Made by a program: the position numbers and the translations under genes
Shown here: positions 1-64,000 of the stretch, piece by piece
Numbering within the stretch: the first letter of the stretch is position 1
Layout of the letters: every line of letters begins with the position of its first letter
Notes under the pieces: generated by a model
Database searches by the model: none
Told to the model about the DNA's origin: nothing
Seen by the model: only the letters and a program-made list of their open reading frames with translations
Source: Stratiformator vulcanicus
GTDB lineage: Bacteria; Planctomycetota; Planctomycetia; Planctomycetales; Planctomycetaceae
Direction: 5' to 3'
NCBI RefSeq assembly: GCF_007744515.1
Contig: NZ_CP036268.1
Span: 3,208,712-3,272,711 of the forward strand
Length of the DNA: 64,000 bases

Positions 1-96
1 GCGCTATACTCGCCGCCGGTCTGATCGGAATGATCAGATTCGATCGACGAGACCGATTCACGCACGACATTTTCACACACGACATTGGGGCCAGAC

Positions 97-396
97 GTGG
101 CTGAGCAGTTCACCAGCGAAGACGTTAGAAAGGTCGCCTCACTGGCCCGACTCCGACTCGAAGATGCCGAGTTGGAGACATTCGCCGGGCAGATGACCGA
201 CATCCTCAAATACGTGGAGATGCTCGAAGAGGTCGACACGGAGGGCGTCGAACCGATGGCCCACGCGGTTGAGCGCAGCAATGTCCTCCGCGAGGACGAA
301 CCGACGCAGATGCTTCCGCGCGAGGCGGCCCTCGCCAATGCTCCGAAGACCGACGGCAAGTTCTTTCTGGTGCCGCAAATTATCGACGCCGAATAA
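97..396 (+). CDS. gatC: Asp-tRNA(Asn)/Glu-tRNA(Gln) amidotransferase subunit C
   Basis: This is the small GatC subunit, which wraps around GatA and holds the GatCAB complex together. The complex converts misacylated Asp-tRNA(Asn) and Glu-tRNA(Gln) to the correct aminoacyl-tRNAs in the cytoplasm. The protein is about 99 aa and shows the family pattern: an N-terminal helix with VRKVASLARL, then a conserved MTDILKYVEMLEEVDTEGVEP segment and a C-terminal LVPQIID. I chose the GTG at 97 because a GGGG run lies 6 bases upstream; a TTG at 85 would add four residues. gatA follows after 51 bases and then gatB, so the three probably form one operon. Confidence 0.93.
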   Translation: MAEQFTSEDVRKVASLARLRLEDAELETFAGQMTDILKYVEMLEEVDTEGVEPMAHAVERSNVLREDEPTQMLPREAALANAPKTDGKFFLVPQIIDAE

Positions 397-447
397 GCGG
401 ACTCGGCCCCAACTGGCGGAATCGGATCAGATCAGGATACGAGATTT

Positions 448-1923
448 ATGGCTCAGGCAGACCAGATCATCGCAAAATCGGCTGACGAACTCGCCCGACT
501 CATCGCGGACGGCGGCCTCTCATCGACCGAAGTCACGACCGCGTTTCTCGACCGCATTGACGCAGTCGACTCGCAGGTGGAAGCCTTCCTGCACGTCGAT
601 CGCGAAGACGCCCTCAAACAAGCCGGGGAGGTCGACAACAAGCGGTCAGCCGGAGAAGCCCTCGGCCCGCTCGCCGGCGTACCAATTGCGGTCAAGGATG
701 TCCTCTGCGATGAGACGAAGGCCTGCACCTGTGCGAGCCGGATGCTGGAGAACTTCCGGCCGCCTTATTCGTCGCACGTCGTCAACAGGTTGAAGGCGGC
801 CGACGCCGTATTGATTGGCCGCACAAACATGGACGAGTTTGCGATGGGCTCGTCGACCGAGAATTCGGGCTTCCAGAAAACGAAGAATCCGTGGAGCCTC
901 GACAGCACCCCCGGCGGCTCCAGTGGCGGAAGCGCTGCCGCGGTCGCGGCTTCGATGGCCCCGCTCGCCCTCGGCACCGACACCGGTGGCTCGATCCGCC
1001 AACCGGCCGGCTTTTGCGGTATTGTCGGCTTGAAGCCCACGTATGGCCGCGTCTCACGATACGGTCTCGTCGCCTTTGCCAGTTCGCTCGATCAAGTGGG
1101 GCCGATGTCTCACGACGTCTCCGGATCGGCCCGGTTACTGCAGGCGATCGCGGGGCATGATCCGCTCGATTCGACTTCGCTGCCCGAGCCGGTCCCCGAT
1201 TATCTCTCGACGATCGACCAACCGATCGACGGACTCCGCATCGGTATCTGCCGGGAGCACTACGGCGAAGGCCTCAGCCCCGAAGTCGACCGGGCGGTGC
1301 AGGCGGCGGTCGACACTTATATCGAGCAGGGGGCCGAGGTCGTCGACGTTGAGTTGCCCCATTCGAAGTACTCCGTCGCGACCTACTACATCATTGCGCC
1401 GTCGGAGGCCTCCAGTAACCTCGCCCGCTATGACGGTATTCACTACGGCTACCGGGCCGAGAAGTTCGACGACATGATCGACCTTTACGCCCGCAGCCGT
1501 GGTGAGTCGTTCGGGGCCGAAGTGAAACGCCGCATCATGCTCGGGACTTACGCCCTGAGCGCCGGGTACAGCGATCAGTATTACAACAAAGCCTTGAAGG
1601 TCCGCCGGTTGATCCGCCGTGACTTCGACGATGCGTTCTCCAAAGTCGACGTAATCCTCTCGCCGGTCACGCCGTCGCCCGCATTCAAGATCGGCGAGTT
1701 GGCCGATGACCCGCTCGCGATGTACCTCTCGGACATCTACACGATCAGTGCGAATCTCGCCGGCATTCCCGGCATTTCGATTCCTGCGGGTCAGAGCGAA
1801 AGCGGACTTCCGATCGGCCTGCAATTACTCGGCCCGACCTTCGGCGAGGAAACCCTCTTCCGCGCTGCCCGCATGTTCGAACAACGCACCGACTGGCATA
1901 AACAGCGAGCTGCGCTCGCGTAG
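448..1923 (+). CDS. gatA: Asp-tRNA(Asn)/Glu-tRNA(Gln) amidotransferase subunit A
   Basis: GatA is the glutaminase subunit of GatCAB: it releases ammonia from glutamine and channels it to GatB. The 491-aa protein belongs to the amidase-signature family. The Ser-cisSer-Lys triad is visible as K83 (IAVKDV), S158 in the glycine/serine-rich TPGGSSGGS stretch, and S182 (TDTGGSIRQPA). Length is normal for the family. The ATG at 448 has a GAG four bases upstream. The gene ends with TAG at 1921-1923, and a long inverted repeat begins at that stop codon and fills the gap to gatB. Confidence 0.97.
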   Translation: MAQADQIIAKSADELARLIADGGLSSTEVTTAFLDRIDAVDSQVEAFLHVDREDALKQAGEVDNKRSAGEALGPLAGVPIAVKDVLCDETKACTCASRMLENFRPPYSSHVVNRLKAADAVLIGRTNMDEFAMGSSTENSGFQKTKNPWSLDSTPGGSSGGSAAAVAASMAPLALGTDTGGSIRQPAGFCGIVGLKPTYGRVSRYGLVAFASSLDQVGPMSHDVSGSARLLQAIAGHDPLDSTSLPEPVPDYLSTIDQPIDGLRIGICREHYGEGLSPEVDRAVQAAVDTYIEQGAEVVDVELPHSKYSVATYYIIAPSEASSNLARYDGIHYGYRAEKFDDMIDLYARSRGESFGAEVKRRIMLGTYALSAGYSDQYYNKALKVRRLIRRDFDDAFSKVDVILSPVTPSPAFKIGELADDPLAMYLSDIYTISANLAGIPGISIPAGQSESGLPIGLQLLGPTFGEETLFRAARMFEQRTDWHKQRAALA

Positions 1924-2001
1924 CTTTCAGCTATCAGCTTTCGGCTATCAGCTTTTCAAGCGATGGCAACGGCTGATAGCTGACGGCTGATAGCTGAAAG
2001 C
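1923..2001. repeat. Long imperfect inverted repeat between gatA and gatB
   Basis: Two 31-base arms (1923-1953 and 1971-2001) are reverse complements apart from four positions, with a 17-base loop. Each arm itself contains two tandem copies of a CTATCAGC-like unit, so the structure is an inverted repeat of a short direct repeat. It starts on the gatA stop codon and ends 7 bases before the gatB ATG. There is no T-run, so it does not look like a simple intrinsic terminator. It may be a mobile or REP-like intergenic unit or an RNA stem that tunes gatB translation. Confidence 0.85.
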
Positions 2002-2008
2002 CCTCTCG

Positions 2009-3490
2009 ATGAACTACACAACCGTCATCGGACTTGAAGTCCACGTGCAATTGCAGACGAAGACCAAGCTCTTCAGCGGCTGCATCAATCGCTTCAATCC
2101 TGATCAGCCCAATACGCAGACCGACCCGGTGACGCTCGGATTGCCGGGAACGCTGCCGGTGATGAACCGTAAAGCGTATGAGCTCGCGGTGAAGGTCGGG
2201 CTGGCGCTCAACTGCAACATTGCGAAATTCACCAAGTGGGATCGCAAGCAGTACTACTACCCCGACCTGCCGAAGGCTTATCAGATCAGCCAGTACGATC
2301 TGCCGCTTTGTGCCGACGGCTATCTGGAAATTACCGATGCCGAGACCGGTGCGCATCGCAAGATCGGCATCATCCGGGCCCACCTCGAAGAAGACGCCGG
2401 TAAGAACCTGCACGAAGGGGGCGGCGACAGCAAAGTCGACCTGAACCGTGCGGGCACGCCGCTCGTCGAGATCGTCTCACAGCCCGACCTCCGCAGCGCC
2501 GCCGAAGCGAAAGCGTATCTGGAAGAATTAAAGCTCTTAATGACCTACCTCGGCGTCTCCGACTGCAACATGCAGGAAGGCTCGCTCCGCTGCGATGTGA
2601 ACGTCAACCTGCATGTCCACACGGATGACGGCCACAAAGTCGCCACGCCGATCGTTGAAGTAAAGAATATGAACAGCTTCGCCGGCGTCGAGAAGGCGTG
2701 CGAGTACGAAGCGGAGCGGCAGTTCGAAGAGTTTCAAGAGACCGGTAAGAAACTCGGGGAGGTGCCCAAAGCGACTCGCGGCTTCGACCTCGACCGCGGC
2801 GTCACCTATAAGATGCGCGAAAAGGAAGAAGCGGCCGACTACCGCTATTTCCCCGACCCCGACCTCGCCCCGGTCACCGCGAGCGACGAGTTCGTAGAGT
2901 CGATCCGCGCGACTCTCGGCGAGTTCCCGGCTGCGAAGCGGGCCCGCTATGTCGAGGCGCTCGAGCTTTCCGACTACGACGCGCGAGTCATCATCGGGCA
3001 GGGGGTCGAGTTCGCCCGTTACTTTGAAACCGTCGAAGAGACCTGCGGCGATGCCAAACGGGCTGCCAACTGGTGTACCCAGGATGTGCAGCGCGATCTG
3101 AATGACCGCAAGCTCACGATCGACGAGTTCCCGATCCCCGCCGAAGTGCTGGGCGACATCCTCAAACTGATTGTCGATGGCAAGCTCACCACCAAGAGCG
3201 CTCGCGATCTCTACGGCGACCTGCTGGAGTTGCCGCGCGAGAAAGTCACGAAGGCGAAAGCCGACGAAATCATTGCCGAGAAGGGTCTCGAAGTGGTCGA
3301 GGATACCGGCGCCCTCGATGCGGCGATCGACAACGTGCTCGCCGAGCCGAAGAACGCAAAGACGATCTCCGACGTCGAAGGCGGCAAGCAGCAAGCCGTC
3401 GGCCCACTCATCGGCCAAGTGATGAAGCAGGTCAAAGGGGCCGACCCCAAGACGGTCCGGGAGATGCTGTTAAAAAAGATTTTGAGCTGA
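2009..3490 (+). CDS. gatB: Asp-tRNA(Asn)/Glu-tRNA(Gln) amidotransferase subunit B
   Basis: GatB is the kinase/transamidase subunit: it activates the misacylated tRNA with ATP and transfers ammonia from GatA. The 493-aa protein carries the family signature [15 protein letters not shown] at residues 83-97, the [13 protein letters not shown] loop, [13 protein letters not shown], and a C-terminal helical and YqeY-like tail domain ending in [10 protein letters not shown] that contacts the tRNA elbow. No good Shine-Dalgarno sequence precedes the ATG, and the upstream space is occupied by the 1923-2001 hairpin, so translation may depend on that structure or on coupling to gatA. Confidence 0.97.
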
Positions 3491-3598
3491 CTCGGCTCCC
3501 CGACGCGTTCTTCAGGAATCCCCCGGTCTTGCCGGCCCCGCCGATCGACATACAAATGCGTACAGTAATTCGCATTTCAACGATCGGAGACGGCGGCC

Positions 3599-3832
3599 AT
3601 GAGCAAGCAGACAAAGTCCGACCCCAAGCAAACGCAGCCGGACGGACCTGACAACCGGGTCAAAGTCCCGGAGAATTGGACGACCGGCGACGAAGAGATG
3701 ACCGGCGCTCAGGCGTCGTACCTGAAGACGTTGTCCGAAGAGGCCGGTGTCGAATTCGACCCCGCTCCGACGAAGGCCGAAGCATCGGAGCGGATTAACG
3801 AATTGCAGGAGCAGACCGGGCGTGGAAAATAA
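3599..3832 (+). CDS. DUF3072-like small protein
   Basis: This 77-aa soluble acidic protein matches the pattern I associate with the DUF3072 family: a central MTGAQASYLKTLSEEAG segment followed by PTKAEASERINELQEQTG. The family has no established biochemical role. The ATG is preceded by GGAG at a 9-base distance. It lies alone between gatB and a convergent phosphoesterase gene. The N-terminal 25 residues are charged and probably disordered. Confidence 0.75.
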   Translation: MSKQTKSDPKQTQPDGPDNRVKVPENWTTGDEEMTGAQASYLKTLSEEAGVEFDPAPTKAEASERINELQEQTGRGK

Positions 3833-3895
3833 GGCGGGTTCCGAGCTGCCTATTGTCCAGTTGCCTCACCAAACGCGACTCACACGGCGGCAGAA

Positions 3896-4888
3896 CTATG
3901 CCTTCTGATCGACAGCCTCAAGCAGCGCCGCGAGGGCTTTCTTCACCGCGGCGTCGACCGGTCCGGGGAGGACGGTGCCTGCCGCTTGGCGGTGGCCGCC
4001 TCCGCCGAACTTTTCGGCGACTGCGGCCACGTTGAGGCCGGTGCGGCTGCGGAGGCTGACTTTGATCGAGCCATTTTCCTGCTCGATCGCGATGAACGCG
4101 GCCTCGGTTCCGTCGAGCGTCAGGCACTCATTGACGAGGTCTTCGGTGTCGGCCTGCTGAGCACCGAGATCTTTGAAGTCGGCCTGGGTCACCCAGGTGT
4201 AGGCAATACGTCCGTCCGCCGCGAATTCGATCCGCCCGAGTACGCGACCGGCCAATCGCAATCGGCCGACCGATTTGCGCTCGTATAACATCCGATAGAC
4301 ATATTCCGGCCGAGCCCCCAAGGCGACCAGCCGGGCTATCGTCTCGTACGTCGAAGGCTTCGTCGATGGAAAACGAAACCATCCGGTATCGGTCGCGATG
4401 GCGGCAAAAAGTGGGACGGCCGCACGCTTCGGCAATTCAAAGCCGAGGGCGTCAGCCAGTTCGACCACCAGCACGCCGGACGCTTCCGCGGAGACGTCCT
4501 TAAATTCGACCGCCCCGATATCGTCGCTACTGACGTGGTGATCAATGACGACTTTCTTCGCGGAGGTCCGGCGAAGGATCGTTCCCAAATCGCCAAGCTG
4601 CGTCCACGCGCTCGTATCGATCACAATATGCACGTCGGCATCTTCGACGCGATTGGCGTCGATTGTCTCTCCGAGCTTATGCACGACGCCGTCGGCATCG
4701 AGGAAATCGAGGTGCCCGGGAGCGGCCGAAGGATTGACGATCGCCACCGACTTTCCGGCGTCTTCCAAAATCGCCGCCAGCCCCAATTCCGATCCGAGGG
4801 CGTCGGCATCGGGACGCACGTGGCTGGTGAGGATGAACTTCTCACCCTCCTCCAAAATCGGACGTAGCGGCTCCCAATCGATTTTCAT
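3896..4888 (-). CDS. nrnA: DHH-family phosphoesterase, NrnA type (nanoRNase/pAp phosphatase)
   Basis: The 330-aa protein has the DHH-DHHA1 layout of bifunctional oligoribonuclease and 3'-phosphoadenosine 5'-phosphate phosphatases, which degrade very short RNAs and recycle pAp using divalent metal. Visible metal ligands are H23/D27/D29 (SHVRPDADALGS), D91 (DTSAW), the D-H-H of IDHHVS near 116-118, and the C-terminal GGGGH of the DHHA1 substrate-binding domain near 295-299. The alternative is a related c-di-AMP phosphodiesterase, but the N-terminal membrane and PAS regions of GdpP are absent, so the NrnA type is favoured. Confidence 0.9.
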   Translation of the reverse strand: MKIDWEPLRPILEEGEKFILTSHVRPDADALGSELGLAAILEDAGKSVAIVNPSAAPGHLDFLDADGVVHKLGETIDANRVEDADVHIVIDTSAWTQLGDLGTILRRTSAKKVVIDHHVSSDDIGAVEFKDVSAEASGVLVVELADALGFELPKRAAVPLFAAIATDTGWFRFPSTKPSTYETIARLVALGARPEYVYRMLYERKSVGRLRLAGRVLGRIEFAADGRIAYTWVTQADFKDLGAQQADTEDLVNECLTLDGTEAAFIAIEQENGSIKVSLRSRTGLNVAAVAEKFGGGGHRQAAGTVLPGPVDAAVKKALAALLEAVDQKA

Positions 4889-4994
4889 GCCGACAGCTTA
4901 AACGCCGCAGCCGACGTTACAAGCAAGAGCCGGACCCGACCGAAGAAAGTCGAAGCCACAATCGGGACGTCATCAATGCGTCGCGTTCGACGGC

Positions 4995-5534
4995 TCAGGC
5001 CGCATCGACTTCTGAGATGCGGTTCACCGGGGCAAAGGGTGACTGCATATCCTGCTCAGGCCGCATGACGAAGTGCATCGCGTAGGCGTCTTCTTCGGTC
5101 TCTTCGTAGCGATTGCGGAGCACGCCGAAGGCTCGAAAACCAAGCTGCTTAAAGAACAGTTGAGCTGAAAGATTTGTCTCGCGGACTTCGAGAATGATTT
5201 CGCGGCGGCGCTGTTGAGACAGTTTCTCGACAAGGCGATTGATCATCGCCGAACCGATTTTGCTGCGTCGGAAAATCGACGCGACGGCGAAGTTGAGAAC
5301 TCGCAGGCGAGACTTCTGCAACTCGTAGATCATGAACCCGACGACCTCGTCATCGACTTCCGCGACCATCCCGATGCAGTTGCGCTGCCGAAGGCAGCAG
5401 AGAAAATCTTCTTCCGTCCAAGGAAACTCGAAGCTTTCCGCCTCAATCGCGAGGACGGACGGCATATCTCGCCGAATCAGCCACCGAATTTGAGCGGGCG
5501 ATTCGTGGACGGTTGAAATTGCGGCTGAACTCAC
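4995..5534 (-). CDS. rimI: GNAT N-acetyltransferase, RimI-like
   Basis: This is a GNAT-fold acetyltransferase resembling RimI, the enzyme that acetylates the N-terminus of ribosomal protein bS18 in other bacteria. It has the IRWLIRRDMPSVLAIE start of the fold, FPWTEEDF, VVGFMIYE, a degenerate acetyl-CoA motif A (RRSKIGSAMI, normally RRxGxG), EVRETNLSAQLFF and the YEETEEDAYAMHFVM C-terminus. I chose the GTG at 5534 because GGAGG lies 5 bases upstream; a longer frame reaching 5642 lacks such a site and adds 36 unconserved residues. That gives about 179 aa. bS18 itself is encoded at 41404 in this window. Confidence 0.85.
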   Translation of the reverse strand: MSSAAISTVHESPAQIRWLIRRDMPSVLAIEAESFEFPWTEEDFLCCLRQRNCIGMVAEVDDEVVGFMIYELQKSRLRVLNFAVASIFRRSKIGSAMINRLVEKLSQQRRREIILEVRETNLSAQLFFKQLGFRAFGVLRNRYEETEEDAYAMHFVMRPEQDMQSPFAPVNRISEVDAA

Positions 5535-5920
5535 GGCGGCCTCCCTGCCGAACGATCGTTCTCGAACGATAGATTCGATTGCTATCTTCTGAAGCGACTC
5601 ATGAATACCTGACGACTGCAAAGATGCAACTCGGTGACTCAAATCGCTACAGGTTTCGAGATTGGCTCCGAAAATGAACGATCGCCACTGACGTCTTGTC
5701 GTCGGCGATTTTCGTTGCGAGCGGATGCTAGCGATCCGTCAATTCGCGAGCCAGAGCGATCGGGGGAAAATGTCAGAATCCCCCGAAAATCGATGAGAGT
5801 TAGAATGTTCGAAACGTGCGATTCTGTTCGACGATCCGTCGTGACAATCAAGTCACGCTTTCACCGCGTCGAATGACAATCCATTGAGCCGATCCTGAGA
5901 GCGGCTCTGTTCGCCGTCAC
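5535..5920. other. Intergenic gap, no gene recognised
   Basis: This 386-base stretch lies between the rimI-like and BON genes, both on the minus strand. It holds a 12-base palindrome GAACGATCGTTC at 5550-5561, just upstream of the rimI-like start, which could be an operator but is unproven. Short open frames here have no Shine-Dalgarno site or recognisable product. Confidence 0.4.
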
Positions 5921-6256
5921 TCAGCGGACACGGCCCTTGCCGCATGTGACCAACTGATTGAGCACACGTTCGACGCCGGAAATCTGCTGAGCGACCGCTT
6001 CGACGTCCGGCGCGTCATCGTTCACGTCCACGACACCGGTCAGGCAGACCCCGTCGCTGATTCGATGCACGACCAAGTCCGAGAACCGGTAAGCCGGGTG
6101 GCTCTCCAGCGTCGTCTGCACGTCTTTTTCCACCAAGTGCCTTCCTGCGAGTGTCTCCATCAAAGTCTCCGTCGATTGCGAATTGGGTTCTGTCACCGGA
6201 GCTTCCACGGGCTTCGGCTTTCCTTTGCTGCTTCGTTTTGCACGATCGACCGACAT
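5921..6256 (-). CDS. BON-domain protein
   Basis: The 111-aa protein has a low-complexity basic and Pro-rich N-terminus followed by one BON domain (about residues 40-108) with the typical pattern of a short helix, HPAYRFSDLVVHRISDGVCLTGVVD, and VAQQISGVERVLNQL. BON domains bind membranes or ligands in proteins such as OsmY and some secretins. No signal peptide is visible, so the location is uncertain. The ATG at 6256 has AAGGAG six bases upstream, which rules out the longer frame starting at 6283. Confidence 0.8.
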   Translation of the reverse strand: MSVDRAKRSSKGKPKPVEAPVTEPNSQSTETLMETLAGRHLVEKDVQTTLESHPAYRFSDLVVHRISDGVCLTGVVDVNDDAPDVEAVAQQISGVERVLNQLVTCGKGRVR

Positions 6257-6699
6257 CGACGACTCCTTCGTCCAAGGGTACAAGGCTATCCGAACGCTCA
6301 GTGTAAAGGATCGCGCAGAAAATAAAAGATATTCTCACATACAGTCTTGTTGATGGGTAGTAGATGTACCTAAACCGTTCACACCGTGCGGCTTGCAATA
6401 TTTTTGAGAAATCTCCGTTCGCCTCATTCGATGGCGAACCCGTGAGCAGATTCGCCAATCTCCCGTGCAAGATGCGTCACATCATGGTCGGCATTTTCGA
6501 CGCGGAAACCGAAAAGATCAACGAATCGGGAAATGTCCGGTGCGGCAACGCCGATTCGTTCCGGTTAAGCAAGATACGCGCCGCAGACCGCCTTATTGCG
6601 GGACATCTTTGGTACGCAGTTCTTCATTGCGCAACGCCACGGTCGTTCTCGAGACGCGCAAGAATGCGAGTTCGCGTGAGAGAGCTACTGCAAGCCGAA
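6257..6699. other. Intergenic gap with an inverted repeat
   Basis: This stretch of about 440 bases lies between the BON gene and the end of hemH. It contains a perfect 10-base inverted repeat (AACGAATCGG at 6520-6529 and its complement at 6551-6560, 21-base loop), about 140 bases beyond the hemH stop. An open frame at 6364-7014 runs deep into hemH antisense and is not convincing. No RNA gene was recognised. Confidence 0.4.
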
Positions 6700-7767
6700 T
6701 CAGTTCCCGCCCGCTGGGACAGGACGCCGGCGCGGCGGAGGGGCGCAGCAGTCGACGGGGCAGACGTCGTGGTTCGGCCCGAATTGACCGCAGGCCCGCT
6801 GTGGTTGATCGCGGTCAAGCCGCTCCTGAACGAGTTCACGCAGCATCTTCACGAAGTCGGGGTGCGTCCCAACGGTTTTCGCCCGCACCATCGTGAGGCC
6901 AATCTCATCGGCGACGCCGCGGGCCTCATCATCAAGGTCGTACAGCACTTCCATGTGGTCGGAGACGAACCCGATCGGCGAAATGACAACATACGCGACC
7001 TCTTTTTCCCGTAGTGACCGCAGATGGTCACAAATATCGGGTTCCAGCCACGGATCCTGCGGCCGGCCACTGCGACTTTGAAACACGAGCTCCCAACGCG
7101 ACTCCGGTACGCCGACCGCCTCGGCGACAAGGCGACAAGACTCGCGGAGTTGTTGCTCGTAGGCGGACGTCTGCGCCATCGATGCGGGAATACTGTGAGC
7201 CGTGAAAGCCAGATGTGCCGACTCTCTCGCTTCCGCTTCGAACTCATCAAGCGCGGCTGAAACGCGATCGGCGTTCGCCTGCACCCACAAAGGATGATTG
7301 TACCACACCCGTATTTTGCCGAACTTCGGCGCATCGCCATCGATCTGATCGCACGCGGCGTAAACATTCTCTCGATACTGCCGACAGCCGGAATACGAAC
7401 TGTAGGAAGACAGGACGAGAGCCAACGCGTTGCGAACGCCGTCAGCCTTCATCTGTTCGATCGTGTCGGTCAGGAATGGATTCCAATTGCGATTGCCCCA
7501 ATAGATCGGAAGCGTCACGCCTGACGAATCGAACTCGGACTTCAATGCCTCGATCAACTCCCGGCATTGCTCGTTGATCGGACTGACGCCGTCGAAATGA
7601 TAGTAGTGCTCGGCGACTTCGAGCATTCGCTCACGTGGGACGTTTCGACCGCGCAATACGTTTTCGAGAAACGGCAGCACGTCCTCTCGTTTCTCCGGCC
7701 CGCCGAAAGAAACGACAAGCACGGCGTCAAAATCGGTCGCCGAGCGTTGAACCTGATGCTCCGACAT
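6700..7767 (-). CDS. hemH: Ferrochelatase
   Basis: This enzyme inserts ferrous iron into a porphyrin, the last or second-last step of heme synthesis; heme is needed in quantity by the respiratory operon at 49-64 kb. The 355-aa sequence has VSFGGPE near the start, the HFDGVSPIN block, SSYSGCRQYREN, the catalytic histidine in LAFTAHSIP, and VVISPIGFVSDHMEVLYDLD. The C-terminus adds a cysteine cluster (ACGQFGPNHDVCPVDCC), which together with the internal YSGC resembles the [2Fe-2S]-binding cysteines of actinobacterial ferrochelatases. The ATG at 7767 has GGAG five bases upstream; a GTG six bases earlier sits too close to that site. A 28-codon ORF ends just before this start. Confidence 0.93.
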   Translation of the reverse strand: MSEHQVQRSATDFDAVLVVSFGGPEKREDVLPFLENVLRGRNVPRERMLEVAEHYYHFDGVSPINEQCRELIEALKSEFDSSGVTLPIYWGNRNWNPFLTDTIEQMKADGVRNALALVLSSYSSYSGCRQYRENVYAACDQIDGDAPKFGKIRVWYNHPLWVQANADRVSAALDEFEAEARESAHLAFTAHSIPASMAQTSAYEQQLRESCRLVAEAVGVPESRWELVFQSRSGRPQDPWLEPDICDHLRSLREKEVAYVVISPIGFVSDHMEVLYDLDDEARGVADEIGLTMVRAKTVGTHPDFVKMLRELVQERLDRDQPQRACGQFGPNHDVCPVDCCAPPPRRRPVPAGGN

Positions 7768-7769
7768 TT

Positions 7770-7856
7770 TCACTCCTCAAGGGTTTTCAACGGTCGATTA
7801 TTCACCGCGACTTGGTTTCGGCAACGCCGCACACTGCTTTCTTGCGGCTTGCTCAT
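7770..7856 (-). CDS. Possible 28-codon leader peptide upstream of hemH
   Basis: A short open frame begins at ATG 7856 with GGAGAGG five bases upstream, a better ribosome site than many real genes here, and ends with TGA at 7770, two bases before the hemH ATG. The 28-aa product (MSKPQESSVRRC, then NQVAVNNRPLKTLEE) has no recognisable domain or hydrophobic segment. The stop codon overlaps the hemH Shine-Dalgarno region, so translation of the leader could couple to or control hemH. It may also be chance. Confidence 0.35.
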   Translation of the reverse strand: MSKPQESSVRRCRNQVAVNNRPLKTLEE

Positions 7857-8131
7857 GAGAACCTCTCCTTGTTTTCCGACGAGAGCCCCGGCTGATCGAG
7901 GCCGATTCTTGTAAGTCTTGCAGCGACCTTGAATTTCCTGCGGAGGCGGCTTGACCATTTTTCGGATTTCAACAGAATCTCTCTCAAGTCGCTGACACGG
8001 TGAAACGAGTCACCGCACAAGCGACCCCCAGACATACCTTCGGCGAAGTTCTTCGCCACTAAAATCCCGCAACATTCTGAACCCCGCCGACGAACGCGAT
8101 TCTTACCGATCGCGGTCTGCGCCCCCGATCC

Positions 8132-9655
8132 ATGCACTCTCCGCCCCAGTCCCATTTCGGCACGATGATCGCCTCCTCGGCGGGTGCGGTGAGTCTGCGG
8201 CGGCTGCTTCCGGCAGCGAGTTTCATCGGTTCGGCCGACATCGGCGTCTCGCACATCACCGATCGCTCAACGGACTGTCGCCCCGGCAGTGTCTTCGCCG
8301 CACTCCGCGGACGAACGGTCGACGGAATCGATTATCTTGACGAAGCCATTTCCAACGGTGCCTGCGGTGTCCTGACAGATCGACCGATCACATCGACCGC
8401 CGTTCCTCAATGTGTCGTCTCCAATTCCCGCATCGCGTATTCCGAAGTCTGCCGTGCGTTAGCCGGTCGTCCTGACCAACGCCTGAGGGTCGCCGGTGTG
8501 ACCGGCACCGATGGAAAGACGAGCGTCTGCTCCATGATCCGGAAGCTACTGGAATCGTGCGGGCAACGCTGCGGACAACTCGGCACCGTCGAAAACTACG
8601 ACGGCGTTTGCACCGAAACGTCGACGCTGACCACCGATGAGCCTCCCAAATTCTGGAACTCGCTCAGCCGGATGACGTCGAACCGAACAACGATGGCCGC
8701 GGTGGAACTCTCGAGCCAGGCTCTCGATCAATATCGAGTAGCCGGCTTGCAGTTGGACTTAGCAGTCGTGACTGGAGTCACACGCGACCACCTCGACTAT
8801 CACGGCACTCCCCACGCTTATGCAGCCGCAAAGGGAAAAATCTTTGGCCTCGTCCGCAAGGGAGGTCGAGCGATCATTAATAACGATGATCCCGGATCAC
8901 GCGACCTTTTCGCGAAACACAACTGCGGAATCGACGCTATAACCTGCTCGCTCGACGGTCCGGCTGATCTCAGAGCAACCGACCTTACTTCGAATAAGAC
9001 AGGGGTGCGGTTTACATTTCAGATGGCCGATTTCGCCGAACAAATTCAGACCGAATTAATCGGTCGTCACAACGTGATGAACATGCTACTGGCCGCCGCG
9101 GTCGCTGCGGAATTCGGTCTCGCTCCGGAACAAATTGCCGCGGGACTGTCAAAGATTAAGTCGCCGCCCGGAAGGCTCGAGCGAATTGTGGCCGAACCAA
9201 TCAATGTTTTTGTCGACTACGCTCACACTCCGGACGCCCTCGCTCGGGTCGTCGATGAGCTGAAGCAGATCACTCAGGGACGACTGATTGTGGTCTTTGG
9301 CGCCGGTGGCGGAAGAGACGCGGACAAACGACCGTTACTCGGTCAAGCGGCCTCAAATGCCGACCTCGCCATCGTCACGAACGACAACCCGCGGAACGAG
9401 CATCCGCAGACCATCATCGAACACATTTTGGCCGGCATCACCAGCACGACGGTTGAAGTCCGACCCGACCGCTGCGATGCAATTCGCCTCGCACTTGATG
9501 CCGCCGTGCCCGGCGACTGCGTCCTCATCGCGGGGAAAGGTCACGAGACCTACCAGGAAATCGGCACCCGGCAAATCAGTCACAACGATGCGGCCTTTGT
9601 CCGCCGTTACCTGTCGGCCCGACACCCAGCGACCCCAATCACCGCCTGTGCCTAA
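8132..9655 (+). CDS. murE: UDP-MurNAc-tripeptide synthetase (meso-DAP adding)
   Basis: MurE adds the third residue to UDP-MurNAc-L-Ala-D-Glu during cytoplasmic peptidoglycan precursor synthesis. The 507-aa protein has the Mur ligase three-domain layout, with the ATP loop GVTGTDGKTS at 122-131, the carbamylated-lysine region near K234-K236 (YAAAKGKIF), and HTPDAL near 365. DNPR at 418-421 is the motif that selects meso-diaminopimelate, so a DAP-type wall is predicted. The ATG at 8132 lacks a Shine-Dalgarno site; an internal ATG at 8165 is an alternative start. murF follows after 54 bases. Confidence 0.95.
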   Translation: MHSPPQSHFGTMIASSAGAVSLRRLLPAASFIGSADIGVSHITDRSTDCRPGSVFAALRGRTVDGIDYLDEAISNGACGVLTDRPITSTAVPQCVVSNSRIAYSEVCRALAGRPDQRLRVAGVTGTDGKTSVCSMIRKLLESCGQRCGQLGTVENYDGVCTETSTLTTDEPPKFWNSLSRMTSNRTTMAAVELSSQALDQYRVAGLQLDLAVVTGVTRDHLDYHGTPHAYAAAKGKIFGLVRKGGRAIINNDDPGSRDLFAKHNCGIDAITCSLDGPADLRATDLTSNKTGVRFTFQMADFAEQIQTELIGRHNVMNMLLAAAVAAEFGLAPEQIAAGLSKIKSPPGRLERIVAEPINVFVDYAHTPDALARVVDELKQITQGRLIVVFGAGGGRDADKRPLLGQAASNADLAIVTNDNPRNEHPQTIIEHILAGITSTTVEVRPDRCDAIRLALDAAVPGDCVLIAGKGHETYQEIGTRQISHNDAAFVRRYLSARHPATPITACA

Positions 9656-9709
9656 GCATTAATAAGTCACCTTATACAAATACATTTTCCCGAATTAAGA
9701 ACTGAATCG

Positions 9710-11137
9710 ATGGAACCGGTAACTCTTCAAGACGTGGCACAGGCAACCGGGGGCGTACTCGTCCCGGGTTCAGCCGCGTCGATTGAGTTTTCCGGAGTCG
9801 CCCTCGATTCAAAAGAAGTCCGGATCGGTGAAATCTTCTGGGCGATCCGCGGCGAGCGATTCGACGGCCACGACTTCGTGCATGAAGCCATCGCCAACGG
9901 TGCCCGGGCGATCGTCGCCGAGGATTTGTCATTCGGTTTCTGCTCCGTTCCGGTCTTAATCGTTCAGCACTCACGTTCGGCCTTGGCCGACTTCGCAGGT
10001 TGGTACCGCCGGTTGATCGATGCCGTGGTCATCGGGGTGACCGGTTCGGTCGGCAAGACGACCACCCGCGAATTAATTCACGCAGCATTATCGGTCAAAC
10101 AATCCGGCACGCGCAGTCCTCAGAACTTCAACAATCTGCTCGGCGTCAGCCGAACGTTGCTGTCAATCTCGAAACGGCATCGCCATGCCGTCGTCGAAAT
10201 GGCGACATCGTCACCGCGCGAAATTTCAACGCTGTCCGAGATCGTCAGTCCCGATATCGGTGTCGTCACATCCATCGGCGAAGCACATATTCGCGGCCTA
10301 AAAAGCGTAACCGGTGTCGCCGAAGAAAAAGGTGACCTGCTTCGGAGTCTTCCTAAGCACGGCGTCGCATTCGTTCCCTCGACGGCGCCGGCGTTTGATC
10401 GCCTCACCGCCGATGTCGAAGCTGAGCTCATTACTATTGGGTCGAACCCATCCGCAGACGTGGTCGCCCGACTCGTCAAGTTCGATGGCGAACGACTAAT
10501 CGCAAATATCGAGGGGAGTGAAGTCAGAATAAAAGTCGCCGGGCCGCACATGTTAAGTGATGTCGCCACCGCCTACTGCGTCGCGAAACGGTTCGGACTC
10601 TCCGATGAAGAAATCAATCACGGTTTTGACTCCTTTACGCCCCTGTCCGGACGGGGTCTGACTATTCGACGCAAACCGTGGACCGTCGTTGACGACACTT
10701 ACAATGCCAATCCGACATCGGTTCGAGGCGCGATCGACGGACTCATCGCCCGACCATGTGCCGGGCGTCGAATTCTGGTCATTGGCGACATGCTCGACCT
10801 CGGCGAAGCATCGACCGTCGGCCATGAGTCGATCGGACAATATGCGAAAGATCAAGGTTTAGACGTGCTGATTGGTTGCGGACGATACGCCGGGCACTTT
10901 GCGCATGGATGGCGTCAAGCGGGCATGGATGCCCAGTGCCCGGTCTTTGTCTGCGATTCAGCCAGCGAAGTATTTGACGTACTTCGGGATGAATTAACTC
11001 CCGGAGACGTCGTTTGGATCAAAGGCTCGCGGGAGACCCGTATGGAACGTGTCGTCGAATGGCTCGACGATTTCAATCCGGCGGTCACACTCCCACTCGA
11101 TACGCCGCACTCCGCTCCCGCGCGGACGGCGGCTTAA
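9710..11137 (+). CDS. murF: UDP-MurNAc-tripeptide-D-Ala-D-Ala ligase
   Basis: MurF attaches D-Ala-D-Ala to the UDP-MurNAc tripeptide, completing the cytoplasmic pentapeptide. The 475-aa sequence carries the Mur ligase N-domain, the ATP-binding loop GVTGSVGKTTT at 109-119, the NFNNLLGV segment near 129-136, the VVEMATSSPREI block where VVExG is usual, and DDTYNANPTSVRGAI in the C-terminal half. Length is normal. The 54-base gap from murE is AT-rich. A gap of about 410 bases separates it from mraY, so mraY may have its own promoter. Confidence 0.95.
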   Translation: MEPVTLQDVAQATGGVLVPGSAASIEFSGVALDSKEVRIGEIFWAIRGERFDGHDFVHEAIANGARAIVAEDLSFGFCSVPVLIVQHSRSALADFAGWYRRLIDAVVIGVTGSVGKTTTRELIHAALSVKQSGTRSPQNFNNLLGVSRTLLSISKRHRHAVVEMATSSPREISTLSEIVSPDIGVVTSIGEAHIRGLKSVTGVAEEKGDLLRSLPKHGVAFVPSTAPAFDRLTADVEAELITIGSNPSADVVARLVKFDGERLIANIEGSEVRIKVAGPHMLSDVATAYCVAKRFGLSDEEINHGFDSFTPLSGRGLTIRRKPWTVVDDTYNANPTSVRGAIDGLIARPCAGRRILVIGDMLDLGEASTVGHESIGQYAKDQGLDVLIGCGRYAGHFAHGWRQAGMDAQCPVFVCDSASEVFDVLRDELTPGDVVWIKGSRETRMERVVEWLDDFNPAVTLPLDTPHSAPARTAA

Positions 11138-11548
11138 TCCCTTCCACGAATCACCTCATATTGAAAGCGACTCCTGTGTGTGACGCGGTTGTGTACGTCA
11201 GGGTTTGCGGGGATCCGACGTGTTGATGCGGCTTGCCGCATTAAGAGCACTATGGCCTTTGGAATACGTGATTACTGGGTCGATCACTCCAACGGGCTGC
11301 TTCACAATCGTTTCACATCACTGGGCGTCGGGGAGCGGGTCCCCGGCGCCCGGATACAACGGTGTCTTAATGCCGCGGCGGAATCGACTCGATAGCCGAG
11401 ACTTCCGCTGCGAGCATGATGACACAATGCCTTCGATAAAGAAGGTCGACTGCCGAAAACTGCCCTCCTCAGAATTAACGACAGACCATTCAGTCAAGCG
11501 TCTGATCGCAAGTAAACCCATTCTGTAAGAAGCGCACACGCCAAATCA
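11138..11548. other. Intergenic gap between murF and mraY
   Basis: This 411-base stretch has no convincing gene. It contains a tight perfect inverted repeat, ATGCGGC at 11226-11232 and its complement at 11235-11241, with only a 2-base loop. An open frame at 11205-11528 has no Shine-Dalgarno site and no recognisable product. Such a long gap inside a dcw-type gene group is unusual and could hold the mraY promoter. Confidence 0.4.
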
Positions 11549-12652
11549 ATGATCCTTTGGTTGACCGACATCTTTCCATCGCTGTCCGAACGGCTGCAGT
11601 TCCTCTCTGCAGGCGATTCGCGGGTCTTCTTAACGGCTCGCATCGCGATGGCGACCATTACGTCATTTCTGCTCGCGATCATTCTCGGACCATTCGCCAT
11701 CCGCTGGTTGAAAGCCCGATTCACCGAAAAGGTGAAAAGCGCGTCCGCTCGGCTCGACGAGATGCAAAAGGGGAAAGAAGCGACGCCCACGATGGGCGGA
11801 CTATTCATCATCGGTGCGGTCGTGCTTGCCGGTCTGCTGTGGGGCGATCTATCAAATTCGTTTGTCCAATACGGACTTATTCTCTGCGTTGGGCTGACCA
11901 TTGTCGGCGGAGTCGACGACTGGATTAAATTAAGAACACAACAACGCGGCTTGACAGCTCGACAAAAATTCGGCGCTCAAGCCGTCGTCGCGGCCATCGT
12001 CGCAGCGGGCATTGCCCATCAACTCGGCAACTCAACCGGGGGCGCGGAGCTGATCCTGCCGGTCGGACGGTGGGTGATTCCGCTCGGAATATTCTTTATT
12101 CCGTGGGCGATTCTGGCGATGCTCGGCGGCAGTAACGGAGTCAACTTGACGGACGGTCTTGATGGTCTCGCCGCCGGCTGCACAATTTTCGTCGGGGCGA
12201 CAATGGCGGCCCTCACCTATGCGGCCGGTCACTCCGGTATCGCTACTTACCTCAGCATCCCGTCCGTTCCCGGTTCAGGTGAGACAGCCGTGCTGCTCGG
12301 CGCCCTCATCGGAGCCATGCTCGGTTTTCTATGGTTTAATGCTCATCCCGCGCAAGTTTTTATGGGCGATACCGGTGCATTACCCGTGGGCGGACTGCTC
12401 GCCTTTTCGGCGATCGTGTGCCGCCAAGAAGTTTTATTCGTCGTCTGTTCGTCGGTCTTCGTCGCTGAAACCGTCAGCGTCATCGCGCAGATGGGATCGG
12501 CCCGCATGCTCGGAGTCAAACCACTGCTGTGCGCCCCGTTGCACAACCACTTCCTGTTCCGAGGCGACCACGAAACAAAGATTGTCACGCGTTGCTGGAT
12601 TGTGTCCGCACTCTCCTGCATTGCCGCCTTCGCACTCTTAAAAGTGAATTAA
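11549..12652 (+). CDS. mraY: Phospho-MurNAc-pentapeptide transferase
   Basis: MraY transfers phospho-MurNAc-pentapeptide to undecaprenyl phosphate, making lipid I at the inner face of the cytoplasmic membrane. The 367-aa polytopic protein shows GKEATPTMGG near 75-84, the catalytic DD at 123-124 (GGVDDWIK), NLTDGLDGLA at 199-208 and FMGDTGALPVGG at 271-282. The usual HHHFE-type loop reads LHNHF here, so the middle histidine is replaced by Asn while the flanking ones are kept. A strong hairpin terminator follows 60 bases after the stop codon. Confidence 0.95.
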   Translation: MILWLTDIFPSLSERLQFLSAGDSRVFLTARIAMATITSFLLAIILGPFAIRWLKARFTEKVKSASARLDEMQKGKEATPTMGGLFIIGAVVLAGLLWGDLSNSFVQYGLILCVGLTIVGGVDDWIKLRTQQRGLTARQKFGAQAVVAAIVAAGIAHQLGNSTGGAELILPVGRWVIPLGIFFIPWAILAMLGGSNGVNLTDGLDGLAAGCTIFVGATMAALTYAAGHSGIATYLSIPSVPGSGETAVLLGALIGAMLGFLWFNAHPAQVFMGDTGALPVGGLLAFSAIVCRQEVLFVVCSSVFVAETVSVIAQMGSARMLGVKPLLCAPLHNHFLFRGDHETKIVTRCWIVSALSCIAAFALLKVN

Positions 12653-12711
12653 GGCCGGGCACATCGACCGCGTGACCACGATATAAATGCGTTGTTGGGG
12701 AGAGAGGGACC

Positions 12712-12762
12712 GGAGGCCGGTTCGGTAGGCGAAAGCCAATCGGACCGGCCTCCACCCTTTTA
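12712..12762 (+). terminator. Strong hairpin terminator after mraY
   Basis: Arms 12712-12726 and 12739-12753 pair over 15 bases with two mismatches. Inside the loop is a second small hairpin GGC-GAAA-GCC (12728-12737) with a GNRA tetraloop. CCCTTTTATA follows the stem. It lies 60 bases after the mraY stop and fits an intrinsic terminator for the murE-murF-mraY group. Confidence 0.75.
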
Positions 12763-12824
12763 TAGGCCACCTTTAAACGGCCCACTAAATGTGTGACCAT
12801 TACTATTTAATAGCTTTATCAGGA

Positions 12825-12853
12825 TTGTGTAAAATCGGATATCTTCTTAATAT
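12825..12853 (+). promoter_or_regulatory. Candidate sigma-70-type promoter
   Basis: TTGTGT at 12825-12830 and TAATAT at 12848-12853 are spaced by 17 bases in an AT-rich stretch just after the mraY terminator and about 70 bases before the lipoprotein start codon. The match to the -10 consensus is 4 of 6. This is pattern reading only. Confidence 0.35.
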
Positions 12854-12921
12854 TTTCGCAGTCTCCTTCAAGTCGCGTTTCGCTCGTTGAATGACTTCTC
12901 CGTCGAGCCGAAAGCAAATCG

Positions 12922-13218
12922 ATGAAGAACACGTTTGCCCTGCCGCTCCTACTCGCACTTTGCTGCGCCTCCACAGGGTGCAGCGCAATGCGAACTTTAG
13001 GGCATTTGGCAACCAACACGACTGAGACGAATCGCAAGCTCGACCGCCTGACCGCCCAACTGGGAAACCTGAACGCCGGCATCGCGACCACCAATCAGCA
13101 ACTCGGGCAGATCACCGCGCTGACCATGGAGACGTCGAGAGACCTAAAAAATATCGATGAGAAGATGACGACGCTCGAGCGAGTCGGCTCCAAAGCCGAG
13201 CAAAAGCTCAGCCCGTGA
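12922..13218 (+). CDS. Small lipoprotein with a coiled coil
   Basis: The 98-aa product starts with a lipoprotein signal: MK, a hydrophobic stretch LPLLLALCCA and a lipobox-like STGC with the acylated Cys at 20. The rest is a heptad-rich helix (NTTETNRKLDRLTAQLGNL, NQQLGQITALTMETSRDLKNI) expected to form a coiled coil, in the size range of small Lpp-like or phasin-like envelope proteins. No domain family was recognised. It sits after the mraY terminator with its own candidate promoter, and its 3' end overlaps the convergent UvrA-like gene by 11 bases. Confidence 0.6.
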   Translation: MKNTFALPLLLALCCASTGCSAMRTLGHLATNTTETNRKLDRLTAQLGNLNAGIATTNQQLGQITALTMETSRDLKNIDEKMTTLERVGSKAEQKLSP

Positions 13219-15916
13219 GCGATATCACTTGCGAGGCGGCAGCGATCATGATCGGATCGTGGGTGGCCACCACCGCAGTGTGGCCGACCGTGCAAAGGCG
13301 TTCGACGGCCTCGACGACGCGCCGCGAATCGGCCGGGTGAAGATCGCCGGTCGGGTCATCCAACAACAGCAGCGCGTGACGCCCCTTGGCTCCCCCGAGC
13401 ATCTCCGCCAGATTAAGACGGCCCCGCTCGCCCGTGGAAAGAGTCTCGATTGATCGACCGAGCGTCAAATAGTCGAGGCCAACTTCTCTAAGCGGATTGA
13501 GCTTCTTTAAGATGCCCGGGTGGTTACGCAGAACTACGAACGCTTCGGCAACGGTCATTTCTAAGATATCGGCAATCGACTTCGCTTGGTATCGAATATC
13601 GAGGACGTCGGTGCGATATCGACTTCCGCCACAATCCTGGCAACTCGCACTCACGTCGGGCATGAATAGCATGTCAACTTTCATGACGCCGGTTCCGCGA
13701 CACGACTCGCAGCGGCCACCTTCGCTATTGAAAAAGCTGAAGGTCGAAGGCGTAAAGCCACGGACTTTTGCTTCCTGGCTCTCGGCGAAGAGACGACGAA
13801 TTTCATCGAACGCCTTAATTGCGGTCACGACGACCTGACGGCGGACGTACCGGATGTTCTCCGTCGTTAAGAGTCGTATTTCATCAACCGATGGGCCGGA
13901 GCTTTGCTCGACACTGGCAATATCCCGACCGTTTTCTCCGGATCGATCATTGCTCAACCTCGCCTCAACGGCCGGATGAATCACCGCTTGCAAGAGAGTC
14001 GACTTGCCCGACCCGCTCGGCCCGCAAATTGCTGTGATCGCATTCAGCCGCAACTTCAGCGACGGAAATTCTCGGCCACGGGCTTGATGGCCATTGATCG
14101 ATAGATATTTGCTGTCGTCGGCACTTCGCGATTCAGCCTTCTTAAGAATTACATTCTCAATCGTGTTTTCAATCCCTCCCTTCGGACCGGGCGGCCCTTC
14201 ACTAATGACCCGGCCCCCATCACGGCCGGCCGCGGGCCCTAATTCGATGACGTGATCGCTTTCCGATTGCACCATCGGGTCATTAGCCGCCAACACGACC
14301 GTATTGCCCTGACCCGTCAATCTCCGCAGACACTGAACGATGCGTTGGACATCGTCGCATCCAAGCCCTCGCGTCGGTTCGTCAATGACGTACAGCAAAT
14401 TGCTTTGATCTGCTGCGGAAATCGTAGCGAACTGAGCACGCCGCACCTCCCCGGTCGACAGGTCTCGCACGCTTCGATTTAATGGGATTGCTTCGAGCCT
14501 CAACTCTTTTAAGAGGTTCGTCCTGTCGGATAGCTGTTCAAATTGAGCCATCGCGTCTCGATGCTCAGAATGCACTGAGCTCAACCAATCATTTAATTCT
14601 TTCGCGCACTTCGCCGTGAGTTCAGGGAAACTCATATCTTGAAGTCGCACGGCCCGTGCTGCCGGCCCGAGGCGCGTTCCATGGCATTCCGGGCAGGGAA
14701 TCGATTTGCTCAATCTCTTCGGATAAATCGGTGCTGTCCCACGACGCCGGGCTGCTCCGCGTGATCGCAAGGCTTCAGCTAAACCGTCGAAGCGACGATC
14801 ACCCTCGAGCAGTTTGTTACGATCCTTGACGGCCACTTCGCGGAAGGGACGGTCAAGGTCGACTCCGATCTGCTCGGCATATTTGAAAAGGCTCCTGCGG
14901 AGATCGCTGCGACGGTTCGTCTTCAATTCGACGATCGCGTCGTCGCGCAGGCTGATTGTTTCGTCGGGGACAAGTCGACCCCAATCAATTTCTGACACTT
15001 GGCCTCTTCCGCCGCAAAACGGGCAGGCACCGAGCGGGGAATCGGACCGAAACAACGACTCTTCAGGCTCCTCATAGCGCACGCCACTGACCGGGCTGAT
15101 CAGTTCTTCGGTGAAGACTCGCTGGGCCCACTTGCGGCCATTGAAGTTTGTCAGAGCCTCATCGGCCAAAGGAGAACCTTCGTCCGTCTCCGTTAGAGCG
15201 ATGCAGACACCCGCCCCGGCGGACAGCGCGAGGCCGGCCGAGTCGGCAGCCCGTTGCCAGATTTTCGAATCCGACTTGAGCCGGTCGACAACGACCAAGG
15301 CTCCGTCGAAATCGGCCGTGTCACCCCAATTGACCTCGTCAATCGACATCGTCCGCCCGGCAATGATGACCCGGCGAAACCCTCCGCGACGCAGCAGCAC
15401 CGGCATCAACTTCAAGTCTCGGGAGTTTTCAGCGATGACGTGAAGCGGAAACGCAATGATCACCCGTCGACCGTCGTTGGCATGCGTCACCGCGTCGGCG
15501 ACAGTCTCCGGGGTCGAGCGGACAAGCGGTTGCCCGGTCGCGGGGTCGATCACGGTCCCCAGACGTGCGAATAGTTCTCGCAGCAATTCGTCGATCCGAG
15601 CCAGTTCCGCGAGCGTCTTGTCCCCGGTCGAAAACGTCAGGTCTGCTTTCACAGCTACCGATGGGCAGATCGGAGCGATCGAGTCGACGTCGGGACGCTC
15701 GACGGTGCCGCGCTGAACCGCCATTCCTTGAGCGATTCCGGCGGCGTATCGCGCCGTCGCTTCCGCATGCAACGTATGAATTGCGAGGCTCGTCTTGCCC
15801 GCTCCGCTCACACCGCAAATCGTGGTGATGCCGCCGATCGGGATAACGCAATCAATGTCCTGCAGATTCCGGGTCCGAGCGCCGATCACTCGAATTACGT
15901 CGGACGGCTCGGGCAT
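13208..15916 (-). CDS. Divergent UvrA-like ABC ATPase
   Basis: The 902-aa protein has the UvrA architecture: ATP-binding half I with Walker A GVSGAGKT (K41), zinc-module cysteines (CPFCGGRG, CPECHGTRLG), half II with GPSGSGKS near residue 635, and a second zinc module (CESCRGTG, CQDCGG). UvrA scans DNA for bulky lesions as a dimer. Key motifs deviate: both ABC signatures read LSTGE instead of LSGGE (near 489 and 829), the first Walker B region is IDEPTRGLG, and the second is LLLDDPTGDLHP with Asp where the catalytic Glu normally sits. It is therefore probably a UvrA paralogue rather than the main UvrA. It lies 21 bases after ribF and is probably cotranscribed with it. Confidence 0.85.
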   Translation of the reverse strand: MPEPSDVIRVIGARTRNLQDIDCVIPIGGITTICGVSGAGKTSLAIHTLHAEATARYAAGIAQGMAVQRGTVERPDVDSIAPICPSVAVKADLTFSTGDKTLAELARIDELLRELFARLGTVIDPATGQPLVRSTPETVADAVTHANDGRRVIIAFPLHVIAENSRDLKLMPVLLRRGGFRRVIIAGRTMSIDEVNWGDTADFDGALVVVDRLKSDSKIWQRAADSAGLALSAGAGVCIALTETDEGSPLADEALTNFNGRKWAQRVFTEELISPVSGVRYEEPEESLFRSDSPLGACPFCGGRGQVSEIDWGRLVPDETISLRDDAIVELKTNRRSDLRRSLFKYAEQIGVDLDRPFREVAVKDRNKLLEGDRRFDGLAEALRSRGAARRRGTAPIYPKRLSKSIPCPECHGTRLGPAARAVRLQDMSFPELTAKCAKELNDWLSSVHSEHRDAMAQFEQLSDRTNLLKELRLEAIPLNRSVRDLSTGEVRRAQFATISAADQSNLLYVIDEPTRGLGCDDVQRIVQCLRRLTGQGNTVVLAANDPMVQSESDHVIELGPAAGRDGGRVISEGPPGPKGGIENTIENVILKKAESRSADDSKYLSINGHQARGREFPSLKLRLNAITAICGPSGSGKSTLLQAVIHPAVEARLSNDRSGENGRDIASVEQSSGPSVDEIRLLTTENIRYVRRQVVVTAIKAFDEIRRLFAESQEAKVRGFTPSTFSFFNSEGGRCESCRGTGVMKVDMLFMPDVSASCQDCGGSRYRTDVLDIRYQAKSIADILEMTVAEAFVVLRNHPGILKKLNPLREVGLDYLTLGRSIETLSTGERGRLNLAEMLGGAKGRHALLLLDDPTGDLHPADSRRVVEAVERLCTVGHTAVVATHDPIMIAAASQVISLTG

Positions 15917-15937
15917 CGGAAGAAATCCAAGAGTGCT

Positions 15938-16852
15938 TCACGTCGCCGAACTTGCGCGAATTTGCTCGCAGTCCGCCACCATTTGATGCTGCAATTCTTC
16001 GGCTGAATCGAACTTTCGACTCGTTCGCACATACGTGAGAAAGTCGATGTTCAAAATCATGTCGTAGAGGGAGCCGCTGAAATCGAGTAAATGGACTTCG
16101 ACCGTCGACTCATCGGCGTCGAATGTCGCATTCTTGCCAATGTGAATCGCGGCGGCATACGACGTTTCATTGAGTTGAACGCGTCCCCCGTAAACGCCTT
16201 CGGCGGGGATCAACGTCTCAATCTCTGACAGATTTGCGGTCGGAAAACCGAGTCCCGCCCCGCGGCCCGCTCCATGGGAGACGCGTCCGGAAATCTGATA
16301 CGGCCGGCCGAGCAACTCCGCTGCTTGTTCGACATCGCCCTCACCGAGCGCTTTTCGCACGCGAGACGATGAAATCATTTCGTCGGCGATCGACTGCGGT
16401 TCGAGGACGTGCAATTCGATCCCGTGTTCTCGACAAAATTCGGCCAGCAACGCGGTATCGCCTTCGCGATCCTTACCGAAATGGAAATTAGGGCCTTCCA
16501 CCAGTCCCCGCGCGGCAAACTCGCGAACAATGACCCGGTCAAAAAAATCCCGCGGCGATGAATTCAAGAGAGCGTGATTTGTTTCGAGCACGACCACCTG
16601 ATCGGCGCCGGCGGCGTGCAGCAGTTCGGATCGTTGCAAAATCGTGGTGAGTTGCGCGGGGGCCAACTCGGGACGCAGCAGTTCGGCCGGGTGCGGATCG
16701 AACGTCGCCACCACTGCCGGGCCGCCCAGCCGATCGGCCTCACGTCGCAAACGGGCGATCATCCGGCGGTGACCGAGATGCACGCCGTCAAAGTTTCCGA
16801 TAGTGAGACAGCCGCCGCGACAGGTTTCGTTCGGGGCGTCAAAAAGGGCCAT
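15938..16852 (-). CDS. ribF: Bifunctional riboflavin kinase/FAD synthetase
   Basis: RibF phosphorylates riboflavin to FMN and adenylylates it to FAD. The 304-aa protein has an N-terminal nucleotidyltransferase domain (LTIGNFDGVHLGHRRMI, then TFDPHPAELLRP and SSRVRKAL) and a C-terminal riboflavin kinase domain (GRGAGLGFPTANL, EGVYGGRV and the EVHLLDFSGSLYD loop). I chose the ATG at 16852 because family members begin 10-20 residues before the TIGNFDG motif; a longer frame to 16975 adds 41 unlikely residues. No FMN-riboswitch-like element was recognised upstream. Confidence 0.93.
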   Translation of the reverse strand: MALFDAPNETCRGGCLTIGNFDGVHLGHRRMIARLRREADRLGGPAVVATFDPHPAELLRPELAPAQLTTILQRSELLHAAGADQVVVLETNHALLNSSPRDFFDRVIVREFAARGLVEGPNFHFGKDREGDTALLAEFCREHGIELHVLEPQSIADEMISSSRVRKALGEGDVEQAAELLGRPYQISGRVSHGAGRGAGLGFPTANLSEIETLIPAEGVYGGRVQLNETSYAAAIHIGKNATFDADESTVEVHLLDFSGSLYDMILNIDFLTYVRTSRKFDSAEELQHQMVADCEQIRASSAT

Positions 16853-17237
16853 GGGCGTCGGTCGGAAGCGAAACTGTAAAAAAATGAGGCGGGGACAACG
16901 GCAGTTTATGCCAATGGCCCCAACGAGCAACGCAAGCAGGCGGCTGGAGCACTTTCCTGCGACCTGTCGCAGCAATCAGACTCAAAATGCCTACGAATTC
17001 GTCCGCCCCGCTTCCAGAACCCGCCCCATTTACGGGAAATTAGCGCTCGTGTCGTCAACAATGCCGACCGCTTTCGGCTGACCCGCTGGATGTCGTCGGG
17101 CAACGGACTACGATGGACGCGATCCATCGTAATTCATCACCAACGATTTCAGAATCGTCACGACGATCGAAGTCCCGGTCTCTCATGTCGGCGAATAAAA
17201 TATTCGGCGTCATCTCGGATCATAGCAAGAGAGCAAT
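16853..17237. other. Divergent intergenic region with an inverted repeat
   Basis: This 385-base region separates divergent ribF and the CoA-binding gene and should contain both promoters. It holds a perfect 9-base inverted repeat, TACGATGGA at 17109-17117 and its complement at 17123-17131 with a 5-base loop, which could be an operator. No coding region was convincing. Confidence 0.4.
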
Positions 17238-17618
17238 ATGAGCGAGCAAAAGACCGTAGCCGTGCTCGGAGCCAGCCGAGATCGATCGAAATTTGGCAAT
17301 AAGTCGGTGCGGGCTCATGCCTCAAATGGCTACGCCGTCTATCCGATCAATCCCAAAGCCGACGAGATCGAAGGGCACACGGCCTACAAATCGTTGGATG
17401 ACCTTCCGATCGAATCGATCGACCGGGTGACCGTGTACCTGCCGCCTGCGGTACTGATCGGCGAATTGGAAGCAATCGGGCGGAAGCGTCCGACCGAAAT
17501 TTTTCTGAACCCCGGTTGTGAAAGCAGTGAGGTTCTCGCGAAAGCGAAAGAACTCGATCTGCCGGTCATCCAAGCGTGCAGCATCATCGATGTCGGGGCC
17601 CATCCGGCGAATCTGTAG
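17238..17618 (+). CDS. CoA-binding Rossmann protein (YccU-like)
   Basis: The 126-aa protein is a stand-alone CoA-binding Rossmann domain of the YccU type. It has VAVLGASRDRSKFGNKS at the nucleotide loop, YAVYPINPKADEIEGHTAYKS (shortened pattern: YPINPK and a conserved YKSLDDLP), IDRVTVYLPP and FLNPGCESSE. Such proteins bind CoA in vitro but their cellular role is not settled. A GAGAG sequence lies just upstream of the ATG. The gene is monocistronic and converges on the membrane-protein gene downstream. Confidence 0.85.
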   Translation: MSEQKTVAVLGASRDRSKFGNKSVRAHASNGYAVYPINPKADEIEGHTAYKSLDDLPIESIDRVTVYLPPAVLIGELEAIGRKRPTEIFLNPGCESSEVLAKAKELDLPVIQACSIIDVGAHPANL

Positions 17619-17666
17619 CGGTCCGCGAAACGTCGCGGGCGGGGCTGTTTGGTCGCTCATGGCCCG

Positions 17667-19055
17667 TCATGTCTTTGACGGCAACGGTTGAGACTCCGGC
17701 TTGCGCCTTGGCTGTCGAGCGTCACTTCGTTCGCTCGGATAGACATTGTTCCATCCTGCCGAAGAGTCCTCGGTCATGTGCGCCGGCGAGGCTCGGGGTG
17801 GTGACTTCGACCGCTGACGCGATTCGCGGGACGGACGGAAGACGACGAGAATCCACAGTGGCAAGTACCAGAGAACATAAATCCCGCCGCCGCGCGGGTA
17901 CCAGAACTGAATCGCAAGCATGATGGCAGCCGAGCCGGCTAAGAGCGTTTCGGTCGCACCCCGCCTCATTTTGACCGTCACGCCGATCAACAGAATGACG
18001 AAGACCGTAAAGACAGGAATCCGGTAGACCTGCGGCCGATTGCTCCAGAACCCTCCGGCATCAACCCCTTCAAACCTCAGAATCTTCCAGTCGATCGAGC
18101 CGATGACCTGTCTGACAAAGGAGTCGGCATCGACAGCGGTCAGCGCCAAAGATGCGGCCAGCAATGCGGCGGTGAATACCAGCGCGGCGGAGAATTTCAG
18201 CATCTCCTTCCTGCCGTAATACCGCAGCCACAGCGGCAGCAGGAAGATTGGGCAAAAGATCATGCCGCAGGCGAGGCCCAGCAGCAGACCGGCTGCGACC
18301 GGGCGATCACGAAGGGCGACGGCCCAGATCAACAAGCCGGCGGGCAGCACACGATTGACTTCGACGGCTTGAAGCGCGGTGCAGGGCAGGAGTACATAGA
18401 GCGCCCCGGCCGCGATTCCAATGGAGGAATCGCCGGTCAGCATCCGTGTGGCGAATACCAACCCGACGAGTACCGCCAGTTGAGACAGGATCGCGGCGAT
18501 CCGTGCCGAAATCGTCACGGCAAAGTCGACGTTTCGCTCCGCCGCCCCCGGGGGCATCACAACCCGCGAAAGCCCGACCGCGGGCGTCGCCAAGACGGCC
18601 CCCGCCGGTCCGACCGACTCGCTCTCTCCCGTTTCATCGGGCCGCGCTCGACGCTCCACCAAGTCTTGGGCACGACCCAACGTCGCGATGGTGTCGGTCG
18701 GCAATCGGTCTTCGGTCGCAATTTCGACCGCGATCAAACCGGTGGCCACGATCGCTAGAAACAGCAGACCCGGAGGATTCAAATTTTGTGGCAAGCGGGG
18801 GCGACGATTCAGCAACCCATCGCAGAGCAATCGCCCCAGCACGACGGCTGAAATCCCGAACAGCCACGTGTACGCCAACGTCGGGTGAGACTCGACAAAC
18901 AGCAATCCCGGCGTCACGCTCAATAGCAGAAGCAGGTCAAAATTGCGCAGCGACCAGACGCGACGGAAGCGGAAAAAAACAGCAATAACCAACGGCAGCG
19001 AGAGGTAGCACCAAGTCGCCGGGTCGAGCCGATATTCGGGGAGGATGGATTCCAT
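17667..19055 (-). CDS. Polytopic membrane protein of unknown function
   Basis: I do not recognise this 462-aa protein with certainty. It has about nine or ten hydrophobic segments (for example near residues 18-30, 45-60, 70-85, 95-110, 190-210, 220-245, 255-285 and 345-395), a charged, Pro-rich loop at about 120-170 and a basic hydrophilic tail of about 50 residues. The arrangement of AAGLLLGLACGMIFCPIFLLPLW after NRVLPAGLLIWA recalls GT-C-type lipid-linked glycosyltransferases, but no catalytic motif is clear. It faces the conserved unknown gene at 19270 divergently. Confidence 0.6.
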   Translation of the reverse strand: MESILPEYRLDPATWCYLSLPLVIAVFFRFRRVWSLRNFDLLLLLSVTPGLLFVESHPTLAYTWLFGISAVVLGRLLCDGLLNRRPRLPQNLNPPGLLFLAIVATGLIAVEIATEDRLPTDTIATLGRAQDLVERRARPDETGESESVGPAGAVLATPAVGLSRVVMPPGAAERNVDFAVTISARIAAILSQLAVLVGLVFATRMLTGDSSIGIAAGALYVLLPCTALQAVEVNRVLPAGLLIWAVALRDRPVAAGLLLGLACGMIFCPIFLLPLWLRYYGRKEMLKFSAALVFTAALLAASLALTAVDADSFVRQVIGSIDWKILRFEGVDAGGFWSNRPQVYRIPVFTVFVILLIGVTVKMRRGATETLLAGSAAIMLAIQFWYPRGGGIYVLWYLPLWILVVFRPSRESRQRSKSPPRASPAHMTEDSSAGWNNVYPSERSDARQPRRKPESQPLPSKT

Positions 19056-19269
19056 GCGGGGGACCTCAGACCGAAGAGCGATGCCGTCCGCACCGCTGAA
19101 TCGCTAAAGCCTAACGGCTTAATGGTTTGCGGTCTACTTTCGTGAGGTTTTGATGGTGACCGGCGTGGGGAATCGGTGGGCGGCTCATCGCCCGAGCCAC
19201 GATGGGAACAACGCCGTGGTGCATCGGTCCGCCGGTCGACCCAGAGGAGTTAAGCATGGGAGTTAACGC

Positions 19270-20277
19270 ATGTTGGATGATCTACTTTCAGGTCGCGTGG
19301 GCACCGTCTGGGTCACTACCGGACTCGCCGAGAAGTGCGCGAATCGCGAAAATACGGCGAGTCTTGCCGCCGACCGATTGGCTGCGATCTCAATCGAAGA
19401 ATGGAAGGGCATCGCCACTCGTTCGGGTTGCGAGGTCGTATTTGTCGCCGAGAGCACCACGCACGGAATTCGCGAAGTTTTATCTGAAGCGATTCTTCAA
19501 TCAGAAGGTTTCGTGGCGGTCGGAGTCGCTCCGACGACGAGTCAGGCGGCGTTGCTGCAGTCTCTGCCCATTCGAGTTGCATGTCTGCTATGGCCCCAAT
19601 GGCGACCGCAAGCGATCGGCATTTGGCGTGAGGGACTTCGCCATTTCGTTAAAACCGAGGTGAACTCCGCGGAGCCGCTCGGATCACTGTTGATCGGAAC
19701 CGACCCCGAAGTTGACGCCTTGCGATTCATCACCGCGATGGATGCCGAGAGCGCTGCCTCATACGTAACGCTGCCGTCGCTCGGACCCGCCTGTGACCAT
19801 CCCCGGGAGACAGCGCTCAACGGCTTAGGCAGCCTCGGCGACTCGGCCTTCGCTGGCAAATTCGATCATTCACTTGTGAAAGCCGGGCTACTTTTGGTTC
19901 ATGGCGAGTTGGAAGCGAGCCACTCGATTGCCCAAGACGTCGGCGGCCCCGACGGCGATTACTGGCACGGTATCATGCATCGGCGGGAGCCGGACGACTC
20001 GAACGCGAAATACTGGTTTCGACGCGTCGGTGATCATCCGATCTTCCCGGCTCTTGCCCGATCGGCGATGGAGATCGATGAACACTGCGGCACCGATTTT
20101 ACTCAGTCTGTCGCTCATGCGGGCGAATGGGATGCGTTCGCGTTCGTCGACTTATGCAGCCGAGCCCGGCGCAGTGACGATTCCAACCTGACGGCGTACT
20201 GCCAACTGGTGCAGTGGTCGGAAATACTGCTATTGCTGAACCGAGCCTGCGGAACTTCTGCCGACGGCGGCAGTTAA
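19270..20277 (+). CDS. Conserved protein of unknown function (WHGIMHRREPD motif)
   Basis: The 335-aa soluble protein has two parts. Residues 1-150 look like an alpha/beta domain (GTVWVTTGL, EVVFVAEST, VAVGVAP). Residues about 190-290 are a helical domain with a striking block DYWHGIMHRREPDDSNAKYW, then RRVGDHPIFPAL. I recall this His/Arg-rich block from uncharacterised bacterial proteins, but no function is known to me. The density of His, Arg, Asp and Trp suggests a ligand or metal site. GGAG seven bases before the ATG supports the start. Confidence 0.7.
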   Translation: MLDDLLSGRVGTVWVTTGLAEKCANRENTASLAADRLAAISIEEWKGIATRSGCEVVFVAESTTHGIREVLSEAILQSEGFVAVGVAPTTSQAALLQSLPIRVACLLWPQWRPQAIGIWREGLRHFVKTEVNSAEPLGSLLIGTDPEVDALRFITAMDAESAASYVTLPSLGPACDHPRETALNGLGSLGDSAFAGKFDHSLVKAGLLLVHGELEASHSIAQDVGGPDGDYWHGIMHRREPDDSNAKYWFRRVGDHPIFPALARSAMEIDEHCGTDFTQSVAHAGEWDAFAFVDLCSRARRSDDSNLTAYCQLVQWSEILLLLNRACGTSADGGS

Positions 20278-20280
20278 GAA

Positions 20281-20308
20281 TTGACAAACATCTGCGTTCG
20301 TTCATACT
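20281..20308 (+). promoter_or_regulatory. Candidate sigma-70-type promoter before the Tat genes
   Basis: A perfect TTGACA at 20281-20286 is followed after 16 bases by CATACT at 20303-20308 (4 of 6 to the -10 consensus). It begins three bases after the preceding gene's stop codon and lies about 205 bases before the first tatA, leaving a long untranslated leader if real. Confidence 0.35.
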
Positions 20309-20513
20309 TATCGAAGTCGCCGGGACGTTGACCTCTCAACCCCGGTTCGGCTGACGAGCTGCGGAGCGTCCTTTTCGAGGACGACTCCGGCAACGCCCGC
20401 CCCACTGCCTACCGGCATCTCTTTGGACCCGCTCGATTCCCCTCGCGTAGAGCTGCGCGAATAATGAATCGGGCGGACCGCCTGCTTTCCTTGCGGCACT
20501 TCGGAGAAAAACT

Positions 20514-20732
20514 ATGAGTCCATTATTCGCACTATTCACCGGAGCACCGGGATTGCCGGAGCTGCTGATCATCGCGGTGATCGTTTTGGTCCTGTTCGGG
20601 AAGAGGCTCCCGAGCGTGATGCGGTCGCTCGGAACGAGCATCACGGAATTTAAAAAGGGCATCAACGATGTGTCGGAGGAGCCGACGAAGTCGGAGGAAT
20701 CGGCCCACTCCGAGTCGCGAAGTGATGCCTGA
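20514..20732 (+). CDS. tatA: Sec-independent translocase protein TatA/TatE
   Basis: The 72-aa protein has the TatA plan: a short N-terminus with Pro-Glu-Leu ahead of one membrane helix (PELLIIAVIVLVLFG), the FGKRLP hinge, an amphipathic helix (SVMRSLGTSITEFKKGI) and an acidic tail. TatA oligomers form the conduit for folded twin-arginine substrates. GGAG lies seven bases upstream of the ATG. A second TatA and a related short protein follow. TatC is not in the window. ActB, which carries a possible Tat signal, is a plausible client. Confidence 0.88.
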   Translation: MSPLFALFTGAPGLPELLIIAVIVLVLFGKRLPSVMRSLGTSITEFKKGINDVSEEPTKSEESAHSESRSDA

Positions 20733-20794
20733 CGCAGCGGATTGGGAAACGAGAAGTTCTTTCGTGCGACGTCAGGACAATTTGAGGTGAGATC

Positions 20795-20995
20795 ATGGCT
20801 CCAGGCATGCCGGGCATCGCCGAACTCGTGATCTTGTCGTTCATTCTCGTTCCGTTCGTACTGCTTCCCGCCGGGATCGTGCTGTTCGTTTTGTGGCTTC
20901 AACATTCGAATCGGATGTCGCCCGGCGAAGTAAACCGGCAAGCGGTTGATTCCGAAGAGCCGGGTGATCGATCGGCAGACCGAGATCGATCTTAA
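20795..20995 (+). CDS. Small one-helix membrane protein between two tatA genes
   Basis: The 66-aa protein begins MAPGMPGIAELVIL, with the Gly-x-x-Glu-Leu placement seen in TatA transmembrane helices, but then continues as a second hydrophobic run (VPFVLLPAGIVLFVLWL) and lacks the FGKRLP hinge and amphipathic helix. The tail is hydrophilic and charged. It may be a degenerate or specialised TatA relative or an unrelated membrane peptide. AGGTGA precedes the ATG at a suitable distance. It lies 62 bases after the first tatA. Confidence 0.6.
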   Translation: MAPGMPGIAELVILSFILVPFVLLPAGIVLFVLWLQHSNRMSPGEVNRQAVDSEEPGDRSADRDRS

Positions 20996-21106
20996 TGATT
21001 GACCATCATCAAATTTGAACAGCGGAAACAATGACAGCCTGAATCTCTTTCATCGATGAAACGGCAGTCATTTCGAGTCCGAAAGCAAACAAAGCGAGTT
21101 TCAGAT

Positions 21107-21418
21107 ATGGGAATTTTGGGTTCGCCGGGAATGGGGGAGATGCTCGTGGTGGGCGTCATCGCGCTGCTGCTGTTCGGCAAGCGGCTCCCCGAAGTCGCCC
21201 GCAACGTCGGCAAGTCGGTCAATGAACTCAAGCGGGCGATGAGCGGCTTCACCAGCGAGATCGACAGCGTCAACCGCGACCTGCGCAGCCCGACTTCGAG
21301 CACGCCGCCAAGCCGGTCGATGCCCGGTCGCGAACCGACCGATGAAACGGAATTCGACGTCGCTGCCCCGAAGTTCTCACCTCCCGCAGCGCCGGTCGAT
21401 GCCGAGTCGAAGGCATGA
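21107..21418 (+). CDS. tatA: Sec-independent translocase protein TatA
   Basis: This is a second TatA/TatB-like protein of 103 aa, with MGEMLVVGVIALLLFG as the membrane helix, FGKRLPEVARNVGKSVNELKR as hinge and amphipathic helix (shown here only in part: FGKRLPEVARNVG), and a longer Pro/Ser/Glu-rich tail than the first copy. The longer tail could mean a TatB-like role. I chose the ATG at 21107 so that the helix starts within about ten residues of the N-terminus; a longer frame from 21056 would add 17 basic residues. Confidence 0.88.
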   Translation: MGILGSPGMGEMLVVGVIALLLFGKRLPEVARNVGKSVNELKRAMSGFTSEIDSVNRDLRSPTSSTPPSRSMPGREPTDETEFDVAAPKFSPPAAPVDAESKA

Positions 21419-21443
21419 AATTGCCGGCGATTACGGCGGGATC

Positions 21444-23270
21444 TCAGCGAAGAGCGGCCACGGCCGGTGTGTCCTTCGGCTCTGACGACACCGGCAGCAC
21501 ATAGCAGGCGGCCTCTTCCGCATTGCGGACATAGACGCGATCTCCGACCACGACCGGATGGTTCCACGTCTTGCCGTCGATCGCAGGCACCTTCGCGAGT
21601 TCAACGTGACGGTCTGGGTTCGCTTCGAGTAGAACGAGTTCGCCTTTCTCGGATAGCACCAGAATCTGGTTCGACTCGGTCAGCAACACGGCTTGGCCTT
21701 TGCCGTACCGACCGCCTTTCCATTCGCGCTTGCCGGTTTCGAGATCAATACAGCCGAAGATCGCCACGTCGAAGCCGTAGATGTAGCCATCGTGTTCGAT
21801 GTAGTCGTTGAAATCGGGCTTCATCCCGCGACTGGTCCAGGCTTCGTCGACCGACCAATCTCCGTCCTCTTCAGCAACATCGAGTCGGCGGGTGCCTTCA
21901 CCCAATCCTGTTGAAATATAAACCGCGTCGTTATCAACAACCGGCTGCAACACACGGTAGCCATCGTAGGGCCAGCGGTGGTTCCAGAGGACTGACCCGT
22001 CTGCCGGATCAAGAAACCGAACGCCCTCGTTGCAGATCATCAGGATGCCGTCTGTCTCGGCAATCCGGGCGAATTGCGGCGAGCTGTAAGAGTGATCTCC
22101 CGATTCCGCCCCCCAGCGGAGTTCACCCGATTCAACGTCGTAAGCCAGCACACCACCCTCGCCCGTTCCGCCGGCATGAACGATAACGAGCCCTTCGTGA
22201 ACCAGCGGTGACGATGCGAAACCCCACACCGGCATCGGCATTTCGGGATCACGATCGGCATCGTTCTTTATGTCGACCTGCCAGATCACCTCGCCGGTCT
22301 CCGGCTCAAGACGATGCAACAGTCCCGACCCACCCAAGGCGAACACCCCCTCAGCCGTGACGGTTGGTGTCGCCCTCGGACCGGCTCCGGCGACCGGTTC
22401 CCAAAACCGGCTCTCGTATTCCGCGGCCCACACGATCTCCCCGGTATCGGCCTGCAGGCACACGACCGCCTCGTTGTCACCCCGTTGCTCTTGAGTGAAC
22501 AAGTACGGGCCTGCCACGGCGAACGAGGACCATGCCGGTCCGATTCTCGACTTCCAGAGTAGTTTCGGGGGATTCGCCTCCCAGTCTTCGGCAATGCTCA
22601 CGTTATGGACTTTGCCGTCGCGCTCCGGACCGCGGAACTCAGGCCAATGAAACTCGGCCGCTTCAAAGTCTGTTGAGACTTCCGAGTCGCTCGCATCGAC
22701 TCGCTCGATCGACGCCAGATATTGCTCTTCCGCACTCGGCTCCCAGCGCCAGGCCAACTCCGAGCGAAAATCGCTTGTCACGCCTTCAGAGCGTGCCAGG
22801 GTCCAACCCGCCGAAGCGAGTCCGATGACCAGCAAAGTGATGACGGACCGCGTTTTGGGGAGGCCGCCGAACAGAAGCAACGACACGCCTCCTGCGAGCA
22901 GCAGCGTCGGAATGACGTTGTACATCGTGCCCATCCCTTTCATGGTGGGATGGAGGAAAAAGCAGGGAACCGCCCCGACGATCGACCAGCCGAGCAGCGC
23001 CAACAATTTTTCCGGCCAACTCGCCCGGCTCGCAAAAAGCCACCACACGACGACAGCCGCTCCGACAACCAGCGGACCAAAGAAGCTCATCATCATCACG
23101 GTCAGCGGAGGCGTCTCCCAGGCGAGTTGCAGATACCAGCAGACCGGAATCAGCAACAAAAGAATGACCAACGGCCAGCGGCGCAGCGGACGACCGGATG
23201 AGCCGGTCTCGCTGGATTTCTCGGTTTGTTCCGGCAAAGTATCAGTCGGTGGTGTTGTCTCGGTTGCCAT
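21444..23270 (-). CDS. Membrane-anchored PQQ-type beta-propeller protein
   Basis: The 608-aa protein has an N-terminal membrane region with about five hydrophobic helices (residues 30-160) followed by an extracytoplasmic BamB/PQQ-like propeller. Propeller blades show repeats such as ETGEIVWAAEY, ETGEVIWQVD, ESGELRWGAE and ADGSVLWNHRW. It opens with the FRGPERDGKVHN-type strand seen in planctomycete PQQ proteins. There is no evidence that PQQ is bound; these propellers often act in binding or scaffolding. It is convergent with the second tatA, whose stop is 25 bases away. Confidence 0.8.
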   Translation of the reverse strand: MATETTPPTDTLPEQTEKSSETGSSGRPLRRWPLVILLLLIPVCWYLQLAWETPPLTVMMMSFFGPLVVGAAVVVWWLFASRASWPEKLLALLGWSIVGAVPCFFLHPTMKGMGTMYNVIPTLLLAGGVSLLLFGGLPKTRSVITLLVIGLASAGWTLARSEGVTSDFRSELAWRWEPSAEEQYLASIERVDASDSEVSTDFEAAEFHWPEFRGPERDGKVHNVSIAEDWEANPPKLLWKSRIGPAWSSFAVAGPYLFTQEQRGDNEAVVCLQADTGEIVWAAEYESRFWEPVAGAGPRATPTVTAEGVFALGGSGLLHRLEPETGEVIWQVDIKNDADRDPEMPMPVWGFASSPLVHEGLVIVHAGGTGEGGVLAYDVESGELRWGAESGDHSYSSPQFARIAETDGILMICNEGVRFLDPADGSVLWNHRWPYDGYRVLQPVVDNDAVYISTGLGEGTRRLDVAEEDGDWSVDEAWTSRGMKPDFNDYIEHDGYIYGFDVAIFGCIDLETGKREWKGGRYGKGQAVLLTESNQILVLSEKGELVLLEANPDRHVELAKVPAIDGKTWNHPVVVGDRVYVRNAEEAACYVLPVSSEPKDTPAVAALR

Positions 23271-23527
23271 TTAGATGACCAGCTTATTCGGAGGGCTTGA
23301 GGGTCGTTCAACGAACTGAGTCTAACGCGTTCAAGGCGCAATACGATCGAAATGAACAGATATTATTATTTGCTTCCCAATCAAACCATTGAGTCAACTC
23401 GGCTTCACAACTTGATCCACGTGTCATTTCAACGTGCGGCTAGACGATGTCAATCGGGCAGTGGGTCACGCTTCGCGTCAGCCAACGCACATTTGACCGC
23501 GTTCTTCAGCACAACTCAGGCAATCTC

Positions 23528-24415
23528 ATGAAGAAATTCCTATTAACGGCATTTCTGGCAACCGGAATTAACATCGTTGCTTCGCTCGTGTCTTTGGCAG
23601 CTGATGCAGGCGTCGAAACTGCCGCGGAATCAGGGCTGGCCAGCCTCGACATTCTCGTCATCGCCCCGCATCCGGACGATGAGGTCATCGGCTGCGGAGG
23701 GGTCATCATTAAAGCCGACGAAGCCGGCCGGAGGGTCGGCATCGTCGTGGTGACCAGCGGAGACGGCTACCCGAACTGGACGGCAAAGATTTTCGAGAAG
23801 GACCGCGAGAATTTAAAACCGGCCGACTTTAAGAAGGTCGGCACAATGCGCCGTCAGGCCGCCGTTGACGCCGCAACCAATCTCGGGGTTTTGAAGGAGG
23901 ACGTGATGCTGCTCGGCTATCCTGATTCCAAACTCGCGGAGGTCTATCAAGCCGCCGACGCGGAGCCCGTCCGGCAGCCGTATACCGAGCAGAGTGAAAC
24001 CTACGGTAAGGTGATTCCCGACTATCACTCGGCAACGCACGGCACGCCGGCCCCTTACGTCAAGTCGTCAGTGATCGGGGATCTGGCCGAGATCATTAAG
24101 ACGCGCAAACCGCGGGAAATCTACGTCACCAATACGGCCGACACCCACAAAGACCACAGTACGACAGGACAATTCTCAATGGATGCGGCGAAGGCCGCGA
24201 ACTATGGCGGGCCGATCTATACCTATATCGTCCACGGTGAAGTAGAGCCGAATCTACCCCAGCACCGGGTCGCGTTATCCCCGAAACAGGTCGCGCGAAA
24301 AAGAGCCGCGATCATCCGCTACGACTCTCAATTGCCAAACGTAACCGACCATCTCGACATTTACGCGGCGCGGGCGACTGAAGAGGAGGTCTTTTGGATT
24401 GTCGAATCTGATTAG
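23528..24415 (+). CDS. Secreted PIG-L family deacetylase
   Basis: The 295-aa protein carries a signal peptide (MKKFLLTAFLATGINIVASL, cleaved around residues 24-27) and a PIG-L/LmbE-type zinc deacetylase domain that removes N-acetyl groups from GlcNAc-type substrates. Zinc ligands are visible in APHPDDEVIGCGG and in the downstream THKDHSTTG histidines. The substrate is unknown; export suggests a cell-surface sugar or a polysaccharide breakdown product. The start at 23528 gives a clean signal peptide, and a longer frame from 23447 does not. Confidence 0.88.
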   Translation: MKKFLLTAFLATGINIVASLVSLAADAGVETAAESGLASLDILVIAPHPDDEVIGCGGVIIKADEAGRRVGIVVVTSGDGYPNWTAKIFEKDRENLKPADFKKVGTMRRQAAVDAATNLGVLKEDVMLLGYPDSKLAEVYQAADAEPVRQPYTEQSETYGKVIPDYHSATHGTPAPYVKSSVIGDLAEIIKTRKPREIYVTNTADTHKDHSTTGQFSMDAAKAANYGGPIYTYIVHGEVEPNLPQHRVALSPKQVARKRAAIIRYDSQLPNVTDHLDIYAARATEEEVFWIVESD

Positions 24416-24465
24416 GCACCCCAGCGATCGCGGTGGACGAGAGCATCTTGATCAATCGGCAGTTG

Positions 24466-26019
24466 CTATGGCAGCCTCAATTTCGCCGCAATGCAGTCGC
24501 CGTTGGCCCATCGGCCGTTATCGGTTCCTGCAAACTTTGGCTGCGAGGCGTTGCGGGTTGGCCACCCGGGGCCGTTGACAGCGCCCGTCAACAGGAGCGC
24601 TCCGTCCGGCCCGAGAGAGGCACTGCGAGCGTTGTCGTCATTGGGCCCGCCGAGATAACTTGCGTAGAGGATCGTCTCAAAGTCGGAAGAGAGCTTCACG
24701 ACAAAGCCGTCGCCCCGCTTACCTCCTCCGTGTTTCTTCTGGAAAGCATTCTCGGTGACAGGGAAGTCCCGCGAGCCGGTTTCACCGACGAAATAAACCG
24801 TGCCGTCCTCATCAACGGCAATGCCATCTGCTCCGTCATTGGCCGAACCGCCGATCAAGGTATTCTGCAGGATTTTACCTGCGGTTGAGAGCTTGACGAC
24901 GGCGACATCGCTTATTCCTTGAAGCATCTTGTGCGTACTCCCGCTGCGAATCGGGAAGTCGGCCGACATTGTCCCCATTGAGAGATAAGCATGTCCGTCA
25001 TCATCGACTTCCAACTGATGGGTGCTAACCGACCAGTCCCGGTCGGAACCGCCGAGATAAGTCCCATACACCAATTCAGACCCATCGGCCTTAAACATTG
25101 CAACGAATCCGTCGGCAACACCGTTCAAGCGTCTTGACTCTGCACCGTCGGTGGTCGGCATATCGCTGGACGTAGTATTCGTTGAAACCACCGGTCGGTG
25201 ATGGCCATCGAGTCGCACGCACGCCGCCTGCGTGTCCTTGCCGGATCCGCCGAGCCAGCTCGCCCAAGATACAGCCGAGCCGTCATTCCTAATCTTGACG
25301 AGTCCACAATCGATATCCCCGGCCGGTTTCTTCTGAAATGAATTCTGAAGCGCGCGATCCATCCAGTCAGGGAATGAATCGATATTTGGCGTATATGACA
25401 TCGGCACAAAGATACTTCCGTCCGTGTCGACCGCCACGTCCCGGCACAATTCGCCCACGCCGACGTACGTCGCCCACACAATTTCGGTGCCGTCCGGGCG
25501 GAGCTTTAGGACGAAGGCGTTTTGTGCTCCGTAAAAACCGATTTCTCGAGACCCGGAAAAATCGGGTTGAAAAACGTCCTTAGTCGTCGGAAAACCGGGT
25601 CCAGCCCGTCCGGCCACATAGATAAAGCCGTCAGGTCCGACTTCGACGCCGTAGGCGCGGTCATAATTCGGGCCGCCAATGAACGTCGACCACAGCAATC
25701 GGCCATCGGCTGAGAACTTCACCACCAGCACGTCGCAATCGCCATGGGCACCGACAAATTCACCGCCTTGGTTGAAAACCCGATCAACGACACCTGCGGT
25801 TGTGGGAAAGTCGGGCGACGAGGTTCCGCCGACAATATAAACATTCCCGTCGGCATCGGCACACACGTCCCGAGCGTGATCCCAATTAGAACCACCATAA
25901 TACGTCGAAAAGACGAATGGATCGGCCGGTTCGGCAGATGCCGAACTCAGTCCGAGAGCTGCCAACGAAACCAGTCCGACAAAGCAGTCGATCGGAATTA
26001 GGCAATGACGTTTTCTCAC
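24466..26019 (-). CDS. Secreted SBBP-repeat beta-propeller protein
   Basis: After a signal peptide (CFVGLVSLAALGLSSASA) the 517-aa protein consists of about seven SBBP-type repeats, each of the form S-T-Y-x-G-G-S-x-x-D, a DADGNVYIVGGT-like strand and a DFPTT turn. One repeat near residue 180 is degenerate (ATYVGVGELCRDVAV). These proteins are predicted seven-bladed propellers of unknown ligand, common on planctomycete cell surfaces. It converges on the PIG-L gene with about 50 bases between them. Confidence 0.85.
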   Translation of the reverse strand: MRKRHCLIPIDCFVGLVSLAALGLSSASAEPADPFVFSTYYGGSNWDHARDVCADADGNVYIVGGTSSPDFPTTAGVVDRVFNQGGEFVGAHGDCDVLVVKFSADGRLLWSTFIGGPNYDRAYGVEVGPDGFIYVAGRAGPGFPTTKDVFQPDFSGSREIGFYGAQNAFVLKLRPDGTEIVWATYVGVGELCRDVAVDTDGSIFVPMSYTPNIDSFPDWMDRALQNSFQKKPAGDIDCGLVKIRNDGSAVSWASWLGGSGKDTQAACVRLDGHHRPVVSTNTTSSDMPTTDGAESRRLNGVADGFVAMFKADGSELVYGTYLGGSDRDWSVSTHQLEVDDDGHAYLSMGTMSADFPIRSGSTHKMLQGISDVAVVKLSTAGKILQNTLIGGSANDGADGIAVDEDGTVYFVGETGSRDFPVTENAFQKKHGGGKRGDGFVVKLSSDFETILYASYLGGPNDDNARSASLGPDGALLLTGAVNGPGWPTRNASQPKFAGTDNGRWANGDCIAAKLRLP

Positions 26020-26237
26020 GATAGCACCTGCTTAGCGGATGAAGTACAGCCTCAGTCTGTTCTCGCGCCCTCATGCAAAACAAGGCCGCCCGGATGTCAC
26101 CGTGACGACGCATGTTGGCAAAACGACCTTCCCGAGGAATTGCATTCACCTTTGTGCAAAGGTACTAATGCACTAGACGTGGCGGAAATGAGAATCAGTA
26201 GGCCGACCAGGTACGCGTTCAAAAGAGGAAGCAATCA

Positions 26238-26858
26238 ATGATCATCTGGGGATGGCGGGGAGTAACGACGACGAAAGACACGGGTGATTTTTTCTGCCCG
26301 GAATGCAACGCCGATGCGACCTATCGGCACCGCAAGGTCCGTAACTTTTTCACGCTCTATTTCATCCCATTAATCCCGCTGAATGAATTGGGCACGTTCG
26401 TCGAATGTGACCATTGCAAGAACGGTTTTCGCGAAGAAGTCTTAGAACTTGACCCGCGAAGAGCGGCGGTACAGTTCGTCGCGACCTACCAGGAAGCGAT
26501 GAAGAGCGTGATGGTCGAAATGATGCGAGCCGACGGTGAGATCGACGCCGACGAAATCAGCACGATCCAAAAAATCTATCGAAAGTTGACCGGACAGGAA
26601 TTAACGCCGGACGACGTCCTGTCGCATGAGCCCAGCGAGTCGTTTCTTGAAGAACTTGAAGCGATCGCCCCGCAGATGAATAACGAGGGCAAGGAGAAGG
26701 TGATCAAGGCGGCCTATTACGTAGCGGCCGCCGACGGCGTGTTTGCCGATGAAGAGCGCGACTTCATCGTCGAAGTGGCCGACGCGATTGACATGAGCCG
26801 AGCACACCTCAAAGGCGTGATCGCCGATTGCTCCGAACGGTCGAAAGTAAAGCAATAA
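26238..26858 (+). CDS. Zinc-ribbon and TerB-domain protein
   Basis: The 206-aa cytoplasmic protein starts with a zinc ribbon (CPECNADATYRHRKV and, after a hydrophobic linker LYFIPLIPLNELG, CDHCKNGF), followed by an all-helical TerB-like domain with acidic metal sites (MRADGEIDADE and AAADGVFADEERDF). TerB domains occur in tellurite and stress-response systems, but no other ter gene is present, so resistance cannot be inferred. An AGAGGAAG ribosome site precedes the ATG. Confidence 0.85.
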   Translation: MIIWGWRGVTTTKDTGDFFCPECNADATYRHRKVRNFFTLYFIPLIPLNELGTFVECDHCKNGFREEVLELDPRRAAVQFVATYQEAMKSVMVEMMRADGEIDADEISTIQKIYRKLTGQELTPDDVLSHEPSESFLEELEAIAPQMNNEGKEKVIKAAYYVAAADGVFADEERDFIVEVADAIDMSRAHLKGVIADCSERSKVKQ

Positions 26859-26890
26859 CGCTGCGATTTGTACTCTGGCGAGTTTAAGAA

Positions 26891-26930
26891 GCCGGCGGCC
26901 GAGGTGCGCTCGGACGCCGGCGTATTGTTT
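26891..26930. terminator. Bidirectional hairpin between convergent genes
   Basis: GCCGGCG (26891-26897) pairs with CGCCGGC (26915-26921), and inside it CCGAG pairs with CTCGG around a 5-base loop. It lies between the TerB gene and the convergent unknown gene, followed on the plus strand by GTATTGTTT. It can serve as a terminator in both directions. Confidence 0.65.
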
Positions 26931-27288
26931 AATCGTTCTTAAATTGCTTTCGAGCTTTCTTCCATACCTGACGGGCGCAGCGGTAGTCGAGCCGAACGAG
27001 CCGCTGTCGGCGCGTATCGAGAGTGTCGAGCCCGCCGTAAATCGTTTTGGTGTAAACAAACGGCAGGCAGACGCCGGTCACTTTTCGAGGAGTACCGGCA
27101 TCCTGCGGAATCATGTTGACTTTGACGACGTTGTTGTCAGACAGAGACGGATCACTGCCGAGCCAGCACGACGTTGGCATATCATAAGTCTCGTCAAGAA
27201 CGGTCACGAAGTCACCGCGCACAATGTCCTCACCCGCGACGGTCGCGGCCAGCGTGGATTGGTCGCACTTGGCGACGGTCGCATTCAT
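26929..27288 (-). CDS. Conserved protein of unknown function
   Basis: The 119-aa protein has no signal peptide or membrane segment. It looks beta-rich in the first 90 residues (GEDIVRGDFVTVLDETYDMP, VVKVNMIPQDAG, KVTGVCLPFVYTKT) and ends in a basic helix (RRQRLVRLDYRCARQVWKKARKQF). The start at 27288 is supported by GGAGGG about 7 bases upstream; an ATG six bases earlier is too close to it. I do not recognise a family. Confidence 0.65.
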   Translation of the reverse strand: MNATVAKCDQSTLAATVAGEDIVRGDFVTVLDETYDMPTSCWLGSDPSLSDNNVVKVNMIPQDAGTPRKVTGVCLPFVYTKTIYGGLDTLDTRRQRLVRLDYRCARQVWKKARKQFKND

Positions 27289-27555
27289 CGTCATACCCTC
27301 CAGATCATCTCGACGGGTTCACATGGTTGCGTCATCCGCTCGCAATAGTGACGACCCGAAACGTGTGCCAAACGATTCCGTAGGTTTGAGTCGCTCGGTG
27401 TAAGGCGGACGGGTGCGCAAGTAAAAGGTTCGCACATCCGGCGCTGGGGAGCGAATTGTGCATCGACTTCACTGCTGATACTTTAGCAACTGCTGATGCG
27501 TCGCTGTCGACGGGTCAGACTGTCGCTTTGAATCTCGCCGATAGGAATATCCCAC

Positions 27556-28695
27556 ATGAAAAATTTGAATCGATGGGCCGCGATGGTCCTTGCGGTGGTT
27601 GTCGCCGCAACGACGTCGGCCGCATTTGCGAAAGAAACTCCGGAGCAGGCGGCTAAAGAAGAGAAAATCCGCGCCGATATCCCGCTCGGCGGGAACTTCG
27701 AGCCTAATCCGCAGGAAGGCGTTTTCGTCGCGGCCGGACACGGGTTGAATGTGGTGGCGTCTCGCGATGACGGTAAGACTTGGGAGCCGGTATTTTCCGG
27801 CTACCCCGGTGGCGATCACGGACGCTGGGCGGTGTGGAATTCAGTCGCCTATACCGACGGCGTCTTCGCGATCGCAGCGGGCTGGGGAGCCCCCGGAACG
27901 ATCATCGCCTCAGACGACGGCAAGAACTGGCGTCACCTCGCCGACGGCAGTCGCAAGCCGGCGAAGCGAAATCAGAAGCCCTACGACATGAAGACCACCA
28001 TGCAGATGATTGGGGCCGAAGGAGCATTCATCGCCCCGCTGCAGGCCACTCCCGACTTTGGCAAGACGTGGCACGAAATGTCGCCTTACGGTTTTCGCGA
28101 CGCCGAGGGCAACCGCGTAAAGGTCAACAACTCTCATCCGTCGGTGGGATACACGGACGGTCGCGTGATCGTGGTCGGAGACGCCGGCCCGTCGGTCTAC
28201 AGCGACGACCTCGGCAAGACCTGGGTGCCAATGGACGTCAAAGTTGAGCCGTGGGGCGAACGAGGCGCGAAGGGAATTCTCGGCAAAGACGGAGTCTTCA
28301 TTATCGTCAAAGGGGACGGCTCGACCGTGCTGCGATCAACTGATCGCGGCATGACGTGGACGGCCCATGATTTGGGAGTGAAGCGTCCCGCGAGCCGATC
28401 ATTCGGTTTGTCGATCGTGAACGGCGAGTTCTGGGTCACCGGCGAAAATGCCAAAGCCAGTGCCGACGGCATTACCTGGCGAGAATTGCCGAAGTCGACG
28501 CCGAGCGGTCGAATCGCAGTCAGCGACAAAGGTACGTTGATCAACGTCAGTCGCAAACGACTCTCGATCCTTCGCAGCGAAGACGGAGAAAACTGGGAAG
28601 AGGTCTATCAATACTCGAAGCACCCCGATGCCCACGGTGGAGCGCAGGGTCTGGCTGATGTGGCCTTCGGCCGAGTGAAGCGAATTTCGAACTAA
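27556..28695 (+). CDS. Secreted Asp-box (BNR-type) beta-propeller protein
   Basis: The 379-aa protein has a signal peptide (AAMVLAVVVAATTSAAFA) and about seven degenerate Asp-box motifs: SRDDGKTWEPVF, SDDGKNWRHL, DFGKTWHEMS, SDDLGKTWVPM, STDRGMTWTAHD, SADGITWREL and SEDGENWEEV. This spacing fits a sialidase-like or YCF48-like beta-propeller. The catalytic Arg triad of true sialidases is not evident, so enzymatic activity is not inferred. A perfect hairpin terminator follows. Confidence 0.82.
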   Translation: MKNLNRWAAMVLAVVVAATTSAAFAKETPEQAAKEEKIRADIPLGGNFEPNPQEGVFVAAGHGLNVVASRDDGKTWEPVFSGYPGGDHGRWAVWNSVAYTDGVFAIAAGWGAPGTIIASDDGKNWRHLADGSRKPAKRNQKPYDMKTTMQMIGAEGAFIAPLQATPDFGKTWHEMSPYGFRDAEGNRVKVNNSHPSVGYTDGRVIVVGDAGPSVYSDDLGKTWVPMDVKVEPWGERGAKGILGKDGVFIIVKGDGSTVLRSTDRGMTWTAHDLGVKRPASRSFGLSIVNGEFWVTGENAKASADGITWRELPKSTPSGRIAVSDKGTLINVSRKRLSILRSEDGENWEEVYQYSKHPDAHGGAQGLADVAFGRVKRISN

Positions 28696-28756
28696 GTCTC
28701 TCGAGCAAAGGAATCCCGAATCCGCACAGTTGCGTGAATCTGCTAAAGAAAACTGA

Positions 28757-28788
28757 AGCCCCGGACCAAGTGGTCCGGGGCTATTTTT
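28757..28788 (+). terminator. Intrinsic terminator after the Asp-box gene
   Basis: AGCCCCGGACCA (28757-28768) pairs perfectly with TGGTCCGGGGCT (28771-28782) and is followed by ATTTTTG. This is a textbook rho-independent terminator about 60 bases after the stop codon. Confidence 0.9.
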
Positions 28789-28955
28789 GTTGGTGAGTTC
28801 GTCACGAATCTTCCATTGAGCGCTTCGGTTTGGAATGCCAAACCTATGCGATCAGCAAAACAACGAAAAAGCGATGTCTCGCCGAAATGACGAGGACCAA
28901 GATTCAGGACGTGACGTGGTCGGCGCGGGACGCCGTTTCCTGAGCGTGGTGGCAC

Positions 28956-29828
28956 TCACAACTTGGCACCACAGAACTTACAGAAGCCGGCATCCGGGTC
29001 ATGCCCCTCCGCCATGCATTCGGGGCAAGCCAAAGTGGGAGCCTTCGGAGGCGGCACGTGGGGCGGCTCATCCTGATGCGATGTCGCCAATTCGGCGGTT
29101 AATATTCCTGTCGGCACGATGATCAAACTGTAGCCGAACAGCATCATCGCCGCGGCCAAGGCTTTGCCGAGCGCCGTTTGTGGAGCGATGTCGCCGTAGC
29201 CGACCGTTGTCATGGTAACGACAGCCCAGTACATGCTTTGCGGGATCGACGTGAAGGGGCTGTCGTCGCGTGTTCCTTCAATCGTATACATCGCGGTCCC
29301 GACAATAACGACCGCGATGACCACGCAACTCAGAAACACGGCGATCTTGGAGCGGGACGCGATGATCGCCTCGCGCAGCAGCCGCGCTTCGGCGATCATC
29401 GAAGCGATCTTGAACACACGGAACGCTCGCAGCAGGCGAATCATCCGAATCACCGTGATGCGCTCAGCCCCCGGGATGACGAGCATCAGGTAGGAGGGCA
29501 AAATCGACACGAGGTCGACGAGGCCGAAGAAACTGAACATGTACCGCCATCGCCGACGGGCGACGACGATGCGGGCAGTGTATTCGACGGTAAAGACGAG
29601 CGTGAAGAACCACTCCAGTGCGTCGAACCACGCATGAAATTTTTCGTCAAGGTCCTCCACACTTTCGAGCATCAACACGACGACGCTGCCCATGATGGCA
29701 GCGAGCAGCCACACGTCGAACAGTTTGCCCGCCGGCGTGTCGGCTTCGAATATGATTTCGTACCAGTGCTCGCGCCAGCCGGCGCGTTTCGGAATCGCGT
29801 TCGGTACGTCAGGCGGCGATGTACTCAT
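28956..29828 (-). CDS. Voltage-gated potassium-type ion channel with C-terminal zinc ribbon
   Basis: The 290-aa protein is a six-helix voltage-gated cation channel. It shows helices S1-S3, an S4 segment with spaced arginines (RMIRLLRAFRVFK), S5, a pore loop with the potassium selectivity filter TVGYGD near residue 212, and S6. Unusually it ends in a cysteine pair module (CPECMAEGHDPDAGFCKFCG) typical of a small cytoplasmic zinc ribbon. I chose the ATG at 29828 because the 22 residues before it, in a frame from 29894, look non-conserved; no clear Shine-Dalgarno site decides it. Confidence 0.87.
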   Translation of the reverse strand: MSTSPPDVPNAIPKRAGWREHWYEIIFEADTPAGKLFDVWLLAAIMGSVVVLMLESVEDLDEKFHAWFDALEWFFTLVFTVEYTARIVVARRRWRYMFSFFGLVDLVSILPSYLMLVIPGAERITVIRMIRLLRAFRVFKIASMIAEARLLREAIIASRSKIAVFLSCVVIAVVIVGTAMYTIEGTRDDSPFTSIPQSMYWAVVTMTTVGYGDIAPQTALGKALAAAMMLFGYSLIIVPTGILTAELATSHQDEPPHVPPPKAPTLACPECMAEGHDPDAGFCKFCGAKL

Positions 29829-30053
29829 TGAGCAAAGCAGATTGCGAAGGGCAGGGCGAACCAGCGGCTCATAACCTATCGAATCACGACGCACTTCGCA
29901 TGTGGCAGCGGTTTGACAGATCGTGCCGGGTAGACGAGGGTCCGATTGGGTATCGGGAGTTGCCGACGCAGAATTGGTAACCTGAGATGGTTTGGAATCA
30001 GTAGCCGCGTCACCTAGTCTGCAGCGGATTGCAGGCGCCGATGCGAGGACGAA

Positions 30054-30956
30054 ATGGGAGTTCGAACGATTCTTAACGATTGGCTGAAAGCCCGGCTCGA
30101 CGAGCGGGCGTCCGATTGGCTCGAAGCTCAGACGATAAAGATCGCCGGCGGCAACGAACGCGCCCTGTACCTTGCCTTCGGCATGGCACCGCGGAAGGTG
30201 GGGAAGGCCGATCTGACTCCGTCCGACGAGGAAATCGCCGCAGCCGCGGAAGCATACCAGCCCGAGGCGCCAGCCGTCGGGGAATTACAGGGAAACGCAT
30301 CCCGACTGCTGGCGCCTCGGGCTTGTGTTGAGATGTCGACGCGTGACTGGAGTCTCGATCAGACCGCCCGCACGCTGCTGGTTCTGTCCTTTCCCGCGGA
30401 CGATGCCGATCGCTACGTAAGCGTGTTGGGCAAACTCTACGAGGCGGGCGAGGTCCGCGAACTGTGTGCGCTCTACCAGATGTTGCCGCTGCTGCCGCAT
30501 CCGGAGCGGCACGTCGACCGCTGCGTCGAGGGCATCCGCACAAACATGCTTCCGGTCTTCAAGTCGATCGCGCACCGCAATCCGTACCCCGCGGCCCATC
30601 TGCCCGAAGCCTCGTGGAACCAACTCGTCCTCAAATGCCTGTTCGTCGGCGAACCGCTCTACCCGATCATCGGGCTGGACGAACGAGCGAACCCCGATCT
30701 GGCGAAGATGCTCCACAAGTACGCGCTCGAACGCTGGGCGGCGAAGCGAGAGGTGAACCCGGAGCTGTGGCGGTGTGTGGGGCCGCATGCGGATGAGGCG
30801 GCGAGAGGCGATCTTGAACGGTTGGCAGATTCTGGTTCAGAACTAGAGCAAGCGTCAGCCGAGATGTGTCTCGGACCCGATGGGTCCGCGCGGTCGCATA
30901 GCTGGGATGAGCGCTGGAGCGAAGTTGGTCGTGAATTCGCAGCTGGCTCACAGTAG
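30054..30956 (+). CDS. eboA: EboA-family protein containing an inserted palindromic repeat
   Basis: The 300-aa protein resembles EboA of the bacterial ebo gene cluster, which in other bacteria is linked to trafficking or synthesis of secondary metabolites such as scytonemin. Family-like blocks are ALYQMLPLLPHPE, CVEGIRTNMLPVFKSIA, NPYPAAHLPE, SWNQLVLKCLFVGEPL and GLDERANPDLAKMLHKYA. Biochemical function is unknown. Residues of roughly 69-90 are encoded by a perfect-arm palindrome (30259-30323) that appears to be inserted in frame between the N-terminal part and TRDWSLDQTAR. GAGGA four bases before the ATG supports the start. eboB follows after one gene. Confidence 0.8.
   Translation: MGVRTILNDWLKARLDERASDWLEAQTIKIAGGNERALYLAFGMAPRKVGKADLTPSDEEIAAAAEAYQPEAPAVGELQGNASRLLAPRACVEMSTRDWSLDQTARTLLVLSFPADDADRYVSVLGKLYEAGEVRELCALYQMLPLLPHPERHVDRCVEGIRTNMLPVFKSIAHRNPYPAAHLPEASWNQLVLKCLFVGEPLYPIIGLDERANPDLAKMLHKYALERWAAKREVNPELWRCVGPHADEAARGDLERLADSGSELEQASAEMCLGPDGSARSHSWDERWSEVGREFAAGSQ
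30259..30323. repeat. Palindromic repeat element inside eboA
   Basis: AGCCCGAGGCGCCAGC (30259-30274) and its exact complement at 30308-30323 form 16-base arms; after one mismatch GTCGGG (30276-30281) pairs with CCCGAC (30301-30306), leaving a loop of 19 bases. It reads through in frame within eboA. The composition and layout resemble the short palindromic repeats normally found between planctomycete genes. Confidence 0.9.
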
Positions 30957-31004
30957 AGTCATTCTAAGACTTTCATCACGTCAACTGACGCCACGGAGAA
31001 TTTA

Positions 31005-31730
31005 ATGCGCTCGATCACGATTGCGGCCTTTGGCATTCTTGGCTTGGTAAATAGTGTCGCCGTTGCGGGCGAGGATTTCTCCAACACCGATCTCGTGGAA
31101 CTTCAAGACAGACTCGACGACCTGAATCGTTTTAACGATAACGTTCTTCTAAAGGACAAGAAGGTCGACGAAATCGTTGAAAGGCTCAGCGAGCAGGCGG
31201 CGGGCAAGACGATTCACATCCGACTACGTGTCGAGCGCGTCGTCAAAGGCTACGTTTACGCGGAAGCACTGACTGAAGTGGCTTCGAAATGTCTTCCCGC
31301 AGTATTGATGTTGCCGACTGAAAGCTATGAGCGCCATAAAAGTAGCATTTGCCGTCAGCCGGGAAATCCTTTAATGGCGGCTTCAGCACAAGTCTCCGGA
31401 AACACGCGAGCGTACCTCCGTGAAATCCCGGAGCGTTGGAGCAGCACGAATTATTATCGGCTCGAGCCATCATTAAGAGCGGGGCGTCTATTCAACTTCC
31501 GAATTCGCTCAGCAGTCGGCCCAGAACTTGCCGAAACGCTGCGACGGGGCGACATCGTATTAGCTAAAGCAAAAATTCAATCCGTGTGCCGCGCACGTCT
31601 CGACCCACAAGTCAAACCCGGTGAGGTCGATCCCGACTTCGAAACCAAATTATGGGCAAGAGCCGACACAATCATGTTCATCTGCGTTGACCCTAAGGTC
31701 AGTCTCGCTGAGAGAACGGATACGAAATAA
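31005..31730 (+). CDS. Exported protein of unknown function between eboA and eboB
   Basis: The 241-aa protein starts with a signal peptide (ITIAAFGILGLVNSVAVA, likely cleaved before GED). The mature part has an N-terminal heptad-like helix (LVELQDRLDDLNRF), a likely beta-rich middle (IHIRLRVERVVKGYVYAEAL) and two regions with cysteines (SKCLPAV, SSICRQPG) that could form disulfides outside the cytoplasm. No family was recognised. It lies 48 bases after eboA and about 60 before eboB, so cotranscription is likely. Compared with its neighbours it is noticeably less GC-rich in places. Confidence 0.65.
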   Translation: MRSITIAAFGILGLVNSVAVAGEDFSNTDLVELQDRLDDLNRFNDNVLLKDKKVDEIVERLSEQAAGKTIHIRLRVERVVKGYVYAEALTEVASKCLPAVLMLPTESYERHKSSICRQPGNPLMAASAQVSGNTRAYLREIPERWSSTNYYRLEPSLRAGRLFNFRIRSAVGPELAETLRRGDIVLAKAKIQSVCRARLDPQVKPGEVDPDFETKLWARADTIMFICVDPKVSLAERTDTK

Positions 31731-31791
31731 GTCTGGAGTCCATGCTCTAGCGACTAAATTTATTCTATCAAATAGTACAGGAAGACTGAAG

Positions 31792-32697
31792 TTGATCATC
31801 GACCCACACATCCATGCCGTTTCCCGCACGACCGACGATTACGAGGCGATGTCCGCCGCCGGGGTCGTGGCGATTATTGAGCCCGCGTTTTGGCAGGGGC
31901 AGCCGCGGACGAAGATCGGGTCGTTCGAGGACTACTTCGCCACGCTCGTCGGCTTTGAGCGGTTTCGCGCGGCGCAGTTCGGGATTCGTCATTACTCGGC
32001 GATCGGCCTCAACAGCAAAGAGGCCAACAACGAGCCGCTCGCCGAGCAGGTGATGGAAATATTGCCGCTCTACCTCGCGAAGGAGGGCGTCGTCGCCGTC
32101 GGCGAGATTGGCTACGACGACATGACCGCCGCCGAGGACAGGTTCTTCCGGGCGCAGCTCGAACTGGCCAAGGAAGTCGAACTCCCCGTGATGGTCCATA
32201 CGCCGCACCGCAACAAGGAAGCGGGCACCAGTCGCAGCATGGACGTGATCGAAGAGCACGGCATCCCGCCGCACCTCGTCGTGATCGACCACAATAATGA
32301 GCGGACCTGCAAAGAGGTCCTCGACCGCGGCTACTGGGCGGGCTTCACAATCTACCCGAAGACCAAGATGGGCAACGAGCGGATGGTCGAAGTGGTCAAG
32401 CAGTTCGGCTCCGAGCGGATCATTGTCGATTCGAGCGCCGACTGGGGCGTCTCCGACCCGCTCGCGGTGCCAAAGACGGCCAATCTGATGAAAGAACGCG
32501 GCGTCGCCGAAGAGGATATCCGACTGACGACCTACCAGAACGCCCTCGACGCCTATGGCCAGAGCGGCCAGATCTCCGAAGACGACTGGCTCAACCCGCC
32601 CGCCATCGACCAACGGACCCTGTGGGAAGGCAACAGCGTCCTACGCGGTCAGGAGCCGAAGGTCGACGAACAAGCCGATTCGGGGCTGATCGAATAA
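31792..32697 (+). CDS. eboB: TatD-family metal-dependent hydrolase, EboB-like
   Basis: The 301-aa protein is a TIM-barrel amidohydrolase of the TatD-like group, matching EboB of ebo clusters. It opens with IIDPHIHAVSRTTDDYEAM, containing the first metal-binding HxH, then VVAVGEIGYDD, a middle histidine in MVHTPHRNK, VIDHNNE, and IIVDSSADWG with the terminal catalytic Asp. The substrate is unknown. I chose the TTG at 31792, with AGGA upstream, because a longer frame to 31621 overlaps the preceding gene by about 110 bases and is not conserved-looking. eboC to eboF are not in the window. Confidence 0.83.
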   Translation: MIIDPHIHAVSRTTDDYEAMSAAGVVAIIEPAFWQGQPRTKIGSFEDYFATLVGFERFRAAQFGIRHYSAIGLNSKEANNEPLAEQVMEILPLYLAKEGVVAVGEIGYDDMTAAEDRFFRAQLELAKEVELPVMVHTPHRNKEAGTSRSMDVIEEHGIPPHLVVIDHNNERTCKEVLDRGYWAGFTIYPKTKMGNERMVEVVKQFGSERIIVDSSADWGVSDPLAVPKTANLMKERGVAEEDIRLTTYQNALDAYGQSGQISEDDWLNPPAIDQRTLWEGNSVLRGQEPKVDEQADSGLIE

Positions 32698-32703
32698 TCT
32701 AAG

Positions 32704-32730
32704 GCGAGCCGGAAGCGTCAGCGCCCGGAG
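32704..32730 (+). repeat. 27-base intergenic repeat, copy 1
   Basis: A 27-base sequence beginning GCGAGCCGGAAGCG and ending CGCCCGGAG occurs here 6 bases after the eboB stop and again, identical, at 33877-33903. It can fold weakly (CCGG with CCGG, GCG with CGC). Confidence 0.9.
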
Positions 32731-32843
32731 AATCTGCGATACTTCTTTATCATCCGAAACTCCTTTTCCGTCGTCGTTGACCGTTAGAATACGAAGAGTG
32801 ACGGAGTAAGAATTCAATCAGCTACGATAAGCGGCGGAATCAA

Positions 32844-33875
32844 ATGTCGGTCGACAACGGAAAACATGACGGGGACGAGCGATTCAGCGGGCATTCCGAC
32901 GACGAATCGGAGATATCTGAAGACGCACTTCTCACGGAGCGGAAACTGTCGAATCGGCCGCCGGTGCCAGTGCGGGCGCTGCTGTGGGTGCTTGCTTTCG
33001 CGATGGCGGCGACGGCGATGATTTATCAGCGGGCGACGGGACCGACCCGGCCGTACAAAGATCAGGCCGAGATTCGCGACAAGACTAACCGCGTCAAATT
33101 GATCCGCACGTGGGAGATCCCGCCGGAAGGCGCTAAGGAAGATTGGACCGAAGCCGCGAAGATCGAAGTTCCGAACCCGCCCGGTCGGGTCTCTTCAACG
33201 TTGCATCAGCGGCGGTACCGGACGGACGAAGAATTTCGAGAAACACCGATGCGGCCGGGCAGCGGCAAAGAGTCGAACACCCTGTTCGGCCAGTTGGAGC
33301 CACAGCCTGCGGCCGGCAAGATGGAATATTATGTGACGCTCGAGGGGATCGATTGGGAGCAGCGAATGGTTCGCTATCCGACCGATCCCGATGAAACGAT
33401 CGTGCTGCGCTACAAGAATTTCGTCCCGCGGTATGTGCTCGCGCCGCATATCATTTTCATGATCCTGACGATCCTGTTCGGGATGCGAGCCGGGCTGAGC
33501 GGGCTGTTCGATCCCGGCGCAATGCGAAAGTATGCCTGGACGACGTTCATCTGCATGACGATCGGTGGCATGATCCTCGGCCCCTTCGTCCAAAAATTTG
33601 CGTTCGGCGAGTATTGGACCGGCTTCCCCTTCGGCGGCGACTGGACGGACAACAAACAACTCGTCAATTGGCTCGTCTGGCTGATCGCCTGCGCCGCGAT
33701 CGGTTTTAAGCCGCTGCCGAAGGAGTGGATCGGCCGCGTGCTTGTGGTCATTGCGATGCTGACCATGACGGCGGTCTACTCGATCCCCCACAGCATGGGG
33801 GGCAGCGAACTCGACTACGAAGCCATCGAGCAGGGCGCCGACCCGGAAGACGCCGTTACGACGGGCAGGACATAG
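32844..33875 (+). CDS. Membrane protein of unknown function
   Basis: The 343-aa protein has an acidic disordered N-terminus, one membrane helix at about 43-62 (ALLWVLAFAMAATAMIYQ), a hydrophilic extracytoplasmic stretch of about 130 residues, then four helices in the C-terminal half (VLAPHIIFMILTILFGM, TFICMTIGGMILGPFVQ, LVNWLVWLIACAAIGF and VLVVIAMLTMTAVYSI). No family was recognised. Its stop codon is followed one base later by the second 27-base repeat, and the next gene encodes another small membrane protein. Confidence 0.65.
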   Translation: MSVDNGKHDGDERFSGHSDDESEISEDALLTERKLSNRPPVPVRALLWVLAFAMAATAMIYQRATGPTRPYKDQAEIRDKTNRVKLIRTWEIPPEGAKEDWTEAAKIEVPNPPGRVSSTLHQRRYRTDEEFRETPMRPGSGKESNTLFGQLEPQPAAGKMEYYVTLEGIDWEQRMVRYPTDPDETIVLRYKNFVPRYVLAPHIIFMILTILFGMRAGLSGLFDPGAMRKYAWTTFICMTIGGMILGPFVQKFAFGEYWTGFPFGGDWTDNKQLVNWLVWLIACAAIGFKPLPKEWIGRVLVVIAMLTMTAVYSIPHSMGGSELDYEAIEQGADPEDAVTTGRT

Positions 33876-33876
33876 A

Positions 33877-33903
33877 GCGAGCCGGAAGCGTCAGCGCCCG
33901 GAG
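33877..33903 (+). repeat. 27-base intergenic repeat, copy 2
   Basis: Identical to 32704-32730 and in the same orientation, beginning one base after the preceding stop codon. A separate 11-base direct repeat GAAGACAGAAG follows at 33912-33922 and 33926-33936. Confidence 0.9.
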
Positions 33904-33950
33904 AACTCTGGGAAGACAGAAGTTAGAAGACAGAAGACAGGATCTGTTAG

Positions 33951-34439
33951 TTGAACGCGGCCCAAATTCACCTGATGACCGTTCACATTCCCGTACTCGG
34001 GATGCCGGTGACGGCGCTGCTGATGGCAATCGCGGTGTGGAAGAAGTCGGACCTGCTGTGGTCGGTTGGCGTGTGGTTCTTATTCGGCGTGACGTTGCTC
34101 GGCGGTATCGCATACCTGTCCGGCCCGGCAGCGTATGAGGTATTGGACGAATGGAATTTTTTGCCGTGGGTTGAAGGTCCGGAGGAGACGAAAGGACTGA
34201 TTGAAGACCACGCGGCCGTCGCCAAGGGCGTCTACTTCACGTCACTGATCCCGGCCGTAATGGCATTGGCTCAGTTCATTCGCGTGCTTGGCGGCGACAG
34301 TTGGCCGAAGTGGATGAAGATCACTTTGCCCGTCTTGCTGATCCTCTTGTCGGTCGGGTTTGCGTATACTGCCCACCTCGGCGGGATGATTCGGCACCCG
34401 GAGATTTATCGATCCGCCCCGTTATTGGATCTTAGCTGA
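33951..34439 (+). CDS. Small four-helix membrane protein of unknown function
   Basis: The 162-aa protein has about four hydrophobic segments: HIPVLGMPVTALLMAIAVW, VGVWFLFGVTLLGGIAYL, FTSLIPAVMALAQFIRVLG and ITLPVLLILLSVGFAYTA. Conserved-looking histidines (QIHLMTVHIP near the start, a central DHAAVAKG and a C-terminal AHLGGMIRH) recall heme- or metal-binding small membrane proteins of the DUF2231 type, but this is only a resemblance. The start is a TTG with AGGA eight bases upstream; an ATG at 33975 would remove the first histidine. Confidence 0.65.
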   Translation: MNAAQIHLMTVHIPVLGMPVTALLMAIAVWKKSDLLWSVGVWFLFGVTLLGGIAYLSGPAAYEVLDEWNFLPWVEGPEETKGLIEDHAAVAKGVYFTSLIPAVMALAQFIRVLGGDSWPKWMKITLPVLLILLSVGFAYTAHLGGMIRHPEIYRSAPLLDLS

Positions 34440-34669
34440 CCGACACGATCATCCACTCGCTTGTACGGACGGCTGAAGCGTTGCCAGAGGATTCACATGC
34501 TGATCACAAACGACGTTCGACGCCTGCTAATGGTGCCGAGCCGGAACTGAGTGCTCTTGTCGCTGCGCGACCCGGACGTTGTACGGGCCACACGATAGAA
34601 CGAGACTGAAAAACAAGACTGACGGGCGAATCATCTGCGAACGCCCGAGTGAAGTTAAGGAAGACCAGA

Positions 34670-36529
34670 ATGCGAACTGAAAAACGACTAATCGTTCTCC
34701 TGCTGACGCTCTCCTTCGCTGGGACAGCGGTTGCCGAAAACCGCGAGGCCGCGCTGGGTCGCCTTTCCGGCGATCTAAAATATCTGGCCGGCGACGCCCT
34801 GGAAGGACGTGGTGTCGATACCGAGGGGAATCGCAAGGCGGCGGAGTTCATTCGCGATCAATTCGAAGCCGCGGGACTTGTCGGCGGGATGGAGGATGGC
34901 GGTTTCTTCCAGGAATTCCCGATCACATTGGCTGAAGATGTCGTGCCGAACGAAACATCGCTTTCGGTGACCATCGGTGACGAGCAGGTCGCGTTAGAAC
35001 TGGGCAAAGACTTTAACCCGCTGCTGATCGGCAACGGCGGCCGAGCCAACGCGGGCCTCGTGTTCGCCGGGTACGGGATTAATGCCCCGAAGCTCGGATA
35101 CAACGATTTTGAAGGGGTCGACCTCTCCGGAAAGATTGCCGTGATCCTGCGGAAAGAACCGCAGCAAGACGACCCGAACAGTGTCTTCAACGGCACCGAG
35201 ATTTCGCCGCACGCGTTCATTCGCACCAAGATCAAAGCGGCTGCCGATGCCGGAGCGGCCGGTCTGATTCTGGTCAACGATCCGACAACCGCCGAGGGCA
35301 AGAAGGGTGACGAACTCGTCAAGCCGACGGGCTTCGGCTCCGGGTCGGTGAAGCTGCCCTTCGCAATGATCACGCAGACGCAATTCAATCGAGTGCTGCA
35401 AACTTCGCCGTTAAAGGGCACTGACCAATCAGCTCTTAGTTCGGTCAAAGAAATTGCGAACGCGATCGACGCCGATCTGAAACCGATTTCTCAGCCGATT
35501 GGCGACACCGCAGCGGGCCTCACCGTCGCGACGAAACGCGAGACCGTCACCGTTCCGAATGTGGTCGGCGTTGTTCCGGGATCGGGCGACCTTGCCGACG
35601 AGGTCATCGTGGTCGGCGCCCATTTCGATCACCTCGGATACGGCGGCTTCGGATCACGAAAGCCGGGCGTGAAAGCCGTTCATAATGGTGCGGATGACAA
35701 TGCTTCCGGTACGGCAGTCTTGATGGAACTCGCCCGCCGATTGGGGCAGCAGGACGGAAGTCAGCCGCGGCGACAGCTTGTGTTTATGGCTTTCAACGGA
35801 GAAGAGCGAGGTCTGCTCGGCAGTAATTATCTGCTGAAAAATTCACCGGTTGATCTATCGAAGGTCGCCGCGATGGTGAACCTCGACATGGTCGGTCGAC
35901 TCGGGGCGAAACCGCTCACGGTGTACGGCGTCGGCACCGGCACTGGGTTAGAAGACCTCGCCAAGAGCCTTGCCGAGAAGCGGCAATTGAAGATCAAGCC
36001 GGTGCAGGGCGTCATCGGGGCGAGTGACCACTACGGCTTTTATCAGAAAGATATCCCGTCCATTCATCTCTTTACCGGAACAACGCCCGAGTATCACACG
36101 CCCGAAGACGACTTCGAAACGCTCGACCTCGCGGGCATTGTCGGCGTTACGGAGTATGCGGGCGATTTGGTCGCGGCCTTGTCGACCGAATCGCAGCGCC
36201 GCACGTTTCAAAAGGTCGTCTCGAAGAATCGTAAAGGTGGTCCGGGTGGAAACATGGCCCATCTCGGCGTCGTTCCCGATTACTCCGGTGGCGTCGTCGG
36301 ATTGCGAATCACGGGGACAAGTCCCGGCTCGCCCGCGGCAAAGGGTGGTCTGGAGGAAGACGACATCATCACGAAGATGGGCGACATCCCAGTGACCGAC
36401 ATCTACGGACTGATGAACGGGCTTCGGACTTACAAGCCGGGCGAGCGGATCGACATCGTGGTGACTCGTGGCGACGAGGAAGTCACCCTGCACGTCGTGC
36501 TTGGTGAGCCGAAAGGTCGCCACGAATGA
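34670..36529 (+). CDS. Secreted M28-family zinc aminopeptidase with PDZ domain
   Basis: The 619-aa protein has a signal peptide (LIVLLLTLSFAGTAVA), an M28 peptidase core interrupted by a PA domain (about 120-290) and a C-terminal PDZ domain (about 525-610; GLRITGTSPGSPAAKGGLEE region). Zinc and catalytic residues are visible in AHFDHLGYGG, GADDNASGTAV, NGEERGLLGS, VNLDMVGR and PEYHTPEDD. It should cleave N-terminal residues from peptides outside the cytoplasmic membrane. The ATG at 34670 is preceded by AAGGAA; a GTG at 34649 is an alternative. Confidence 0.9.
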   Translation: MRTEKRLIVLLLTLSFAGTAVAENREAALGRLSGDLKYLAGDALEGRGVDTEGNRKAAEFIRDQFEAAGLVGGMEDGGFFQEFPITLAEDVVPNETSLSVTIGDEQVALELGKDFNPLLIGNGGRANAGLVFAGYGINAPKLGYNDFEGVDLSGKIAVILRKEPQQDDPNSVFNGTEISPHAFIRTKIKAAADAGAAGLILVNDPTTAEGKKGDELVKPTGFGSGSVKLPFAMITQTQFNRVLQTSPLKGTDQSALSSVKEIANAIDADLKPISQPIGDTAAGLTVATKRETVTVPNVVGVVPGSGDLADEVIVVGAHFDHLGYGGFGSRKPGVKAVHNGADDNASGTAVLMELARRLGQQDGSQPRRQLVFMAFNGEERGLLGSNYLLKNSPVDLSKVAAMVNLDMVGRLGAKPLTVYGVGTGTGLEDLAKSLAEKRQLKIKPVQGVIGASDHYGFYQKDIPSIHLFTGTTPEYHTPEDDFETLDLAGIVGVTEYAGDLVAALSTESQRRTFQKVVSKNRKGGPGGNMAHLGVVPDYSGGVVGLRITGTSPGSPAAKGGLEEDDIITKMGDIPVTDIYGLMNGLRTYKPGERIDIVVTRGDEEVTLHVVLGEPKGRHE

Positions 36530-36694
36530 CCTCGATTGCCTGATCGGCGCAAAGTTGCATCGCGGTCCCGACGTACTTATGTTGGAACAAGGATCGAGGC
36601 ATGAAGACACGCTGACGTGTCGACGCCCGGCCTCCCACCGACTTCCCCGCCTCTCTATCGATATTTGTATTGCCATTCGGAAGGCGAGACGTTC

Positions 36695-38947
36695 ATGAGA
36701 TCACGATTGCAGGTGTTGTTGTTTTGCGGGCTCGCGGCTCTTGTTGCGACATCGGGCTCAGTCGCGGATGCCTATGATTGGGCCTATTGGCGCGGCCCGG
36801 AGATGAACGGCGTCAGTCGGGAAACCGGGTTGATCGACGATTGGTCGCTCGAGGACGGCAAGAACGTCCTGTGGACGTCGGACATCGGCGGTCGAGCTGC
36901 TCCGATCGTGCTCAACGACCGGGTCTACCTCAACTGCCGCACCGACAACGACGTCTCGTTGAGCGCCAAGCCGGAAGACAAGATTGGTGCCGGTCAGCAA
37001 GTCGTCTGTTGGGACGCAAAGACCGGCGAAGTGCTGTGGAAGGATGTCTTTCCCGTCTTCCAGACCGACATTCCCGCTCCGCGAGTCGGATGGGCCAGTC
37101 CAGCCGGTGACCCCGAAACGGGAAACGTCATCGTGCATACCGTCGACGGAATGCTGATCTGCTACACGCCCGATGGCGAGCGGGTGTGGGAACACTCGCT
37201 CTACGAAGAATACGGCAAGATCAGCGGCTACGGCGGACGGACCACGACTCCGATCATCGATGAAGACCGCGTGATCGTCAGTTTTCTGCAACTCAACTGG
37301 GGCGACACAGCCAAACCGCCGCCGACGCAGACGTTTTACGCCTTCGACAAGCGTGACGGCAAGTTGCTGTGGGCGACACCGATCGGCGGTGCCCCGGAAG
37401 ATACGATTTACACCAACCCGGCGATCGGAGTGATCGACGGCGTCCGACAGCTTGTCACCGGCAATGCCGACGGCGGATGTCACGGGCTCAATGCCCGCAC
37501 GGGCGAGCCGCTGTGGTCGTTCCACATGTCCCGTCGCGGACTCAACGCCTCCCCTGTGATCAGCGGCAACAAGGTTTACATTTCGCACGGCGAAGACAAT
37601 ATCGACTCGATCGAGTTCGGCCGGGTGCAGTGCATCGACGCGACGCAGCGCGGTGACATTACGGAAACCGGGAGCGTCTGGCGTGATGACGGCATTAAAG
37701 CCGGGTATACCGCACCGATCATCCACGACGGCATCCTGTATGTCCTAAGCGATATCGGAGGCCTGCACGCCTACGATGCGGAGACTGGCGAAGTCTTGTG
37801 GCTCCAGAAGATCGGGACCGTCGGCAAAGGCTCGCCGGTATGGGCCGACGGCAAAATCTACGTGATGGAAGTCAACGGCCGCATCTGGGTACTTAGGCCG
37901 AGCCGCGAAGGCTGCGAGGTGCTATCGAAGAACGAATTGCTCGCGACCGGCGGTCAGAAGGGATACGACGAGATTTATGCGTCGCCGGCCATCTCCAACG
38001 GGCGCATCTTCTTCGTGACGCGCGATCGCACGATCTGCGTCGGGAAAGAGTCCGGAGAGTTCGGCGAAGATCCGATTCCGCCGATGGCTCCGGAAGCCGA
38101 ATTGGGCGACGAAATCGCCTCACTCAGCCTGATCCCCTATGAGACCTACGTGAACGCCGGCGATGCCGTCGAATACGAAGTCCGTGCCTACGACAAACAC
38201 GGGCGGTTTCTCAAGACGATCGATGACTTCGAGTTGACGGCCGACGACGGCCTCAAGGGCGGAACTGTCGACGAATTAACCTTCACGTCGGCCTCTTCCC
38301 CCGAGATGCCGCAGGCCGGGTTACTGACCGCAACGTTTGAAGGCAAAGAGGCCAAGGCCCGGCTTCGCGTCTTTCCGCCACTGCCTTGGAAGTGGAATTT
38401 CGACGATCTCAGCGGAGTGCGAGTTCCGCCCGCGTGGGTGAACGGCTTCCTGAAGCTGAAGCCGACGCAGATCGGCGACGAGATGGCGATGAAGTCGAGC
38501 GTCGGACCGGGCAAACCCAGTTTCGACACCTGGCTCGGTCCGCCCGAAATGTCGAATTACGTTATTCAGGCCGACGTACGCGTGGAGGGACGACGACGCC
38601 TTTCCAGTCCCGGTATCACCAATCAGCGCTACAGCCTGATTTTAAAGGCGAACTCGCTGAAACTCGGAATTCAAACCTGGCAGGCGCACCTGCGGCTGGG
38701 CGCGGAGATGAAGTACCGCTCCGATCCCGGCAAGTGGTACACGCTGAAACTCGTGGTCCGCCCCGAAGGCGAAGACAAGGTCCGCGTTCTCGGCAAGGTC
38801 TGGCCGCGGGACGAGGAAGAACCGGAAGAGTGGACCATCGAAGCGGTTGACCCGCTACCGAACAAACAGGGCAGCCCCGGGCTTTACTGCTACCGGCTCG
38901 CCGATACCTATTTCGACAACGTGCTCGTGACTGAGGATCAGGAATGA
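36695..38947 (+). CDS. Secreted PQQ-type beta-propeller protein
   Basis: The 750-aa protein has a signal peptide ([20 protein letters not shown]) and a BamB/PQQ-like propeller of about 430 residues that starts with [18 protein letters not shown]. Blade repeats include [28 protein letters not shown] and ETGEVLWLQ. The C-terminal 250 residues form further beta domains, with a jelly-roll-like end ([37 protein letters not shown]). The start at 36695 has GGCGAG six bases upstream. Its stop overlaps the ATG of the next gene, so the two are translationally coupled. Confidence 0.85.
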
Positions 38948-40794
38948 CTCGCTTTGCGGTTTTAACGCTCCTCCTGTGGACATTTGCGATCGTCGGCTGC
39001 GAACCGGCTCCGGCTCCTGACGCCACTCCCGATACGCCATCCGAAGGGTTGGGCGGCGGAAGCGATGCCCCCCCGGTTGATCCGCCCGCGCAACCGGACG
39101 AGCCTCCGGTCGAAGGAGGCTCGGCCACATCGAACGATGACGCGGAAGTCCCGACGCTGCCCGGCCCGGAAGAAGCATCAACCACCCCGGCAGAAGTGCC
39201 CGGTTCAGCCGATGAGCCGATCGAAGTCGCTTTGGTTGATGAATCGAACGAATCGGCGGCCAATAGCACTTCGGCGAAGCCCGTCGCAAAGAAAGATATT
39301 ACCTCGGGCGATTGGCCGATGTGGGGCGGCTCGATTGAACGAAACATGGTCAACCCGACCACCGACGTTTCGCTCGACATCGAGCCGGCCGAGTCGGCCG
39401 AAGACGGCAAGAATTTGCTGTGGGTACGCGAACTCGGATCGCAAACCTACGGCAACCCGGTCGTCGCCGAAGGATATGTCGTCGTGGGCACCAACAACGG
39501 TGGCGGCTATCGTCCCGCTCACCCGAAAACGGAAGACCGTGGCGTCGTGCTCTGCTTCCGCGAGTCGGACGGCGAATTTCGCTGGCAGTTGACGCGAGAA
39601 AAACTGAGCCAGGGCCGGGTCAATGACTGGCCGGAGCAGGGCATCTGTTCAACGCCGGTCATCGAAGACGGGATCATGTACGTCGTCACCAACCGTGCCG
39701 AGTTGATGGCGGTCGACATGGAGGGGTTTTACGACGACGAGAACGACGGGCCGATCACCGACGAACCCGACACCGACAAGCTCGATGCCGACATTTTGTG
39801 GAGCCTCGATCTCATTAACGAACTCGGGGTTTTTCCGCATAACCTGGCGACCAGTTCGCCAGTGCTGCACGGGGACTCGATCTTCATCGTGACCTCGAAC
39901 GGTGTCGACGAAGCTCACCTTGAAATCCCGGCACCTCGTGCACCATCGTTTGTTTCGGTCAATAAGAAGTCGGGCGAATTGGAATGGGAAGACAACACCC
40001 CATTTGACCAGATTCTGCACGGGCAATGGGCGTCGCCAGCGATCGCCACCGTCAACGGTGAACCACAGATTCTCATGCCCGGTGGCGACGGCTATTTGTA
40101 CGCGTTTGCGAAGACCGGCGACGAGGAAGGCTTTGGCGACATCTTGTGGAAGTTCGACCTGAACCCGAAAGACTCAAAGTGGGAACTGGGCGGACGGGGA
40201 ACGCGGAACAACATCGTCTCAACGCCGGTAGTCATCGGTAGCAGCGTGATTTTGTCGGTCGGTCAAGACCCGGAGCACGGCGAAGGCGTCGGGCACATCT
40301 ATAGAATCGATGCAACCAAGTCGGGTGACATCAGTCCCCAGATCGCGGACGGTGAAGGCGGTTTCAAGGAGAACCCGAATTCCGGCGAGATCTGGCACTG
40401 GGGCGGCGTCGATGAAGACGGCAGCATCACGGGTCGCAAAGGCGAATTGCTTTATCGCCGCACGATCTCCACGGTCGCCGTGCACGACGGGCTCGTGATC
40501 GCGCCCGATCTGTCAGGCTTCGTCCATTGCCTCGATTTTGAAACCGGCAAACGCTATTGGGAATACGACATGTTTGCGGCCTGCTGGGGCTCCCCCATGG
40601 TCGTCGATGGTAAGGTACTGATCGGCGATGAGGACGGAGACCTTACGGTGCTGCCGCTCGATCGCGAGCTTCCCGATGAAGAGCCGCTCGCCGAAATCCT
40701 GTTCAATTCGTCGATCTACAGCACACCGACGATTGCGAACGGACGGATGTATGTCTCGGACCGGAGCCGACTCTACGCGTTCCAAATTAAGTAG
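38944..40794 (+). CDS. PQQ-type beta-propeller lipoprotein
   Basis: The 616-aa protein has a lipoprotein signal with lipobox IVGC and acylated Cys19, a Pro/Glu-rich tether (about 20-115), and a propeller that begins [18 protein letters not shown]. Blades carry [26 protein letters not shown] and [11 protein letters not shown]. The long disordered tether suggests the propeller is held away from the membrane, perhaps next to the coupled upstream PQQ protein. The ATG overlaps the preceding stop by four bases (ATGA). Confidence 0.87.
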
Positions 40795-41403
40795 GTCGCC
40801 GAGAATCTCTGCGTGAGTCGATATCGATGCGCAGTGAACGCGGAGATTGCCGCTTCGTCTTCTCAGCCGAAGACTTGGCGAAAGAGGGTTTCAACCGCTT
40901 TCGCCTTGTCGGCTGAGATCGGAAGATCAGGTCGATCTTCGATATCGGCCTTAATCGACCGGACCAGTTCCTGCCGCCGTCCGCGAAGCGGGCGGGGCGA
41001 ATCTTGAAGCAGCCGGCGGCAGCGAACCCACAGGGGGTTCGACAGCACGCGTTTCTCGAGTTCGCGTCGTTCCTGAGCGGCAGTTTGCATTCGATCGAAT
41101 TCGTGTTGGGTGAGGAATTGAATCGACACAAGCGAGTTGCGTCACTCGTCTTCTGTCCGCAGATGAAACTCCGTGCGATGCCGCTGGGCAGTTTTCGAAC
41201 TCCGCGGCGATGTACACGTCCTGAAAGGGTAGTTCGAGAATTGAGGTTGGGCGGCTGTAACGGCAAAAACTTCGGTAGAACTGGCGAGAGACCGCGTTTG
41301 AGTTGGCAAGTCGGTCAGCCGTCGATATTGTTTGTCGTTTGCTGGTGAGATTTTTGTGATGCGCGCTGGGGTTCGGCGCGGTGAATCGAGAACGGAAAAG
41401 GTT
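40795..41403. other. Region between the PQQ pair and rpsR
   Basis: These 609 bases hold at most one small minus-strand gene (40863-41129). The remaining part, 41130-41403, should contain the rpsR promoter and leader; no bS18-type regulatory structure was recognised by eye. Confidence 0.4.
40863..41129 (-). CDS. Possible small helical protein of unknown function
   Basis: This 88-aa frame starts at a GTG without a clear Shine-Dalgarno site. The product is rich in Arg, Glu and Leu with amphipathic helix patterns (AAQERRELEKRVLSNPLWV and KAKAVETLFRQVF), which looks more like a real protein than a shadow frame. No family was recognised. It lies convergent to the PQQ lipoprotein gene. Confidence 0.45.
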   Translation of the reverse strand: MSIQFLTQHEFDRMQTAAQERRELEKRVLSNPLWVRCRRLLQDSPRPLRGRRQELVRSIKADIEDRPDLPISADKAKAVETLFRQVFG

Positions 41404-41682
41404 ATGTCGAGCGGAAATCGTACAAATTTACGGAAGCTGCGGAAGAAACGGGCGCGGCTGAAGAAAAAACTGAAGTGCCGATTCACCGGCAACGGGGAAA
41501 TTCCGCGCCCTGTCTACGTCGACTACAAAGACGTGAAGCTGCTGAAGTCGTTGATCGACCGGGAAGGCCGCATCCTTCCGCGTCGCCGAACGGGCACCTC
41601 GGCCCTGTATCAACGGGCCGTCCGGGAAGCTGTCATCCGTGCTCGCTTTATCGGCCTGCTCCCGTATGTTCCGGAAGAGTAG
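41404..41682 (+). CDS. rpsR: 30S ribosomal protein bS18
   Basis: The 92-aa protein is bS18, which binds the platform of the 30S subunit next to bS6. The family core is clear: [38 protein letters not shown] and [17 protein letters not shown]. The N-terminus is very basic ([17 protein letters not shown]). I chose the ATG at 41404 over a longer frame from 41332. The gene stands apart from rpsF, ssb and rplI, its usual operon partners. A RimI-like acetyltransferase at 4995 may modify it. Confidence 0.93.
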
Positions 41683-41888
41683 CGATTCGATGGCGGCGTG
41701 ATTCGAGTGGTCGAGTGATTCCCGCTCATTGTGATCGCGACGCGCCTCAACCAAAGCGGTCACTGACCGGACATTTCGGCCGACTCCGTGGACGCCGCTC
41801 GTTAGCCATCCCACCGTGTCGCGTCGGCTGAACGCGAGCATGCACGCGCTGGTGACCAAGCGACGCCAGGCCAAACGCGCTGTCGGCA

Positions 41889-42374
41889 TCATGCTCCGTC
41901 GAATCGGCGGATGTCATCTCTAATTTTGGCGGCGGTCTCGTAGTCCTCGCCGTCGATCGCAACTGCCAAATCTCTTCGCAGGCGGATCAACTCGTATTGT
42001 CTTCGGCTTTCCAGCGGGGCACGGGCGGGCACTTTGCCCACATGCTGCGTCTCCCCGTGAATATTTTCGAGCAGCGGGACCAGTCGGTCCGCGAAGGCTT
42101 CGTAGTCGTAGGGGCAGCCGAAGCGGCCCTGCTCGCGAAACTCGCGGAACGTGATTCCACAGTTCGGGCAGGTCAGGTCGTCCGACTCCGAAACTTCGTC
42201 ACCGAATTCGGCCATCGCATCCTTCGCAGGCGATGAACCGGTCGGCTGCGCAGCGGGGCTGTTCATGTATTCGTGGAAATGGCCTTCACAGAAGTGAATC
42301 TCCTGTGGTGATCCGCCGTGGATTTCCGTGATGTGATACACGGCGGGTTTCGAGCAAACGTTGCACTTCTTCAT
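41889..42374 (-). CDS. mcsA: McsA-like zinc protein with UVR motif
   Basis: The 161-aa protein has the McsA plan: an N-terminal zinc module ([12 protein letters not shown] and [10 protein letters not shown]), a second zinc module ([11 protein letters not shown] and [10 protein letters not shown]) and a C-terminal UvrB/UvrC-type helical hairpin ([19 protein letters not shown] and [13 protein letters not shown]). In Firmicutes McsA activates the arginine kinase McsB in protein quality control. McsB and ClpC are not in this window, so the role here is inferred only from the family. Confidence 0.87.
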
Positions 42375-42649
42375 GTTTTTCCCTGTCGAGCGGCCGCCCG
42401 GTCGAACGATTCGAACTGGTTGTCGAAGGCGGCTTGCAGTTTAGTTCACAAATACATGCGGCGCAAAGCAAATCGGTCCGGCAATCGACTTCACGAATGA
42501 CTTCCGGGTTTTCCCTCACGATCCACCACGGGGCATTGTAGAAGCGGGTGGTCTCTGACCGATCATCTTCGATATGGCCCTCCCTTCGATCAACGTCGTG
42601 CTGCTCGGCACTGTTGATTCCCGCCCATTGCCATTGGAAATCTGACGCC

Positions 42650-44182
42650 GTGTCGACACCAGCTCGCCGACAAGGTCGGTATCGATTGATTCTAGGCATT
42701 GTGGCCCTTGTCAGCGGCCACGCCGTCGCCGTTGCGGCCCGTGCGCCGGTCGAGGCGCAAATTCCGCGTCCGCCCGAGAGTGTGTCGGTTTCGGCTTCGC
42801 CGATCGACTTCGCATCGCGACCCGTTGTCGAAGCCCCACGGCCCGCCGAGACGATGCCGACGCAAGTTGCCGACTCACCGACTGCCGACTCACCGACTGC
42901 CGAAGACACAGACGCTGAAAAGACTTCTGTCGCGATGCCGCGCCGTTTGACGCCGGATCAAGCAGAACCGCTTGAACCGAAGGCGGGCTCCCAGTCCTCT
43001 GAGGCAAAAGGGCCAACGAAGAGTCCCGTCAACATTGCTGAGCAAAAATCGCAACAGCTGTCTCGACCTGTAACGCCACTCAAAGATCCGGCTGGCGAGA
43101 AAGCAACGACTGATGATGCCGCAGCGAAATCCACCACCGACACCGCCGTTCCCGTCAAAGCCGAAGACAAGACACCTCGCTGGATCGTTCCCGACGACCC
43201 CTTGGCGAGGAAGGTCGCCCAAGCGATCGATATTACTTCGCGTCGCATTCTATCGGTCGATACGCACACACCGTGGCAGATCGGTCACGGGGTGATGGCA
43301 CTGCGTCACCAGTACGAACTGCAGATCGGTGACGAGCGGATCAATGCGATCGAATGGATCTCGGACAATCCACGCTTCGGCGGCGAGCCATGGTGGTACG
43401 CCACGCGCTACGGAGCCAAGCCGCATCCGTTCAGCGAGCCGTATGCGTTCGAGGGACATCCCAACCAGTTCCTTGCCTTCCTGGCGATGTCGCGGCTACC
43501 GCTCGATCACAAGTTCAAAGTCGCTCCCGATCGGACGGCCACACTGGCCGACTTCATCGAGAACGCCAAGATGACGATCGACAAGCGCGAAGAAACGACG
43601 TGGACGCTGTGGTTCTTCGCGTACTACCTCGACAGCGACGAATCGTGGGTCAATGAGCGACGCGAGCCGTGGAGCATGGAGCGGATGCTTCGCGAAGAGA
43701 TGTCGATCCCTGTCACGAAAAAAGCGTGCGGCGGGAATCACGGATTGTTCGCTTTGGCCAGTGCTCGCAACGCCTACCTGCAGGGCGGCAAGAGGCTTCG
43801 CGGGGTCTGGCTGCAGTCGCATTACTTCTTGGCCCGTCACGCCGAGTTGGCCAGACGGCTGCAGAACGCGGACGGTTCGTTCTCGTCGAATTACTACAAG
43901 GGACGGGGTTACTCCAAAGACCCGAGCAAGCGCGTTTCAACCAGCGGCCACACCCTCGAATTCCTGATGATGTCCCTGCCGAAGCAACAGCTCAAACAAT
44001 CGTGGGTCCGACGGGGAATTGAGAATATTGCCGACGACCTGATCAAGTATCAGGCTGAGCCGCTCGACGTGGGAGGCATGTATCACGCCCTGCACGCCAT
44101 GATTATCTACCGAGAGCGGACGTTCGAGAAGGATACCCGGCGGCCTCTGCCGCTCGTCGGTCGGCTGCCGTGGCGCCGGTGA
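42650..44182 (+). CDS. Secreted alpha/alpha-toroid-like protein
   Basis: The 510-aa protein starts with a signal anchor (LILGIVALVSGHAVAVAARA), followed by about 135 residues of Pro/Ala/Thr-rich linker that includes a duplicated ADSPT unit (15-base tandem repeat at 42869-42898). The C-terminal 320 residues are helical with prenyltransferase/squalene-cyclase-like features: NADGSFSSNYYKG resembles a QW motif, and GGNHGLFALASARNAYL and STSGHTLEFLMM fit toroid helices. No catalytic DXDD or DDXXD is visible, so an enzyme is not claimed. The GTG at 42650 gives the best signal sequence; a longer frame starts at 42548. Confidence 0.65.
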   Translation: MSTPARRQGRYRLILGIVALVSGHAVAVAARAPVEAQIPRPPESVSVSASPIDFASRPVVEAPRPAETMPTQVADSPTADSPTAEDTDAEKTSVAMPRRLTPDQAEPLEPKAGSQSSEAKGPTKSPVNIAEQKSQQLSRPVTPLKDPAGEKATTDDAAAKSTTDTAVPVKAEDKTPRWIVPDDPLARKVAQAIDITSRRILSVDTHTPWQIGHGVMALRHQYELQIGDERINAIEWISDNPRFGGEPWWYATRYGAKPHPFSEPYAFEGHPNQFLAFLAMSRLPLDHKFKVAPDRTATLADFIENAKMTIDKREETTWTLWFFAYYLDSDESWVNERREPWSMERMLREEMSIPVTKKACGGNHGLFALASARNAYLQGGKRLRGVWLQSHYFLARHAELARRLQNADGSFSSNYYKGRGYSKDPSKRVSTSGHTLEFLMMSLPKQQLKQSWVRRGIENIADDLIKYQAEPLDVGGMYHALHAMIIYRERTFEKDTRRPLPLVGRLPWRR

Positions 44183-44488
44183 TCGATTAGGTCCCGAACG
44201 CTTCCGCATCAGGCCGACGATAACGCATTGCTCTCATCCAATTCGGCGCGAATCGTTGGCGAATACGGCGGGGTATTAATCAAACTCGGCCCGTCAGAGC
44301 TGAGCAGGTCCGGCTCGCTCAACGCCGCCCGGAGCTTTGCGCGGTTGCCCGTGGTCAAAATGACGCTAGAAATACGCTGGACCACGGGGCTTCTACTGCG
44401 GAAAATAACGGGAACTCGCCAGAAGTCGGCGAGAACGCTCCGATGAAGCAGCCCTGACTCACACCTCAGCGACAGCCCACCCATTGCA
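44183..44488. other. Intergenic gap before folE2
   Basis: These 306 bases contain no convincing gene. Short frames on both strands lack ribosome sites or recognisable products. The region should hold the promoter of the folE2 operon. Confidence 0.35.
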
Positions 44489-45481
44489 ATGAGTGAATTG
44501 ATCTCCGACGCGCTCCGGTTGTCCGGCAGTGCGTTCCAGAGCCCGAGCACCTTCGCCTCGAGTGTTTTGCCGGACATTGCTGAAGACTCCGTCGCCGCCG
44601 TTCCGGGAATGCTCGAACGGGTCGGGATGTCCGCGGTTGAGGTCTTGCTGCAGGTGCCGGCGGCGAATGACACGTCCCTGACACTGCCGGGTAAGGCGGA
44701 CGCATTTGTCAGTTTGGACGACGAATCGGCCAAGGGCATTCACATGTCGCGGCTGTTTCTCGGACTGCAGGAGCGACTCGACTGCGAGCATTGGACTCCC
44801 GATGCGATGGGCGGGACCTTGCAGATCTTTCTGGAACGACACGAGAAGATCAGCCGGTCGGCGTCGTTGGCCGTTCAATTCGAACTGCCGGTCCGCCGAA
44901 ACGCACTGCTGACCGAGCATTCCGGGTGGCGGCACTATCCCGTCCGCTCGGAATCGTTTTCCACCGAGGGAAAGACGCGTCACTGGCTGACGGTCAAATT
45001 GACCTATTCGAGTACCTGCCCCTGTTCGGCTGCGTTATCGCGGCAGTTAATCCAACAGGCGTTCCACGAAGAGTTCGAAGGCCGCAGCGCCGTCAGCGTC
45101 GATGAGGTCTCCTCGTACCTCGGGACCCAGCGGGCGATCCGTGGCCTGCCGCACGCTCAACGAAGTACCGCGGAGGTCACGGTCGAACTCGATGACTCTC
45201 AATCAGAGTATCCGACGCTTGAACTGATTGATCGTTTGGAAGACGCTTTAAAGACGCCGGTGCAGACGGCCGTCAAACGTGCCGACGAGCAGGAATTCGC
45301 CCGCCTGAATGCAGACAACCTCATGTTCTGCGAAGATGCGGCGCGGATACTGGCTTCCGAACTAAGAACGATTGACTATGTCGCTGATTTCAAAGTCCGC
45401 GTCGAGCACCTGGAGAGCCTGCATCCGCACGATGCCGTCGCCATCATTACAGCCGGGCGTGAAGGCGGACTGCGTCCGTAA
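44489..45481 (+). CDS. folE2: GTP cyclohydrolase FolE2 (type IB)
   Basis: FolE2 converts GTP to dihydroneopterin triphosphate, the first step of folate and queuosine-type pathways, using a metal other than the strict zinc of FolE. The 330-aa protein shows VGMSAVEVLLQV near the start, KGIHMSRLFLGL, LTYSSTCPCSAALSRQL with the metal-binding Cys, and LMFCEDAARIL. It is about 25 residues longer at the N-terminus than usual, and a TTG at 44568 is an alternative start. The next gene begins within or just after its 3' end. Confidence 0.92.
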   Translation: MSELISDALRLSGSAFQSPSTFASSVLPDIAEDSVAAVPGMLERVGMSAVEVLLQVPAANDTSLTLPGKADAFVSLDDESAKGIHMSRLFLGLQERLDCEHWTPDAMGGTLQIFLERHEKISRSASLAVQFELPVRRNALLTEHSGWRHYPVRSESFSTEGKTRHWLTVKLTYSSTCPCSAALSRQLIQQAFHEEFEGRSAVSVDEVSSYLGTQRAIRGLPHAQRSTAEVTVELDDSQSEYPTLELIDRLEDALKTPVQTAVKRADEQEFARLNADNLMFCEDAARILASELRTIDYVADFKVRVEHLESLHPHDAVAIITAGREGGLRP

Positions 45482-47321
45482 ATTGGCCGGGCGGATCGAA
45501 ACTTCTTGGGTACGTTCGGTTCTTTTTGTCCTTCTGGCGTCGGCGTTGCTTCACGACTCGTGTGACGCCCATCCGCAGTCGATTTCTTCGGCGGCCGTCG
45601 GCATTTCGCCCGAACGAATCGACATTCAATTCGCAGTACCGATCGAAGACCTGTTCGACTTTCAGGGGTTAAAGGTCGACAAAGGCGGTCAGATCAATCG
45701 CGCCGCTTATCGCGAAGCCGTCCGGGCGCACGGTGAGTTCGTTCGTGATCGACTTCTGGTTCTCGGGCCGGACGGTCATCGATTCGAAGGAAGGGTCCGG
45801 CTGGTCAACGACCCATTCGCTACAGCCTCAGAACTTGAGTTCGCTTCGATACTCGGGCAATACCTGCGCTATCGCTTGGACTACAAAATCCCGCGAGCGC
45901 TGCCGTTTCTAACGATGGTGCAGCGGTTCAGCGACCCGGGTAGCGGGGCGACCGCGATCACGGAGTTAACCCTGCTCCAAGCCGGTGACGAAGAGCCTCG
46001 GGAAGCCGTCCTGATGTCGCATCGTCCGGTCACGTTTCAGCTTCAAAAGACTCAATCAGGTGAAGAGCCGGTGAACGCACCACTCGCGCTGGATCCGCGC
46101 TGGGTGGCCATGACCGAGGCAGTCGGCCGACCGAACGAATCGGTTTGGCTCTATGTCTACGTCGAGCGCCGTTGTGTGCGAGTCGAATTCTTGGCTCCGA
46201 TCTATTTGTTTGAAACCTTCGGAACCATCGATCGCGCCGATGAGCAATATCTGACCGCCGCGGAGCAAAGAGCGGGGGCTGAAATTGTTCGAGAATTCTC
46301 TAATGAGGCGTTCGACCTTCAAATCGATGGCGCGCCTGCAACTGCTAATTCGATCGACGTCCGATTTTTTGATCTGACGACGGAAAACCTCGCTAAGCCC
46401 GACCGTATCAAATCGCTTAGCCCGTGGAACGGCTTGGTCGGATTTTCCGCGGTGTTTCCGACTGATGCGCCACCGCAATCACTCGCTCTACGGTGGCGGC
46501 GATTCACGCGGGAGGTGCGAGAGGTCCGCGCGATCTGCTTCGCCGAAGGCGACGCGGCTTCCAAGGTCTTGGAACGTCGTGGGGGCAATAACGATCTGCA
46601 ATGGCAGGCGAACTCAACGAAGGTCGACCCTCAATTACTCACAGCCCTCATCGCACCGCATTTCGAAACCCATGTGAGCCGGTACCGCCCACCTTCAATT
46701 TGGCCGGCAGCCGTTCTCGGCCTGATCGTCGGGGGCATCGCCGCAATTGTCATAAAATTAAGACGACTTCACACGATCGGACTTGTGGTCGCAGGGGCAT
46801 GTCTGGGAGCGATCGGCGGATTCTCGTTCGAACCGTTCGCCGCTGAAAAACCCTCGATCCGGCATCATACCGACTTTGCAGTCCCAGTCTTGTCACAGCC
46901 GGTCTTAACCGCCGAGGATGCCTCCGTGACCGCTATTGAGCGGATGTATGCGGCTTATGAGACCGGACGAGAGACTGATGCCTATGAGATCCTCTCTGCA
47001 ACGAGTGCTCCCGAGTTGCGGCGGCAATTGTTCTTCGAGTGTGCGCGGGCCTTCGATCGCGCTGCCGAGGCGGGGGGCTCTCTCGAAGTGGCTGATCTTC
47101 GCGTAACAGCCGATGCCGATGCCGCGGAAGAAAATAATCTCGGTCCCGGCAATGATTTGATTCGAGTTCAGTGCGTGTGGGAATTTCGGAGCGACATTCG
47201 GCACTGGGGACATGTCCATTCCGTCAATCACCGGCAGATCGCAGATGTCGATTTAGTCGCCCGACGCGGTCGCTGGCTCGTCGAGCAAATCGCGTTGAAA
47301 GACCGGCGGACCGATGGATGA
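45459..47321 (+). CDS. Membrane-anchored protein with HupE-like N-domain and NTF2-like C-domain
   Basis: The roughly 620-aa protein has a signal peptide (SVLFVLLASALLHDSCDA) leading into AHPQSISSAAVGISPERID, a pattern like the N-terminal domain of HupE/UreJ-type proteins. A large extracytoplasmic beta-rich region follows, then two membrane helices (AAVLGLIVGGIAAIVI and IGLVVAGACLGAIGGFSF) and a C-terminal domain ending in RHWGHVHSVNHRQI and RRGRWLVEQIAL, like NTF2/SnoaL folds. Function is unknown. The GTG at 45459 overlaps folE2; a TTG at 45483 is the alternative start. It overlaps the ABC ATPase gene by 8 bases. Confidence 0.7.
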   Translation: MKADCVRKLAGRIETSWVRSVLFVLLASALLHDSCDAHPQSISSAAVGISPERIDIQFAVPIEDLFDFQGLKVDKGGQINRAAYREAVRAHGEFVRDRLLVLGPDGHRFEGRVRLVNDPFATASELEFASILGQYLRYRLDYKIPRALPFLTMVQRFSDPGSGATAITELTLLQAGDEEPREAVLMSHRPVTFQLQKTQSGEEPVNAPLALDPRWVAMTEAVGRPNESVWLYVYVERRCVRVEFLAPIYLFETFGTIDRADEQYLTAAEQRAGAEIVREFSNEAFDLQIDGAPATANSIDVRFFDLTTENLAKPDRIKSLSPWNGLVGFSAVFPTDAPPQSLALRWRRFTREVREVRAICFAEGDAASKVLERRGGNNDLQWQANSTKVDPQLLTALIAPHFETHVSRYRPPSIWPAAVLGLIVGGIAAIVIKLRRLHTIGLVVAGACLGAIGGFSFEPFAAEKPSIRHHTDFAVPVLSQPVLTAEDASVTAIERMYAAYETGRETDAYEILSATSAPELRRQLFFECARAFDRAAEAGGSLEVADLRVTADADAAEENNLGPGNDLIRVQCVWEFRSDIRHWGHVHSVNHRQIADVDLVARRGRWLVEQIALKDRRTDG

Positions 47322-48015
47322 CAATTCGATCGCCTCTGTCGCAACCGAGGCCGTTCTCAAAACTCAAGACGTGTCGTGGGCACCGTCACCGGGTCGGCTC
47401 ATTACCTATCCCGACTTCGCCCTGCCGCCACAAAGCATGACCGCCATCATCGGGCCGAGCGGTTCCGGGAAGACGACGCTGCTCGACCTCCTCGCCGGGC
47501 TGCGTCCGCCTGATGGCGGCGAAGTGTCGATCCAAGGCGCCCGTCCAAAATCGATGGGCGAGATGTCTATCCGAGAATTCCGACGCGAGAACATCGGCAT
47601 CGTCTTTCAAGACCTCCGGCTGCTGGAGCATCTGTCGGTGATGGAAAACATTCTGTTGCCGACATTGCTTCACGTCCGCGACCGCGTTCCGCAATTGAGA
47701 GAGCGTGCAAAGACGTTGCTTTGTCGGCTGGAACTCGACATCGACTGCGATCGACCGCTCCGATACCTTGCCGGCGGCGAAAAACAACGCGTGGCGATCG
47801 TCCGTGCGATCTTGCAGCAGCCTCCGATTGTGCTGGCCGATGAACCGACGGGGCACTTGGACGGCCCGACCGGTGAGTTGGTCTTAGCCGAACTTCGCAC
47901 GCTCGCGAACGAGTGCGGCTCGACGATTCTCGTCGCAACGCACGATACGTCACTGCTTTCAATGTTCGACCGCGTGATCGATTTGGCGTCCGGCATCGTC
48001 GCGGAGTCGAATTGA
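47314..48015 (+). CDS. ABC transporter ATPase, LolD/MacB-type
   Basis: The 233-aa ATPase has Walker A GPSGSGKTT at 47-55, a Q-loop GIVFQDLRLLEHL, the signature LAGGEKQRVAIVRA (LSGGE-type variant with Ala) and Walker B with catalytic Glu (IVLADEPTGHLD). It belongs with the LolD, MacB and FtsE group, which drive mechanotransmission or extraction through FtsX-like permeases. It overlaps both neighbours, so stoichiometric coupling to the membrane protein upstream and the permease downstream is likely. Confidence 0.92.
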   Translation: MDDNSIASVATEAVLKTQDVSWAPSPGRLITYPDFALPPQSMTAIIGPSGSGKTTLLDLLAGLRPPDGGEVSIQGARPKSMGEMSIREFRRENIGIVFQDLRLLEHLSVMENILLPTLLHVRDRVPQLRERAKTLLCRLELDIDCDRPLRYLAGGEKQRVAIVRAILQQPPIVLADEPTGHLDGPTGELVLAELRTLANECGSTILVATHDTSLLSMFDRVIDLASGIVAESN

Positions 48016-49106
48016 TGATTGGGCTCGTGTTTCGCTCGCTCAGAGCCCGGCCGACGGCCGCACTCTTATTGATGGCGGCAATCGCGATCGCAACGGCCAC
48101 ACCCTCGGCGGTTCTTGCCGTGAGCGGGGCATTGAAAAATCGACTTGCCGAGCGCGCCGCGACGACCCCCGTCGTCATCGGTCCGGCGGGTAGTCGGTTG
48201 GAAGTAGCCGCCGCGACGCTCTTTTTCGCGTCGGCGGAGGTGCCGCCCATTTCTGCCGCGGACTGGCGAGAGCTGAAGTCAACATTTTCCGGAGAAGCGC
48301 TGCCGATTTACTTGTGCGGCCATCTTGGCAAAGAGATTCCGCTCGTTGCGACAACTCCCGGGTACTTCCGTCACCGAGCCTCGCGCGTCGAGGGCGACGT
48401 CCTCCGTCGGATCGGCGACGTCATCCTTGGCGCAACGGCGGCACGCGAATTAGATGCGCGAGTCGGAGAACTTCTTACGACTGAGCCGGAGTCGATTCTC
48501 GAACTCGTCGGACCACGTCCGGCTCGGCTCAAGGTCGTGGGCGTACTCGCCCCGTCCGATACGGCCGATGACAAAGCCGCATTCGTTTCGCTGCGTACCG
48601 CATGGGCGATCGACGGCTTCGGGCATTCACACGGAGCCGTCACCGAATCGGAATCTGACATACTTGACCTGACCAATGAGGCCGCAGCGGCGTTGCACTT
48701 TCACAGTGACGACCGTCGCCTGCCACTGACCTCAATCATCTACCTGCCGGCCGACGAACGCGATTTGCTGATGCTGCTTGCGGAACTGAAACAACGAGAT
48801 TCCACGCTCGGCGCCGTTGAGCCGCTTCGGCTGCTGACGAAATTTCGTCGCGACTACGATGCGTTGGAGGGAACGCTGTTCTCCGTCGCACTGGTCAATG
48901 TCCTGGTCACCCTCGTGCTCGGGCTTGCCCTCATCTTGCTGGTGCTCCGGCTGCGCAGCTCCGAGACGCGGACGCTCGCCAGTCTCGGCATTTCCAAGGG
49001 AGCGATCGCCCGGCTCTACGGCCTCGAACTCGCAATCGTGATGTTGACCGGAATGATGATCGGTGGCCTACTGGCTTGGGTCATCCGCTGGAGCGCGATC
49101 GGATAA
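48015..49106 (+). CDS. FtsX-like ABC permease lacking one helix
   Basis: The 363-aa protein starts at ATG 48015, overlapping the ATPase stop by one base (TGATG). It has a membrane helix near 12-35, an extracytoplasmic MacB-type domain (about 36-285), a second helix (FSVALVNVLVTLVLGLALIL), the cytoplasmic ETRTLASLGISKGAIARLY coupling segment and a third helix near the C-terminus (IVMLTGMMIGGLLAWVI). Typical FtsX/MacB permeases have four helices and here the last appears missing. With the ATPase it should form a type VII-like ABC complex of unknown substrate. Confidence 0.85.
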   Translation: MIGLVFRSLRARPTAALLLMAAIAIATATPSAVLAVSGALKNRLAERAATTPVVIGPAGSRLEVAAATLFFASAEVPPISAADWRELKSTFSGEALPIYLCGHLGKEIPLVATTPGYFRHRASRVEGDVLRRIGDVILGATAARELDARVGELLTTEPESILELVGPRPARLKVVGVLAPSDTADDKAAFVSLRTAWAIDGFGHSHGAVTESESDILDLTNEAAAALHFHSDDRRLPLTSIIYLPADERDLLMLLAELKQRDSTLGAVEPLRLLTKFRRDYDALEGTLFSVALVNVLVTLVLGLALILLVLRLRSSETRTLASLGISKGAIARLYGLELAIVMLTGMMIGGLLAWVIRWSAIG

Positions 49107-49139
49107 AATCGAATCGATCGGCCTCCGAGCAGTTTCAGG

Positions 49140-49757
49140 TCACGTCGTCAGCAGAATCGCCCCGAACATGGCGAGCCACACGACGTCCAGAAATCGCCAA
49201 TAATAAGTGCAGAGCCTTACGCCCATGAAGTACTCGTGGTCGTACCGGCCTCGCAGGGCACGCCAATTCACGTACAACTGAATCGCAAGCCCGGTCACAA
49301 AGTGCAAACCGTGCAACAAAATTAAGACGAATAGCAGCCCGGTCAGCGGAGTCCGCTCTCCGTCGAGTGTTGCCCAATGGGAATCGAGCAGCCGGCTCAT
49401 CCCGAACACTTGAAGGATGCAAAAGCAAATTCCGCAGAGAGTCGCGAACGTCAGGCAGCGACGGAACTTCAACTGCCGTTCACGACGAATGCTCGACAGT
49501 GCGACCTGCATGCTCGTACCGCCCATGAGCAATACGACCGTGCTGAACCAGAACAGCAGCGGCACTGAGACCGGGTGCTGGCCCTTCAGCAAGGCGAACC
49601 GGGCGATGAGATAGCCGATCAATCCGGCGACAAAGAACATCGCAAGCGAGGCGATGAAGAGCCAGAAGGCCAATTGGGTTCTGCGCTGCGCGCCCCACGA
49701 AGATGGCCGGAACGTCTGATCTTTATATGTCGGAAGAAATCCGCCGGACACAGCCAC
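49140..49757 (-). CDS. Cytochrome c oxidase subunit III-like protein (second copy)
   Basis: The 205-aa protein is a heme-copper oxidase subunit III relative with about five helices and the family-like HGLHFVTGLAIQLYV and YWRFLDVVWLAMF segments. It is shorter than the other subunit III upstream (49876-51339) and lacks its insert. It may be an alternative subunit III or a separate assembly factor. The start is a GTG. It is the last gene of the Act-caa3 operon and converges on the ABC permease with about 33 bases between. Confidence 0.85.
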   Translation of the reverse strand: MAVSGGFLPTYKDQTFRPSSWGAQRRTQLAFWLFIASLAMFFVAGLIGYLIARFALLKGQHPVSVPLLFWFSTVVLLMGGTSMQVALSSIRRERQLKFRRCLTFATLCGICFCILQVFGMSRLLDSHWATLDGERTPLTGLLFVLILLHGLHFVTGLAIQLYVNWRALRGRYDHEYFMGVRLCTYYWRFLDVVWLAMFGAILLTT

Positions 49758-49875
49758 ACCATCACTTGCAGTGGCAGTCAGACATTCGGGCCACTGCCCC
49801 TTTCAAGGTTGCGTCAGTACCTTCAATTGTAGGCGCCGCAGACCTTGACCAGCGAAAACTCCGAGGCCGGTCACG

Positions 49876-51339
49876 CTATCCGATCAAATACAGCAGCGGG
49901 AAGAGATAAATCCAGACGAGGTCGACCAAGTGCCAGTAAAGCCCGACAAAGTCGACCGGTCCGAAATACTCTGGAGTGAAGTGCCCGAGTACCGCTCGAC
50001 ACAAAATCCACGTGATCACACCGATGCCCGCGAGGATGTGGATCGCGTGCAGTCCCGTCATGCAGTAGTAGATGCCGAAGAAGATACCAAGCCGCCGGGG
50101 CCGATCGGCGATCGCCGGAATCTCAATCTTATCGGTCAGCTCGGTCGGTCCATCCGGATCGTCGCCAGCCGCAGCCAACTGCTCTGACATTTCCTTGGAG
50201 GGCGAAACGTCGCGAGGCTCCATCTCATTGGGGGATTCATCAGACTCGGCCGCATCGACTTCTTCGTCGACACGAGCGCTCGACTCATGGGCATCTTCAC
50301 CGTGTTCGCCGTCACTATGGTCACCGCCGTGATCGCCACCATGGTCTCCATCGTGATGGTCTGCGGCGGAATGCTCAGCGTCGTGTCCGCCGTGCATGAA
50401 GTGATGCAGCGCCATACTGCATTCGGCACCGAGAAAGATCCCGACCGCCGTCAGAAATCCGACGGCGCACAGCGTCGTCGCAATAATCCGCGACGAAAAA
50501 GCCGTGGACAATAGCGCATAGAGCCCGCCGATCACGCCGCCTACCAGTACAGCCCATATCACTCCACGTGCCGTAACCGGTCCCGAGACGACTGTCTCAA
50601 CCGCCTCAACTCCTTCGGCTGATCCCGGGGGCGCCGGCATTGTCAGGAGCATTACAAAGGCCCCGATCAGACAGAGACCAAGGACCGCGCCCGATGAAAT
50701 GACAGCAAGGCCTTGGTCGATCTTATAGCTCAGCGTCCCCCCGACCAGGCAGACCACGGCTGCGAGAACACATGTGACTTCAAGAATCCACAGCGCATCG
50801 GCAACACGTGCTTCGAGAATTGAGCCGCTCAACACGCCGTCATGCGGCAGCCGGATCAATGCCTCCATCGATCCGGTCGACCGGTCATACAGGGCACCAC
50901 CCCAAATCAATTCTGCGTGCCATTTCTCCGTGTATTCATACGCCTTCACACCGAGGAACAGAGCCGCGCAAAAGAGTGTGACGCCGAGGCAAATCACCAG
51001 ACCTTTTTGGTTACCCAACATCGCACATCGGACGCCCCACGCCATCGTCAGACTGCTGAAGAGCAGGACGATCGTATTCAGGAAGCCGTGCGGCGTACTC
51101 AGAAACTGATCGGCATACTCGAAAATTTCCGGGTGGGTCAGCCGATAGACGGCGTACGCGCAAAACAGCCCGCTGAAGAACAGGACCTCCTGCACGAGGA
51201 AGGCCCACATCCCCAATTTACCGGCTTCGAATTGCTGATTCCACGATTCGAAATGGTGCGCAAAGAACGGGCTGTCGTGACCGTGCTCGCCGTGCTCACC
51301 GTCGGCAATTTCGGCGTTGGGGTCAGTCGCTGTGGCCAT
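49876..51339 (-). CDS. coxC: Cytochrome c oxidase subunit III with His/Asp-rich insert
   Basis: The 487-aa protein is subunit III of the caa3-type oxidase. It has FESWNQQFEAGKLGMWAFLV near the start, several helices, and C-terminal YYCMTGLHAIHILAGIGV and YWHLVDLVWIYLFPLLYL. It is about twice normal length because a hydrophilic insert of about 100 residues (roughly 310-412), rich in His, Asp and Glu (GGHDAEHSAADHHDGDHGG), splits the helical bundle, and extra helices precede it. The insert may bind metal. Subunit III stabilises proton uptake in subunit I. Confidence 0.9.
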   Translation of the reverse strand: MATATDPNAEIADGEHGEHGHDSPFFAHHFESWNQQFEAGKLGMWAFLVQEVLFFSGLFCAYAVYRLTHPEIFEYADQFLSTPHGFLNTIVLLFSSLTMAWGVRCAMLGNQKGLVICLGVTLFCAALFLGVKAYEYTEKWHAELIWGGALYDRSTGSMEALIRLPHDGVLSGSILEARVADALWILEVTCVLAAVVCLVGGTLSYKIDQGLAVISSGAVLGLCLIGAFVMLLTMPAPPGSAEGVEAVETVVSGPVTARGVIWAVLVGGVIGGLYALLSTAFSSRIIATTLCAVGFLTAVGIFLGAECSMALHHFMHGGHDAEHSAADHHDGDHGGDHGGDHSDGEHGEDAHESSARVDEEVDAAESDESPNEMEPRDVSPSKEMSEQLAAAGDDPDGPTELTDKIEIPAIADRPRRLGIFFGIYYCMTGLHAIHILAGIGVITWILCRAVLGHFTPEYFGPVDFVGLYWHLVDLVWIYLFPLLYLIG

Positions 51340-51448
51340 GGCGTTTTATGTCAGTAGGTGAAGAACGCTTGGCGGAATGCCCGCCACGATAGTCAATATT
51401 TCATCGAAATCTGTGAACGCCGCAGCCGACCGATCGGCTGAACGCAAA

Positions 51449-53191
<1,743 letters not shown>

Positions 53192-53247
53192 CTTCTTAAA
53201 CCGAAGTCTTGTGAGTCAATTGGTCCGAGGAATTCTTAATTCAGTCG

Positions 53248-54519
53248 TCAAGCATCGGGAGCGGCATCGGAACCGATCGTTGAACCCGATTCTTCGCCAC
53301 CCGACGTACCGTCTTCGGTCTCCGCTTCCGGCATATCGGACGCGTTCATGCCGTCAGCGGAAGGTGCGGCGCCCATCGCCTTAAAGCTCTCCAAGTACTC
53401 TTCGCACTCGGCAAGAGGGTCGGCGTCAGATGCAGATTCGTCACCACCTTCACCTTCCTCAGAGTCTTCGTCCTTCTGCTGGCTCGGCGGGAGGTTGTTG
53501 CCGAATGCCTCGTCGCGAATCTGTTCGTCTTCATTGACGCTCTTGATATACGCGATCAACGCATCGAGTTCGAGCATCTCGAGTTGCGATTCCGGATAGG
53601 CCGGCATCACACCGCCATAACCCTCGCGAACTTTTCGCTGCGGATATCGGATCGACTCGCGAACATATTCTTCGTCGCCGACGACCGGATCAGCATTGCT
53701 GAATTTGTGTTCCTGACCGAACGTCTTGTTGAACGACGGCCCGACCTTACGAGTACCGTCGATCGAATGACATCCGACGCAACCGCGTTGCTCGTAAAGG
53801 ATTTTCCCGAGATCGATCGGAGGCATATCGAGCAACTTTTGCCGCTCGTAAACGAGCCAGCAATCGAAACTCTTCCGCTCGTGAACCACCGCTTTGGCCT
53901 TCATGTCGGCGTGCTGCTGACCGCAATACTCGGTGCAGAACAGGTCATATTCGACCATCTGCCCGTCTTCTTCGGTCATCGTGGCCTCAAACCACGTGGT
54001 CGCGATCCGTCCGGGAACGATATCCTGTTTCACGCGGAATGCGGGCACGAAGAAGCTGTGAATCACGTCCTCCGATTGCATCTTTAGTTCAACCGGGACG
54101 CCGGCCGGCACGTGGAGATTCGAGGAAATCACGCCATTGGGATATTTAAACGTCCAACCCCATTTCTTGGCGTAGACGTTGACGATGTACGTGTTCTCCG
54201 GCGGCGTTCGCATATCGAGATAACCGGCGAACCCTTTGGCGAAGATCACGAAGATAAGCAGCGTCGGAATAACCGACCAAGTGATCTCCAGCACATCGTT
54301 GTGCGTCGCGGTCCGAACCGCTTCAACGCCTTCTCGCCGTCGATAAGCAATCATAAAGTAAAGCATGACTGCGACGATGATCACGAAGAACACGATGCAG
54401 ATCCACAGGATCAGATCGAACAGGCTGTCGACGTGATAGGCCGTCGTCGAGGCGGCGCGCGGAAACCAGAAGCCGCCGCCTTCGCCGAACATTGGATTGA
54501 GTTGGTTCAAGAAATTCAT
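53248..54519 (-). CDS. coxB: Cytochrome c oxidase subunit II with cytochrome c domain (caa3-type)
   Basis: The 423-aa protein has two N-terminal membrane helices, a cupredoxin domain with all CuA ligands (H154 and the C195-E197-C199-H203-M206 set in LFCTEYCGQQHADM), then a fused cytochrome c domain with heme site C247-V-G-C-H251 and a distal Met near VMPAYP. The last 70 residues are acidic and disordered. The fused heme identifies a caa3-type enzyme that can take electrons directly from the alternative complex III. The gene lies 17 bases after sco, whose product would help load CuA. Confidence 0.95.
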   Translation of the reverse strand: MNFLNQLNPMFGEGGGFWFPRAASTTAYHVDSLFDLILWICIVFFVIIVAVMLYFMIAYRRREGVEAVRTATHNDVLEITWSVIPTLLIFVIFAKGFAGYLDMRTPPENTYIVNVYAKKWGWTFKYPNGVISSNLHVPAGVPVELKMQSEDVIHSFFVPAFRVKQDIVPGRIATTWFEATMTEEDGQMVEYDLFCTEYCGQQHADMKAKAVVHERKSFDCWLVYERQKLLDMPPIDLGKILYEQRGCVGCHSIDGTRKVGPSFNKTFGQEHKFSNADPVVGDEEYVRESIRYPQRKVREGYGGVMPAYPESQLEMLELDALIAYIKSVNEDEQIRDEAFGNNLPPSQQKDEDSEEGEGGDESASDADPLAECEEYLESFKAMGAAPSADGMNASDMPEAETEDGTSGGEESGSTIGSDAAPDA

Positions 54520-54536
54520 AGATCAGAATCAATCGA

Positions 54537-55412
54537 CTAAGACGGCATGGCCGCCGAACCCTGTGGAGGAACCGGCGCACCGAGTTCGTGGCCTCGCGCC
54601 GCGTCCCGCATCCAGAAGGAAATCAAGACCGACCCCAAGATAACGACCGTCGCGACACCCGCCACGGTCATAGTCATCCGCGCGACGTCAGGTGCGTAAG
54701 TGCCCGAATCGGGATCGTAATGAAAGCAGGTGAGAAAGAAGAGGTCGGCAAAGTCACCGATCTTCCCGTCCGAGGCCTCGACGAGCGAAAGCCGCAAGGC
54801 CTGAGGATCGAATTCGACACCGGTGAAATATCGACTGATGACGCCATCGGGCGTCACGACGAGCGCGGCAGCCGGATGGGAATAGTCTTCTGTGCCGGGG
54901 ATTTTGCCGTAACCGATTCCGAGCGCGTCGGCGAGAGCCCGAACGTTCGTGTCGTCGCCGTGCTTCGGAGCAACCAGGAAATTCAAGCCGCCTCCGCGGC
55001 GGTATTGAACTTGATAACGCTGTGTCGTTTGCTGCGCTCGAACCGGAAGTTCCCGCGGGTCGTAGCTGACGGAGACAAAGGCGAAATCATTTCCGCACCG
55101 CAGATCGACTTCGTTCAAGCCTCGGAACAAGCCGTCCAACTGCAAACTGCAAAGCATGGGGCAGTTTGAGTAATTCATAGTCAGAAGAACCGGTCGGCCT
55201 TCGCTGAAGAAATCAGCAAGCCTCACGAGACGACCGTCAATGTCACGGAACTCCAGTTCCAATGGCACCGGTTCATTGAGCCGCTGCTCAACCACGGCAT
55301 CGTTGAGCGGATCGAAGTCGGCTGAAGACCGAGAAGCCGATGCGCAGACCGTCACAGCCGCCACGAGCGTGGTCGACAGCAGAAGTCGGCGGTCGGAACT
55401 TCGAAAACGCAT
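54537..55412 (-). CDS. sco: Sco1/SenC-family copper chaperone
   Basis: The 291-aa protein has an N-terminal signal/anchor helix (LLSTTLVAAVTVCASA), a thioredoxin-like Sco domain with the copper-binding C84/C88 pair in SNCPMLCSL and the ligand H179 (DYSHPAAAL), and an unusual C-terminal membrane helix (TVAGVATVVILGSVLISFW). It should deliver copper to, or reduce, the CuA site of CoxB. Its start is three bases after the stop of the small one-helix gene upstream, which implies coupled translation. Confidence 0.92.
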   Translation of the reverse strand: MRFRSSDRRLLLSTTLVAAVTVCASASRSSADFDPLNDAVVEQRLNEPVPLELEFRDIDGRLVRLADFFSEGRPVLLTMNYSNCPMLCSLQLDGLFRGLNEVDLRCGNDFAFVSVSYDPRELPVRAQQTTQRYQVQYRRGGGLNFLVAPKHGDDTNVRALADALGIGYGKIPGTEDYSHPAAALVVTPDGVISRYFTGVEFDPQALRLSLVEASDGKIGDFADLFFLTCFHYDPDSGTYAPDVARMTMTVAGVATVVILGSVLISFWMRDAARGHELGAPVPPQGSAAMPS

Positions 55413-55415
55413 GGG

Positions 55416-55775
55416 TTAAATAGCTTCGTCCGAGTTTGGCTGTTTATCGGAGTTCGAGTCGGAATCATACTCTCCGACGACCTGCTCCATTGCCGCTTCG
55501 ATCGGAATCACGTAGCGATCTTGGCCCTCGTCATCCTTATCGAGAGCGTATCGTTCGATTTCTTGTTCCTGCTGAGCAATTGATTCGTCGGCATCAGTCT
55601 TGACATCAACCGTTTTGCTCTGCTCCAGCGCACTCTCGTAATTGAAGTACAGGACCTGTGCCGCAACGATCGTGACGAAAACGAGGGCAATAGAGACAAA
55701 GCCAACGAATGCGATCGCGGCCGCATTCAGGTCGTCACCTTGATCGCCGGTCGGCGTGTGATCGTTGTGTTCCAT
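55416..55775 (-). CDS. One-helix acidic membrane protein in the Act-caa3 operon
   Basis: The roughly 119-aa protein has an acidic N-terminus, one transmembrane helix (AAIAFVGFVSIALVFVTIVAAQVLYF) and an extracytoplasmic acidic tail (EQEIERYALDKDDEGQ, then VIPIEAAMEQVVGEYD). No family was recognised. Position between actF and sco suggests a small accessory subunit or assembly factor linking the two complexes. The start is ATG 55775, or a TTG nine bases earlier. Confidence 0.7.
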   Translation of the reverse strand: MEHNDHTPTGDQGDDLNAAAIAFVGFVSIALVFVTIVAAQVLYFNYESALEQSKTVDVKTDADESIAQQEQEIERYALDKDDEGQDRYVIPIEAAMEQVVGEYDSDSNSDKQPNSDEAI

Positions 55776-55872
55776 GTCAGACAACTTTAAGGGCGTGGGT
55801 CCGGCCGGCGGAGTGACGGATTGTCGCAGTCACAAATCACAGTCGCGAATCGAGTGAGCCGAAAGACTCGGA

Positions 55873-57117
55873 TCAAATCTGATGAAAGTGGAGTGATTCC
55901 TTCAGCCGAGGGTCCCTGATCGGAACCAACGGAAGATTCGACGCGGTCTGAAGCAGCCCGTAGAAGGCAAGACCGCCAATGCCGAGCGTCATGGCGATAT
56001 CGATCAAACCCAGCGGAATCCCTTCAGGAGCCATGTTGGGCATGATGAGATAGTGCAGGTCGAGCCAGTGCGCCGCGAGTATCCAGACCGACCAGAACAT
56101 CAATTGCTTCGGATCCCGTTTCGAAGCCCGGTTCATCAAGCCGAAGAACGGAATCACGAAATGTACGAAGAGCAGGAGGATTGCCACGTACTGCCAACCA
56201 TTATTTTGCCGAACGAAATACCATGTGGTTTCTTCGGGGATGCTCGCGTACCAGATCAGCAGGTACTGCGAGAACGCGATGTACGCCCAGAAGATGATGA
56301 ATCCGTGCAGTAGCTTACCCAGATCGTGCCGGTGCTCTTCGGTGATCGCATCGGTCAGCCGTCCCCGCTCCTGTAAGAGGACGACCAGAATTGACATCGT
56401 CGCGAAGAAGGCCACGATCGACCCGGCAATGTAGTAAACCCCGAACATCGTGCTGAACCACTCCGCATCGAGCGACATGATCCAGTCGATCGAAGCAAAC
56501 GTGGCAGTGATGAACACGAGGGCCAAGCCGACGGCGGAAAACCGCTCGGCTCGCTTAGTCAAATTCGGATCGCCCGACTTATCCTGCCGCGTCGAGAACG
56601 ACAGCATCAACCAACCGAGCCCCGCCCAAACGGCGAAGTAGAAAATGGCGCGAACGGTAAAAAAGGGCACGTTGAGATAAGGCTGCTTATGCGCAACCAA
56701 TTCGTGAGTCTCGACGTAACCGGCATTCGTCCATTTGAACAATACGCCGGTTCCTGACGCCGCGGCGATCAAAATCGGGACGAACAGGATCGCAAAAATC
56801 CACATGTTGCCCGCGAGAAACTCCGCCAAGCGCCGGACGACAACACTCGCCCCGGCCCGCACGACGTGCTGAACCATCACGTACAGCAGTGCGCCGATCC
56901 CGATCGAAAGCCAGAAGCAGAAGCCATGCAGATATGAGAACAAAAATCGATCGACGACGCTTTCGGAAAAGAAGAATGATCGCAGCACGGCGATCACCAC
57001 CGCGGCAACCAACCCGCCAATGCCGATCAGCAGCGCCGTGCGACCGGCAGCCGTGCCGTCATCGCCAAGCGGCCGGGCCAGTTCGTCTTCCGAAATGTGA
57101 CGGTCTTGATGAGCCAT
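55873..57117 (-). CDS. actF: Alternative complex III subunit ActF
   Basis: The 414-aa protein has about ten membrane helices and resembles ActF, the smaller relative of the NrfD-like ActC subunit in alternative complex III. It carries LHGFCFWLSIGIGALLYVM near the start, FKWTNAGYVETHELVAHKQ in a loop, and helices such as FWAYIAFSQYLLIWYASIP. ActF may contribute to proton movement or quinone binding. It lies 13 bases after the ActD-ActE fusion gene. Confidence 0.9.
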   Translation of the reverse strand: MAHQDRHISEDELARPLGDDGTAAGRTALLIGIGGLVAAVVIAVLRSFFFSESVVDRFLFSYLHGFCFWLSIGIGALLYVMVQHVVRAGASVVVRRLAEFLAGNMWIFAILFVPILIAAASGTGVLFKWTNAGYVETHELVAHKQPYLNVPFFTVRAIFYFAVWAGLGWLMLSFSTRQDKSGDPNLTKRAERFSAVGLALVFITATFASIDWIMSLDAEWFSTMFGVYYIAGSIVAFFATMSILVVLLQERGRLTDAITEEHRHDLGKLLHGFIIFWAYIAFSQYLLIWYASIPEETTWYFVRQNNGWQYVAILLLFVHFVIPFFGLMNRASKRDPKQLMFWSVWILAAHWLDLHYLIMPNMAPEGIPLGLIDIAMTLGIGGLAFYGLLQTASNLPLVPIRDPRLKESLHFHQI

Positions 57118-57130
57118 CTGTGAGCGTTAC

Positions 57131-58534
57131 TTAGTTGGAGGCGTCGTCGGTCGCGTTATCAGATTGCAGCTTGGTCAGTTCGTCGGCAGGAACGGCATCC
57201 TCCGGCGCGTTTTGACTCAATTGAAGGGCCCGCACATACAGCACAACGGCCCAGCGGTCTTTCACCGAAATTTGCGTCCCATATCCCGGCATCTTGCGAA
57301 CACCTTTGGCGATCGCGTGGTAGATGTAACCATTCGGCCGGTTGCGGGTCGTCTTCGTGTGTAGGCTCGGAACCGGCAGCCAGGTCGTTTGCTTCAGGTC
57401 GAGTGCCCGCTGGTTGACCAATCCGTTTCCGTCACCGGCCAGACCATGGCAGGGGGCGCAAAACACGTCGAACCGGTCGCGCCCACGAGCCATCAATTTC
57501 TGATCGACTTGGACAGGGATACTATCGGTCCAATTCCCCTGGGGTTCGCCCGGTGCCGCGGCCGCGTTGCCGCCGGAAGAATCCTGAAGCAGTGACGCAA
57601 ACTGAATCAGTTGCTCACGAACCTCGACCGCACTCGGCGGCAAAGTGCCTTCCAGCAACTCTTCGTCTTCGGGCGATTCAAATTCGCCCCGCGCGACCGT
57701 CCCGTCGACCTGCGGACGCATCGCCCGGTTGTCGGCGAAGAAGATATTTCGCTGCTGTGGCTTATAGCTAGGCTGAAAATCCATGTCTTGGACGGGGTGG
57801 ATCCGAGGCGTCGTCCAAGTGGTCGCTCGCGTCCACGCGACACAGACAGGAGGGATCAAGGCCAAGACGACAACGATCACGCCGATCGTTCGGAACATCG
57901 GCGGAATCGCCGGCGATTCGTCATCATAGACCGTCTCAACCGACGAAGCTCCCAAATCGGAGAGCATCGACGCGGCCGAGTCCTTATCGAACTTGCCGTC
58001 GGCGGAATCGATCCCCAGGAAAAATCGGTCGTTCGTGGACCGCGCAAACTTTTCCAGCTTGAACAACGGGTTGTAGAGTCGACCCAATTGGTTCAGCACC
58101 AGCATCCCGAAGAATGCGGCGAACGCGGAGAGCAGAATCGTTAACTCGAACGCGATCGGTATGTTGGCCGGCAGACTGAAGAGCGGCTTACCGCTGGTCG
58201 GATAGGCATAGCCGCTCAGAATCGTGAAGGGCAGGTCGCCCAATTCGACGCCGTTCAAATACGACTGCATGGCGATGGCGATTGTGCAACCGGTAATCCC
58301 GCCACCTAAAACGAGCCAGGGCAGCTTCGATTGCTGGATGCCCATCGCCTCGTCGATCCCGTGAACGGGAAACGGTGCGTAGGTATCCCAGCGGGAGTAG
58401 CCGCGATCGCGAACCTTTTCAGACGCACTCAGCAAGGCGTCCTGCGTCTCGAATTCGGCCACGACGCCGACGAGTCGTTTCGACTCGGGCTCCCCGGCGG
58501 CTTTTTCACGGTCAGGTTCGACGACTGTCGCCAT
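57131..58534 (-). CDS. actD: Fusion of alternative complex III subunits ActD and ActE
   Basis: The 467-aa protein joins two subunits normally encoded separately. Residues about 1-215 are an ActD-like (DUF3341) membrane domain with GVVAEFETQDALLSA, TYAPFPVHGIDEAMG and two helices. After a further helix (IGVIVVVLALIPPVCVAW) the C-terminal half is an ActE-like monoheme cytochrome c with heme site CAPCH near 358-362 and MPGYGTQISVKDRWAVVLY. The fusion is continuous with no stop or frameshift. It should sit at the extracytoplasmic face and carry electrons out of ActB. Confidence 0.9.
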   Translation of the reverse strand: MATVVEPDREKAAGEPESKRLVGVVAEFETQDALLSASEKVRDRGYSRWDTYAPFPVHGIDEAMGIQQSKLPWLVLGGGITGCTIAIAMQSYLNGVELGDLPFTILSGYAYPTSGKPLFSLPANIPIAFELTILLSAFAAFFGMLVLNQLGRLYNPLFKLEKFARSTNDRFFLGIDSADGKFDKDSAASMLSDLGASSVETVYDDESPAIPPMFRTIGVIVVVLALIPPVCVAWTRATTWTTPRIHPVQDMDFQPSYKPQQRNIFFADNRAMRPQVDGTVARGEFESPEDEELLEGTLPPSAVEVREQLIQFASLLQDSSGGNAAAAPGEPQGNWTDSIPVQVDQKLMARGRDRFDVFCAPCHGLAGDGNGLVNQRALDLKQTTWLPVPSLHTKTTRNRPNGYIYHAIAKGVRKMPGYGTQISVKDRWAVVLYVRALQLSQNAPEDAVPADELTKLQSDNATDDASN

Positions 58535-58584
58535 GAAACTGTCTTAAAGAACTCGGTGATCTACGAACAATTTTCCGCGGACGA

Positions 58585-60006
<1,422 letters not shown>

Positions 60007-60091
60007 GCCTGGTTCGATGTGTCGCGGTTGAAGTCGTTCGTTTTTCGCGGTCACCCGCGCCGTTGTCTAAAGCCGTCGAAGGTTCCGTAAT

Positions 60092-63000
60092 CTAATGCGC
60101 GGTGCTTCCCGACTCGGCGTGGTCGTGTTCCTCATGTGCATGCTCGCCTTCGGCATCGTGACCATGCTCGCCGTCGTAGTGCTCGACGTGCGAACCATGC
60201 CCCATCGGCGTGATCCCGTAGTAGGACTCACTCTTCTCAAGCGATGGGTGGGGGTTGCGGATGCGAGCCAGATACTCCGTCCTCGGGCGCGTGTTCAGCT
60301 CCGAGAGCAACCCGTAGGCTCGCGGATTGTTCCGCTCTTTCGACACGACCGTCGAGGCGTTGTTGATGTCGCCGAACACGATCGCGTCGGCCGGGCAAGC
60401 CGCCTGACAGGCCGTCACGATCTCGCCGTCTTCGACCTTTCGGCCTTCGTTGCCGGACTCGATCTTCGCCTTCTGAATCCGCTGCGTGCAGTAGGTGCAC
60501 TTCTCCATCACGCCACGGGTGCGGACGGTGACCTCCGGATTGAGCACCATACTGGCAAGGGCGGCGTTCGTGCGACGTTTCGCCTTTTCTTCGGCCGACT
60601 CGAACTTCGGCAATTGGCCATCGTATTCGAGGTGGTCGTATTGCTCATTGTAATAGAAGTAATTGAACCGCCGCACTTTGTACGGACAGTTGTTCGCACA
60701 GTACCGCGTGCCGACACAGCGGTTATAGACCATCGAGTTGAGGCCCTCTTCGTCGTGGACCGTCGCGGCGACGGGGCAGACCTGCTCACAGGGAGCGGTC
60801 TCACAGTGAACGCACGCCATCGGCTGAGAGGAAACCGCTGGGTCGTCGAGAGCGTCAGGGTTGTCCGGGTCGGCGATGAAGTACCGGTCGATCCGCAGCC
60901 AATGCATCTCCCGACCGTTGCCGACCTGCTCTTTGCCCACGACCGGCACGTTGTTTTCCGACTGGCAAGCCACCAGACAGGCGTTGCAACCCACGCAGCG
61001 CGACAGATCGACCGTCATGCCCCAAGCGTAGCCCTTGTACTCGCCCGACTTACGCTCTTCCATGCCTGAGGCGAGCGGATTCTCCCACAACTGCTTGGTC
61101 ACCGGCGGATGATGAACCGCGTGCTCGGCGAAGTCGGGATGTTCTTCAAACTGCTCGACCGTCGCTTCGCGAACAAGGGCCCCAACACGGGTGTAAGTTC
61201 CCTCAAGACCCATCTCGTCGATCGGGAAGTGATCCTGCGTCGTCGCCAGCGGGTAGGTCAGCCCGAGGATCGAAACTTTAACATCGGGCACCATCTCAAG
61301 AGCATCGGCAGTCCGCACCTGATACGCGTTGGCACCAACCGGATCGGTCGGCTCAATGTCTTCAAGCCCGACATGGCCACCGACAAGACCCGCTGCGGTT
61401 CGACCATAACCTAACGCCAGCCCAATTGAGCCGATCGCCTGACCGGGCATGATCAGCACCGGGGCACGCACTGAGGTTTCCCCGACGGAAATCTCAATCA
61501 AGTCTTCAAACGTCACGCCGAGCTTTTCGGCTGTTTTCGGGGCGAGGATCGCCGCGTTATCCCAAGTCAGCTTCGTCATGAAGCCGGGCGTTTCCTGCAA
61601 CCAACCGTTGTTCGCGTAGCGACCGTCATACGTCGAAGAACTCGGCGTCAACACGAGCTCGAGCGATTCACCCGCTGCGGCACCTTCAAAGGCCGGGCCT
61701 TCCTCGTCGTAATTGATCTCTGCCTCGACGGCGGACAGGCCGGTCTCGGGAATAAACCCGTCATGGACCGCCTTTTCCCATGCCGAAGCCCCGGAAAGAT
61801 TTTCGGCGTGAGTCTGACGCACAATCGAGCGACCACCACTGGGCAGCTCCGGCAGCAACTCGGCCAGAAACTCGATTTGCGAGCGCCCGCCGTGAAGCGG
61901 TTCGATCAACGGCTGCTGCAGCGTGATGGTGCCGTCGTAAGAGCGACCATCACCCCACTGCTCAAACTCATGAGTCGCCGGGATGTGCCACGTTGCCTGC
62001 ATCGAGGTTTCATCCCGATACTCGCCGAGCCGAATCGATCGCCCGGCCTTGCCCATGGCCTCGCCGAACTTCAGATCGGCAGGGGCATCGTAAACGGGGT
62101 TCCCGCCAAGGATCAGTAACGTTTCGACAGCGCCAGCATTCAACTGATCGACCAGTAGCCCGAGCCCTTCGGGTCCCGCATCGGCATCCGCCCGCGGATC
62201 TTCGGTCAACACAACCGTGCTGCCGATCGCACCGAGCTTTTCATTAAGCCGCATCACGCGAGCGTGAACTTCTGGCGGCTGAGTCCGGCCAGCAACGACG
62301 AGGCCCGATTCCCCAGCATCCCGAAGGTCTTCGACAAGGGCTTTAACAAAGGGAAGCTCGGAGTCGGCCTCGCCACCACCAAGCACTTTGTCGACCTGTG
62401 ACTCGATCTCGGTAAGCAAGCCGGCGATCTTCCCCGACTGAATCGGCAGGCGATGGTCGGCGTTCGCACCGGTCTGCGAATACTGACTCTCGGCCACGTA
62501 GAGCCGATTCATCTTCTTTCCCGACTCGGGCGACCGCCGCGCGGCCCAACCGGCGATATTCACGAGCTGCTCGCCGCCCCAGCCAATGAAGTCACCATCG
62601 AGCGATACAATCACATCCGCCTTCTTCAGCCGCAGATGCGGCCTCAATCGACGGCCAAAGGCGAGCTCCATGCCTTTCGCAACATTACTCTCGGCGAGCG
62701 GGCTGTACTCGTACCACGTGCATTGCGGATAGCGCTGGCGGATCAATGCCTCAATCCGGGCACGCGTCGGTGACGAAGAAATATCCGCCAAAATCGCCAG
62801 ACCTTCGCCGTTGTTGTCGATCACCGTCGACCTCAACTCGGCCATGAGCGAGGAAACATTCGCCTCGTCACGGGGCTTGCCACCCTCGGCGGTCATCTCG
62901 ACAGGCGGCCCCATCCGATCGGGATCGTAGAGATTCAGGATCATGCCCTGAGCGTATTGATCGCTCGGCGCGAAGCGGTGGGGCTTTTTCTTGCCACGGT

Positions 63001-63403
63001 CGCCCCCGACCGCCGCCTTGAACTGAGGATGATCAGGGTTGCCGTCGACCTTAATCGGCCGACCGTCCATGCAGGTGACAAGCAACCCAAGCGAATGACC
63101 GCCCAACTCCCGAGCTGACGCAAAATACTGCGGCTCACCTGCCGTGCGATTGCCGCCCTGATCAGCGAACGGCAGCAGTTCTTCATTCGCCCAGCGGCAA
63201 CCGGCGACGCCGGCGAGCGAGAAAGAGGCCCCCATCAATTGCAGCCAGCGGCGACGCGAGACGCCCTCAGGAAACTCCGAAGCTCCCTGCGGAAACTCAC
63301 GATGCAGGAACTCGTCGAACTCCGGGCTCTGCTGAAACTCTTTCAAGCTCCGCCAGTAGCGAGGTTTCGCGGTCGTCTGCGGGGGTTTGGAAACGTCGGT
63401 CAT
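60092..63403 (-). CDS. actB: Alternative complex III iron-sulfur subunit ActB
   Basis: The 1103-aa protein combines a molybdopterin-oxidoreductase-like domain, which carries no Mo cofactor in characterised ActB, with a C-terminal four-cluster ferredoxin domain (from about residue 795). Cluster motifs are CVGCNACLVACQ, CVHCETAPCEQVCP, CVGTRYCANNCPYK and CTYCTQRIQ with CQAACP. The N-terminus has a possible Tat signal (RRRWLQLMGASFSLAG then VAGC). The last 40 residues are His/Glu-rich (HGHDAEGEHAHEEHDHAE). It passes electrons from quinol towards the heme subunits. Confidence 0.95.
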   Translation of the reverse strand: MTDVSKPPQTTAKPRYWRSLKEFQQSPEFDEFLHREFPQGASEFPEGVSRRRWLQLMGASFSLAGVAGCRWANEELLPFADQGGNRTAGEPQYFASARELGGHSLGLLVTCMDGRPIKVDGNPDHPQFKAAVGGDRGKKKPHRFAPSDQYAQGMILNLYDPDRMGPPVEMTAEGGKPRDEANVSSLMAELRSTVIDNNGEGLAILADISSSPTRARIEALIRQRYPQCTWYEYSPLAESNVAKGMELAFGRRLRPHLRLKKADVIVSLDGDFIGWGGEQLVNIAGWAARRSPESGKKMNRLYVAESQYSQTGANADHRLPIQSGKIAGLLTEIESQVDKVLGGGEADSELPFVKALVEDLRDAGESGLVVAGRTQPPEVHARVMRLNEKLGAIGSTVVLTEDPRADADAGPEGLGLLVDQLNAGAVETLLILGGNPVYDAPADLKFGEAMGKAGRSIRLGEYRDETSMQATWHIPATHEFEQWGDGRSYDGTITLQQPLIEPLHGGRSQIEFLAELLPELPSGGRSIVRQTHAENLSGASAWEKAVHDGFIPETGLSAVEAEINYDEEGPAFEGAAAGESLELVLTPSSSTYDGRYANNGWLQETPGFMTKLTWDNAAILAPKTAEKLGVTFEDLIEISVGETSVRAPVLIMPGQAIGSIGLALGYGRTAAGLVGGHVGLEDIEPTDPVGANAYQVRTADALEMVPDVKVSILGLTYPLATTQDHFPIDEMGLEGTYTRVGALVREATVEQFEEHPDFAEHAVHHPPVTKQLWENPLASGMEERKSGEYKGYAWGMTVDLSRCVGCNACLVACQSENNVPVVGKEQVGNGREMHWLRIDRYFIADPDNPDALDDPAVSSQPMACVHCETAPCEQVCPVAATVHDEEGLNSMVYNRCVGTRYCANNCPYKVRRFNYFYYNEQYDHLEYDGQLPKFESAEEKAKRRTNAALASMVLNPEVTVRTRGVMEKCTYCTQRIQKAKIESGNEGRKVEDGEIVTACQAACPADAIVFGDINNASTVVSKERNNPRAYGLLSELNTRPRTEYLARIRNPHPSLEKSESYYGITPMGHGSHVEHYDGEHGHDAEGEHAHEEHDHAESGSTAH

Positions 63404-63487
63404 GTCGCGAGGTCAAGAATTCCAATTTCGCTGGCCTGCGACGTTGCCGCCGACCCAGCCTGTTTTGTCAGTTCGCCGACCACCTCA

Positions 63488-64000
63488 TTAGCGGTGGCAG
63501 GTCGAACAATCCGTATTCGGTTTGATGCCGTGAAGCTCAGCCAGCTCTCGCCCAAACTCTTCAGCCGTCTTCCCCTCGGGCGGCTGCCACGCCAGATTCG
63601 TGACTTCGTCAACCGGCCGAATATTCGGATAGGGATTGCGGTGGCAATTGAGACACCAAGCCATATTCAGCGGTGAGACCCGCTCGACGACTTCCATCGT
63701 GTCGACGCGTCCGTGACAACTTACGCAACTAACGCCGCGTGCGACGTGAGCCGAGTGATTGAAGTAGGCGTAGTCCGGCAGGTCATGCACACGATCCCAC
63801 TCGACCGCAGCCCCCGTCGCCAGACTCTCACGCACGGGAACGAGCTTCGGGCTATTCGTGTGAACGGCCACCAAGGCATTCTGGCCAGCCGCGTCTTTCT
63901 CATTGCTGTGGCAGTTCGCGCACGTTGAGGTCGCCGGAATGTTGGAGTGAGCCGCGTGTTCGACCGCCGTGTGGCAGTAACGGCAGTCGATCTTCATCTT
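63488..64000 (-). CDS. actA: Alternative complex III multiheme cytochrome c ActA (partial)
   Basis: The open frame runs off the right edge of the window, so the N-terminus is missing. The visible 170 residues hold five CXXCH heme sites: CRYCH, CANCH, CVSCH, CLNCH and CSTCH, the last at the C-terminus. This matches the pentaheme ActA of alternative complex III, which accepts electrons at the extracytoplasmic side. It is the first visible gene of the operon. An ATG at 63997 begins MKIDCRYCH but is probably internal. Confidence 0.92.

Follow-up and report, generated by a model that had tools for sequence, protein, structure and literature searches.

The eboA gene of the planctomycete Stratiformator vulcanicus carries a palindromic repeat in frame within its coding sequence. 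This repeat is very probably a REPIN, a lineage-specific, non-autonomous mobile element composed of two inverted REP units, which a RAYT transposase would have moved into what looks like a loop of the encoded protein and which appears to be tolerated there. The gene occupies positions 30054..30956 (+ strand) of a 64,000-nucleotide stretch of the genome, hereafter the window, and encodes 300 residues including the insert. On this reading, eboA offers a clear instance in which selfish DNA from between genes has turned into protein sequence in a planctomycete, replicated in a second gene of the same genome.

The palindrome consists of two 26-nt arms (30256-30281 and 30301-30326) that are complementary at 24 of 26 positions (92%) and separated by a 19-nt spacer. 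The original prediction, made from the sequence of the window, described arms of 16 perfect bases extended by 6 more after a mismatch, and arm comparison confirmed this pattern, adding an outer mismatch and 2 further bases. The palindrome itself therefore stood, but its predicted length of 65 bases did not, because with the conserved outer ends the element spans about 75 bp (30254..30328, + strand), from ATACCAG to CTTGTGT, following the ATACAAG and CTTGTAT ends of other copies. Its left REP unit (30254..30281, + strand; G000:C1:3238970 in genome coordinates) has no mismatch to the unit pattern, and the right, inverted unit (30301..30328, − strand; G000:C1:3239013) has one; between them lies the inter-REP spacer (30282..30300, + strand). 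Five of the six reading frames across the 75 bp are free of stop codons. The element strand folded as RNA gave −55.1 kcal/mol, a value equalled by none of 200 shuffles (z −6.64), in line with the strong mRNA hairpin that had been proposed. An inverted-pair scan of the window with a distance limit of 80 listed 11 pairs, among which only one (1923-2001) had longer arms than the eboA element. This is a distinct inverted repeat of GCTATCAGC-type units, with 30-nt arms that are 90% complementary and 19 nt apart.

The element was then found to belong to a dispersed repeat family in the 5,228,745-base (5.23 Mb) genome. BLAST with the eboA element returned at least 78 matches (40 of 96 first-look candidates were scored), and because a palindrome matches on both strands, the number of places is smaller than the number of matches. 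The unit pattern AGCCNGAGGCGCNAGCCGNNGG matched the genome 119 times with up to three mismatches, against 33 times for the reversed control at the same limit; the 26 three-mismatch matches were left out of the family counts. The remaining 93 units (62 with no mismatch, 24 with one, and 7 with two) lie in 57 fetched stretches, comprising 38 asymmetric dimers (21 and 17 in the two orientations), three symmetric dimers (the eboA copy, L145, and L156), and 16 single places, including the doubtful L126 and L160. One stretch, L171, holds a dimer and an adjacent single unit, and another, L178, is a transposase locus. The asymmetric dimers (e.g., L123, L132, and L143) are MITE-like and built around two unequal REPs, and they form a longer palindrome, some 115 bp in length, whose ends resemble CTAGAAGCGATTTCAA. 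Each of the 41 dimers leaves two to six reading frames open.

Elements of this appearance were expected to lie between genes, and 43 of the 57 stretches indeed overlap no ORF of at least 60 codons with a codon score above 0.12, as estimated from ORFs and not from annotation. The family thus has many copies, mostly extragenic, with two clear copies and one probable copy inside genes; this, together with the pairing of two inverted REP units at a fixed short distance, is what characterizes REPINs and BIME-1 elements. The repeat family is nearly genome-specific, with hardly any matches in 169 other genomes from the same taxonomic family. The pattern AGCCCGAGGCGCNAGCCGTCGGG at up to two mismatches matched 54 times here, and four of the 169 genomes had one match each, all with two mismatches; the reversed pattern gave three matches in the same 170 genomes, 130 of which pass completeness and contamination limits.

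The many copies of the unit elsewhere in the genome rule out a chance palindrome. They also bear on the idea that the palindrome arose in place by a local inverted duplication and merely resembles the repeats. Such an origin would agree with the spacer of the eboA copy, which is not found elsewhere in the genome: a 24-nt pattern containing it matched only here at up to three mismatches. However, the arms match the unit at dozens of places, and the matched units of the eboA copy are 21 nt apart, compared with 20-21 nt in the three symmetric and 19-21 nt in the 38 asymmetric dimers. The copies elsewhere refute an origin in place for practical purposes, and we give it almost no credence.

The genome contains 11 Y1_Tnp matches. 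One of these, a RAYT-like gene with an ORF of 165 residues (G000:C1:5113305-5113802, equivalent to L178:1306-1803; Y1_Tnp 30.6 bits, cut-off 23), is flanked by inverted zero-mismatch REPs at 5113258 (+) and 5113825 (−). The genome thereby has a cognate RAYT gene bounded by the same REPs, a further mark of REPIN and BIME-1 systems; rayt genes are known to be bounded by two inverted REPs, as described in PMC3733652 and PMC2817692. Within about 1.5 kb of the Y1_Tnp genes, close REP matches were found beside this gene only, and the other ten had none below four mismatches. Weak four-mismatch matches lie near the Y1_Tnp genes of L084, where they form pairs flanking the gene, and L089; these loci perhaps represent related REP families, each with its own transposase.

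The host gene was identified as eboA by NCBIfam models: NF035938 matched at 173.5 bits (cut-off 50), and NF035937 matched in two stretches at 260.8 bits, below its cut-off of 320. A Pfam scan of the product gave no match. Downstream lies a TatD-like gene, probably eboB (31621..32697, + strand, start uncertain; PF01026, 66 bits), and the order of eboA, a gap, and a TatD-like gene recurs at L229 and L179, as judged there by translation resemblance. In Nostoc, scytonemin required all five ebo genes tested, according to PMC6282210. An EboC-like match far from eboA (L276, G000:C1:4659119-4660030; 177.4 bits, cut-off 250) suggests that the ebo genes here may be scattered, but EboC matches below the cut-off also occurred in 9 of 14 control genomes, so that L276 may instead encode another prenyltransferase.

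EboA was sought in 59 genomes including this one and was found in 16 of the 58 others. The segment is absent from all 16, with the same 23-residue gap in 15 of them and a still shorter sequence in L045. A GTDB scan yielded 61 EboA loci, 60 of which could be evaluated (L235 starts beyond the site), and the segment is missing from all 60. The two sets overlap, since L179 and L035 are the same protein. The closest titled relatives in the GTDB scan are Planctomycetaceae and Schlesneria MAGs. The gap expected near residues 69-92 is thus lineage-specific, and no conserved, non-palindromic segment of equal length occurs at this place in the relatives, which excludes a conserved EboA segment as the origin. 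From these alignments the net gain is 69 bp, one placement being 30258..30326 (+ strand; 23 codons, residues 69-91) with ends uncertain by a few bases. The in-frame gain that had been predicted was correct and its size of about 22 residues was slightly too small; both the 69-bp gain and the 75-bp element are divisible by three, as the original prediction supposed for a repeat that has become coding sequence, whereas 65 is not. The motif RPGWNP is common in planctomycete EboA relatives, although L045 and the Bacteroidota loci do not have it. In the present protein the residues bordering the insert are YVEMST instead, which means that the site itself also changed and did not simply take up the element. 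As the comparison was made without a genome of the same genus, no DNA-level empty site, target duplication, or exact boundary could be defined.

The rest of EboA is well conserved. The protein retains 48 of 51 columns that are conserved among the 16 relatives (0.94, compared with 0.72 to 1.0 for the relatives in leave-one-out comparisons), and of the three others two, G and W, lie where the element inserted and one, L, lies at residue 271. Loss of the G and W, together with the full-length NCBIfam score below its cut-off (260.8 vs. 320), would fit a recent pseudogene in which the insertion destroyed function too recently for the frame to close. Against this stand the extent of conservation, the frame from 30054 to 30956 with neither stop nor frameshift, and, weakly, the positive codon score after the insert. 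The codon score is 0.30 before the insert, −0.28 within it, and 0.20 after it, which is weak evidence given that open 67-codon stretches in any frame range from −0.29 to 0.33 between the 10th and 90th percentiles. The two positions at which the arms differ may predate the insertion and hence provide no date for it. We regard a pseudogene as unlikely, and the conservation outside the insert suggests that EboA with the insert still works.

The AlphaFold2 model of EboA, built with 38 sequences, is helical (mean pLDDT 89.2, pTM 0.87). The insert region falls between the helices at residues 58-67 and 101-111, with pLDDT values of 53 for residues 71-80 and 62 for residues 81-90, and two short low-confidence helices are drawn there (81-84 and 88-96). 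At this low confidence, the insert looks as if it sits in a loop between two helices; the low pLDDT may be a mere effect of the missing alignment at this place. Searching the PDB with the model for similar folds yielded nothing at E ≤ 0.001. These data are also relevant to the view that the element is kept for a function, either as a peptide contact or as an mRNA hairpin that slows or attenuates eboA expression. The predicted hairpin stability and the remaining 92% complementarity of the arms would be consistent with such a role. However, the hairpin was inherited from the repeat family, and how stable it is says nothing about selection in eboA; the codon score is lower in the insert than on either side of it, and the model assigns the insert low confidence. 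Retention for function consequently appears even less plausible than a pseudogene, and a tolerated REPIN is the reading that we prefer.

We sorted the 14 of 57 stretches that overlap an ORF of at least 60 codons with a codon score above 0.12, using ORFs, codon scores, and reading of the translations; homologues were sought for eboA, L156, and L129. In L125, L131, and L152, the element overlaps just one end of the scoring ORF. In L126, L145, L150, L162, L167, and L172, it falls early in the frame, and from the translations this position was taken as upstream of the true start. L160, a two-mismatch match in a primase-like frame with no REP ends, was set aside as chance, and the coding overlap of L123 was taken as spurious. 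The census left L156, L158 (the eboA copy), and L129. In a separate count, 24 frames extend at least 40 codons beyond the element on each side, and apart from the three survivors these look spurious.

As judged by sequence comparison, L156 is the second in-frame copy, a symmetric REP dimer within a beta-RFAP-synthase-like gene (G000:C1:3121944-3123047, equivalent to L156:1045-2148). The NCBIfam assignment is below cut-offs: the product matched beta-ribofuranosylaminobenzene 5'-phosphate synthase in two stretches at 71.9 bits (cut-off 328) and 63.6 bits (cut-off 113.5). GHMP_kinases_N scored 21.5 bits, just under its cut-off of 22.3. The loop between two conserved motifs is 62 residues long, compared with 24 to 33 residues in 47 of 49 relatives (27 residues in 31 of them), the 49 being drawn from 57 relatives that have a match. 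The gain is thus about 35 residues above the usual loop length; the REP dimer accounts for residues 131-157, and the remaining extra residues may derive from a right end of the longer asymmetric form that has since decayed. The other two of the 49 relatives also have a long loop, of unrelated sequence, 59 residues in G018 (L284, G018:C259:8200-9800) and 40 in G044 (L292, G044:C61:19600-20900), and a REP-type inverted repeat sought in these loops was found in neither. This loop has therefore grown independently in other lineages and accepts other insertions, and what speaks for an inserted copy in L156 is the presence of the repeat and not the added length.

L129, an ORF of 412 residues (L129:602-1837, − strand, G000:C1:1132501-1133736) with an asymmetric dimer in its N-terminal part, is probably a third in-frame copy. 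Its product had matches in 5 of 58 relatives (short in G017), all starting at residue 140 or later, past the insert. The codon score of the preceding part is 0.34, a coding value at about the 90th percentile of open stretches, although this part aligns unconvincingly to the relatives.

We propose that a RAYT, such as the product of G000:C1:5113305-5113802, probably moved a REPIN, and that one copy would have gone into the part of eboA that encodes the interhelix stretch; the role of the transposase is deduced from its REP-flanked gene. Against this reading count the presence of close REP matches beside only one of the 11 Y1_Tnp genes and a REP end, ATAC(A/C)AG, that differs from GTAG. With five of six element frames free of stops and a net change of 69 bp, the ribosome would read through, and EboA would be 23 residues longer. 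The gene may have survived because the interhelix stretch tolerates extra length. Long ORFs, of 250 codons or more, take up no less than 48 kb of the window (33 ORFs, 16,065 codons), so blind insertion would place most copies in genes, where two or three are seen; most intragenic insertions were presumably lost, and the surviving ones are presumably the harmless ones. With at least two and probably three unrelated genes affected, REPINs might be a recurrent source of protein segments in this lineage, with peptides perhaps tuned after insertion, a view that we hold tentatively and at somewhat under even odds. This raises a testable question, namely whether a peptide from a mobile repeat stays neutral filler or the host protein comes to use it.

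Among the literature listings searched and the passages of the papers cited here, we found neither this repeat nor in-frame REPs described for Planctomycetes; one of these papers, PMC3733652, treats Rhodopirellula baltica. REPs in frame within genes have been published before, as have Rickettsia palindromic elements, and the eboA case is a fresh example of a known phenomenon. Intragenic copies of the GTAG and CGTC REPs that lie wholly within ORFs encode 20 to 30 residues, and over half are dimers or groups (PMC3733652). The family described here resembles them in having short palindromes within ORFs, mostly intergenic copies, and a REP-flanked RAYT gene. Unlike the GTAG REPs, its unit has the conserved end ATAC(A/C)AG in place of a GTAG tag at the palindrome end. 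CGTC occurs within the inner arm of the unit, where it may or may not correspond to the tag that marks one palindrome end in the CGTC superfamily. The published account of intragenic REPs stresses replication and repair genes as hosts, whereas one host here is a metabolite-traffic gene and the other a cofactor gene. As in the REPINs of PMC3116915, an inverted REP doublet is the mobile unit and is associated with a RAYT, but copies are fewer here and two or three lie in coding sequence. The BIMEs and RAYTs of PMC2817692 share the two opposed, close REPs and the rayt gene between two inverted REPs; in contrast to those BIMEs, most copies here are asymmetric dimers enclosed in a longer palindrome whose ends resemble CTAGAAGCG. 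Rickettsia palindromic elements are in-frame inserts within genes likely encoding functional proteins (PMC3733652); compared by description, they behave like the eboA element, a palindromic repeat in frame in a gene, in a different host group.
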